DNA from: Alphaproteobacteria bacterium
GTDB lineage: Bacteria > Pseudomonadota > Alphaproteobacteria > Thalassobaculales > Thalassobaculaceae
NCBI GenBank assembly: GCA_013203465.1
Contig: JABMNR010000054.1
Location: forward strand, 1-35,520
Reading direction: 5' to 3'
Length of the DNA: 35,520 nucleotides
Shown: in pieces, positions 1-35,520 of the stretch
How positions within the stretch are numbered: the first letter of the stretch is position 1
Layout: each line of letters starts with the position of its first letter
Notes under the pieces: generated by a model
Told to the model about the DNA's origin: nothing
Databases searched by the model: none
Seen by the model: the letters and a program-made list of their open reading frames with translations, nothing else
Translations under genes and position numbers: made by a program

Positions 1-115
1 CGCAAAGGCGGCATATTGGCTTCACCCTCTGGGTTCCGCATCTTACCCGCCCTCCAACCAACCCAACATACTGATATGTATACCACAATCGCACAGTGCT
101 GGCGTCAAATGAACG

Positions 116-838
116 GTGCACATGGGAAATCCGGGTTCAAAGGACACCCGGCACAGGATCGCCCACGAATTGGGACATCACGGACGGGCGGACTACGTAA
201 TCGTTTCCATTGTCAGCTCACTGTCTGTGATTCTACTCCTACTCGTAGGCGCTCTAGTATTGGCAGGGATGCACTCGGATTTCCGGTTCGACAATCTCTG
301 GGGAGCCTATGCGATCATCGCGGGCTATGCCTTTATCGGGATCATGGGAATCCTCAATCGCCGCCGCATGTTTCATTGGCGAGAATATATGGCCGACACC
401 GTCGCTATGTCATTTGATCCCGAAGGATATCTGGTCTTTCTAAAGAGCCGGGCCATTCGGGAAAAATACACGAAAGCACGATCGAAGATGTGGGCGCTAA
501 ACAATGCGATAACCCACCCAACTTTTGAGGACCGTCTCGATTTTCAACAAGGAAGACATTCATCGAAGACACGTCCATCACTCCTAACGGTGTTAGCCAC
601 TCTCTTCACTGGCATCATCGTGTGCAGTATAAGCTTATCCAATTATGCGAATATCCTGAACTATGCTGACTGGAGCATTCCATTCTTTAAAGAAGATTTG
701 AATCTTTTCCATCAACTCAATATGACAATCCATTCCGAGTTCGCGCTTGTTCTTGTACTGATAGTTGCGTGGCTTGGGGTGTCTCTGGTTGCTGGAATGA
801 TGCGCATAAAGCGGGTAGAGCATGGAATGGCTAGTTGA
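116..838 (+). pseudogene. M48-family membrane metallopeptidase, N-terminally shortened
   Basis: The product is a probable zinc-dependent membrane protease of the M48 (HtpX/Ste24) type. The frame shows the HExxH zinc motif as AHELGHH at about residues 16-22, a later REYMAD segment (about residue 91) that fits the third zinc ligand, and THPTFEDR (about 135), which matches the THP-x-x-xR signature of the family. Four hydrophobic stretches lie at about 27-52, 61-80, 155-180 and 209-229. The first possible start is GTG 116, with ATG 122 as an alternative, because a TGA sits in frame at 110-112. M48 proteins normally have 50-150 residues before HExxH and here there are about 16. The same frame is open upstream of that TGA to the window edge. 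The gene is therefore probably broken by a nonsense change or truncated, though a short active form cannot be excluded. It is AT-richer than the core genes and overlaps the convergent gene by 8 bases. Confidence 0.6.
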
Positions 839-1103
839 CGGTGATTTCAATATCGTCTGCGCTTTGTCGCGCGATCCGGATGATTTCTTCTATGTTAGCA
901 AGGTCCTCTTCCGTTGGCGCATCGAAGACAAGCCTGAGTTCGACGATAGCGTCTTCTCCGGAACCGGCTTCCGTGGAACCTCCCTCAATCATCTCGAATT
1001 TGGATGCGTGCTCGGGAATCTCGGGCTTCTGGTCGAAAATGAAATCAACGACCGACCGAAGGGTCGCCCCCTTGCTTGCCCGAAGGTGGAGGGTTTTTGT
1101 CAT
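831..1103 (-). CDS. hypothetical small protein (90 aa)
   Basis: I do not recognise this protein. The chosen start is ATG at 1103, with an AAGGGA ribosome-binding site nine bases upstream. The frame is open further up, to about 1169, but without a better start. The product is soluble with no membrane segment. It has a basic N-terminus (MTKTLHLRASKG) and an acidic C-terminal half rich in Glu, Asp and Ile, ending DDIEITVN. The length and the alternating charged/hydrophobic pattern would fit a small alpha/beta domain, but no function follows from that. It is convergent with the M48-like gene, and the two stop codons overlap by 8 bases. Confidence 0.5.
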   Translation of the reverse strand: MTKTLHLRASKGATLRSVVDFIFDQKPEIPEHASKFEMIEGGSTEAGSGEDAIVELRLVFDAPTEEDLANIEEIIRIARQSADDIEITVN

Positions 1104-1212
1104 GAGGGCCGTTCCCTTGGTTGAGCGCTGCAAGAGCCGTATCATAGGAGTGTGGCGCTGGACGAACAACCGGTCGGCACAACCATCACGCTACATGGGC
1201 CGCTAATAAGGT

Positions 1213-1671
1213 ATGCCAAAAGATAAGACAGACAAAGAGACGGTGAACAGGAAGCTGTCTCATGACGACATAAGAGAACGTATTCTTGAAATGCTGAATG
1301 CAGACGAGTGCAGTGTGTCTCACGCAGAAGGAGACACGATATTTAAGCTTTCACCAACTAAAATTGGACAAAAGAAAGGAAAATCTGTTACTATTGCGGA
1401 AATTAATAAGCGTATAGAGTATATTGGGTTTGAATTGAAGAAAGAAGAAGGTAAAAAAAGAATATATAGAAAGGCGCCCGATAGACCTGCGCCACATCTC
1501 TCACCTCAAGCTGAGGACAACCTCACTTCTAAGAAGGTCTCAGCAAGGGTTTCGGAGAATCACCTAGTTACTTTTGAGAAAATCGCCAAGGGGTTTCAGA
1601 GCAAGAGAGCTGCTCTAGAGCGGGCAATCGATTTGCTGGCCAAAGAACAGGGGCAGGATTTTGAACCGTAA
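1213..1671 (+). CDS. putative DNA-binding protein, AT-rich (152 aa)
   Basis: This is an unrecognised, strongly charged, lysine-rich protein. Its codon use is far more AT-rich than anything else in the window, which suggests recent acquisition. The N-terminal half (about 15-88) contains LSHDDIRERILEML and, after a loop, TIAEINKRIEYIGFELKK followed by KRIYRK. This reads like helices plus a beta wing, as in winged-helix domains. The C-terminal part (about 107-147: KKVSARVSENHLVTFEKI, then SKRAALERAIDLLAKE) resembles a ribbon-helix-helix unit in which a VSARVS strand is followed by two helices. A DNA-binding regulator is my inference. The ATG at 1213 has an AAGG just upstream. It stands alone, with the inverted-repeat remnant at 1702-1736 directly downstream. 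Confidence 0.55.
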   Translation: MPKDKTDKETVNRKLSHDDIRERILEMLNADECSVSHAEGDTIFKLSPTKIGQKKGKSVTIAEINKRIEYIGFELKKEEGKKRIYRKAPDRPAPHLSPQAEDNLTSKKVSARVSENHLVTFEKIAKGFQSKRAALERAIDLLAKEQGQDFEP

Positions 1672-1690
1672 AAATCGAACCAAGAAATGA

Positions 1691-1740
1691 TATAAAAAAA
1701 CTGGACCCATTATCTTGACATAAAAAACTGGGTCCAATAT
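1691..1740. repeat. inverted repeat, possible insertion-sequence end remnant
   Basis: TGGACCCA at 1702-1709 and TGGGTCCA at 1729-1736 are perfect reverse complements separated by 19 bases. Each is preceded by an A-tract (TATAAAAAAACTGG and CATAAAAAACTGG), so the sequence is also a direct repeat of AAAAAACTGG. Repeated short terminal motifs of this kind are typical of the ends of some IS families, IS21-like elements being one I recall. No transposase is adjacent. The repeat lies exactly where the AT-rich left block meets the GC-rich module, so it may mark an old insertion or deletion joint. Confidence 0.45.
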
Positions 1741-1824
1741 AAACCTCCCTAGGACGGCGGGGCATCGTGCTCCGTTGGCGAAGGCCCGGAAGACGGAGCT
1801 TCGCACCGGAACGGGAGGACGCCC

Positions 1825-2823
1825 TTGGACGCTTCAGCCCCCAACGTCACGCCGAACCACCTCAATTGCGATATCTGGTCCCCGATCACGCCGCCGGTGC
1901 CGACAGGGACGATAGATCCGCTCACCGGGAAGGAAGGCGAGCGAGAGCGCGTGACGGTCATCGCGCAGAACCTGTTCGACGCTGCTAACAGCGGCGTCGA
2001 GTCGAGTGAAGCGCTGGAACGCGCGCACCGGGACATCGCCGCGAACGAGGGTGCCCGGCTCAAACGGATTACCAAAGCGCAGACCCGCCAACCCGAAACC
2101 CACACCCTCATCGTCAAGGAAACCTTCGGCAAGCCTAGCGGCTGGACCGTCTTCTCCGGCTGGCTGGGGCTGGCATTGCTGGCGATCCTGCTGACCCCGA
2201 TCCCGGTCGTTGTCTCGATGGGGATCGCTCAGAGCTACGTCTTCGAGGCCGTATCCGACGACTGGCGGCTGGGTATTCCGTTCGGCCTGCCCGCGCTCGG
2301 CGGAATACTGGCCTCGGGTCTGCTGCGTCAGACCCTCAGCCATGGCGCGCGCGACATCTACGACCGGATCGTTTCGGTCGCAGGGCTAGCGGCCCTGGCG
2401 GGCTGGGCCGGGGGATACGCTTACACCTTCCTAGCCCCGCTCGATCTCACGGGCGGCTTCGGGGCGGGATCGAGCGGTAACGATCTGCGGCTTTTCTATG
2501 CGACGCAGTTGGGGCTGGAGATCACCGCCGGGCTGGGTCTAGCCGCCATGGCGGAGCGGAGCTTCACCGCAGGCCGCAAGGTCGTCCCCGTCGTCAACGA
2601 GGCGCTGGAGCTTCTGTCCCGCCGCGCCGCGTCGGTCACGGACCGCCTGATCCACCGTTTGCGCCAAGCGGAGACCTGCAAGAACCGGCGCGAGCGGCTC
2701 GCTGCCGCGCGCACCGCCTATGTCGAAGTCTGTCTTGCCTATCTGGAGCACGCCAAGGCGCGCCGTAAGGCGGCAATCGCTCGCGCTGAGGCCGACTTCG
2801 ACGATGCCTCGTCCCGAACCTAA
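1825..2823 (+). CDS. multi-pass membrane protein of the mobile module, unknown
   Basis: I do not recognise this 332-residue protein. It has a soluble, polar N-terminal region (1 to about 105), then hydrophobic segments at about 110-135, 150-170, 183-205 and 228-245. The last 90 residues are an Arg/Ala/Glu-rich helical tail that looks like a coiled coil. The suggested start is TTG 1825, supported by GGGAGG at 1813-1818. The frame is open back to 1753 with no ATG or GTG, so the true N-terminus may have been lost at the joint near 1740. It is followed after 12 bases by the secreted protein, and the coupling ATPase comes next, so an envelope role in conjugation is plausible from context only. Confidence 0.6.
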   Translation: MDASAPNVTPNHLNCDIWSPITPPVPTGTIDPLTGKEGERERVTVIAQNLFDAANSGVESSEALERAHRDIAANEGARLKRITKAQTRQPETHTLIVKETFGKPSGWTVFSGWLGLALLAILLTPIPVVVSMGIAQSYVFEAVSDDWRLGIPFGLPALGGILASGLLRQTLSHGARDIYDRIVSVAGLAALAGWAGGYAYTFLAPLDLTGGFGAGSSGNDLRLFYATQLGLEITAGLGLAAMAERSFTAGRKVVPVVNEALELLSRRAASVTDRLIHRLRQAETCKNRRERLAAARTAYVEVCLAYLEHAKARRKAAIARAEADFDDASSRT

Positions 2824-2835
2824 GGAGATAGCCCG

Positions 2836-3999
2836 ATGAAAAGCTCGCACATCCGTAACCTGCTGGGCACTGTGGCAATGGTCTCCATGCTCGCCAGCAC
2901 CCCGGCCTTCTCGACCGAATACCGGCTCGTCTGGCCGGAGCGTTACGCAGGCGACGGCGAAGCCCTGAACACGGCAGCTTGGCAGGTCTTCGCCAACATC
3001 GTGGGGCCCGGTGACACGTTCAGCGTGTGGGACGGGACGAACAACAAGCGGATCGCCAAGATCGCCGTGCCCGACGACGAGCGCTATGCGGTGCTCAAGC
3101 GCAAGATGCGCAAGTTCGCTCGCGAGATCGCGCAGATCGGTGCTTTCTTGAAGGACCGGGCCTCCCCCGGTTCGTCGGCTTCGGGGAGTCTGGACCTGCT
3201 CTTGGTCCTGCGCGGCCTCGGCGACAACCGGATCGAGGCGAACGAGGACATCCACGTGCTGCTGATCGGCGCGCCGCTGCAAGTGACGCGGGACCCGGCG
3301 TGGTCGATGATCAGTGAGGACGGGGAGCTTCAGGTTCCGACCGACGCGGCGATGTTCTCGCGGGCCTACCGCACCCCCTACAGCGTCGAGGGGCGCGCGA
3401 ACGCGCTCGCCCGCAGTTTCGTGCATATGTGCACGCTCGGCCGTCCGAAGCTGGACCGCCTCCAAGACATGGCCCTGCGTCACGTCTGGGGCCGGTGGAC
3501 CGCCGCGCAGGGCGGCACGCTCGCGACCTGGGCGGATGACCTGTCGGTGTGCGTGGAGCGGCTCACAGCACGGGTTACGCAGCCGGTGGAAACAGGTGCG
3601 CCCGACTCGTCCCTTCCACCCGCCATGGTGCGCCCGGCCTGGAACGCGTCCGAACATGACGACGACGGTGAGGACAACGGCACCGAGAGGGTCCAGCCGG
3701 ACGTGTTCAACGTCTTCTTCAAGGCCGTACACCCACGGATGCGCGGCCTGATCGTCTATACCGGTGTGGAATACGCCCCCGCGAACTACCCGGCCCGCTA
3801 CAACAACGCGTGGTGCTACTTCAACAGCGCCGCCGGACGTGACGGGGTCCAGGTCCGGGTCAATGTCGGAGACATGGAGCCCGGCGATGAGCCCGTCTGG
3901 CACACCCCCTCCAAGCGGGAACTGGAGGCGGCGGGCGTGTCGCGCGAGGACTTTGCGCTGGCGCGCTCTGTGTGCCGGTTTCCGGCGCACGGCGGATAA
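2836..3999 (+). CDS. exported protein of the mobile module, unknown (387 aa)
   Basis: A typical Sec signal peptide is visible: MKSSH, a hydrophobic core at about 9-22, then TPAFS before the mature part. The start ATG 2836 has a good AAGGAGA ribosome-binding site. The mature protein has an alternating alpha/beta pattern with GDTFSVWDGTNNKR (about 56-69), an EDIHVLLIG strand (about 137) and an SVEGRANALARSF helix. From memory, similar exported proteins, sometimes thought to have a von Willebrand A-like fold, recur in alphaproteobacterial conjugative elements, but no MIDAS DxSxS motif is present here. An acidic, low-complexity linker (about 270-290) separates a C-terminal domain with two cysteines. 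It sits 12 bases after the membrane protein and 5 bases before the coupling ATPase, so co-transcription is likely. Function unknown. Confidence 0.65.
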   Translation: MKSSHIRNLLGTVAMVSMLASTPAFSTEYRLVWPERYAGDGEALNTAAWQVFANIVGPGDTFSVWDGTNNKRIAKIAVPDDERYAVLKRKMRKFAREIAQIGAFLKDRASPGSSASGSLDLLLVLRGLGDNRIEANEDIHVLLIGAPLQVTRDPAWSMISEDGELQVPTDAAMFSRAYRTPYSVEGRANALARSFVHMCTLGRPKLDRLQDMALRHVWGRWTAAQGGTLATWADDLSVCVERLTARVTQPVETGAPDSSLPPAMVRPAWNASEHDDDGEDNGTERVQPDVFNVFFKAVHPRMRGLIVYTGVEYAPANYPARYNNAWCYFNSAAGRDGVQVRVNVGDMEPGDEPVWHTPSKRELEAAGVSREDFALARSVCRFPAHGG

Positions 4000-4004
4000 A
4001 ACCG

Positions 4005-5855
4005 ATGTCGGCGCAAGGCGGACAGCGGCAGAACCGTATCCTTCCGGCCTTGGTCGTCGGCGGGTTGTCCATTGCGGCCTGGCGCGAGATCGGCGGGCCG
4101 CTGGTGAGCGCGGGCGGGATCAACATCCTGCCTGCCCTCGCGGTCCTTGGGATGGGGCTGTCGGGACTTGCCCTCGTAACAGACACGCTGACCCTGATCG
4201 CTGATCTTTGCGGCTACGCCAAGGCGCGCATTCCAACAGGCAGGAAGGGTAAGGCGGCGTTTGCCACGTCCCTGAAGGAAATCCGGCGCGATTTGGTCAA
4301 GCACGGCTGGGGGCCGCTATTCGGTACCTTCAAGGGCATGCCGGTTTTCCCGGACATCGAAGCCTCGGCCTATGTGATCGGGCCAAGCGGCAGCGGCAAG
4401 ACCACCCGGTTCACGATTCCCTCGATCATGGCGCTCAAGGGCCATCCGAAAGTCTTCTATTGCTACAAATCCGATATCACGCCGCAAGTCGCCAAGGTCC
4501 TGCGCAAGCGGGGCGAGCGGCTGCGGATCATCAATCTGGGCGGGCTCTACGAGAAAGAGATCGGCCAGGAGACCGACACCTACAATCCGCTGGTGCTGGT
4601 CAGCGAGACGTTCTTCCTCAAGGGAGGTCTCGAAGAGATCACCGATCTGGTCGAGGAACTGTCCTGCAATCTCGACCCCGATGACACCGGCCCCTCGGAT
4701 GTCAGCAACGGGAACTTCTGGAAGGAGAACAATCGCCGCCTGATCGGATTCGTGATCCTGATGGTGGTGCTTGTCGAAGGGGAAAACGGCACCCTCGGCC
4801 AATGTCTTCAGATGCTGAACGACAAGCAAAATCTGCTCAAGCACGCGCAATGGGCGGCGGGCCGTCTGGAGGCGGAACAGGACGGCGTCGTGTCGGTGGC
4901 GGCGATGCCGATCGATCAATCCCCCTGGGCGCATCTGCATGACCCGGAGGACGTCGCCAACTTCGCCAACTTCCTGTGCGCGCTGGCGTCCGGCATCGCC
5001 GACATCATGGAGCAGCCGGACGGCAAACTTGCCGATAGCATGCTGTCGGGCGCGCGGGTATCCGCGCTTGGCAAGTTCGACATCACCACCCGCGCCAACA
5101 AGCTCACAAGCACATGCAGCTTCCGGTTCTCCGAGCTGAAGGACAAGGGTGCCGTGACCACCGTTTCGGTGATGCTCGACCCCAACAAGATGGCAGCCCA
5201 TAGCAAGATCCTGGGCGTCCTGAACTACTGCATGCGCGTCGAGCTGCGCCGTCACGAGAACAAGGCCAAGAAGGTTTTCCTGCTGGCAGACGAGGCCGGG
5301 GTCCTGCCATGGCAGGATATGGAAAGCGATCTGACCACGCTCCGTGCATACGGGGTTATTCCGATCTTCGCCTTCCAAAATTTCCCCGCCTTCGCCAAGA
5401 GGCACGGCAAATCCGCGCTGGAGACCCTGCTTTCGGAGGCACAGGTCAAGCTGTTCATGCCGGGTCAGCGCAACCCCGAAACCCTGGCGATGATCGAGCG
5501 CATGTTGGCGCAGCAAAGCGTGATCGCGCGCAGCAATAACAGCATCGCTTCCAGCGGCATGTTCACCATGGACGGCTACGGCCTCCAGGAGGACGCCAAG
5601 CCGCTGCTCTCCGCCGAGGAGATCCGGCGGCTGGAGCAAGGCATCCTGATGATCGGCAACAACAAGCCGATGCTGGTGGATTTGCCGAGCATTGCCGAGA
5701 TCGCGCCCTGGCGGAAGCAGCTCGATCCGTCGCCGTTCTACGGCAAGCCTTACCTCAAACGCACCCGGCTGCGGATCAAACCCTATCCGCGCTCGCTGCT
5801 CTCCTGGCTGGGCTGGCTCGTAAAGGCCGTCTTCACGCTCGGGAGGTCCTCATGA
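4005..5855 (+). CDS. VirD4/TraG-like type IV coupling ATPase
   Basis: This is a membrane-anchored hexameric-type ATPase of the VirD4/TraG family, which delivers relaxase-DNA complexes to a type IV secretion channel. Two hydrophobic segments lie at about 11-28 and 40-66. Walker A is GPSGSGKTT at about 126-134, Walker B is VFLLADEAG at about 424-432, and a downstream AFQNFPAFAK segment (about 452) carries the Gln typical of this family. The length (616 aa) is normal. ATG 4005 is preferred over the upstream GTG 3972 because it follows the previous stop by 5 bases and has GGCGGA upstream. The stop overlaps the next gene by ATGA, so translational coupling is expected. No channel genes or relaxase are visible in the window. 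Confidence 0.85.
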   Translation: MSAQGGQRQNRILPALVVGGLSIAAWREIGGPLVSAGGINILPALAVLGMGLSGLALVTDTLTLIADLCGYAKARIPTGRKGKAAFATSLKEIRRDLVKHGWGPLFGTFKGMPVFPDIEASAYVIGPSGSGKTTRFTIPSIMALKGHPKVFYCYKSDITPQVAKVLRKRGERLRIINLGGLYEKEIGQETDTYNPLVLVSETFFLKGGLEEITDLVEELSCNLDPDDTGPSDVSNGNFWKENNRRLIGFVILMVVLVEGENGTLGQCLQMLNDKQNLLKHAQWAAGRLEAEQDGVVSVAAMPIDQSPWAHLHDPEDVANFANFLCALASGIADIMEQPDGKLADSMLSGARVSALGKFDITTRANKLTSTCSFRFSELKDKGAVTTVSVMLDPNKMAAHSKILGVLNYCMRVELRRHENKAKKVFLLADEAGVLPWQDMESDLTTLRAYGVIPIFAFQNFPAFAKRHGKSALETLLSEAQVKLFMPGQRNPETLAMIERMLAQQSVIARSNNSIASSGMFTMDGYGLQEDAKPLLSAEEIRRLEQGILMIGNNKPMLVDLPSIAEIAPWRKQLDPSPFYGKPYLKRTRLRIKPYPRSLLSWLGWLVKAVFTLGRSS

Positions 5856-6109
5856 AACGCGTCCTTTCCCTCGGCGGCGCTCTGGCCCGTGTCTTGGCCT
5901 GGCTGCTGAACCGCTGGCCCCTGCTTCTAGTCGCCGCCTTCTTCTACCTCGATGAAGGTCCGCATCTGCGTGTTGCCGGCACCTATCAGGGCTCACGGGA
6001 CTATCCCCGCTACATCTCCTGCACCTATCTGGGCAGCCGGGGCTTCGTGCCCGGCTATATGCCGGGTTGTCCGCTGATCGTGTGGATGAACGCGCGGGAG
6101 GGCGAGTGA
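5852..6109 (+). CDS. small membrane protein of the mobile module (85 aa)
   Basis: This unknown small protein is translationally coupled to the coupling ATPase (ATGA overlap at 5852-5855, GGGAGG upstream). One hydrophobic segment at about 6-32 (ARVLAWLLNRWPLLLVAAFF) acts as signal anchor or signal peptide. The rest is short and extracytoplasmic in character, with two cysteines (SCTYLGS and MPGCPL) that could form a disulfide in the periplasm. The stop TGA overlaps the next ATG by one base. It was probably kept in the operon for an envelope step of transfer, but this is inferred from position only. Confidence 0.6.
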   Translation: MKRVLSLGGALARVLAWLLNRWPLLLVAAFFYLDEGPHLRVAGTYQGSRDYPRYISCTYLGSRGFVPGYMPGCPLIVWMNAREGE

Positions 6110-6474
6110 TGAGCTTTGCCCGCGATCGTCTTGGGCCGTGGCTCGATGCCGGTGTGCTCCAACGTACCCCGCAGATGCACCGGCAGTTCGATCTGAACCG
6201 CGATCCGCTCATCGCCCGGCAGATCGCCGATCTCGACAAGACGGAAGCCGAGCGCCGCGAAGGTTCCGGCGCTGCTCCGCAGAAGGCGCGGGATAAACCC
6301 GCGCCTGCGCTCAAGCCGCCGCTTGACTTGCGCGGATATGCGGACAGGGACGGATGGCTGTCCGCCCAGCGCGACGCCGCATTCGCCCGCATGACCTCCG
6401 AGGACACGGGGCGCGGTCCGGATCGGGAGCACGACCGGCAGCCCGTCAGAACGTCACCGGGACTGTCGCTGTGA
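6109..6474 (+). CDS. hypothetical charged protein of the mobile module (121 aa)
   Basis: I do not recognise this one. ATG 6109 overlaps the previous stop (TGATG), which decides the start. The product is hydrophilic, with no membrane segment. It has a conserved-looking N-terminus (MSFARDRLGPWLDAGVLQ), a DxN-like stretch (FDLNRDPLIARQIADLDK, about 33-50), then a proline/alanine-rich linker and a disordered, Arg-rich C-terminus. A helper or relaxosome accessory role would fit the place after the coupling protein, but nothing in the sequence proves it. Confidence 0.55.
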   Translation: MSFARDRLGPWLDAGVLQRTPQMHRQFDLNRDPLIARQIADLDKTEAERREGSGAAPQKARDKPAPALKPPLDLRGYADRDGWLSAQRDAAFARMTSEDTGRGPDREHDRQPVRTSPGLSL

Positions 6475-6503
6475 CGGTCCCACCACACCGAAAGGAACAC
6501 ATC

Positions 6504-6908
6504 ATGAGCGACGAAAAGAACCAAGGTCCCCTTCAAACCCTGCGCGACGGGGCTGTGTTCGCCAAGCTCTGGCAACAGGAAGGCAAGAACGGCCCCTTCG
6601 TATCGGTCACGCCGGGCCGGACCTACCGGGACGAGCAATCCGGAGAATACCGGGAATCCCAATCCTTCAGCGGCGCCGACATCCTGAAAGTCCATGCGCT
6701 GATGTTGGAAGCGCACCAAGAGGCCGGAAAATGGCGGGAGCACTTCAAGCAACAGAAGCAAAACCGTCAGGCCGAACTTCCGATGCAGCCTGAGCAGGTT
6801 CAACCGCAGCAGCAGGGTCTCGCGGCGCAACGGGACGCGGCGCTGGCCCATGCCAAAGCTCCGGAGCCTGCCGCATCCCCCGATCAGGACAGAATGCCGG
6901 AGCACTGA
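6504..6908 (+). CDS. conserved hypothetical protein of the mobile module (134 aa)
   Basis: The start ATG 6504 follows AAAGGA at 6491-6496. The N-terminal domain (about 8-75) contains LRDGAVFAKLWQQEG, FVSVTPGRTYRDE and SFSGADILKVHALMLEAHQE. From memory, this arrangement (LRDG, then a beta strand, an R-x-Y-R/K-D motif and an S-x-SFSG-x-D-hydrophobic helix) recurs in small proteins next to relaxase or replication genes on proteobacterial plasmids and integrative elements. I cannot attach a function. The C-terminal 55 residues are Gln/Ala/Pro-rich and probably disordered. It is the last gene of the run, with AT-rich intergenic DNA after it. Confidence 0.6.
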   Translation: MSDEKNQGPLQTLRDGAVFAKLWQQEGKNGPFVSVTPGRTYRDEQSGEYRESQSFSGADILKVHALMLEAHQEAGKWREHFKQQKQNRQAELPMQPEQVQPQQQGLAAQRDAALAHAKAPEPAASPDQDRMPEH

Positions 6909-6938
6909 AATTCAGCCGAATATATCCGTATGTTTTTC

Positions 6939-6980
6939 TTGTAATGCGAACAAAACTAGAGTAATGTTCCCGTTTTGTTC
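6939..6980 (+). promoter_or_regulatory. SOS (LexA) box and putative promoter of the recombinase operon
   Basis: GTTC at 6966-6969 and GTTC at 6977-6980 are separated by exactly seven bases (CCGTTTT). This is a perfect match to GTTC-N7-GTTC, the LexA site of Alphaproteobacteria. A weak promoter can be read as TTGTAA (6939-6944), 17 bases, TAATGT (6962-6967), so LexA would cover the -10 region. A 9-base inverted repeat, GAACAAAAC (6948-6956) with GTTTTGTTC (6972-6980), overlaps it. The box is 60 bases before the small gene that starts the recombinase operon. Confidence 0.75.
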
Positions 6981-7040
6981 TAAACAGAAAAACACGGATG
7001 GAGGCAAGCGAATGAAAGTGATTTGAGAGGACCAGACACC

Positions 7041-7403
7041 ATGACCAAGCAACACAAACAAGACGGGAGACACGACACAGAAACCATTTCCTCGGAGCCC
7101 AAGCCCGCGATCATTCTCGATGCCGGGAAATACCGATCCGAGATCGCGGAACTGGGCCTGACGGCGGATCAGGAGCGCGAATACATTGAGGTCGTCTGGG
7201 CCATCCTGTTGCAGGCCATGCAGCTCGGCATTCGGCTCGAATTCGAGCCGAAAAGCTGTGGACAAGATGCCGGAACGCCGTCTCCGCCGCCCATTCCGTA
7301 CGGCGATGCGGTAGACTTGAAGGATAGAGAATTTCAGTCGAATTTTAGCGATGCCGTCGGGCAAGGTGATGTCCAGGCAGGAAAGGAAACCGGTCATGGA
7401 TAG
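7041..7403 (+). CDS. small protein paired with the serine recombinase (120 aa)
   Basis: The start ATG 7041 is set by AGAGGA at 7026-7031. The central part reads IILDAGKYRSEIAELGLTA, then DQEREYIEVVWAILLQAM, a helical stretch ending in an aliphatic segment. Its stop (TAG 7401-7403) overlaps the recombinase start by 8 bases, so the two are translationally coupled and probably act together. From memory, short proteins with this DAxxYRxxIxxLxLTxxQExE pattern often precede large serine recombinases in alphaproteobacterial islands. A recombination directionality factor would be an attractive but untested guess. It is the first gene after the SOS box. Confidence 0.6.
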   Translation: MTKQHKQDGRHDTETISSEPKPAIILDAGKYRSEIAELGLTADQEREYIEVVWAILLQAMQLGIRLEFEPKSCGQDAGTPSPPPIPYGDAVDLKDREFQSNFSDAVGQGDVQAGKETGHG

Positions 7404-9099
7404 TGATTTAGAGGCCATGCCGAAACAGGCGGTGATCTACTGCCGGGTCAGCGACCACAAGCAAACCACCGATGGCGACGGCCTCGCCTCAAAAGAAACC
7501 CGCTGCCGGGAGTTCGCCAAGAACCGGGGGCTTGGGGCCGCACGCGTGTTCATCGACGATATCTCCGGCAAGTTCGCCGACCGTCCCGGCATGCGCGATC
7601 TGTTGATCTTCCTGCACGAGGCCCCCGACCGGACCTATGCCGTGGTGATCGATGATCTCTCGCGGCTGGCCCGTGACGTTGAAGCCTACCGCGCGCTGCG
7701 TCGCGCCATATTGGAAGCGGGCGGCGTGCTGATGTCGCCGTCCATCAAGTTCGGTGAGGATTCCGATTCCACGCTTATCGAGAATTTATTGGCCAGCGTT
7801 GCCCAGCACCAGCGCCAGAAGAATGGCGAGCAAACCAAGAACCGCATGTGGGGCCGCGCCAAGAACGGTTATTGGGTGTTCCAGCCCATGCCCGGTTACC
7901 GCTACGACAAGGTCAGTGGCCATAACAAGCTGCTGGTGCGTGATGAGCCCACCGCAAGCGTCATGACGGAAGTTCTAGAAGGATTTGCATCTGGTCGGTT
8001 CGAGACCCAGACGGAGGTCAAGGAGTTCCTTGATAACCATCCGCTCTATCCGAAGGGCAAGGCGGGATGTGTTCACTACACCCGCGTCAAGACCATGCTC
8101 ACCAATCCGCTCTACGCCGGATATGTCGATATCCCCAATTGGGGTATTCACATGCAGGAGGGCAAGCACGAAGCCCTGATCGACTTCGCCACGCTTCACC
8201 GGATACAGGATCGCCTGGCGGGTGGCGCGAAGGCTCCCAAACGCGCCGATATCCGCGAGGACTTTCCCTTGCGGGGCTTCGTATCCTGCGATTGTTGCGG
8301 CGAGCCTTACACGTCTTGCTGGTCACAAGGCTCTCACAAGCGCTATCCCTATTATCTATGCGACACCAAGGGCTGTCCCGAATACCGGAAATCCATCCGC
8401 AAGGAATTGATTGAGGGGGAATTCGAGGACGTGTTGACGGCTCTCAAGCCCGCGCCGGGGATGGTGGCGCTCGCCAAATCCATGTTCCGCGACATGTGGG
8501 ACCAGCTTCACGGTGTCCAGACAGCCTCCGTCGATGCGCTGAAAGCCGAGCTACGAAAGCTTGAGGCTGCCTCTGAGCGGCTGATGGACCGCATCCTCGA
8601 AGCGGATGGGTCGCTCGTGGCCAGCTACGAGAAGCGTCTGAGCGCGATGGAACGAGATAAGGTGGCGATCCGCGAAAAGCTTGCCGGATCGGTCCGTCCC
8701 GCCGCCAGCTTCGACAGGGTTTATCGAACGGCCTTCAGCTTCCTCGAAAATCCGCAGAAACTCTGGCACTCCAGCCAACTCGAGCACCGCCGCGCGGTGC
8801 TGCGAATGGCCTTCAAGACCCACCTGCGGTACAGGCGAAATGAGGGTTATCGAACGCCAAAAATCACCTTACCATTCAAGATGTTAGGCAGTTTCGACGG
8901 CTTAAAAGAGAAGATGGTGCCCCCGGTCCGACTCGAACGGACACTCCCTTGCGAGAAACAGATTTTGAGTCTGTCGCGTCTACCAGTTCCGCCACGGGGG
9001 CTCCGGGCATCTGGGCCGCACTATGACGATGCCGATGCGCGAAATCAACGTGGCTTGGACGCGTTGTCAGCTCAATGCAGAAACGCCAGCAGTACGTAG
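7396..9099 (+). CDS. large serine recombinase (integrase/excisionase) of the element
   Basis: This is a site-specific recombinase that would integrate and excise the element. The N-terminal resolvase domain has IYCRVSDHKQ with the nucleophile Ser19, then the DDLSRLARD segment (about 90-100). The central recombinase domain (about 150-275) contains LLVRDEP and TNPLYAGYVDIP. A zinc ribbon follows with CDCCGE and CDTKGC pairs (about 298-335), then a coiled-coil region (about 385-440). ATG 7396 is preferred for its AAGGA site; ATG 7417 is possible. The frame is 567 codons, but from about codon 507 (position 8914) it is encoded by the antisense of tRNA-Leu and then host DNA, overlapping the convergent oxygenase gene by 28 bases. 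The original C-terminus in the excised circle is therefore probably different. SOS control is likely. Confidence 0.85.
   Translation: MDSDLEAMPKQAVIYCRVSDHKQTTDGDGLASKETRCREFAKNRGLGAARVFIDDISGKFADRPGMRDLLIFLHEAPDRTYAVVIDDLSRLARDVEAYRALRRAILEAGGVLMSPSIKFGEDSDSTLIENLLASVAQHQRQKNGEQTKNRMWGRAKNGYWVFQPMPGYRYDKVSGHNKLLVRDEPTASVMTEVLEGFASGRFETQTEVKEFLDNHPLYPKGKAGCVHYTRVKTMLTNPLYAGYVDIPNWGIHMQEGKHEALIDFATLHRIQDRLAGGAKAPKRADIREDFPLRGFVSCDCCGEPYTSCWSQGSHKRYPYYLCDTKGCPEYRKSIRKELIEGEFEDVLTALKPAPGMVALAKSMFRDMWDQLHGVQTASVDALKAELRKLEAASERLMDRILEADGSLVASYEKRLSAMERDKVAIREKLAGSVRPAASFDRVYRTAFSFLENPQKLWHSSQLEHRRAVLRMAFKTHLRYRRNEGYRTPKITLPFKMLGSFDGLKEKMVPPVRLERTLPCEKQILSLSRLPVPPRGLRASGPHYDDADARNQRGLDALSAQCRNASST
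8915..9001 (-). tRNA. tRNA-Leu (anticodon CAA)
   Basis: Read on the minus strand, the acceptor GCCCCCG (from 9001) pairs with CGGGGGC, followed by discriminator A and an encoded CCA at 8917-8915. The anticodon stem ACAGA/TCTGT encloses the loop CTCAAAA, giving anticodon CAA. A long variable arm and a T arm with GTTCGAGTC are present, as expected for a class II tRNA-Leu. It decodes UUG. The 3' end marks the junction with the mobile element, and the gene is intact after integration. Confidence 0.95.
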
Positions 9100-10094
9100 C
9101 GTTCGCCGCGCGTGACGGGGCGGGCTTCGTGCAACAGCGAGCAGGAAAACACCACCGCGTCGCCGACCCCAGGTCGATAGCCGATGTCACCATATTCCGG
9201 AAACACCAGGTGGCCGCCGTCATACTCACCGGTGTTCAGGTTCAGGGTAACGGCGAACCGGCGGGTGCGGGTCGCCGATGAGGTGTTGTCGCGGTGCGGG
9301 CGGAAATGCCCGCCTTCCTCGGCGACGTAGCGCGCGATCTTGAAATTCTCGTGGCGTTGGATCGGGCTGTGGGTGGTGCGCGCGATCTCCGGGATCAGCC
9401 GGCGCTGGAATATGTGCCGGATGTCCCGCTCAAGCGGTGAGTCACGGTCGATCACGTGGTCGCGCCGCACTTTGACGTCGGCATCGCTGGTCAGCACCGA
9501 ACCATCCTTGGTCTGTTGTATGAAACCCGATGGCGCGTTCTCACGGTCGTGCAGCGCCATCAGCCAGCGGCACCATTCCGGTGTCAGAACGTTTTGCACC
9601 AGCATGACCGGCGCTTGGCGGGCCGGGCCCTCGCGCCACTCCTCGGGGGCCGCGCGCTCCCGTACCGCCGTGAGCACGGCCTCCACATGACCTCCCGGTT
9701 CCTCGGAGGCCGGCAGCCGGGCGGTCAACCGAGACAACCGGTTGAAAACCAAGGTTGCGGCCCTCTCACCCAAATGGAAATTATGCGCCAAGGCCCCTGG
9801 CGGGTCGGCCAGCACCGGAATGTCCAGTCCATGCTTGAGTTCAAACGCCTGATTCTGACTTGGCATGCTCCGGCGCACCAGGAAGACCTCGGCGTCGAGA
9901 TCGGCAAAGGCGGCGGCGCGGGCCGCGAACGCACGGGCGACCGGTTCTGGATCATTACCTCCCACCACATGCACGACGGCGGTGCGACCGGCCATGCGGG
10001 TGATCGGCTTGGGCTTGCCGTCAGCGGTCGTCAGCTCGACCGCGGGGGGAATGTCGCCGAGGTCGAACCAAGGGTGAACGGAAGGTTTCTCCAT
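9072..10094 (-). CDS. peroxiredoxin-like / prolyl 4-hydroxylase-like 2OG-Fe(II) oxygenase fusion
   Basis: This is a two-domain protein of 340 residues. The C-terminal half (about 160-340) is a prolyl-4-hydroxylase-type oxygenase that uses Fe(II), oxygen and 2-oxoglutarate. The ligands H267 and D269 (FRPHRDN), the distal H322 (LLHEARPVTRG) and the 2-oxoglutarate-binding R332 are all visible, as is the DGGHLVFPEYG turn. The N-terminal half (about 10-145) has the layout of a thioredoxin/AhpC-TSA fold (RTAVVHVV, then a VFLVRRS strand, then IPVLADPPGALAHNF). It has no cysteine at all, so it cannot be a classical peroxidase. The substrate is unknown. ATG 10094 is the start. It stands alone, transcribed toward the tRNA and divergent from the YqaA-type gene. 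Confidence 0.85.
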   Translation of the reverse strand: MEKPSVHPWFDLGDIPPAVELTTADGKPKPITRMAGRTAVVHVVGGNDPEPVARAFAARAAAFADLDAEVFLVRRSMPSQNQAFELKHGLDIPVLADPPGALAHNFHLGERAATLVFNRLSRLTARLPASEEPGGHVEAVLTAVRERAAPEEWREGPARQAPVMLVQNVLTPEWCRWLMALHDRENAPSGFIQQTKDGSVLTSDADVKVRRDHVIDRDSPLERDIRHIFQRRLIPEIARTTHSPIQRHENFKIARYVAEEGGHFRPHRDNTSSATRTRRFAVTLNLNTGEYDGGHLVFPEYGDIGYRPGVGDAVVFSCSLLHEARPVTRGERYVLLAFLH

Positions 10095-10234
10095 GGGGCG
10101 GTATCTTGCCTCTCGCCGGCATTGGGTACAACGGCGTAGCCGCCTCGCTTGGCCGGCGCTTGCCCGGGCGCCCCGCCACTGCTATGCGACCCGATACCCA
10201 CCCTGCTTTCCCGACGCGACCACCGAGCGCCCGC

Positions 10235-10816
10235 ATGCTGCGATCCTTCTACGATTGGACCTTGCGTTCCGCCGGTCACCGCCACGCCGAGCGGTGGTTG
10301 GCACTGGTGGCGTTCGTCGAAAGCTCGGTGTTTCCGATCCCGCCGGATGTGATGATCATCCCCATGGTGTTGGCCGATCGCACCAAGGCGTGGCGCATTG
10401 CGTTGATCGCCACGCTCGCTTCGGTTGCCGGGGGCATGCTCGGCTATACCATCGGTGCCGTGTTCTTCGAGCAGATCGGCCAGCCGATCCTGGAGCTTTA
10501 TGGCTATGGCGAAAAGTTCAAGAGCTTTGCCGCACGCTATAACGAATGGGGGGCGTGGATCGTGTTCGGCGCCGGGGTGACACCGTTCCCGTACAAGGTC
10601 ATCACCATCGCCAGCGGTGTGACGAGGCTCGATATCCTGGTGTTCCTTGCCGCGTCCGGGTTAGCGCGCGGGGTGCGGTTTTTTATCGTCGCGGGGCTTC
10701 TGTGGTGGTTCGGTCCGCCGATCCGCCGGCTGTTGGAGAAGCATCTGGGGTTGATTACGGTGGTGTTCTTCGTGTTGTTGGTTGGCGGTTTCTTGGTGCT
10801 CAAATGGTTGCTCTGA
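10235..10816 (+). CDS. YqaA/DedA-like (VTT domain) membrane protein
   Basis: This is an integral inner-membrane protein of the YqaA branch of the DedA/VTT family, a group linked to membrane homeostasis and lipid carrier transport. Visible features are the re-entrant start FVESSVFPIPPDVMIIPM (about 28-45), a following Gly-rich membrane segment (ASVAGGMLGYTIGAVFF), the GVTPFPYKVITIASG motif typical of the family, and C-terminal hydrophobic helices ending KWLL. ATG 10235 (MLRSFYDW) fits the usual start. The frame is open further up and ATG 10184 is possible. Its stop overlaps the dsbB start (TGATG), so it heads a short operon with dsbB and coq7. Confidence 0.85.
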   Translation: MLRSFYDWTLRSAGHRHAERWLALVAFVESSVFPIPPDVMIIPMVLADRTKAWRIALIATLASVAGGMLGYTIGAVFFEQIGQPILELYGYGEKFKSFAARYNEWGAWIVFGAGVTPFPYKVITIASGVTRLDILVFLAASGLARGVRFFIVAGLLWWFGPPIRRLLEKHLGLITVVFFVLLVGGFLVLKWLL

Positions 10817-11283
10817 TGCAGCCTGGCCTAATCGCGGCGGGCGGGGCGGCAGCGGCGTTGATGGTGGCCTTGATCGCGCAACACGGCTTCGACCTGCAGC
10901 CTTGCGTGCTCTGCGTCTGGCAGCGTTGGCCTTATCTGGTGGCCATTGGTCTCGGTCTCGCCGCCTTTGCCGCACGCGGCCGATCCGTTCTGGCCACGTG
11001 GCTGGTGGTGCTGGCCGTCCTGGCGGTGCTGACCTCGGGCGGCATCGGCGGGTTTCATGTCGGCGTCGAGCAGGGCTGGTGGGAAGGCACGGCCGATTGT
11101 GGTGCGGCGTCGATGCCGGACGATCTGGCGGCCCTGCGTGCCCAGTTGCTGGCGCAGCCGATCGTGCGCTGCGACGAGGTAGCGGTTTCCGTACTCGGCA
11201 TCTCGATGGCAGGATGGAACGTGATCTATGCCCTTGCTCTCGCCGGGTTGGCCGGATGGGCCGCCCTCAAGACGCGGCGTTGA
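10816..11283 (+). CDS. dsbB: disulfide bond formation protein DsbB family
   Basis: This four-helix inner-membrane quinone reductase reoxidises a periplasmic thiol oxidase such as DsbA. The first redox pair is C30-V-L-C33 in the QPCVLCVWQRWPY motif, just after the first membrane helix. The second pair is in the periplasmic loop (TADCGA and VRCDE, about 95-118). The length (155 aa) is normal for the short alphaproteobacterial DsbB. The ATG at 10816 overlaps the preceding stop and is the natural start; ATG 10804 would add four residues. coq7 follows 22 bases later, which fits, because DsbB passes electrons to ubiquinone. Confidence 0.88.
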   Translation: MQPGLIAAGGAAAALMVALIAQHGFDLQPCVLCVWQRWPYLVAIGLGLAAFAARGRSVLATWLVVLAVLAVLTSGGIGGFHVGVEQGWWEGTADCGAASMPDDLAALRAQLLAQPIVRCDEVAVSVLGISMAGWNVIYALALAGLAGWAALKTRR

Positions 11284-11305
11284 CGATGGGCAGTGGGAGC
11301 TGAGC

Positions 11306-11863
11306 ATGACCACACGCAAGACCGCTGAGAACCGCCTGCCGGGCGACTTGACCAAGCAACAGCTGGTCGATCGCATGATTCGCGTCGATCACGCCGGCGA
11401 ATTTGGCGCCCAGCGGATCTACGAGGGTCAACTGGCGGTGCTGGGCCGGCGGCCGAGCGCGAAAACGATCCGGCATATGAAGGCCCAGGAGGAGAAGCAC
11501 CTGGCCGCCTTCGAAGCGTTGATTCGCGAGCGCCGGGTTCGACCGACGGCGCTGCATCCGATCTGGAATCTGGCCGGCTTCGCGCTTGGGGCCGGCACCG
11601 CCCTGTTGGGCGAGAAGGCGGCCATGGCCTGCACCATCGCGGTCGAGGAAGTGATCGACGATCACTACCGCCGGCAGGCCGAATTGCTGGGCGAGGACGA
11701 GGCCGAGCTGAAGGCGACGATCGAGACGTTCCGCGCCGAGGAGGAGGAGCACCGCGACATCGGCAAGGAGCATGGCGGCGAGGACGCTTTCGGCTACCCG
11801 GTCATGCGGGCGGCGATCCGCGCCGGTTCGCGGGCGGCGATCTGGCTCAGCGAGCGGATTTGA
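11306..11863 (+). CDS. coq7: demethoxyubiquinone hydroxylase (COQ7 family)
   Basis: This di-iron monooxygenase hydroxylates 2-polyprenyl-3-methyl-6-methoxy-benzoquinol, the penultimate step of ubiquinone synthesis, at the inner face of the membrane. The two-fold repeat of di-iron ligands is visible: E32 in DHAGEFGAQRIYEGQ, the E-x-x-H in QEEKH (ending H65), E in VAVEEV-like IAVEEVIDDHY (about 111-121) and E-x-x-H in EEEEHRD (about 145-151). The length of 185 residues is that of the single-domain bacterial form. ATG 11306 follows GGGAGC. It belongs to the yqaA-dsbB-coq7 operon and converges with the HNH gene. Confidence 0.92.
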   Translation: MTTRKTAENRLPGDLTKQQLVDRMIRVDHAGEFGAQRIYEGQLAVLGRRPSAKTIRHMKAQEEKHLAAFEALIRERRVRPTALHPIWNLAGFALGAGTALLGEKAAMACTIAVEEVIDDHYRRQAELLGEDEAELKATIETFRAEEEEHRDIGKEHGGEDAFGYPVMRAAIRAGSRAAIWLSERI

Positions 11864-11873
11864 CCGTGGTGGC

Positions 11874-12476
11874 TCAGAACGCCGGCCCGGCCGCCGCGCG
11901 CGGCGGGTCGTCGGCGTCGTCCTGATCCAGTTCGATGTCCCAGTACAGATAGTCGCGCCAGCTTTCATGCAGGTAGTTCGGCGGGAACCGCCGCCCGTGG
12001 TCCAGCAGATCATAGGCCGTGGGTTGCCGCGGCGCGGCGATCGGGATCATGCCGATCTCCCGCGGCAGCCGGTTGCTCTTGCGCAGATTACAGACGCCAC
12101 ACGCCGTGACGACGTTCTCCCAGCTGGTGCGGCCACCGCGCGACCGGGGAACGACATGATCGAAGGTCAGCTCGTGCGTAGGGAGCCGACCGGCGCAGTA
12201 TTGGCAGGTAAAGCGGTCGCGCAGGAACACGTTGAACCGTGTGAATGCCGGGCGGCGTGACAGATGAACGTAATCCTTCAGCGCGATGACGCTGGGCAGC
12301 TGCATCTCGAAGCTTGGGCTGCGCACCACCGTGTCGTATTGCGAGACGATGTTCACCCGATCGAGGAACACGGCCTTGACGGCGTCCTGCCAGGACCAGA
12401 GCGACAACGGAAAATACGAAAGCGGCCGAAAATCGGCGTTAAGGACGAGCGCGGGGGCATGGTCCAGGCCGGTCAC
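11874..12476 (-). CDS. HNH endonuclease family protein
   Basis: This protein has a conserved N-terminal region (APALVLNADFRPLSYFPL, SWQDAVKAVFLDRV) and a C-terminal HNH nuclease domain. Zinc-binding pairs C91-x-x-C94 and C126-x-x-C129 bracket the catalytic DHVVPRSRGG (D106-H107) and N121. This architecture is widespread and highly conserved in Alphaproteobacteria as a chromosomal gene. Its cellular target is not established as far as I know, and a DNA repair or RNA-processing role is possible. GTG 12476 is chosen because similarity to the family starts there and a G-rich stretch precedes it. The frame continues to GTG 12581 without family-like sequence. Confidence 0.85.
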   Translation of the reverse strand: MTGLDHAPALVLNADFRPLSYFPLSLWSWQDAVKAVFLDRVNIVSQYDTVVRSPSFEMQLPSVIALKDYVHLSRRPAFTRFNVFLRDRFTCQYCAGRLPTHELTFDHVVPRSRGGRTSWENVVTACGVCNLRKSNRLPREIGMIPIAAPRQPTAYDLLDHGRRFPPNYLHESWRDYLYWDIELDQDDADDPPRAAAGPAF

Positions 12477-12712
12477 CCCGCCGCCCCCCCGGGACGCGGG
12501 CGAAAGCAGGTACTGAGCCAAGCACCGGTTCGCCCACGAAGCAAAGCACGGGGATTGGGTGGCGGCGGACAGTGCGACCACAACATCTTGGGTATCTCGT
12601 TCCCTGCCATTGCTCGATCGCGCTTTGTCCGTGACGTGTTCGCAACGAGTGAAGCTGTGTATAACTACATGATGTTACAGTTTTATGCTCGCCGCAAGGC
12701 CGATCCGGCCGA

Positions 12713-12757
12713 AGCGACTGTAGCCGGAGCGACTGTAACCCAGAGCGACTGTCACCC
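12713..12757. repeat. three-copy short tandem repeat AGCGACTGT
   Basis: AGCGACTGT occurs at 12713-12721, 12728-12736 and 12744-12752, each followed by a similar A/CRCCSRG tail, giving units of 15, 16 and 16 bases. The array starts just past the stop of the esterase gene (minus strand) and upstream of the HNH gene. Three evenly spaced copies, about one and a half helical turns apart, could be a protein-binding array or a simple duplication. Confidence 0.6.
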
Positions 12758-12759
12758 GG

Positions 12760-13428
12760 TTAGTCACCAAGCACCCTTTGAAGAAACCCGAGGGCGAGCC
12801 GCAACCCCTCCTCATCGATGCCATGACCCAGGCCGGGCCTCTCATGGGTCTCGACCATGAAACCCGCCGCTTCAAGCCCGTTCCGCGCCGCCGCCATCGC
12901 GGCGAACGGCACGATCGGATCGGCGGTGCCGTGGATCAGCAACACCGGCGGCGTGGCGGCCGCCTCGGCCGCGAGACCGGGGCCCGAGAGCAGGGCGCCA
13001 GAATACCCGACAATGCCGGCCACCGGCGCCGGTCGGCGAGGCGCGGTGTACAGCGCCGTCATCGTGCCTTGGCTGAACCCGACCAGGGCCAACCGGTCGG
13101 CGCCGAGTCCCAGGCGGTCGAGTTCGGCGTCGAGGAACGCGTCCAAGATCGGTGCCGCCGCGCGCACCCCGGCCAACATCGCTTGGGGATCGCGGTCTTG
13201 CAGGCTGAACCATTGCCGGCCGAACGGCGCCATGTCGCAGGGTTCGGGCGCGTCGGGGGCGACAAAGGCGGCGAACGGCAGATGCGGTGCCCACAGCGGC
13301 GCGATCGAAATCAGGTCGTTGCCGTCGGCGCCCAGGCCGTGCAGCATCACCACCAACGCGCGGGGCGGTTGGCCGTCGGCCGGCTCGACCCGTGGGCCGT
13401 CAAGAAGGGGGCCGTCGAGTTGGGTCAT
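12760..13428 (-). CDS. phospholipase/carboxylesterase-type alpha/beta hydrolase
   Basis: This is a serine hydrolase of the small carboxylesterase (YpfH/EstB-like) family, probably cytoplasmic since no signal peptide is seen. The oxyanion-hole motif is VVMLHGLGADGND (about 26-38), the nucleophile elbow GFSQG carries S119, and the acid and base are D170 (HGTADPIVP) and H202 (GLGHGID). The 222-residue length is normal. The substrates are likely short acyl esters, but the family is broad and the true substrate cannot be told. ATG 13428 is the start, with the divergent gluQ on the other side. Confidence 0.88.
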   Translation of the reverse strand: MTQLDGPLLDGPRVEPADGQPPRALVVMLHGLGADGNDLISIAPLWAPHLPFAAFVAPDAPEPCDMAPFGRQWFSLQDRDPQAMLAGVRAAAPILDAFLDAELDRLGLGADRLALVGFSQGTMTALYTAPRRPAPVAGIVGYSGALLSGPGLAAEAAATPPVLLIHGTADPIVPFAAMAAARNGLEAAGFMVETHERPGLGHGIDEEGLRLALGFLQRVLGD

Positions 13429-13518
13429 CGTCTTCTCCCGCGTGCGTCGAAGGCGCGACCGTAACCAGCCGGCTTCGCGCTGTCATCCTCCTGTCCTCCA
13501 GTGGTTCTGGCGCACCGC

Positions 13519-14370
13519 ATGACCGTCGTTAGCCGTTTCGCTCCAAGCCCGACCGGGTTGCTGCATCTGGGCCATGCCTTCTCGGCGCTCCAGGCGTTCG
13601 AGGCGGCGCGGGAGGCCGGCGGGCGGTTCCTGCTGCGGATCGAGGATATCGACACCGGCCGCTGCCGCGAGGAGTTCGTCGCCGCGATCGAGGAGGATCT
13701 GGCGTGGCTTGGCCTGACCTGGGAGACGCCGGTACGCCGTCAATCCGAGCATATGGCCGACTATCGCGCCGCCCTCGACCGTCTCGACGCGATGGGTCTG
13801 ATCTATCCCTGCTTCCTCAGCCGCCGCGATCTCCGGGATGCGTTGAGCGCGCCGCACCACGCGCCGGCCGGCGGCCCGGACGACCCGGCGGTGACGGACA
13901 CCGACCAACGGATGTCGCCGGACGAGCGGGCGGCACGTCTCGCTCGGGGGGAGCCGCATGCCCTGCGCCTCCGCATGGCCCGGGCGATCGAGATGGCGGC
14001 CGCCGCGTCCGGCCCGCTGACATGGCGTGACGAACAGCGCGGGTTGCAGACCTGCGATCCCATGCGGTTTGGCGATGTGGTGCTGGCGCGCAAGGACACG
14101 CCGACCAGCTATCATCTTGCCGTCACCGTGGACGACGCGGCGCAGGGCGTGACCATGGTGGTCCGGGGTGAGGATCTGTTCGAGGCCACCCACGTGCACC
14201 GGCTGCTGCAGGCGCTGCTGGGCTTACCGGTCCCACGCTGGCGGCATCACCGGTTGCTGGTTGACGATCAAGGCCGGCGGTTCGCCAAGCGCGACCGCGG
14301 CCTGACCCTGCGGGCGTTGCGTGAAGCCGGGCATACGCCGGATGCGGTGCGGACGATGATCGGGCTGTGA
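13519..14370 (+). CDS. gluQ: glutamyl-Q tRNA(Asp) synthetase
   Basis: This truncated GluRS-like enzyme lacks the anticodon-binding domain and attaches glutamate to queuosine 34 of tRNA(Asp). The HIGH-like motif is H16-LGH in FAPSPTGLLHLGH, RIEDIDTGR follows, and the KMSKS-like site is FAKRDRG at about 255-261. The length of 283 residues is typical. ATG 13519 is preferred over GTG 13501 because the family starts just before SRFAPSPTG. The usual zinc site (C-x-C and Y-x3-C) is degenerate: YPCFLSRR keeps one cysteine where C-x-C is expected and no later partner is seen, so this copy is probably zinc-free. Confidence 0.92.
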   Translation: MTVVSRFAPSPTGLLHLGHAFSALQAFEAAREAGGRFLLRIEDIDTGRCREEFVAAIEEDLAWLGLTWETPVRRQSEHMADYRAALDRLDAMGLIYPCFLSRRDLRDALSAPHHAPAGGPDDPAVTDTDQRMSPDERAARLARGEPHALRLRMARAIEMAAAASGPLTWRDEQRGLQTCDPMRFGDVVLARKDTPTSYHLAVTVDDAAQGVTMVVRGEDLFEATHVHRLLQALLGLPVPRWRHHRLLVDDQGRRFAKRDRGLTLRALREAGHTPDAVRTMIGL

Positions 14371-14388
14371 GAGCGGCGACGGGCTGCT

Positions 14389-15243
14389 CTACGGCCAAGG
14401 CCGATGCAGGCCGATGGAAAGCGCCAGATAATCCGTATGCTCCGGGTCGATCCGGCCGCTGCGCATCAGCCAGTCGATCACCACGAGGTTGCAGTTGTAT
14501 TTGAACTGCTCGCTGGTCTCGACGATTGCCGCCACGTGGTCCGGCTCCATCAACTCGAAGGAGTCGACCTCGCCGTCGACCGCGACCGGCGTGAAACCCT
14601 CCGGCACGTGCAGATCATAGGACCAGAAGGCATGACGCCGCAGGCCGTCCTCGACCTCCATGGTGTAGCTGATCATCGAGGCCGGAACGGCGGTGATCGC
14701 CAAGTCCTCGGGAATGCCGGCCTCCTCGGCGCACTCCTTGATCAGGTTCTCCCGCGCCGACAACCCGGCCGGATGGCCGCCGGCGACCATGTTGTCCAGC
14801 GCGCCCGGAGCGGTGGTCTTGTTCAAGGCCCGGCGGGCAACCCACATCCGGGTGTCCCCTCCCGCCCCGACCAGACCGTTCAAGTGAAAGCCCCGGTTGG
14901 CGATGCCGAACGACGTGCAGGCCGCCCGGTCGATCTCGAACTGGGCCTCCGCACCCGGCCGTTCGATCGCCGGATACAACTCATCCCGGGGTGGCGGGAT
15001 CAACCCGTCGGCGGCGAGCACGGCAACCGTGTCGGCCATCGCCTCGGTGCGGGCGTCCGGCGTGCGCAGCGACGGGTCCAGATGCACCAGATCCTCGAAC
15101 ACGTGAAACCGCGAGCCGAACCGCCGCAGTTCAAGCGACAGCCCACGGCGTATCCAGCCGAGCTTGACCTCGCCGACCCGAAACGGGACGAAACCACTCA
15201 GTTCGTAGGCGTTGCAGCGCCGCACATGATCGAGAAAGCTCAT
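14389..15243 (-). CDS. DUF4743 / Nudix hydrolase protein
   Basis: The N-terminal DUF4743 region (about 1-120: MSFLDHVRRCNAYELSGF, VPFRVGEVKLGWI) is joined to a Nudix domain. Plant, yeast and bacterial proteins of this shape hydrolyse oxo- and oxy-damaged thiamine diphosphates or act in thiamine metabolism. The Nudix box is at about 155-177: GGHPAGLSAREN then KECAEEAGI. Compared with G-x5-E-x7-REUxEExGU, the first Glu is Leu (L161) and Arg is Lys, while the metal-binding E-E pair is kept. ATG 15243 is chosen as the family start; ATG 15255 and further upstream are possible. It converges with gluQ. Confidence 0.82.
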   Translation of the reverse strand: MSFLDHVRRCNAYELSGFVPFRVGEVKLGWIRRGLSLELRRFGSRFHVFEDLVHLDPSLRTPDARTEAMADTVAVLAADGLIPPPRDELYPAIERPGAEAQFEIDRAACTSFGIANRGFHLNGLVGAGGDTRMWVARRALNKTTAPGALDNMVAGGHPAGLSARENLIKECAEEAGIPEDLAITAVPASMISYTMEVEDGLRRHAFWSYDLHVPEGFTPVAVDGEVDSFELMEPDHVAAIVETSEQFKYNCNLVVIDWLMRSGRIDPEHTDYLALSIGLHRPWP

Positions 15244-15289
15244 GACGGGCTGCATGCCAGAGCCACGCCGCCGCATCAAGCCGCCTTGC

Positions 15290-15595
15290 TCAGACGAAAC
15301 TCTTCTCGCTGGTGAGCACGCTGGTCACCGACACCATCTGCCGGATCGCGTGGGCGATCAGCTCGGCGCGGTCGCGTGGCAGACCCTCGATCTGAAGGTC
15401 GATGGTCAGCTCGTCACGGCACCGGCCGCCAAGATCGGAGTGCCACCGTGAGGGGATCATGCCACGCTTGGCAAACAGCTCCAGCACACGCGGCATGACG
15501 GACGGTTCGGCGAGCGCCTGGATCGAAAAGCAGGCGACGGCCGGAACGGAGGATGAATAGGCGGCGGTGGTAGGGCTTACGCGCTCGGCAAGCAT
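15290..15595 (-). CDS. ACT-domain protein (101 aa)
   Basis: This is a small single-domain protein whose core, CFSIQALAEPSVMPRVLELF then AKRGMIPSRW and ELTIDLQIEGL, has the beta-alpha-beta-beta pattern and the P-x-VL-x-LFAKRG helix of ACT domains, as in the acetolactate synthase regulatory subunit. No catalytic partner is adjacent. It probably senses a small ligand such as an amino acid. It has its own promoter and a 120-base leader with a hairpin. ATG 15595 starts the frame, but the first 15 residues look less conserved. The alternative is that it simply stabilises a partner encoded elsewhere. Confidence 0.72.
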   Translation of the reverse strand: MLAERVSPTTAAYSSSVPAVACFSIQALAEPSVMPRVLELFAKRGMIPSRWHSDLGGRCRDELTIDLQIEGLPRDRAELIAHAIRQMVSVTSVLTSEKSFV

Positions 15596-15635
15596 GACGG
15601 GTCTCCACGATCGGTGAACGGACGAACTGCACGGT

Positions 15636-15658
15636 CCCGGCCCTCGACGAGGACCGGG
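15636..15658 (-). promoter_or_regulatory. leader hairpin upstream of the ACT-domain gene
   Basis: Read as minus-strand RNA, CCCGG-U-CCUC pairs with GAGG-G-CCGGG around a three-base loop, a ten-pair stem with one G-U wobble. It lies between the promoter and the start codon, about 40 bases before the ATG. No U-tract follows, so it is not a classic terminator. A regulatory or stability role is an inference. Confidence 0.45.
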
Positions 15659-15721
15659 TGGCTAATTCGCGCACCGATGCGACCCAGAGGCCGCGTGTGG
15701 AGATCGCACAACATGGAAATA

Positions 15722-15751
15722 TTATTACCCGGATGCTTCATAGATCGTCAA
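15722..15751 (-). promoter_or_regulatory. putative sigma70-type promoter for the ACT-domain gene
   Basis: On the minus strand TTGACG (15751-15746) and TAATAA (15727-15722) are 18 bases apart. The -35 overlaps the region just after the stop of the J-domain gene, so it drives the ACT gene separately from its upstream neighbour. The leader would be about 120 bases. Confidence 0.5.
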
Positions 15752-15755
15752 GGTC

Positions 15756-16433
15756 TCACTCGGTCAGACGGGAGAGCGCTTGGTTGAGCAGGCTCATCCG
15801 CTCGTGGTCGCCAAACGCCGAATCCGGGTGATAGATCATCGCCAGCCGGCGCCAGCGCCGGCGAATGGTGCCGTTGTCCGGCAGGGTGCCGGGGGCGAAG
15901 CCGAGCACGAACAACGCATCGGCACGGGTCTGGATGCCGCGGTCCAGCAACGGGATCGCCAAATCGGCCAGCAACGCGCGAAGCGTGGTGTTCTCCGCGG
16001 TCAGGTCATCCCGCGCGTTTTCGACCGCGGTCCCGGCTTTGCGGTCGGCCTCGGTGACCAAGGCCAGCTCCGCCTCGCCGCCGGCCAGGGTCAGGGCGAG
16101 CGCCAGCGCCCGCCGCAGATCGGCATGGGCGTATCCGGCCGGCAGCCGCATCTGCAAACGTGGTTTCCGCCGCAGCACCCGGCCCTTGGAGGCACCGGAT
16201 CGCAGCGCGATGGCTTCCCGGTCGTGGGGCAACGGCTGGCCCGGGTCGGGAATTCGGGTCAACGCCCCTTCCGGCAACAGCAGAAGCACCGCGCGGGCGA
16301 GGTCCGCCGGGCTGGCGCCGCGCTGGCCGGCGAGACGGGTCACCCGATCACGGAAAACGCTGGAACACGACACGACATAGCTGCTTCCTGCCGCGGAATC
16401 CTTGGGTTTCATCAGACGATCAGCGTCAGGCAT
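15756..16433 (-). CDS. protein with C-terminal J-domain-like segment
   Basis: The last 40 residues read IRRRWRRLAMIYHPDSAFG followed by a helix, with the HPD tripeptide after a basic helix as in DnaJ domains. Such a segment would stimulate an Hsp70 (DnaK). The first two-thirds contain VFRDRVTRLAGQRGAS, an R-rich linker and an Ala/Leu/Glu-rich helical region that I do not recognise; a coiled-coil partner-binding region is likely. There is no signal peptide. ATG 16433 is the start, with ATG 16412 as alternative. It is divergent from mcd across a 487-base gap. Confidence 0.7.
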   Translation of the reverse strand: MPDADRLMKPKDSAAGSSYVVSCSSVFRDRVTRLAGQRGASPADLARAVLLLLPEGALTRIPDPGQPLPHDREAIALRSGASKGRVLRRKPRLQMRLPAGYAHADLRRALALALTLAGGEAELALVTEADRKAGTAVENARDDLTAENTTLRALLADLAIPLLDRGIQTRADALFVLGFAPGTLPDNGTIRRRWRRLAMIYHPDSAFGDHERMSLLNQALSRLTE

Positions 16434-16920
16434 GTCGATACCACGATTAGGGTTTCAAAAAGATTTACCCACGACATATAGACAATCACCGCTACCGTAA
16501 GCCATGAAATTTCGCTTAGCAACCACGATATGAGTTACAAGCGGCTATGGCTGTTCCGTTCTGTCATCGATTTCTTAACCAACAATGATCAAGATTGGTT
16601 AATCCGCGACATTAACGACGTCGGTTTCGTCAAACCGGGAATATGAAAACCCGCCCCGAAACAAACACTTGTTCCGGTTCGTTTCATCAAATCAATAAAA
16701 CATTTGGTTAATTATGCGCAAATCGCGATTAGAGCCGATCGTGAGAAATCCGCGCCATTTAGTGGCTCTGATTGCTCGCGCGGGTCGCCCTCTAGCGGCC
16801 TCGACCTGGAGTATTTTGAGCGCGGCGACGGGTTCCTCGGCATGTCGGGCGTGACGTGGAGTGGACCCGCGGCCTCGGCCGCGCCATGTTCGACCCACCA
16901 ACCGTGACCGGAGATCACTA
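16434..16920. other. AT-rich divergent intergenic region with TTGGTTAA repeats
   Basis: This gap separates the J-domain gene and mcd. I find no gene in it. It has the inverted pair TTAACCAA (16575-16582) and TTGGTTAA (16595-16602) around a central GATC, plus a third TTGGTTAA at 16704-16711. A small hairpin CGGTTT-CGTC-AAACCG lies at 16622-16637. The repeats look like binding sites for a regulator of mcd or its neighbour, but no promoter pair is convincing. Confidence 0.5.
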
Positions 16921-18615
16921 ATGCCCAACGCCACGCGCGCCGCCGCACCCAGCGATCTCGATCCCCGCAACCTGGCACGAACGGCCTTGCCGGCGGCCGA
17001 GCAGGTGCTGGAGACAGCCAAGCGACGGGCCACGGAGCGCCTCGTCCCCGACGGCCGGGTCGACGGGGCGGCGCTGGAGGCCGAACAGACCCTGGGCCAT
17101 GGGCTCGCCTGGCTGGCGACCACGGTGGAGGCGCTACGCCGGACGTTGGAGTGGACGGACGCCTTGGAGGCCGCCGGCCGTCTGGGCGAGACCGAACGGC
17201 TGATCCTGGGTGTCGTATACGGCGAATACCTGGCCCAAATCGCCGGCGGCATCCCAATGACCCAGACCGAAACGGTGCGGCCGCACGATCTCGGCCTGGA
17301 ATTGGAGGATCTGGCGCCGCTGGGGAGTGACGCCTGTCAACGCCTGATGCGGGGCGGAAATGCTCAGGCGGCACGCCTGGCGTTGGCCCAGCGGCTGCAT
17401 GACGCGCTGGATGCCGGTGGCCCCGACGGCTTTGGCGATCACGGTCTTGACGAAACCTTGGGCATGATCCGCGATCAGTTCCGCCGGTTCGCCGCCGATC
17501 AGGTGGAGCCGTTTGCCCACCAATGGCACCTGGACGACCAGCTGATCCCGATTTCGGTGGTCGAGGCCATGGCCGGGCTCGGCACCTTCGGGCTCACCGT
17601 GCCGGAGGAACACGGCGGCGCGGGTCTGGGGAAAGAGGCCATGGTGGTGGTGTCCGAGGCCCTCAGCCGCGCCTATATCGGCGTCGGCTCACTCGGCACC
17701 CGCTCGGAAATCGCGGCGGAGCTGATCCGGCTTGGCGGCACCGAGGCACAGAAAGCCCATTGGCTGCCGCGTATCGCCTCGGGCGACATTCTGCCGACGG
17801 CGGTGTTCACCGAACCCAACACCGGCTCCGATCTAGCGCATCTCGGCACCCGCGCCGTGCGCGACGGCGACGCCTATGCGGTGACGGGGAACAAGACCTG
17901 GATCACCCATGCCGCGCGCACCGACCTGATGACATTGCTGGTCCGAACCGATGCCGGCACGCCGGGCTATCACGGGCTCTCGATGCTGCTCGCCGAGAAG
18001 CCGCGCGGCACCGACGACAACCCGTTCCCCGCCGAGGGCATGAGCGGTGGCGAGATCGCCGTGCTCGGCTATCGCGGCATGAAGGAGTACGACATGGCCT
18101 TCGACGGCTTCCGGGTACCGGCCTCGGCGTTGCTCGGCGGCATCGAGGGCCAGGGCTTCAAGCAACTGATGGCGACCTTCGAGAGCGCGCGCATTCAGAC
18201 CGCCGCCCGCGCCGTGGGGGTGGCGCAGAACGCGCTGGAGCTGGGACTTCGTTACGCCGCCGATCGGGTGCAGTTCGGCAAGCCGTTGCGCCGCTTCCCG
18301 CGTGTGGCGTCCAAGCTCGCCCGGATGGCGGCCGACATCGCCGCCGCCCGGGCGCTGACCCTGCACGCCGCTCGCGAGAAGGACGGCGATCGCCGCTGCG
18401 ACATCGAGGCCGGCATGGCCAAGCTGTTCGCCGCCCGGGTCGCGTGGGCCTGCGCCGACGACGCCCTGCAAATTCACGGCGGCAACGGCTATGCCCTGGA
18501 ATACCCGATCAGCCGCGTGCTGTGCGATGCCCGGATCCTCAACATCTTCGAGGGCGCGGCGGAAATCCAGGCGGGGGTGATCGCCCGCGGGCTGCTGACG
18601 GCGGGCCGGAATTGA
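16921..18615 (+). CDS. mcd: (2S)-methylsuccinyl-CoA dehydrogenase
   Basis: This FAD enzyme of the ethylmalonyl-CoA pathway oxidises (2S)-methylsuccinyl-CoA to mesaconyl-CoA and gives the electrons to ETF. At 564 residues it is longer than ordinary acyl-CoA dehydrogenases because of the N-terminal extension typical of Mcd (about 1-170), with LEAEQTLGHGLAWLATTVEA and EYLAQIAGGIPMTQTE. The dehydrogenase core follows: TEPNTGSDLA (FAD/substrate contact), MKEYDMAFDGFRVPA, a VQFGKPL segment and HGGNGYALEYPISRVL near the C-terminus. ATG 16921 follows GGAG. ETF, hydroxybutyryl-CoA dehydrogenase and cobalamin adenosyltransferase downstream fit the pathway, whose two mutases need B12. A general acyl-CoA dehydrogenase is the alternative. 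Confidence 0.85.
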   Translation: MPNATRAAAPSDLDPRNLARTALPAAEQVLETAKRRATERLVPDGRVDGAALEAEQTLGHGLAWLATTVEALRRTLEWTDALEAAGRLGETERLILGVVYGEYLAQIAGGIPMTQTETVRPHDLGLELEDLAPLGSDACQRLMRGGNAQAARLALAQRLHDALDAGGPDGFGDHGLDETLGMIRDQFRRFAADQVEPFAHQWHLDDQLIPISVVEAMAGLGTFGLTVPEEHGGAGLGKEAMVVVSEALSRAYIGVGSLGTRSEIAAELIRLGGTEAQKAHWLPRIASGDILPTAVFTEPNTGSDLAHLGTRAVRDGDAYAVTGNKTWITHAARTDLMTLLVRTDAGTPGYHGLSMLLAEKPRGTDDNPFPAEGMSGGEIAVLGYRGMKEYDMAFDGFRVPASALLGGIEGQGFKQLMATFESARIQTAARAVGVAQNALELGLRYAADRVQFGKPLRRFPRVASKLARMAADIAAARALTLHAAREKDGDRRCDIEAGMAKLFAARVAWACADDALQIHGGNGYALEYPISRVLCDARILNIFEGAAEIQAGVIARGLLTAGRN

Positions 18616-18678
18616 AAATAACAATAAGGTTTCCATAGGACATGACAGGGTATCCGAATCAACGCATGAGCCCTTGCC

Positions 18679-18888
18679 GTGAACAGAGATCAGTATCGAG
18701 AGCTGCTCAAGTCAGTGGCAGGTATCCTTATGAATCTTGCTGCGGGGGTGCTACTGTGGACGTTCATCATTCCAGTGCTGATCAACGAAAACATATCCAT
18801 GATGACTCTTTGAAGCGTGCTTGCCATTGGCTTTGGTCTGACCCTGCTATCGTGTAGTCTGCTCCTCACTTTTGCCGCCCATAGGTGA
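18679..18888 (+). pseudogene. small two-helix membrane protein, interrupted by TGA
   Basis: From GTG 18679 the frame reads NRDQYRELLKSVAGILMNLA, then AGVLLWTFIIPVLINENI, to an in-frame TGA at 18811-18813. It then continues open as SVLAIGFGLTLLSCSLLL, TFAAHR and a second TGA at 18886. Both halves make typical membrane helices in one frame, which argues for a real 69-codon gene hit by a nonsense change. Readthrough or a sequencing error is the alternative. It is too short to be called routinely and is AT-richer than its neighbours. The second small gene follows after 3 bases. Confidence 0.5.
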
Positions 18889-18891
18889 CCT

Positions 18892-19011
18892 ATGGACCCA
18901 TATATCCTAGGCCTTCTCACAATCTTCCTGTGTGGCATGCTGATTTTCGGGTTTGGTTTGTGGTTCGCGCAGCATTTCGATCCGCGAAAACGAAATCGGC
19001 GCCACCACTGA
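18892..19011 (+). CDS. tiny single-helix membrane protein (39 aa)
   Basis: ATG 18892 has AGGTGA at 18883-18888, which also contains the preceding stop, so translation is coupled. The product is MDPY, a hydrophobic helix (ILGLLTIFLCGMLIFGFGLW), then FAQHFDPRKRNRRHH, a basic tail expected in the cytoplasm. I recognise no family. It pairs with the interrupted two-helix gene, and small membrane pairs of this kind can be accessory subunits or toxin-like peptides, but there is no direct evidence for either. Confidence 0.5.
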   Translation: MDPYILGLLTIFLCGMLIFGFGLWFAQHFDPRKRNRRHH

Positions 19012-19092
19012 CACGGTCCGCGACGATCCGTCACGGGTGTGTGTCGGATTCCGGTTCGCGGCGCCGGTACGACCGGCTATACCTCTTCGATC

Positions 19093-19293
19093 ATGAGCAC
19101 GGTCTTCTTCGTTTTCCTCGTCCTGGCCATGGCGGCCACCGTCGGTGCGTTGGTCTGGGGCCTCATCGCCATGGCGCGCGGCGGCGAGTTCAACGCCAAG
19201 TGGTCGAACAAGATGATGCAGTACCGCGTGCTGTTGCAGGCGGCGGCGTTGCTGGTCTTCGCGTTGCTGTTGTCGCTCACCAAGGCCGGGTGA
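19093..19293 (+). CDS. HIG1-like twin transmembrane protein (66 aa)
   Basis: This small protein has two membrane helices (about 2-27 and 45-63) joined by the loop ARGGEFNAKWSNKMMQYRVL. The loop, with its N-K-M/L-M-x-x-R-V pattern, is the hallmark of HIG1-type proteins in Alphaproteobacteria, related to respiratory supercomplex factors of mitochondria. Its role is probably at the respiratory chain. ATG 19093 is chosen because the first helix starts there. The stop is followed closely by the adenosyltransferase start at 19301, an arrangement seen often in this class of bacteria. Confidence 0.8.
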   Translation: MSTVFFVFLVLAMAATVGALVWGLIAMARGGEFNAKWSNKMMQYRVLLQAAALLVFALLLSLTKAG

Positions 19294-19300
19294 GCAAACC

Positions 19301-19876
19301 GTGGTTCGGCTGACCAAGATTTACACGCGCGGCGGCGATCTAGGGGAGACCTCGCTGGGTGACGGCACGCGCATCGCCAAGCATTCACCGCGCCCCACCG
19401 CCTACGGCACGGTCGACGAGACCAACGCGGTGATCGGCCTCGCCCGGCTGACGGCGGTACAGGACGGTGGCGCGGACACCGACGCCATGCTGGCCCGCAT
19501 TCAGAATGATCTGTTCGACCTGGGCGCCGATCTGTGCACGCCCGAGGCCGACGCGCCGAAATACCCGCCGCTGCGCATCACCACGGCGCAGGTCGAACGG
19601 CTGGAGGCCGAAATCGACGCGATGAACGCCGAGCTGGAGCCGCTGAACAGCTTCATCCTGCCCGGCGGCACGCCGACGGCGGCGCAGCTGCATCTGGCGC
19701 GCACGGTGGCGCGCCGGGCCGAGCGCGAGATCACCCGGGCGGCGGCGCTGGAGCCGATCAATCCCGAGGCGGTCCGCTACATGAACCGGCTGTCGGATCA
19801 TCTGTTCGTGCTGTCGCGGTTCGTCAACGACAAGGGTGGCACCGATGTACTGTGGGTCCCGGGCAAGAACCGCTGA
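19301..19876 (+). CDS. cob(I)alamin adenosyltransferase, PduO type
   Basis: This enzyme transfers the adenosyl group of ATP to cob(I)alamin, making adenosylcobalamin for mutases and class II ribonucleotide reductase. The N-terminal ATP-binding motif TKIYTRGGDLGETSLGDG (about 4-21) is typical of the PduO family, as are AYGTVDETNAVIGLAR (about 34-49), FILPGGT (about 118) and the C-terminal RYMNRLSDHLFVLSRF. The length of 191 residues is normal. GTG 19301 starts 7 bases after the HIG1-like stop. Users of the cofactor encoded nearby include nrdJ, and probably the ethylmalonyl-CoA pathway mutases elsewhere. Confidence 0.92.
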   Translation: MVRLTKIYTRGGDLGETSLGDGTRIAKHSPRPTAYGTVDETNAVIGLARLTAVQDGGADTDAMLARIQNDLFDLGADLCTPEADAPKYPPLRITTAQVERLEAEIDAMNAELEPLNSFILPGGTPTAAQLHLARTVARRAEREITRAAALEPINPEAVRYMNRLSDHLFVLSRFVNDKGGTDVLWVPGKNR

Positions 19877-19881
19877 CGAAA

Positions 19882-19904
19882 TGACGCCGCCGCGTCCGGC
19901 GTCA
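19882..19904 (+). terminator. stem-loop after the adenosyltransferase gene
   Basis: TGACGCCG (19882-19889) and CGGCGTCA (19897-19904) form a perfect eight-pair stem with a seven-base loop, five bases past the stop codon. No strong U-tract follows, so termination may be partial. Confidence 0.4.
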
Positions 19905-19906
19905 GC

Positions 19907-19935
19907 TTGACTCCGGTTCGGGCGCTTTCTAAAGA
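19907..19935 (+). promoter_or_regulatory. putative promoter of the etfBA-hbd genes
   Basis: TTGACT (19907-19912) and TAAAGA (19930-19935) are 17 bases apart, about 70 bases before the etfB start. The -35 matches consensus in five of six places, the -10 only in three, so the call is tentative. Confidence 0.45.
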
Positions 19936-20003
19936 GCGGGGTCGCTCATAGCGAGTCGCCCAGGAGACGGCGCCCGCCACCACTCCAATCGATCGAGGGA
20001 GCC

Positions 20004-20753
20004 ATGAAGGTACTTGTCCCCGTCAAGCGGGTCATCGACTACAACGTCAAGGTCCGCGTGAAGGCGGATCAGACCGGCGTCGAGCTTGCGAACGTCAAGA
20101 TGTCGATGAACCCCTTCGACGAGATCGCCATCGAAGAGGCGATCCGCATGAAGGAGGCCGGCAAGGCCGAGGAGGTCATTGCCGTGTCGATCGGCCCGCA
20201 GCAGGCGCAGGAGACCATCCGCACGGCGTTGGCCATGGGGGCCGATCGCGGGGTGCATGTGCTGCACGACGGCGTGGTCGAGCCGCTGGCGGTCGCCAAG
20301 ATGCTGAAGGCGATCGTCGAGAAGGAAGGCCCGACGGTGGTCATCCTGGGCAAGCAGGCGATCGACGACGACTGTAACCAGACCGGCCAGATGCTGTCGG
20401 CGCTGCTTGGCTGGAGCCAGGCGACCTTCGCCTCGAAGATCGAGGTGGGCGATGGCGAGCTGACCGTGACCCGCGAGGTCGATGCCGGGCTTGAGACCAT
20501 CAAGGTCAAGACCCCGGCGATCGTGACCACCGATCTGCGGTTGAACGAACCGCGTTACGCCTCGCTGCCGAACATCATGAAGGCAAAGAAAAAGCCGATC
20601 GAGGCGATGTCGCCGGCGGATCTGGGGGTCGATCCGACCCCGCGACTGGCGACCCTGAAGGTGGTCGAGCCGGCGAAGCGCGCCGGCGGTGTGAAGGTCG
20701 CCGACGTGGCCGAGCTGGTGAGCAAACTGAAGAACGAAGCGAAGGTGATCTGA
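20004..20753 (+). CDS. etfB: electron transfer flavoprotein beta subunit
   Basis: EtfB holds AMP and with EtfA forms the soluble ETF that takes electrons from acyl-CoA dehydrogenases, including Mcd, and passes them to ETF-ubiquinone oxidoreductase. Family marks are [16 protein letters not shown] at the N-terminus, [18 protein letters not shown] (about 34-51), [20 protein letters not shown] (about 116-135) and [20 protein letters not shown] (about 174-193). The length of 249 residues is normal. The start ATG 20004 follows GAGGGAG. etfA begins one base after the stop. Confidence 0.96.
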
Positions 20754-20754
20754 T

Positions 20755-21690
20755 ATGGGCGCGCTGGTCTTCGCCGAACACGCCGACGGGGCGATCAACC
20801 CCGCCACCCTGCACGCCGTCACCGCCGCCGGACAGATGAGCGACAGCGTCACCGTCTTGGTGGCCGGGACAAATGTCGGATCCGCCGCCGAGGCCGCCGC
20901 CAAGATCGCGGGGGTTGCCAAGGTGGTGAGGGTCGATTCGAGCGAGTACGAGCACACCTTGGCCGAGAACCTGGCGCCGCTGATCGCCGGGCTGGCATCG
21001 GGGTATTCCCACGTGGTCGCGACCGCCACCACCGTCGGCAAGAACATCATGCCGCGTGTCGCCGCGCTGTTGGACGTGGCCCAGGTGTCCGACATCATCG
21101 AGGTGATCGACGCCGACACCTTCGTGCGGCCGATCTACGCCGGCAACGCGCTGGCCACGTTGAAATCCTCGGACACCGTCAAGGTGGTGACCGTGCGCGG
21201 CACCAATTTCGAGCCGGCCGAGGCCGGGGGTGGCTCCGCCGAGATCGAGGATGGCGCGGCGGCCGGCGATCAGGGCTTGTCGAGCTGGGTCGGCCAGGCA
21301 CTGTCCAAGTCGGACCGGCCGGAGCTGACCAGCGCCCGGGTGGTGATCTCGGGCGGCCGCGGCATGCAGAACGGCGAGAATTTCGCCATGCTGGAGGAAA
21401 TCGCCGACAAGCTCGGGGCCGCCGTCGGCGCCTCGCGCGCGGCGGTCGACGCCGGGTTCGTGCCGAACGACTACCAAGTTGGCCAGACCGGCAAGGTGGT
21501 GGCGCCGGATTTGTATATCGCCGTCGGTATCTCCGGGGCGATCCAGCATCTGGCCGGCATGAAGGACAGCAAGGTGATCGTCGCCATCAACAAGGACGAG
21601 GAAGCACCGATCTTCCAGGTCGCGGACTACGGCTTGGTGGCGGACCTGTTCAAGGCGATACCGGAGCTGAGCCAGGCACTCGACGGTTGA
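20755..21690 (+). CDS. etfA: electron transfer flavoprotein alpha subunit
   Basis: EtfA is the FAD-binding subunit of the ETF heterodimer. The C-terminal FAD domain shows [12 protein letters not shown] (about 199-210), then [20 protein letters not shown] (about 237-256) and [20 protein letters not shown]. The N-terminal half matches the usual EtfA fold. The length of 311 residues is normal. ATG 20755 sits one base after the etfB stop, so equal production of both subunits is assured by coupled translation. hbd follows after 58 bases. Confidence 0.96.
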
Positions 21691-21748
21691 CCACGTGATT
21701 GAGGCCCCGGCCATCGGGATTGACGGCGGCCAGTAGTAGGAGACGGGC

Positions 21749-22618
21749 ATGCAGCGCATCGGCGTGATCGGTGCCGGCCAGATGGGTACGGGCATCGTGC
21801 AGATTTGCGCGCTGGCGGGCTACGACGTTCGCCTTCTGGACGTGTCCGACGACGTGCTCGATCGAGGTCGTAACGTCATCGCGGAAAACCTCGCTCGACA
21901 AGTCGCTCGCGGCCGGATCGACGACGCCGAGGCCGCCGCCGCGTTGCAGCGTCTCGCGGTATCCACGGATTACGCACTCTTTGGCGATTGCGATCTGGTG
22001 ATCGAGGCGGCGACCGAGAACGAGGAAATCAAGCGCGAGATTTTCAAGACGCTGGTCCCGCACCTTGGCGCCGACGCGCTGATCGCGACCAACACCTCGT
22101 CGATCTCGATCACCCGGCTGGCCAGCGGCACCGATCGACCCGAACGGTTCATCGGGATGCATTTCATGAATCCCGTGCCGGTGATGCAACTGGTCGAGGT
22201 GATCAGAGGTATCCAGACCGAGCAGGCGACCTTCGAGGCGGTGCGCGATCTGGCGCGGGCGCTGGGCAAGACGGTCTCGGTGGCGGAGGATTTCCCGGCC
22301 TTCATCGTCAACCGCATATTGTTGCCGATGATCAACGAAGCGGTCTACACGCTCTACGAAGGAGTGGGGTCGGTCGAATCGATCGACACCGCGTTGAAGC
22401 TGGGCGCCAACCATCCGATGGGGCCGCTTGAACTGGCTGATTTCATTGGCCTCGACACCTGCCTCGCCATCATGCACATGCTGTACGATGGGCTGGCGGA
22501 CAGTAAATACCGGCCATGCCCTCTGCTGGTGAAATACGTCGAGGCGGGTTGGCTTGGCCGCAAGACCAACCGCGGCTTCTACGACTACGGCGGCGATACC
22601 CCAGTTCCGACCCGCTGA
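21749..22618 (+). CDS. hbd: 3-hydroxybutyryl-CoA dehydrogenase
   Basis: This is an NAD(P)-dependent short-chain 3-hydroxyacyl-CoA dehydrogenase interconverting acetoacetyl-CoA and 3-hydroxybutyryl-CoA, feeding the ethylmalonyl-CoA pathway, polyhydroxybutyrate turnover or beta-oxidation. The N-terminal Rossmann motif is GVIGAGQMGTGIVQ (about 4-17). Other signatures are NTSSISITRLAS (about 114-125), the HFMNPVPVMQLVEVIRG segment (about 137-153, catalytic His) and NRILLPMINEAV (about 187-198), then LGANHPMGPLELADFIG. The length of 289 residues is normal. ATG 21749 follows AGGAGA. Position behind etfBA is a common arrangement in Alphaproteobacteria. Confidence 0.94.
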   Translation: MQRIGVIGAGQMGTGIVQICALAGYDVRLLDVSDDVLDRGRNVIAENLARQVARGRIDDAEAAAALQRLAVSTDYALFGDCDLVIEAATENEEIKREIFKTLVPHLGADALIATNTSSISITRLASGTDRPERFIGMHFMNPVPVMQLVEVIRGIQTEQATFEAVRDLARALGKTVSVAEDFPAFIVNRILLPMINEAVYTLYEGVGSVESIDTALKLGANHPMGPLELADFIGLDTCLAIMHMLYDGLADSKYRPCPLLVKYVEAGWLGRKTNRGFYDYGGDTPVPTR

Positions 22619-22660
22619 TCGGACGCTTGACTACAAAGCACGCTTCCCCATTCTGACGTC

Positions 22661-23176
22661 ATGGGTCGTCTTATCGAATTCCGGCCGTTCCCCGGCCTTC
22701 CCGAACCCGCCCGGATCATTTATGAGCCGGAAGAGACGGACCTCGTTGATCCGAGGCTACGCTCTCTCTACACGCGATGGACATTCGACCGCCCAGAGGG
22801 TGCCGCGGGCGCGAGCCGGGACCTCGTCGACAGTGACGAAATGCGGCCGCTCGCGCGGAACTTCATGCTTTTGGAACCGGTGGCGAGGTCCGATGGCAGC
22901 CACGATTATATTTATCGTATCTATGGCCCTGATATCGCCCAGCATTACGGGCGCGACATGACAGGCAAGCGGGCGAGCGACTTTCCCGCCGGTATCGCCA
23001 TGCTGTTCATGCAGCTTTACGAATCGGCGATGCGCAACGCCTGGCCGATCTACAGCCGGCACGCGCCGCCCAAGACGGTGAAGGTGGAATACTGGGAGCG
23101 CCTTATTCTGCCGTTAGGACAAGATCACGTGTCGTGGTTGCTGGTGGTCAACCTGCCGATTGGCCACCGCGCCTGA
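22661..23176 (+). CDS. PAS domain protein (PAS_5 type)
   Basis: This 171-residue protein matches the PAS_5 group of Rhodospirillales proteins: DPRLRSLYTRWTFDR (about 28-42), then SDEMRPLARNFMLLEPV (about 57-73) and HDYIYRIYGPDIAQHYGRDM (about 79-98), followed by TGKRASDFP. The single domain probably binds a small ligand or senses redox state. No output domain is present, so it would act through a partner. ATG 22661 is the start. It stands alone, convergent with the methyltransferase. Confidence 0.75.
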   Translation: MGRLIEFRPFPGLPEPARIIYEPEETDLVDPRLRSLYTRWTFDRPEGAAGASRDLVDSDEMRPLARNFMLLEPVARSDGSHDYIYRIYGPDIAQHYGRDMTGKRASDFPAGIAMLFMQLYESAMRNAWPIYSRHAPPKTVKVEYWERLILPLGQDHVSWLLVVNLPIGHRA

Positions 23177-23188
23177 CACGACGACCGG

Positions 23189-23836
23189 TTAACGTCGGGC
23201 AGCACCGATCAGGGCCACATTGCCGTGCAGGTGCAGGATTTGCGACCCGAAGCCCAGAGCCTCGAACCAGGTCTCATAGTCGCAAAGCCGCGCCGGCCGG
23301 TTGGTCTCCGACAAATCGGCCTCATAGGCGGCGAAGGTTGCCGCCGTTCGCATGGCGCGGCCGTTTATCCGTTCGATCCGGTTCCATATCGCTCTTTGCA
23401 TGGCAAACAGCGACGGCTCGGTCAATCGCAGGCGATCGTAGATCAGGATCACCCCGTCTTCTTCTAACTGTGCGGCCATCCACGCCAGCACCGCTTGTTT
23501 GTCGACGTCGGACAGGTCGTGAAAGGTCAGCGCCGTCACCGCGAACCGGCAGCGTTCGCGCGGGGGCTTGATTGCGTCCAGCGCCGTCAGATCTCCCCGG
23601 ACAAAGGCCGCGCGGGTGCCGAATTGAGCGGCGGCGGTGGCGAGCGAGTCCAGGTTGCGGTCGACGCCGATCGGAAAGATGTCGTTACGCGCCGCGAGCA
23701 GCAGGTGTTCCAGGTAGCCAGTGCCGCATCCCAGGTCGAGGATCGCATCCCCAGGACGGGCCATCTCCGCGATGATGGTGACAAGAATATCCAATTGCTC
23801 CGCGCGGGTAGGATGGCTTCCGATCGGATCTTTCAT
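23189..23836 (-). CDS. class I SAM-dependent methyltransferase
   Basis: The SAM-binding motif I is DAILDLGCGTGYLEHLL (about 30-46), an acidic residue follows at the end of beta 2 (GVDRN), and motif II/III-like FVRGDLTALD and a post-motif DGVILIYDRLRL strand are visible. The methyl acceptor cannot be told. The length is 215 residues. ATG 23836 has an AGAAAGAAA upstream. It is divergent from the small gene at 23972, with an AT-only palindrome between them that may regulate one or both. Confidence 0.85.
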   Translation of the reverse strand: MKDPIGSHPTRAEQLDILVTIIAEMARPGDAILDLGCGTGYLEHLLLAARNDIFPIGVDRNLDSLATAAAQFGTRAAFVRGDLTALDAIKPPRERCRFAVTALTFHDLSDVDKQAVLAWMAAQLEEDGVILIYDRLRLTEPSLFAMQRAIWNRIERINGRAMRTAATFAAYEADLSETNRPARLCDYETWFEALGFGSQILHLHGNVALIGAARR

Positions 23837-23905
23837 TGATTTCTTTCTGATCTCAGGGAGTTGCGCCGAGGGGGCGAGGCGGGAGAGGGTGGGAGGATAA
23901 TTTGC

Positions 23906-23932
23906 TTGATTTTATATAAATTTTTATATAAT
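23906..23932. promoter_or_regulatory. AT-only palindrome and possible promoter
   Basis: TTATATAAA (23912-23920) and TTTATATAA (23923-23931) form a perfect inverted repeat with a two-base spacer in an otherwise GC-rich region. TTGATT (23906-23911) and TATAAT (23927-23932) could be a promoter for the gene at 23972, though their 15-base spacing is short. A repressor binding the palindrome would block it. Confidence 0.55.
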
Positions 23933-23971
23933 TTTAATCTACTTCCATTCCTTCAGAAAGAGGGACGACCT

Positions 23972-24193
23972 ATGACCAGAATGGTTACGAACAAGGCGTT
24001 TGCCTTACTCACACAGTCCGTGGCCGACATCGTCGGCGACGAAGCTCGGATCGCGACGTCCTTAATGCAGGCAATTCACAGCGGCAGTCATATTGACATG
24101 CAGATGGCTCGGGCCTCCTTCGACGACCTAGATGTCGTAACCCGCCGCCAGATTCACGGTCACGCCCTGCGTCTCGCCAACACGTTGCATTAA
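23972..24193 (+). CDS. hypothetical small protein (73 aa)
   Basis: ATG 23972 has GAGGGA upstream (spacing about 8 bases). I recognise no family. The product is helical and soluble: MTRMVTNKAFALLTQSVADI, then EARIATSLMQAIHSG, then DDLDVVTRRQIHGHALRL, with several His and Met residues and no membrane segment. It is transcribed from the AT-rich palindromic region and followed by two strong stem-loops, so it is a compact single-gene unit with marked regulation. Confidence 0.6.
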   Translation: MTRMVTNKAFALLTQSVADIVGDEARIATSLMQAIHSGSHIDMQMARASFDDLDVVTRRQIHGHALRLANTLH

Positions 24194-24223
24194 CGAAACG
24201 CACTGACCGGGGCGCGTCTGATT

Positions 24224-24291
24224 GTTGTCGCGGGCTTCCCCCCTCCGCGACAACCGTTCCTCCGGCCGGGTGATAGCTCGGCCGGAGGAAC
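24224..24291. terminator. two consecutive perfect stem-loops between convergent genes
   Basis: GTTGTCGCGG (24224-24233) pairs with CCGCGACAAC (24245-24254). Immediately after it, GTTCCTCCGGCCG (24256-24268) pairs with CGGCCGGAGGAAC (24279-24291). Both stems are perfect (10 and 13 pairs). They lie between the convergent small gene and the TAXI gene, so they probably act as a two-way terminator, though no U-tract follows. Confidence 0.6.
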
Positions 24292-24324
24292 CCGGCCGGC
24301 TTTCCGCGTATGCCGCACAATCGG

Positions 24325-25344
24325 TCATCGGGTGACGCCGAGCTCGGCATAGCAACGTTCCGCGCCGGGATGCAGGGGCACGTCGACCCCGTCCAGGGCG
24401 GTCTCTAGACGGATTTGCCGGCCGGTCAGATGACCGCCGTCGAGCAGCGTGCGCGTGGCGTCGTTCCAGAGAGCGAGGCAGATCGCGTACACCCGCTCCT
24501 CCGGCACCGAGGCCGCGACCACCCACTGGGCGCCGACACCAATGCTCGCAATCTCCGGTGCGTCGGCTCCATAGGTTCCCGCTGGAATGGGTGTCCGCGA
24601 CAAGAAGGGCCGCGCGACGAGCAAGGCGTCGGTCTCCGGACCGTCGACAGCCACCAGAGTCGCTGCCTCGGCCCGGATCAGGTCGGCGACGGCGTTGGTC
24701 GGCACGCCGGCGACGATGAAGAAGGCGTCGAGCTCGCCGCGTTGCATCAGCGAGGCGGCGGGACCCGGCTTCATATACTCGGCGACCACTTGGCTCTCCG
24801 ATAGGCCATGCGCCTCCAACAGGCCGCGCGCCATCAACAAGGTGCCGGAACCCGGCTCGTCGAGCGATACGCGCTTACCGGCCAGATCGGCGATCGAGGC
24901 GATGCCGCTCCCCCGGCGCGCCACCAACTGCATGCGCTCCGCATAGAGGCTGGCAATGACCCGTAATTCGGTGAGCGGTGAGCGGTCGGCGAACGGACCG
25001 GTGCCATAGTAAGCGTGATGCACCACGTCGGCCTGGGCGAACCCGGAATCGAGCTCGCCTCGCGCGATCGCCTCGACATTGGCGACCGAGCCGTTGGAAG
25101 ACACCGCGAGCGCGATCAGGTTTGGCACGCCACAACTGCCGCCGGCGGTGCAGGGGCGCGAGCCGGCAGGGTTCGAGATCGCATTGCCGATGATCGCGCC
25201 GATCGGATAGTAGGTCCCATTCACGCCGCCGGTACCGATGCGAAAGAAGGTCGGCGGATTGTCCTGCGCCCGGGCGGATTCGAGGGTTGCCGATCCGACG
25301 GTTAAGGCGAGGAGTGCGATGACCCCCAAAAATCCACGACGCAT
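24325..25344 (-). CDS. TAXI-family TRAP transporter solute-binding protein
   Basis: This is a periplasmic binding protein of the TAXI branch of TRAP transporters, whose ligands are often organic acids or glutamate-like. A signal peptide is seen (MRRGFLGVIALLALTVGSA, cleaved near ARAQ). The mature start FRIGTGGVNGTYYPIGAIIG (about 35-54) is the TAXI hallmark, followed by SVANVEAIARGELDSGFAQA (about 85-105) and GKRVSLDEPGSGTLLMARG. ATG 25344 fits the signal peptide; the frame is open further up to 25410. No TRAP membrane subunits are adjacent, so the protein is an orphan here or works with a distant partner. It ends shortly after the tlpA stop. Confidence 0.88.
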   Translation of the reverse strand: MRRGFLGVIALLALTVGSATLESARAQDNPPTFFRIGTGGVNGTYYPIGAIIGNAISNPAGSRPCTAGGSCGVPNLIALAVSSNGSVANVEAIARGELDSGFAQADVVHHAYYGTGPFADRSPLTELRVIASLYAERMQLVARRGSGIASIADLAGKRVSLDEPGSGTLLMARGLLEAHGLSESQVVAEYMKPGPAASLMQRGELDAFFIVAGVPTNAVADLIRAEAATLVAVDGPETDALLVARPFLSRTPIPAGTYGADAPEIASIGVGAQWVVAASVPEERVYAICLALWNDATRTLLDGGHLTGRQIRLETALDGVDVPLHPGAERCYAELGVTR

Positions 25345-25348
25345 AGCC

Positions 25349-25939
25349 TCAATCCTCTTCGACGTAATGACGCACCAGCGCCTTGGCGGCGTCGGAATCC
25401 CATTCGGCATCGCCCTGCAACTGGCCGCGTACGCGGCCTTGACGGTCGATAATCACGGTCGTTGGTAGGCCAAGAGCGCCAAGCGAGCGCGCGAGTTCGG
25501 CTTGCGGGTCGGCATGGGTGGTGAGATTCTTGACCCCCAGATCCACGAGAAACGGCTGGGCCACCTCCGTGCCCTTACGGTCGATCGTCACCAGCACGAC
25601 TTGGGCCTGGCCTGGGTCGAGAGAGGTATGCAAACGCTCGAGAGCCGGCAGCTCCTTAATGCAGGGCGCGCACCATGTGGCCCAGAAATTCAGCACCACG
25701 ACGCGCCCGATGAAGGCGTCGAGCTTGATGGCGTTCCCATCCGGGTCTAGGAAGGCGACGGACGGGGCGGGTAGGGGATTGGACGCGGGTTCGTATCCGC
25801 CGTAACCGCCACGCAGCGTCGGCGGACCATCCGCCGCACCAAGCGCCAGCGCCGCCCCGGTGGCGACGCCGGCAACCACGGCGGCGACAAGCGCGCGCCG
25901 CACCGTCGAAAGAGAAGTGAAGGCACCGAAAAACGTCAT
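25349..25939 (-). CDS. tlpA: TlpA-family membrane-anchored thiol-disulfide reductase
   Basis: This periplasmic thioredoxin-like protein is tethered by an N-terminal helix (about 14-33) and reduces disulfides, often for cytochrome oxidase assembly or cytochrome c maturation. The active site is FWATWC90APC93, and the cis-proline region is [17 protein letters not shown] 25939 is the best start, but it overlaps the argH ATG (CATG at 25937-25940), so promoters must lie inside each other's coding region, or tlpA may start lower. Divergence of tlpA from argH is common in Alphaproteobacteria. Confidence 0.88.
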
Positions 25940-27368
25940 GACCGAAACCACCGCCGCCAACAGCAAAAAGATCGACGCCAGCGCCATGTGGGGTGGCCGG
26001 TTCGCCAATGGGCCCGCCGAGGTCATGGAACGCATCAACGCATCCATCGACTTCGACCGGCGTTTCTGGCGCGAGGACATCCGTGGCTCCAAGGCGCATG
26101 CCGAGATGCTGGTGGCCACGGGAATCCTGACGGCCGAGGACGGCGCCGCAATTCAATTGGGTCTAGACGAGATTTGGGGCGAAATCGAGTCCGGTCAGTT
26201 CAATTTCTCGCGCGCGCTTGAAGACATTCACATGAATGTCGAGGCGCGGCTGCGCGAGAAGATCGGCGACGCGGCCGGCCGGCTGCACACCGCGCGCTCG
26301 CGCAACGACCAGGTCGCCACCGACATGAAGCTGTGGTGCCGCGGCGCCATCGACGCGTTGGAGACGGCTCTCGGCGCGCTGCATCGCGCGCTGATCGATC
26401 AGGCCGAGCGCAACGCCGAGACGATCATGCCCGGCTTCACGCACTTGCAGGTCGCCCAACCGGTGACCTTTGGGCACCATCTGTTGGCCTATGTCGAGAT
26501 GATCGGCCGGGATCGGGGCCGGTTGGCCGATTGCCGGCGGCGGTTGAACGAATGCCCGTTGGGTTCGGCGGCGCTCGCCGGCACGCCGTATCCGATCGAC
26601 CGCGACATGACCGCCCGCGCGCTCGGTTTCGATCGGCCGGCCGCCAATTCGCTGGACGCCGTGGCCGACCGGGATTTCGCGCTGGAGCTGCTGGCCGCCG
26701 CCTCGATCTGCGCCAATCACCTGTCCCGGCTGGCCGAGGAGATGGTGATCTGGACCAGCCAGCAATTCCGCTTCATCACCCTGTCGGACGCCTACACCAC
26801 CGGCAGCTCGATCATGCCGCAGAAGCGCAATCCGGACGCCGCCGAACTGGTGCGCGCCAAGATCGGTCGCATTCTGGGCGCCTTCACCGCGCTGTCGGTG
26901 GTGATGAAGGGGCTGCCGATGACCTATGGCAAGGACATGCAGGAGGACAAGGAGCCGGTGTTCGACGCGGTCGATAGCCTGGGGCTGGCGATCGCCGCGA
27001 TGACCGGCATGGTCGCCGATATGCAGGCCAACCCCGAGGCCATGCGCCGTGCCGTCGAGGCCGGGTTCCCGACCGCCACCGACCTCGCCGACTGGCTGGT
27101 GCGCGAGGCCGGGCTGCCGTTTCGTGACGCCCACCACGTCGCCGGCCGGATCGTCCGGGCCGCCGAGGAGCGAGGCTGTGGCCTGGCCGACCTCCCGCTG
27201 GGGGTAATGCGCGAACAGCATGACGGCATCGACGAGCGTGTCTTTGAGGTGATCTCGGTTGACGCCTCGGTGCGGGCCCGCACCAGCTATGGCGGCACGG
27301 CACCCGACCGGGTGCGCGAGCAGATCGCCGCCGTGCGCGACCGGTTTATCGACGGAGCGGGATCATGA
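25938..27368 (+). CDS. argH: argininosuccinate lyase
   Basis: This enzyme of the last arginine-synthesis step splits argininosuccinate into arginine and fumarate. The signature [14 protein letters not shown] (about 287-300) and the N-terminal [20 protein letters not shown] (about 16-35) are clear, as are [13 protein letters not shown] (about 116-128) and [17 protein letters not shown]. The length of 476 residues is slightly longer than E. coli ArgH and normal for the class. ATG 25938 is preferred because it gives the family N-terminus. The stop overlaps the lptM start (ATGA), so the two are coupled. Confidence 0.96.
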
Positions 27369-27520
27369 CCCGGATGACTCGAATCTGGCGCCTGGTGTCC
27401 CTGTCCTTGGTTCTGCTGACACTGGCGTTGGCTGGGCCGAGCGCATGCGGCAAACGCGGCGATTTGAAACCGCCCGACGGCAAGCCGGCCACCTATCCGC
27501 GCTCCTATCCGTCGAGCTGA
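27365..27520 (+). CDS. lptM: LptM-like lipoprotein (51 aa)
   Basis: This small lipoprotein lies between argH and lysA, as in many Proteobacteria. A signal peptide ([18 protein letters not shown] then [10 protein letters not shown]) ends at a cysteine in PSAC. The following GKRGDLKPP matches the conserved C-G-x-K/R-G-x-L-x-x-P motif of LptM, the chaperone that helps mature the LptD/LptE LPS translocon. The lipobox is imperfect (Pro at -3). ATG 27365 overlaps the argH stop. It is too short for routine ORF lists. Confidence 0.8.
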
Positions 27521-27552
27521 CAACGCCGACGCGTCGAAAAGGGTTGCCATCC

Positions 27553-28785
27553 ATGGGGAATTTCGAGGTTCCGGCGGCCACGCTGGCCGCCATCACCGAG
27601 CGTGTCGGCACGCCGGTCTACGTGTATTCGGCGGACATGATCCGGGCGCGGTATCGGGCGCTTGCCGACGCGCTAGCGCCGTTGCGGGCGGGGATTCACT
27701 ACGCGGTCAAGGCCAATGGCAATCAGGCGGTGATCACGCTTCTGGCCAAACTGGGGTGCGGCGCCGATGTGGTGTCCGGGGGCGAGCTGGCGCGCGCCCT
27801 GGCGGCCGGGGTGCCGGCCGATCGCATCGTCTTTGCCGGGGTCGGCAAGACGCGGGACGAGATGGCGGCCGCGTTGGACGCCGGTATTCACATCTTCAAT
27901 GTGGAGTCCGAGGCGGAATTGGAGGCGCTGGCCGAGGTCGCGCGCGCCAAGGGCGTTGTGGCCCGGCTCGGCCTGCGGGTGAACCCGGACGTCGACGCCC
28001 GCACCCACGCCAAGATCACCACCGGCAAAGCCGAGAACAAATTCGGTGTGGCGATCGAGCGGGCGCCGGCGTTCTTCGCGCGGGCCCAAGCGTTGGATGG
28101 CGTGCGGGCCATCGGCCTGTCGGTCCATATCGGCTCGCAGCTCATGGAGCTTGCGCCCTATCGTGAGGCCTATGTCCGATTACGGTCGATGGGCGAGCAT
28201 CTGCGCGCCGAGGGGTATGAGCTGCGGTTGCTGGATCTCGGCGGCGGCCTTGGCATCGATTATGACGGCGGCGACGGGCCTCGGCCGGCCGACTACGCGG
28301 CGATGGTCGCCGAGGTGATGATGGGGGCCGATTTCGAGCTGGCGGTCGAACCCGGCCGTTGGCTGGTCGGCACCGCCGGGGTGCTGTTGACCCGGGTGAT
28401 CTACGAGAAGCGTGGAGCGGCCAAGCGTCACGTTATCGTCGACGCCGCGATGAACGACCTGATTCGCCCGACCCTGTACGAGGCGCATCACCGCATCGAG
28501 CCGGTGGCTCCGGGTGCCGCCGATCCACTGCCCGCCGATGTGGTCGGCCCGGTGTGCGAGACCGGCGACTATCTGGCGCGCGACCGGGTGTTGCCGGCGA
28601 TGGCGTCGGGCGATCTCCTGCTGATCCGCGACGCCGGTGCCTATGGCGCGGTGATGGCTTCGACCTACAACGCCCGCCCGCTGGTGGCCGAGGTGCTGGT
28701 TGACGGCGACCGCTGGGCCGAGGTCCGCCCGCGTCAGACGGTCGAGGATTTGATCGCGCTCGACCGCGTGCCGGACTGGATTTGA
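27553..28785 (+). CDS. lysA: diaminopimelate decarboxylase
   Basis: This PLP enzyme converts meso-diaminopimelate to lysine and CO2. The PLP lysine is in HYAVKANGN (about 54-62). Further marks are LRVNPDVDARTHAKITTG (about 142-159), KFGV, VHIGSQ, LDLGGGLGID (about 229-238), EPGRWLV and PVCETGDYLARDR. The length of 410 residues is normal. ATG 27553 has AAGGG upstream, so the N-terminus is slightly shorter than in many homologues. It follows lptM by 32 bases in the argH-lptM-lysA operon. Confidence 0.94.
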   Translation: MGNFEVPAATLAAITERVGTPVYVYSADMIRARYRALADALAPLRAGIHYAVKANGNQAVITLLAKLGCGADVVSGGELARALAAGVPADRIVFAGVGKTRDEMAAALDAGIHIFNVESEAELEALAEVARAKGVVARLGLRVNPDVDARTHAKITTGKAENKFGVAIERAPAFFARAQALDGVRAIGLSVHIGSQLMELAPYREAYVRLRSMGEHLRAEGYELRLLDLGGGLGIDYDGGDGPRPADYAAMVAEVMMGADFELAVEPGRWLVGTAGVLLTRVIYEKRGAAKRHVIVDAAMNDLIRPTLYEAHHRIEPVAPGAADPLPADVVGPVCETGDYLARDRVLPAMASGDLLLIRDAGAYGAVMASTYNARPLVAEVLVDGDRWAEVRPRQTVEDLIALDRVPDWI

Positions 28786-28820
28786 TCGGCGCCGCGCACC
28801 GCCGGGTCGGACCTATTTCA

Positions 28821-28843
28821 CCGGCCGGACTTGACCCGGCCGG
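28821..28843 (+). terminator. stem-loop after lysA
   Basis: CCGGCCGG (28821-28828) and CCGGCCGG (28836-28843) form a perfect, self-complementary stem with a seven-base loop, 35 bases past the lysA stop. No U-tract follows. It may end the argH-lptM-lysA operon or stabilise its 3' end. Confidence 0.4.
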
Positions 28844-28954
28844 CGGCGCGCCCGACACTCTTAAGGGATAGACGACTGTTCCGAGCGCCGGTTCGCCGGG
28901 GGGCCGCACGGGCACCCGGAACGTTTGGCCCCGCGATCGCGGAGGAATGGCATC

Positions 28955-31687
28955 GTGCGTTCACCCTCGACTCCCTCGGATTTGACCCGCTATTCGGGAC
29001 TTGCGTCGCGTTTGGCTTTGGCGCGCGGGGTGTTGGCCTGGGAGCGCGCGTTTCCGGCGCTGTGGACACCGGCCATGTTGGCCGCCGGGTTCGTGGCCTT
29101 GGCGTTGCTCGACCTGCCGGCTTGGCTGGGCGCGATGTCCGGAGGTTGGGGCCATCTGGCCTTCCTGATCGCGGCCGGGGCGCTGTTCCTGTGGTCCTTG
29201 CGCCGCGCCGCGCTCGCCTGGATGCCGGCTCGCGAGGACGAGGTGGTGCGCCGGCTGGAGCGTGACAGCGGGCTCGATCACCGCCCGGTATCGGGGCTTG
29301 GTGACCAGTTGGCCCTGGGCGACGGTGATCCCCTGACCCGCGCTTTGTGGCATACCCACAAACAGCGTTTGGCGGCGCAACTGAACCGGCTCCGGGTCGG
29401 GGCGCCAGAACCGATCCTGGCCCGCATCGACCGTTATGGCGTGCGGGCCTTGGTGCTGTTACCGCTGCTGGTGGGGCTGGTGGCGGCGCCGGATCCCGGC
29501 GCGCGCCTCGCCGCCGCCTTCCAACCGACGTTGTCGCCGCTGATCGAGACGCCGGTGCCGACCCTCGACGTCTGGGTCAACCCGCCAGCCTATACGGGGC
29601 GCATACCGATCCTGCTGGCCCAAGGGGCGACGCCGGAATCACTGCGCGCGCCGCCGCGGACCAGCGGTGACGGCGTGCGGGGTGACGGCGCGCGAGCGGA
29701 TCCGGCGGTCACAACGCCTCGGCATCTGGCGGTACCCACCGGCTCGACGTTGATCGCCAAGGTCAACGGCGGCGACGGGGTGCCGTCGTTGGTGATTGCA
29801 TCCGAGGGCGCGGAGACGGCGGTTTCGTTCGAGGCCGCCGGTATCCAGGCGCACCAGATTGAGCACTTGATCGAGGCCGGAACCGCCCTGGCCATTCGCC
29901 AAGGTGGGACCGAGCTGGCGGCCTGGACGTTGAGTGTACTGCCGGACCTGAAGCCGACGGTCTCGCTGGTCGAAGACCCGAGCCCGACCGAGCGTGCGGC
30001 GTTAATGATCCACTACGCCGCATCCGACGATTATGGCTTGGCCGGGGTCGAGGCGCATCTGCAGCGCCTGACAACCACCCGCGCGGTCACGGACGACGCG
30101 CCCGTCGTGTTGTCGTTGGCGCTTCCCGGCCGCGGCTTGGAGGCGGTCGACGCCAAGGACTTCCACGATTTAACGCCACATCCCTGGGCCGGCCAGCCGG
30201 TGCGGCTGACCCTGGTGGCTCGGGACGAGGCCGGACAGGAGGGCCGGAGCGAGCCGGTCACCATTCTGTTGCCGGAACGGCGCTTCAACCATCCGGTCGC
30301 CCGGGCTGTTATCGAACAGCGCAAGCGCTTGACGACCGAGCCGGAGCAAAAGGACGATATTGCCCAGATTCTGGCCGCTCTGGCCGCCCGGCCGCAACAT
30401 TATTACGATGATATCGTTACCTTCCTCGCTCTCCGGACGGCGGCGGGCCGATTGACCCTCAGCGACGGCGATACCGGGACCATCGACGCGGTTCAGGCTT
30501 TGCTCTGGGATGCGGCGTTGCGGATCGAGGATGGCGAGCTGTCGCTGGCCGCCCGCGATCTGCGCGAGCTCGAGCGCAAGATCATGGAGATGCTGGCCCA
30601 GGAGGATATCGACGAGCAGGCGCTGGAACAGTTGCTCGACGAGCTGAAGCAGAAAATCGACGAATACCTCCAGGCTATGATGGAGCAGATGCAGCAGAGC
30701 CTGGACGATGGCGGTGAGAGCCAGGAGATGGCGGAGGTCGACCCGAATCGCCTCCTGGAGCGTCAGGATCTCATGGATATGGTGGACCGGGCCCGCGAGC
30801 TGATGAAGTCGGGCGCCAAGGACGCCGCCCAGCAGCTGCTGTCGCAATTGCGCGAGATGATGGAGAACCTGCGGGCCGGACGGCCACAACCCTTGTCGCC
30901 GGAACAGATGGCGGCCCGCGAGATGATGCGCCAGTTGCAGGAATTGGCTGAACAGCAACAGCGCTTGATGGACGAGACCTACAAATCCCACCAGGACGGG
31001 TTCCGCCGTCAGGGGCAGCAAGGCCAACAGTTCGGCCAGAAACCGAACCAGCGTGGCCAAGGCGAACCGCAGCCGGGACAAGGGTTGAACCGCCCCGGCG
31101 AACCTAGCCAGCTCGGCCGTCAGCCGATGCGCCCCGGCCAACGGGGTCAGCAGGCCATGCCCGGTGACGGCGACGAGGCCATGGGCAACATGAGCGCCGG
31201 GGATCTCGCTCAGTTGCAAGAGACCCTGCGCCGCCAGCTCGGCGAGTTCATGCGCAAGCTTGGCGAGGGAATGGGCAGCATCCCGCAGCCCTTCGGCGAG
31301 GCTGAACGGGCGATGAAGGAGGCGCGTGAGGCGCTGGGTCAGGGCCAACCGGGCGAGGCGGTGGGGCCGCAAGGCGACGCGATCGAGCAATTGCAGGACG
31401 GTGCCCAGGCCTTGTCCGAGGCGATGCGACAGCAGCAACAGGCGGCCGGCGGCGCCACCCCCGATCCCAATGCCCAGGGTCAAGCCAACGGGCAGGACCG
31501 CCCCGACCCGCTGCGCGATCGACCGGGCGGTGGCTATGCGACCAACGAGTCCGGCGTCGAGATTCCGGGCGAGAGCGATCTGTTGCGCGCCCGACGGATT
31601 TTCGACGAGTTGCGCCGCCGCTCCGGCGAACGCGACCGGCCCAATCTGGAACTCGACTACATCGAGCGGCTGCTAAAGCGGTTCTGA
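28955..31687 (+). CDS. TIGR02302/DUF4175 family membrane protein
   Basis: This long alphaproteobacterial protein has N-terminal membrane helices (about 40-90 and 165-185), then a periplasmic-type region with VPTLDVWVNPPAYTG (about 204-218), and a long coiled-coil second half very rich in Gln, Glu, Met and Leu, with a Gln/Gly/Pro-rich segment at about 675-740. The length of 910 residues is typical of the family. The function is not established, but its steady place after lysA and near ftsEX suggests an envelope role. GTG 28955 is chosen because GGAGGAA lies at 28941-28947; TTG 28925 has no such site. It converges with the zinc-ribbon gene. Confidence 0.82.
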   Translation: MRSPSTPSDLTRYSGLASRLALARGVLAWERAFPALWTPAMLAAGFVALALLDLPAWLGAMSGGWGHLAFLIAAGALFLWSLRRAALAWMPAREDEVVRRLERDSGLDHRPVSGLGDQLALGDGDPLTRALWHTHKQRLAAQLNRLRVGAPEPILARIDRYGVRALVLLPLLVGLVAAPDPGARLAAAFQPTLSPLIETPVPTLDVWVNPPAYTGRIPILLAQGATPESLRAPPRTSGDGVRGDGARADPAVTTPRHLAVPTGSTLIAKVNGGDGVPSLVIASEGAETAVSFEAAGIQAHQIEHLIEAGTALAIRQGGTELAAWTLSVLPDLKPTVSLVEDPSPTERAALMIHYAASDDYGLAGVEAHLQRLTTTRAVTDDAPVVLSLALPGRGLEAVDAKDFHDLTPHPWAGQPVRLTLVARDEAGQEGRSEPVTILLPERRFNHPVARAVIEQRKRLTTEPEQKDDIAQILAALAARPQHYYDDIVTFLALRTAAGRLTLSDGDTGTIDAVQALLWDAALRIEDGELSLAARDLRELERKIMEMLAQEDIDEQALEQLLDELKQKIDEYLQAMMEQMQQSLDDGGESQEMAEVDPNRLLERQDLMDMVDRARELMKSGAKDAAQQLLSQLREMMENLRAGRPQPLSPEQMAAREMMRQLQELAEQQQRLMDETYKSHQDGFRRQGQQGQQFGQKPNQRGQGEPQPGQGLNRPGEPSQLGRQPMRPGQRGQQAMPGDGDEAMGNMSAGDLAQLQETLRRQLGEFMRKLGEGMGSIPQPFGEAERAMKEAREALGQGQPGEAVGPQGDAIEQLQDGAQALSEAMRQQQQAAGGATPDPNAQGQANGQDRPDPLRDRPGGGYATNESGVEIPGESDLLRARRIFDELRRRSGERDRPNLELDYIERLLKRF

Positions 31688-31691
31688 GCGG

Positions 31692-32477
31692 TCAGTACCC
31701 CAGGCTCGTTTCCGGGCGTTCGGCGCTGAAGGTAACGTTGACCTGGGCGGCGCCCGGTGCGGGGCCGGCGAATTCCGAGGCGAAGGTGGTCGATTCATTG
31801 GGTAGAAGCTGCAGCGCCTCGGCCTGGAACAGCCATTCCTGAAGCGGCTTGCTCGCACCGTCCAACACCGTCCCGCGCAGTCCCGGCAGGCTCACCAGCT
31901 GATCGGTCGGATTGCGGATATGGCCTTCGACCACCAGAATCTCGACCGATCCTTCCTGACGGCGGTGAACGCTGACGTTGCGCAGCACCAAGCCCTCGCC
32001 GGAGACCGCCACGTGCAGGCCTAGCGTGTCGTAAAGCAGCGCGCTCGCTGGCCAAGCCTCGACCAACGAAGCCCGTGCGGCGAACAGAATCGATGGGATC
32101 GCCACGGTCATAACAATCAGAACAACAAGCGCGATCGGCGGTCGTTTCTTCTCCTCGCGTGAAGCGAAACCGCGAAACCGTGAAATATCACCGATCGGCG
32201 GTGGTTCCATGTCGTCCGATCCGGCATCGTGATCAACCGGCTCGCCGCCCTCGCGGGCATCGTCGGACTCCGAACCATCCGTGGCGGTATCCTCTGTTGA
32301 ATCGAGCTCGGAGTCATCCGGCGCGGTTTCCTCGGCCGGTTTCTTGGCCTTGGCCGGTCGCGGTTTCTGGAACCATTGGTGCTCGCAGCTGCCGCAACGC
32401 AGCTTGCGCCCGGTGGCGCCGAGCGCCTTGTCGGGAACTTTGAACTTCGACTCGCAGTTCGGGCAGGTGACCCGCAT
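31692..32477 (-). CDS. zinc-ribbon (MJ0042) and DUF3426-type membrane protein
   Basis: The N-terminus is a zinc-ribbon: MRVTCPNCESKFKVP with a second pair in LRCGSCEHQW (C-x-x-C, C-x-x-C, about 5-30). An acidic, disordered linker of about 80 residues follows, then one membrane helix (IALVVLIVMTVAIPSILFAA, about 120-139), and a periplasmic DUF3426-like beta domain (SVHRRQEGSVEILVVEGHI and so on). ATG 32477 is chosen because the zinc-ribbon starts there. Such proteins are common next to ftsEX in Alphaproteobacteria and their function is unknown. It is divergent from ftsE. Confidence 0.82.
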   Translation of the reverse strand: MRVTCPNCESKFKVPDKALGATGRKLRCGSCEHQWFQKPRPAKAKKPAEETAPDDSELDSTEDTATDGSESDDAREGGEPVDHDAGSDDMEPPPIGDISRFRGFASREEKKRPPIALVVLIVMTVAIPSILFAARASLVEAWPASALLYDTLGLHVAVSGEGLVLRNVSVHRRQEGSVEILVVEGHIRNPTDQLVSLPGLRGTVLDGASKPLQEWLFQAEALQLLPNESTTFASEFAGPAPGAAQVNVTFSAERPETSLGY

Positions 32478-32639
32478 GGATGGCCTCGCCGTTAATCGTG
32501 ACGCCAGTATAGCGCGGTAGTGGCCCGCTGCCATGGCCCCACGACCGTCTTGGTCGGTCGGGCGCACGCCTTTCTTTCGTCACCGCGATCGGGCAGGATC
32601 GGCGCGTTTCGCTGACAGACAGACAAGTTGAGGAATTCC

Positions 32640-33347
32640 GTGGTCCGGTTCGAGAACGTCTTCATGCGCTACGACGGCGGACCGGTCATTCTGCGCGATG
32701 TATCGTTTCGGCTGGAACAGGGCAGTTTTCATTTCCTGACCGGTGCCAGTGGCGCTGGCAAGTCGACGCTGTTGCGCCTGATGTATTTGGCGGCACGGCC
32801 GGTCTCGGGACAGATATCGATCTTTGGCCGTGACGTGACCACCTTGTCGCGCCGGGAACGTCCGATGGCGCGCCGGAGGATCGGTGTGGTGTTTCAGGAC
32901 TTTCGGCTTATTCCGCATCTGTCGGCGCTGGACAACGTCGCGCTGCCGCTACGCATTGCCGGAACCCGGGAATCGCTGATTCGCGAGCATGTGCCGGAGC
33001 TGCTGGCCTGGGTTGGGTTGTCGGGGCACCTGGACGCGCTGCCGGCGACGCTTTCCGGCGGCCAGCAACAGCGCATCGCCATCGCCCGCGCGGTGATCAG
33101 CCGGCCGAACCTGCTGCTTGCCGACGAGCCGACCGGCAATGTCGACGACCGCATCGCGGTGCGGCTGCTCTATCTATTCGAGGAGCTGCACAAGATGGGC
33201 ACCACGGTGGTGATCGCGACCCATAACGAAAATCTGGTCAAACGGTTCGACCATCCGCGTCTGCATATGGAGGACGCGCGCATTACCGATCGTTCGGCCT
33301 CACGTTCCGCCTCGGCCGCGGCGGCAACGACGGCCGCCGGAGAGTGA
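32640..33347 (+). CDS. ftsE: cell division ATP-binding protein FtsE
   Basis: This ABC-type ATPase works with FtsX at the division septum, where it controls peptidoglycan hydrolases. Walker A is GASGAGKST at about 35-43, the signature [14 protein letters not shown] at about 139-152, Walker [13 protein letters not shown] just after, and the H-loop is in [12 protein letters not shown] 32640 is preferred because GAGGAA is four bases upstream; TTG 32628 would add four residues. The last 20 residues are a Ser/Ala-rich tail that E. coli FtsE lacks. The stop overlaps a possible ftsX start. Confidence 0.93.
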
Positions 33348-33349
33348 GC

Positions 33350-34276
33350 ATGTGGGGCCGCAACGATCTCGCGCTCGGTCGGGATGCCTCCTCGCGCTTC
33401 TTGCCGGGATTGTTGGCGGTGATGGTGTTTCTGGCGGCACTGGCGGCGACAGGCGCGCTGTCGGCCCGCGGTTTCATCGCCTCCTGGGACGCCCGTCTGG
33501 ACGGCAGCGCCACGGTGCAGATTCCGCCGCCCTCAACGGGCACCGGCACCCGTGTCGAGCGGCGTGAGGCGGTCATGCGCCTGCTCCGCGTCACGCCTGG
33601 GGTGCAGCAGGCTCGACCCGTGCCGGAGAAGACGGTGGCCCGGCTGCTGGAGCCTTGGCTCGGGGCCGAGCTGGCCGGCGCTTTGCCGATGCCGACGCTG
33701 ATTGATCTGCGGTTGTCGGCCGATCAACCGGTCGATCTGACGCGGCTGGCCGAGCGGCTGGAGAACGCGGCGCCGGGAACGATGATTGATGACCATGCCC
33801 GCTGGCTGTCCGATGCTCGAACGCTCGCGCGCACCGTGACCGTGACTGCCGGCGTGGTGCTCGTTCTCGTGGTTCTGGCCGCCGTGCTGGCGGTGGTGTT
33901 CGCCGTGCGCACCGGCCTTGCCGTGCATCGGGAGGAAATCGAGATTCTGCATCTGATCGGGGCGCCCGATCGCTATATCGCGCGCCAGTTTCAACGCCAC
34001 GCCGGGCGGCTGGCCCTGGTTGGCGGGATCATCGGCGTTGTGCTCGCGTCCGGTACGCTGATGGGGCTGCGCTGGTGGTTAACCGGCACAGGCCCCGGCT
34101 CAGGCCCCGGTGCCGACGAGGTGTTTAGCCCGGCCGGGTTGACGGCCCTTGTCCAGGCGGCCGGATTCGGCTGGCTGGAATGGGCGGTGATCCTTCTTCT
34201 GCCGTTCACCGCCGCCCTTATCGCGACCGTGGCCGCGCGCACGTCGGTGCTGGCCGTGCTCGCCAGGATGCCCTAG
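33350..34276 (+). CDS. ftsX: cell division protein FtsX
   Basis: This is the four-helix membrane partner of FtsE. Hydrophobic segments are seen at about 18-40, 163-185, 218-240 and 270-300, with a long periplasmic loop between the first two (about 45-160), as in the family. The HREEIEILHLIGAPDRYIARQF region (split: HREEIEILHL, IGAPDRYIARQF) after helix 2 is the conserved cytoplasmic coupling segment that contacts FtsE. ATG 33350 has GGAGA upstream; GTG 33344 overlaps the ftsE stop and is an alternative. ydcF follows after 3 bases, so the three genes are one operon. Confidence 0.9.
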   Translation: MWGRNDLALGRDASSRFLPGLLAVMVFLAALAATGALSARGFIASWDARLDGSATVQIPPPSTGTGTRVERREAVMRLLRVTPGVQQARPVPEKTVARLLEPWLGAELAGALPMPTLIDLRLSADQPVDLTRLAERLENAAPGTMIDDHARWLSDARTLARTVTVTAGVVLVLVVLAAVLAVVFAVRTGLAVHREEIEILHLIGAPDRYIARQFQRHAGRLALVGGIIGVVLASGTLMGLRWWLTGTGPGSGPGADEVFSPAGLTALVQAAGFGWLEWAVILLLPFTAALIATVAARTSVLAVLARMP

Positions 34277-34279
34277 GCG

Positions 34280-34954
34280 GTGGCGCAACGATATCGGTTT
34301 CGGCGCCGGCCCCGGCGTTCCGGCCGCTGGGGTCTGGGGGTGTTGTTTGTCTTGGCGCTGATCGGCGTTGTCGTTTGGACGGCGGGATTGGCGCTGTACG
34401 TCGAGACGATTCCCCGCGTGGCGGCCCCACTCACGGTCGACGCGCCGGCGCGCCAGGCCGACGCCATCGTTGTGCTCACCGGCGGCAGCCGGCGGCTGGA
34501 CGTCGGCGCCATGCTGTTGCGCGACGCGTATGCGCCGGTGCTGTTCGTCAGCGGCGTCCATCATCGCGTGGGAAAATCCGGCATTCGCGAGCTGATCCCG
34601 TCGGGCGAGAACGGCGTCGACGATGCCCGCATGGCCTGCTGCGTGGTGCTGGGATACGGCGCGACCGACACCATCGGCAACGCTCGCGAGACCGCCGATT
34701 GGATGGCTCTCGGTGATCGCCGGTCGCTGATCTTGGTGACCAGCAACTACCACATGCCGCGTGCGCGGTTGGAGTTCGAGCATGCCTTGCCCGAACACGA
34801 CATTTTCGAGTACCCGGTGATCCCCGAGGACGTTCGGCTCGACGCGTGGTGGCGTTATCCCGGTACGTTTGGTTTACTCGCCGGAGAGTGGAGCAAATAC
34901 CTGTTCGCCCGCGCGCGGATTGGCCTATACGACCTTCTGGCGGGTCGGTCTTGA
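34280..34954 (+). CDS. YdcF/DUF218 family envelope protein
   Basis: This is a single-helix-anchored protein (about 18-40) with the DUF218 core: ADAIVVLTGGSRRLDVGAML (about 60-79), APVLFVSGVH (about 84-93) and a later ARETADWM and SLILVTSNYHMPRARL segment (about 148-164). Relatives (ElyC, SanA, YdcF) act in peptidoglycan or lipid-carrier metabolism. GTG 34280 is the only reasonable start. It belongs to the ftsE-ftsX-ydcF operon common in Alphaproteobacteria. Confidence 0.85.
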   Translation: MAQRYRFRRRPRRSGRWGLGVLFVLALIGVVVWTAGLALYVETIPRVAAPLTVDAPARQADAIVVLTGGSRRLDVGAMLLRDAYAPVLFVSGVHHRVGKSGIRELIPSGENGVDDARMACCVVLGYGATDTIGNARETADWMALGDRRSLILVTSNYHMPRARLEFEHALPEHDIFEYPVIPEDVRLDAWWRYPGTFGLLAGEWSKYLFARARIGLYDLLAGRS

Positions 34955-34960
34955 TCTGTG

Positions 34961-34989
34961 TTAAGCTGAACAAATCAAGAACGTAAACC
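34961..34989 (+). promoter_or_regulatory. SOS (LexA) box upstream of nrdJ
   Basis: GAAC (34968-34971) and GAAC (34979-34982) are separated by exactly seven bases (AAATCAA), so the minus strand reads GTTC-N7-GTTC. A weak promoter, TTAAGC (34961-34966), 17 bases, TAAACC (34984-34989), would place the box between -35 and -10. The box ends 40 bases before the nrdJ ATG. Confidence 0.65.
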
Positions 34990-35022
34990 CTTTCCGCCTC
35001 CGTACAGTTGGGCGAGGATGCG

Positions 35023-35520
35023 ATGAACCAACCCGCGACGATCAGCCAACAGATCTGGGACATGAAATACCGGCTGAAGCGAGGTGACGTGCCGGTCGAT
35101 CGTACGGTTCAGGATACTTTTCGCCGGGTGGCGACCGCCTTGGCCGAGGCCGAGGCGCCGACCGAACGCGCGCGTTGGGCCGGCCGGTTCGAGGAGGCGC
35201 TGACCGGTCATCGGTTCCTGCCCGCCGGCCGCATCCTCGCGGGGGCCGGGACCGGGCGCTCGGTCACCTTGTTCAACTGTTTCGTCATGGGAACGATCCC
35301 GGATTCCATGGCCGGGATCTTCGACGCCTTGAAGGAAGCCGCCCTGACCATGCAGCAGGGCGGCGGCATCGGCTACGATTTCTCGACCATCCGGCCGAAG
35401 GGTGCCGAGGTGAAGGGGGTTGGCGCCGACGCGTCCGGGCCGCTGTCCTTCATGGACGTCTGGGATGCCATGTGCCGCACCATCATGAGCGCCGGCTCCC
35501 GGCGTGGGGCGATGATGGCG
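35023..35520 (+). CDS. nrdJ: adenosylcobalamin-dependent ribonucleotide reductase, class II (5' part)
   Basis: This enzyme reduces ribonucleotides to deoxyribonucleotides with adenosylcobalamin as radical source, so it needs no oxygen and no second subunit. Only the first 166 residues are inside the window; the frame is open to the last base. Marks are RFLPAGRILAGAGTG (about 66-80), LFNCFVMG (with the redox-active Cys of the active-site pair), TMQQGGGIGYDFSTIRPKGA and GPLSFMDVWDAMCRTI. ATG 35023 follows GAGG. The SOS box upstream suggests induction by DNA damage, and the PduO-type adenosyltransferase at 19301 can supply the cofactor. Confidence 0.92.
   Translation, partial: MNQPATISQQIWDMKYRLKRGDVPVDRTVQDTFRRVATALAEAEAPTERARWAGRFEEALTGHRFLPAGRILAGAGTGRSVTLFNCFVMGTIPDSMAGIFDALKEAALTMQQGGGIGYDFSTIRPKGAEVKGVGADASGPLSFMDVWDAMCRTIMSAGSRRGAMMA

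Follow-up and report, generated by a model that had tools for sequence, protein, structure and literature searches.

A putative LexA operator before the partner and recombinase genes of an element at an alphaproteobacterial tRNA-Leu gene

The window, the whole stretch of 35,520 nucleotides analysed here, probably contains an element integrated in tRNA-Leu(CAA) whose operon of a small partner gene and a large serine recombinase gene is repressed by LexA, so that the SOS response would lead to excision or insertion of the element. This reading draws on features that can be read from the DNA, namely a conserved box, a gene pair, a location at the 3' end of a tRNA gene, a read-through in fixed frame and a constraint on the DNA at the end of the recombinase gene.

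The SOS box and its conservation

The putative LexA operator (SOS box) lies on the + strand at 6966..6980 (GTTCCCGTTTTGTTC) and is indicated by motif scans, by the relatives and by the alignment with Thalassobaculum litoreum. An exact GTTCN7GTTC site at 6966-6980 had been claimed by the sequence-only reading, and it is indeed present on the + strand with 0 mismatches. GTTCN7GTTC is the LexA motif of Caulobacter as given in Table 1 of PMC9578287. Taken alone this motif is weak evidence and conservation decides: the window contains three matches versus 1.07 expected, a number equalled in 10 of 100 shuffles, and genome-wide 118 matches are found versus 102 for the reversed control pattern, for which reason the bare motif count was rejected as evidence. 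When the spacer ends in A/T-T, as in the window box, 24 genome sites compare with 5 control matches, and 8 of the 24, again including the window box, have the extended form T-GTTC-N4-WWT-GTTC-T. Some of the 24 sites lie, as judged by eye, just 5' of genes for DNA polymerase IV, topoisomerase, radical-SAM protein and ribonucleotide reductase; several others fall within long frames and probably arose by chance. The host genome encodes one protein with a LexA_DNA_bind domain (56.1 bits, above cut-off), and upstream of this lexA gene GTACCATCTTTGTTC was found by eye, which is one mismatch away from the motif and ends 52 nt before the start. A further box in the window (GTTCTTGATTTGTTC, 34968-34982, - strand) precedes by 40 nt an open frame that by eye resembles a B12-dependent ribonucleotide reductase and is cut by the contig end.

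Relatives of the recombinase were searched for in 385 genomes of the class, with at most three or four candidates scored per genome, which yielded two more recombinase copies in the host genome and, in other genomes, 25 matches with E values of 1e-100 or below. For a second sample the family alignment was compared with named genomes and the best 80 of at least 581 candidates were taken, so that counts lean to near relatives. Together with the 15 usable of 17 virus-collection contigs these 80 genome loci make 95 loci, and the 90 of them with at least 520 bp of upstream DNA are the denominator for the box counts. The samples overlap (L033/L105, L034/L109, L036/L127 and L037/L141 each denote a single place, and L035/L118 are nearly identical), which slightly inflates the totals of 117 and 113 given below. 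L197 and L198 (31% identity, partial) were left out of all counts, and organisms are named as in the records, several of which are metagenome bins that may be misassigned (e.g. L110).

In the first sample an exact coding-strand box was found in 10 of 21 family loci and in none of six more distant recombinases; nine of these boxes are located 424-478 bp upstream of the recombinase and one at 826. Among the 90 relatives with sufficient upstream DNA, 21 have a coding-strand box at -520..-340 from the recombinase, as compared to one with the box on the opposite strand of the same stretch, none with the reversed motif and none with the box in a stretch of equal length within the recombinase gene. 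Exact upstream sites on the opposite strand are present in L136, L163 and L196, and in L044 the exact motif is found on that strand at -682. Most of the 30 distinct boxes of both samples are flanked by a T on either side and have a spacer that is A/T-rich at its end. A matrix score above the 99th percentile of shuffles was reached by 42 of 113 loci, about a third, and since most remaining loci score far lower, the box appears to be a trait that is largely present or absent. As by this score the box is missing in some two thirds of the recombinase family, SOS control would be non-essential there. According to host group, 18 of 60 alphaproteobacterial versus 1 of 17 other loci carry a box (Fisher P 0.056; not counting the unassigned L118 and two loci with little upstream sequence), which does no more than suggest a link to alphaproteobacterial hosts. 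On a tree of 104 recombinases, built after removal of three duplicates and of ten loci whose frames are short or broken, and in which L042 (box at -826) and L196 (opposite-strand box) were counted as box-bearing, the box changes 16 times versus 26.9 times in shuffles, none of 500 shuffles being as low, and at least 8 changes are forced by starred branches. The 16 changes led to rejection of the box as one ancestral trait; it is clustered yet was often gained or lost. An Escherichia coli-type LexA box (CTGTN8ACAG) was seen upstream in 1 of 95 loci, L108 of Nitrosomonas. In L133, L154 (Nitrospirales) and L153 the motif GTAC-N7-GTTC followed by T lies on the opposite strand 457-559 bp upstream, and this may be a different LexA box.

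The T. litoreum locus (L102), the nearest relative, is collinear with 4034-8920 of the window at 77% DNA identity. An alignment of these two sequences shows the half-sites of the box and the T on either side of it unchanged, while 4 of the 7 spacer bases differ. A paralogue of the recombinase in the same genome, on contig C149, is preceded by GTTCTCTATTTGTTC at 423 bp versus 433 in the window; an additional box is located at C149:12236. In the third copy, on contig C140, the reading frame is disrupted, and that contig contains no exact box. Since place and strand of the box are conserved, its half-sites are kept and the box of the paralogue is found at much the same distance, LexA is likely to repress the operon of small gene and recombinase, and LexA control of this operon, as proposed by the sequence-only reading, is well supported by sequence (21 of 90 versus 1, 0 and 0 of 90; half-sites kept). 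It could be argued that the box is a chance occurrence or a relic and the operon outside LexA control, as the bare motif is common in the genome and most relatives do without a box; however, conservation of position and strand relative to the controls, the kept half-sites and the paralogue with the same layout make this very improbable.

LexA would act there on a putative promoter at 6939..6967 (+), found by eye, with a -35 element TTGTAA at 6939-6944, a 17-bp spacer and a -10 element TAATGT at 6962-6967. The box had been placed over the -10, which holds insofar as the -10 ends at 6967 and its last two bases therefore coincide with the start of the box; on the other hand, a consensus promoter scan of the upstream region found no promoter at its threshold. 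The -10 region is unchanged in T. litoreum, and in 10 of the 30 boxes, counted by eye, the box fills a 17-bp gap between TTGnnn and TAnnnT. Nested 9-bp inverted repeats surround the box (6931-6939/6986-6994 and 6948-6956/6972-6980), and their ATCCGT...ACGGAT arms are also found in T. litoreum. Further downstream, at 7012-7026, a frame of four codons (MKVI, stop) follows a GGAGG upstream of the small gene, and at the matching place in T. litoreum there is likewise a frame of four codons, though diverged (MTAN, stop); this frame is possibly a leader or due to chance.

The recombinase gene, its tRNA target and the att site

The large serine recombinase is encoded at 7396..9099 (+; ATG at 7396) and contains in this order the domains Resolvase (79.3 bits), Recombinase (21.4 bits) and the zinc ribbon Zn_ribbon_recom (34.2 bits), each above cut-off. 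Residues R16, V17 and S18 are invariant in 24 aligned recombinases, and this N-terminal RVS motif presumably contains the catalytic serine. Against the NCBIfam models for CcrB, CcrC and CcrA the protein scores 53.9, 45.8 and 25.4 bits, below the cut-offs of 900, 900 and 700. Among phage records 127 match the recombinase, with 23-29% identity among the 40 matches listed, and 34 plasmids match, the nearest among the 20 matches listed having 35% identity over 44% of the protein.

The part of the recombinase conserved in the family ends at about 8916 and the remainder consists of antisense tRNA-Leu and chromosome. The tRNA-Leu(CAA) gene at 8915..9001 (-) would be the integration target, as similarity to T. 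litoreum ends at 8920, six nucleotides into the tRNA, and the element of T. litoreum resides in tRNA-Leu(GAG) instead. The operon had been drawn to end at 9099, which is correct for the stop codon; this stop is reached, though, only by read-through of the tRNA-Leu gene, which had gone unmentioned. A complete antisense tRNA is found within 80 nt of the conserved recombinase end in 68 of the 80 genome loci. In the other 12, two contigs end too soon and ten are without a complete tRNA, comprising one tmRNA (L173), seven loci that keep only the 3' half of the tRNA and two that keep only its last 16-17 nt (the latter nine by eye). With the virus-collection contigs, a full tRNA is present in 72 of 95 loci, distributed over the isotypes Arg (40), Ala (7), Leu (6), Ser (6), Phe (4), Thr (3) and Val (2) and one each for Glu, Lys, Tyr and Met. 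The recombinase is thus a member of a large-serine-recombinase family that abuts the 3' ends of tRNA genes of many isotypes and of one tmRNA gene. In three genomes of the host's family tRNA-Leu(CAA) is found beside the same neighbour gene with three different 3' flanks, and the native 3' flank of this tRNA gene is therefore not deducible.

The end of the recombinase gene also appears to carry a DNA site. In 71 loci third codon positions are constrained 40-29 nt before the tRNA: the Phe codon there is TTC in all 66 Phe-bearing loci (background 51%), and the conserved codon nine bases further is TTA in 51 of the 71, TTA accounting for 7.1% of the other Leu codons in these genes. Such constraint on third positions points to a DNA site inside the gene, which is probably the recombinase's own att arm. 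In the window the putative att-arm motif TTCAAGATGTTA is located at 8875..8886 (+), likewise 40-29 nt before the tRNA end, and the right end of the element (attR) lies probably in about the first 17 nt of tRNA-Leu. The att site was inspected by eye for dyad symmetry, and none is claimed. In six relatives (L160, L164, L185, L190, L191, L195) and in the C149 copy the tRNA match stops, by eye, after about 11-17 nt and the frame ends about 6-39 codons later; these loci may stem from free circles, from tandem copies or from decay of an end. In seven loci (L108, L110, L111, L112, L120, L150, L158; by eye) the tRNA stops at the anticodon loop. These were considered as attP and dropped. Since in L158 a complete copy of the tRNA follows 3.1 kb further on, with two scanned, methyltransferase-like genes in between, and since in L111 and L120 a tyrosine phage integrase follows closely behind, these three are read as second insertions at another sub-site. 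Two classes of element would in such cases share one tRNA, a serine element at the 3' end and a tyrosine element (L111, L120) or another insert (L158) at the anticodon loop.

What does the read-through into the tRNA mean? The recombinase gene enters the tRNA end in one and the same frame in 69 of 72 loci, and of the three that deviate two have broken recombinase frames; the stop codons lie 14-1214 nt past the tRNA end. It is rather likely that the tail is a functionless by-product of an att site situated in the end of the recombinase gene. Its length varies over the range just given, the near-fixed distance between att-arm motif and tRNA would fix the frame of read-through, and for DsiB, a similar case, the authors also offer a trivial explanation (PMC3146451). 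What a by-product explains less well is that the frame is kept so regularly and that in the 69 loci in which the stop is visible none lies before the tRNA. Alternatively, it could be imagined that read-through acts as a state switch, the recombinase ending shortly past the att core in the free circle and carrying an antisense-tRNA tail in the chromosome, and that this tail and the SOS-co-induced partner together set the direction, with a target of the universal CCA end and T-loop of tRNAs opening almost any tRNA or tmRNA gene to the element. This proposal is improbable; if it were true, the enzyme made after integration would differ from the integrating enzyme.

The partner gene, the proposed mechanism and known systems

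The small partner gene (7041..7403, +, 120 aa) overlaps the recombinase gene (ATG 7396) by 8 nt. In a profile search 105 of 117 loci had the small gene ahead of the recombinase, whether or not a box was present; of the 12 without it, three are cut by contig ends. Of 36 whole genomes searched, 19 gave hits, 26 in total; 25 lie no more than about 520 bp upstream of a recombinase from the 385-genome search, the exception being in G028, and the 17 genomes chosen for having no recombinase match in that search gave none. It is a dedicated partner of the recombinase. The protein has no Pfam hit above cut-off and no hit in NCBIfam or PHROG, and in the predicted fold only a helical hairpin (residues 28-61) is confident, the ends being of low confidence. 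The coupled gene had been suggested to set the direction of the recombinase; what the data bear out is the conserved association itself, seen in 105 of 117 loci and in 25 of the 26 hits from whole genomes. Whether it is instead an obligatory partner or regulator used in both directions is close to an even question, tilting slightly towards no: its presence irrespective of the box, its position beside the recombinase in nearly all genome hits and the overlap of its coding region with the recombinase start in the window would fit such a role, for which a fold confident only in a helical hairpin offers little.

We propose the following course of events. LexA bound at 6966-6980 would block the promoter of the two-gene operon. 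Upon DNA damage, or in the presence of single-stranded DNA during conjugation, RecA-driven cleavage of LexA would relieve the repression, and the 120-aa partner and the large serine recombinase would be made together. The recombinase would then act on att sites, one of which would span the 3' ends of its own gene and of the tRNA, and the element would leave, or would insert after single-strand entry into a new cell. We infer LexA binding, induction and excision as well as any role of the small protein. The recombination half of this mechanism is drawn from the recombinase family and from the precedents phiPam-6, DsiB and LexA-controlled ccrC, and it is plausible that DNA damage causes excision.

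The box could also serve mainly entry, in which case single-stranded DNA arriving by conjugation would elicit the SOS response in the recipient and the recombinase would integrate the element and not excise it. A serine recombinase alone usually favours integration, the element in the window encodes a VirD4/TraG-type coupling protein (3972..5855, +; T4SS-DNA_transf and TraG-D_C domains; 82% identical in T. litoreum) and a related element encodes a MobA/VirD2 relaxase. SOS induction by conjugative entry is, moreover, described in a review (PMC9578287). However, the partner gene is co-expressed and would hinder integration if it were a directionality factor, and a role confined mainly to entry seems rather unlikely. 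SOS induction could as well drive insertion as excision.

Several known systems share parts of this layout. The integrase of integrons, IntI, is a tyrosine recombinase and serves cassette capture, not element integration. Its promoter is directly repressed by LexA (Guerin et al., 2009, as cited in PMC9578287). Direct LexA repression of the large serine recombinase of a mobile element is found for ccrC of SCCmec (Liu et al., 2017, as cited in PMC9728531 and PMC9578287), which differs in recombinase family, in its protein-gene target rlmH and in its Gram-positive LexA box; the study in PMC9728531 itself reports no significant ccr induction under its conditions. The comparison with SXT made in the sequence-only reading is apt in that SOS raises mobility and loose, as that reading itself noted, in that SXT/R391 acts via the RecA-stimulated element repressor SetR, not via LexA at the recombinase promoter (PMC9578287). 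DsiB is a 540-residue ssrA-specific serine recombinase of Dehalococcoides genomic islands with a 20-bp repeat (PMC3146451). Like the recombinase studied here it acts at the 3' end of an RNA gene and its gene has no stop inside the element and enters ssrA, and L173 of the window's family is also located at a tmRNA gene. In contrast, the window's family resides mostly in tRNA genes of many isotypes and has an SOS box in about a third of its loci, and the small partner in the window gives no Resolvase hit, whereas DsiA, the partner of DsiB, is a smaller serine recombinase. The prophage phiPam-6 of Paracoccus aminophilus, which is induced by mitomycin C, likewise has a serine recombinase at a tRNA gene (tRNA-Met) and a 17-bp repeat ending in CCAT (PMC3925955; PMC6536676), in which we would see the 3' CCA end of the tRNA plus one base. 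Differently from the element in the window, phiPam-6 is a phage and not a mobilizable element, and as it is likened here by description it may or may not share the recombinase family.

No account of a tRNA-gene family of serine recombinases with this layout, or of its LexA control, was recognised in full-text searches of open-licence papers, outside of which most subscription papers lie. According to a review of mobilizable elements, the 3' ends of tRNA genes are sites of tyrosine integrases, whereas serine recombinases disrupt dispensable genes (PMC5704250), and a widespread family of serine integrases at tRNA and tmRNA genes would widen this picture. The main text of a large recombinase survey (PMC10083194) makes no mention of tRNA, and as its targets are disrupted genes clustered as proteins, tRNA-targeting enzymes may be overlooked by it. 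Such a family would also offer new enzymes for site-specific integration, and LexA control in a subset of it makes the link between DNA damage and mobility in Alphaproteobacteria testable by mutation of one operator.

The remainder of the element and its relatives

What the window contains of the integrated element is its right end, and the element is probably mobilizable. Besides the coupling protein it encodes two small proteins of related elements, one directly after the coupling protein (5852..6109, +; found by tblastn in 8 loci) and one upstream of the box (6501..6908, +; in 13 fetched loci at 8 distinct places, also by tblastn). The contig begins inside the element, whose left end was not found, and a scan of 10 window proteins recognised none of them as a relaxase. 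No convincing left repeat was seen in five of six other genomes searched, the 11-bp candidates in G341 and G380 being too short to be trusted. An exact 16-nt pattern search of 11 genomes gave no left copy for serine elements, and a search with the Jiella flank matched only its own genome. The best but not certain left end comes from a relative (G121), in which 21 kb separate the recombinase from a 16-bp copy of the tRNA-Ala end that lacks the first T of this end. The element so delimited encodes a MobA/VirD2 relaxase, VirD4 and HamA adjoining a helicase.

HamA and helicase of this element (L076, 3692-7197) are presumably those of a Hachiman defence system. Near the recombinase of L126 lies an AbiJ-like gene (1096-2286, -), and these genes are possibly defence cargo. 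Behind the paralogous recombinase on C149 a RelE-like toxin gene is located (L062, 11150-11659), and the end of that contig (L062, 13711-13750) is an exact inverted 40-bp match to window 96-135, either an assembly overlap or a repeat.
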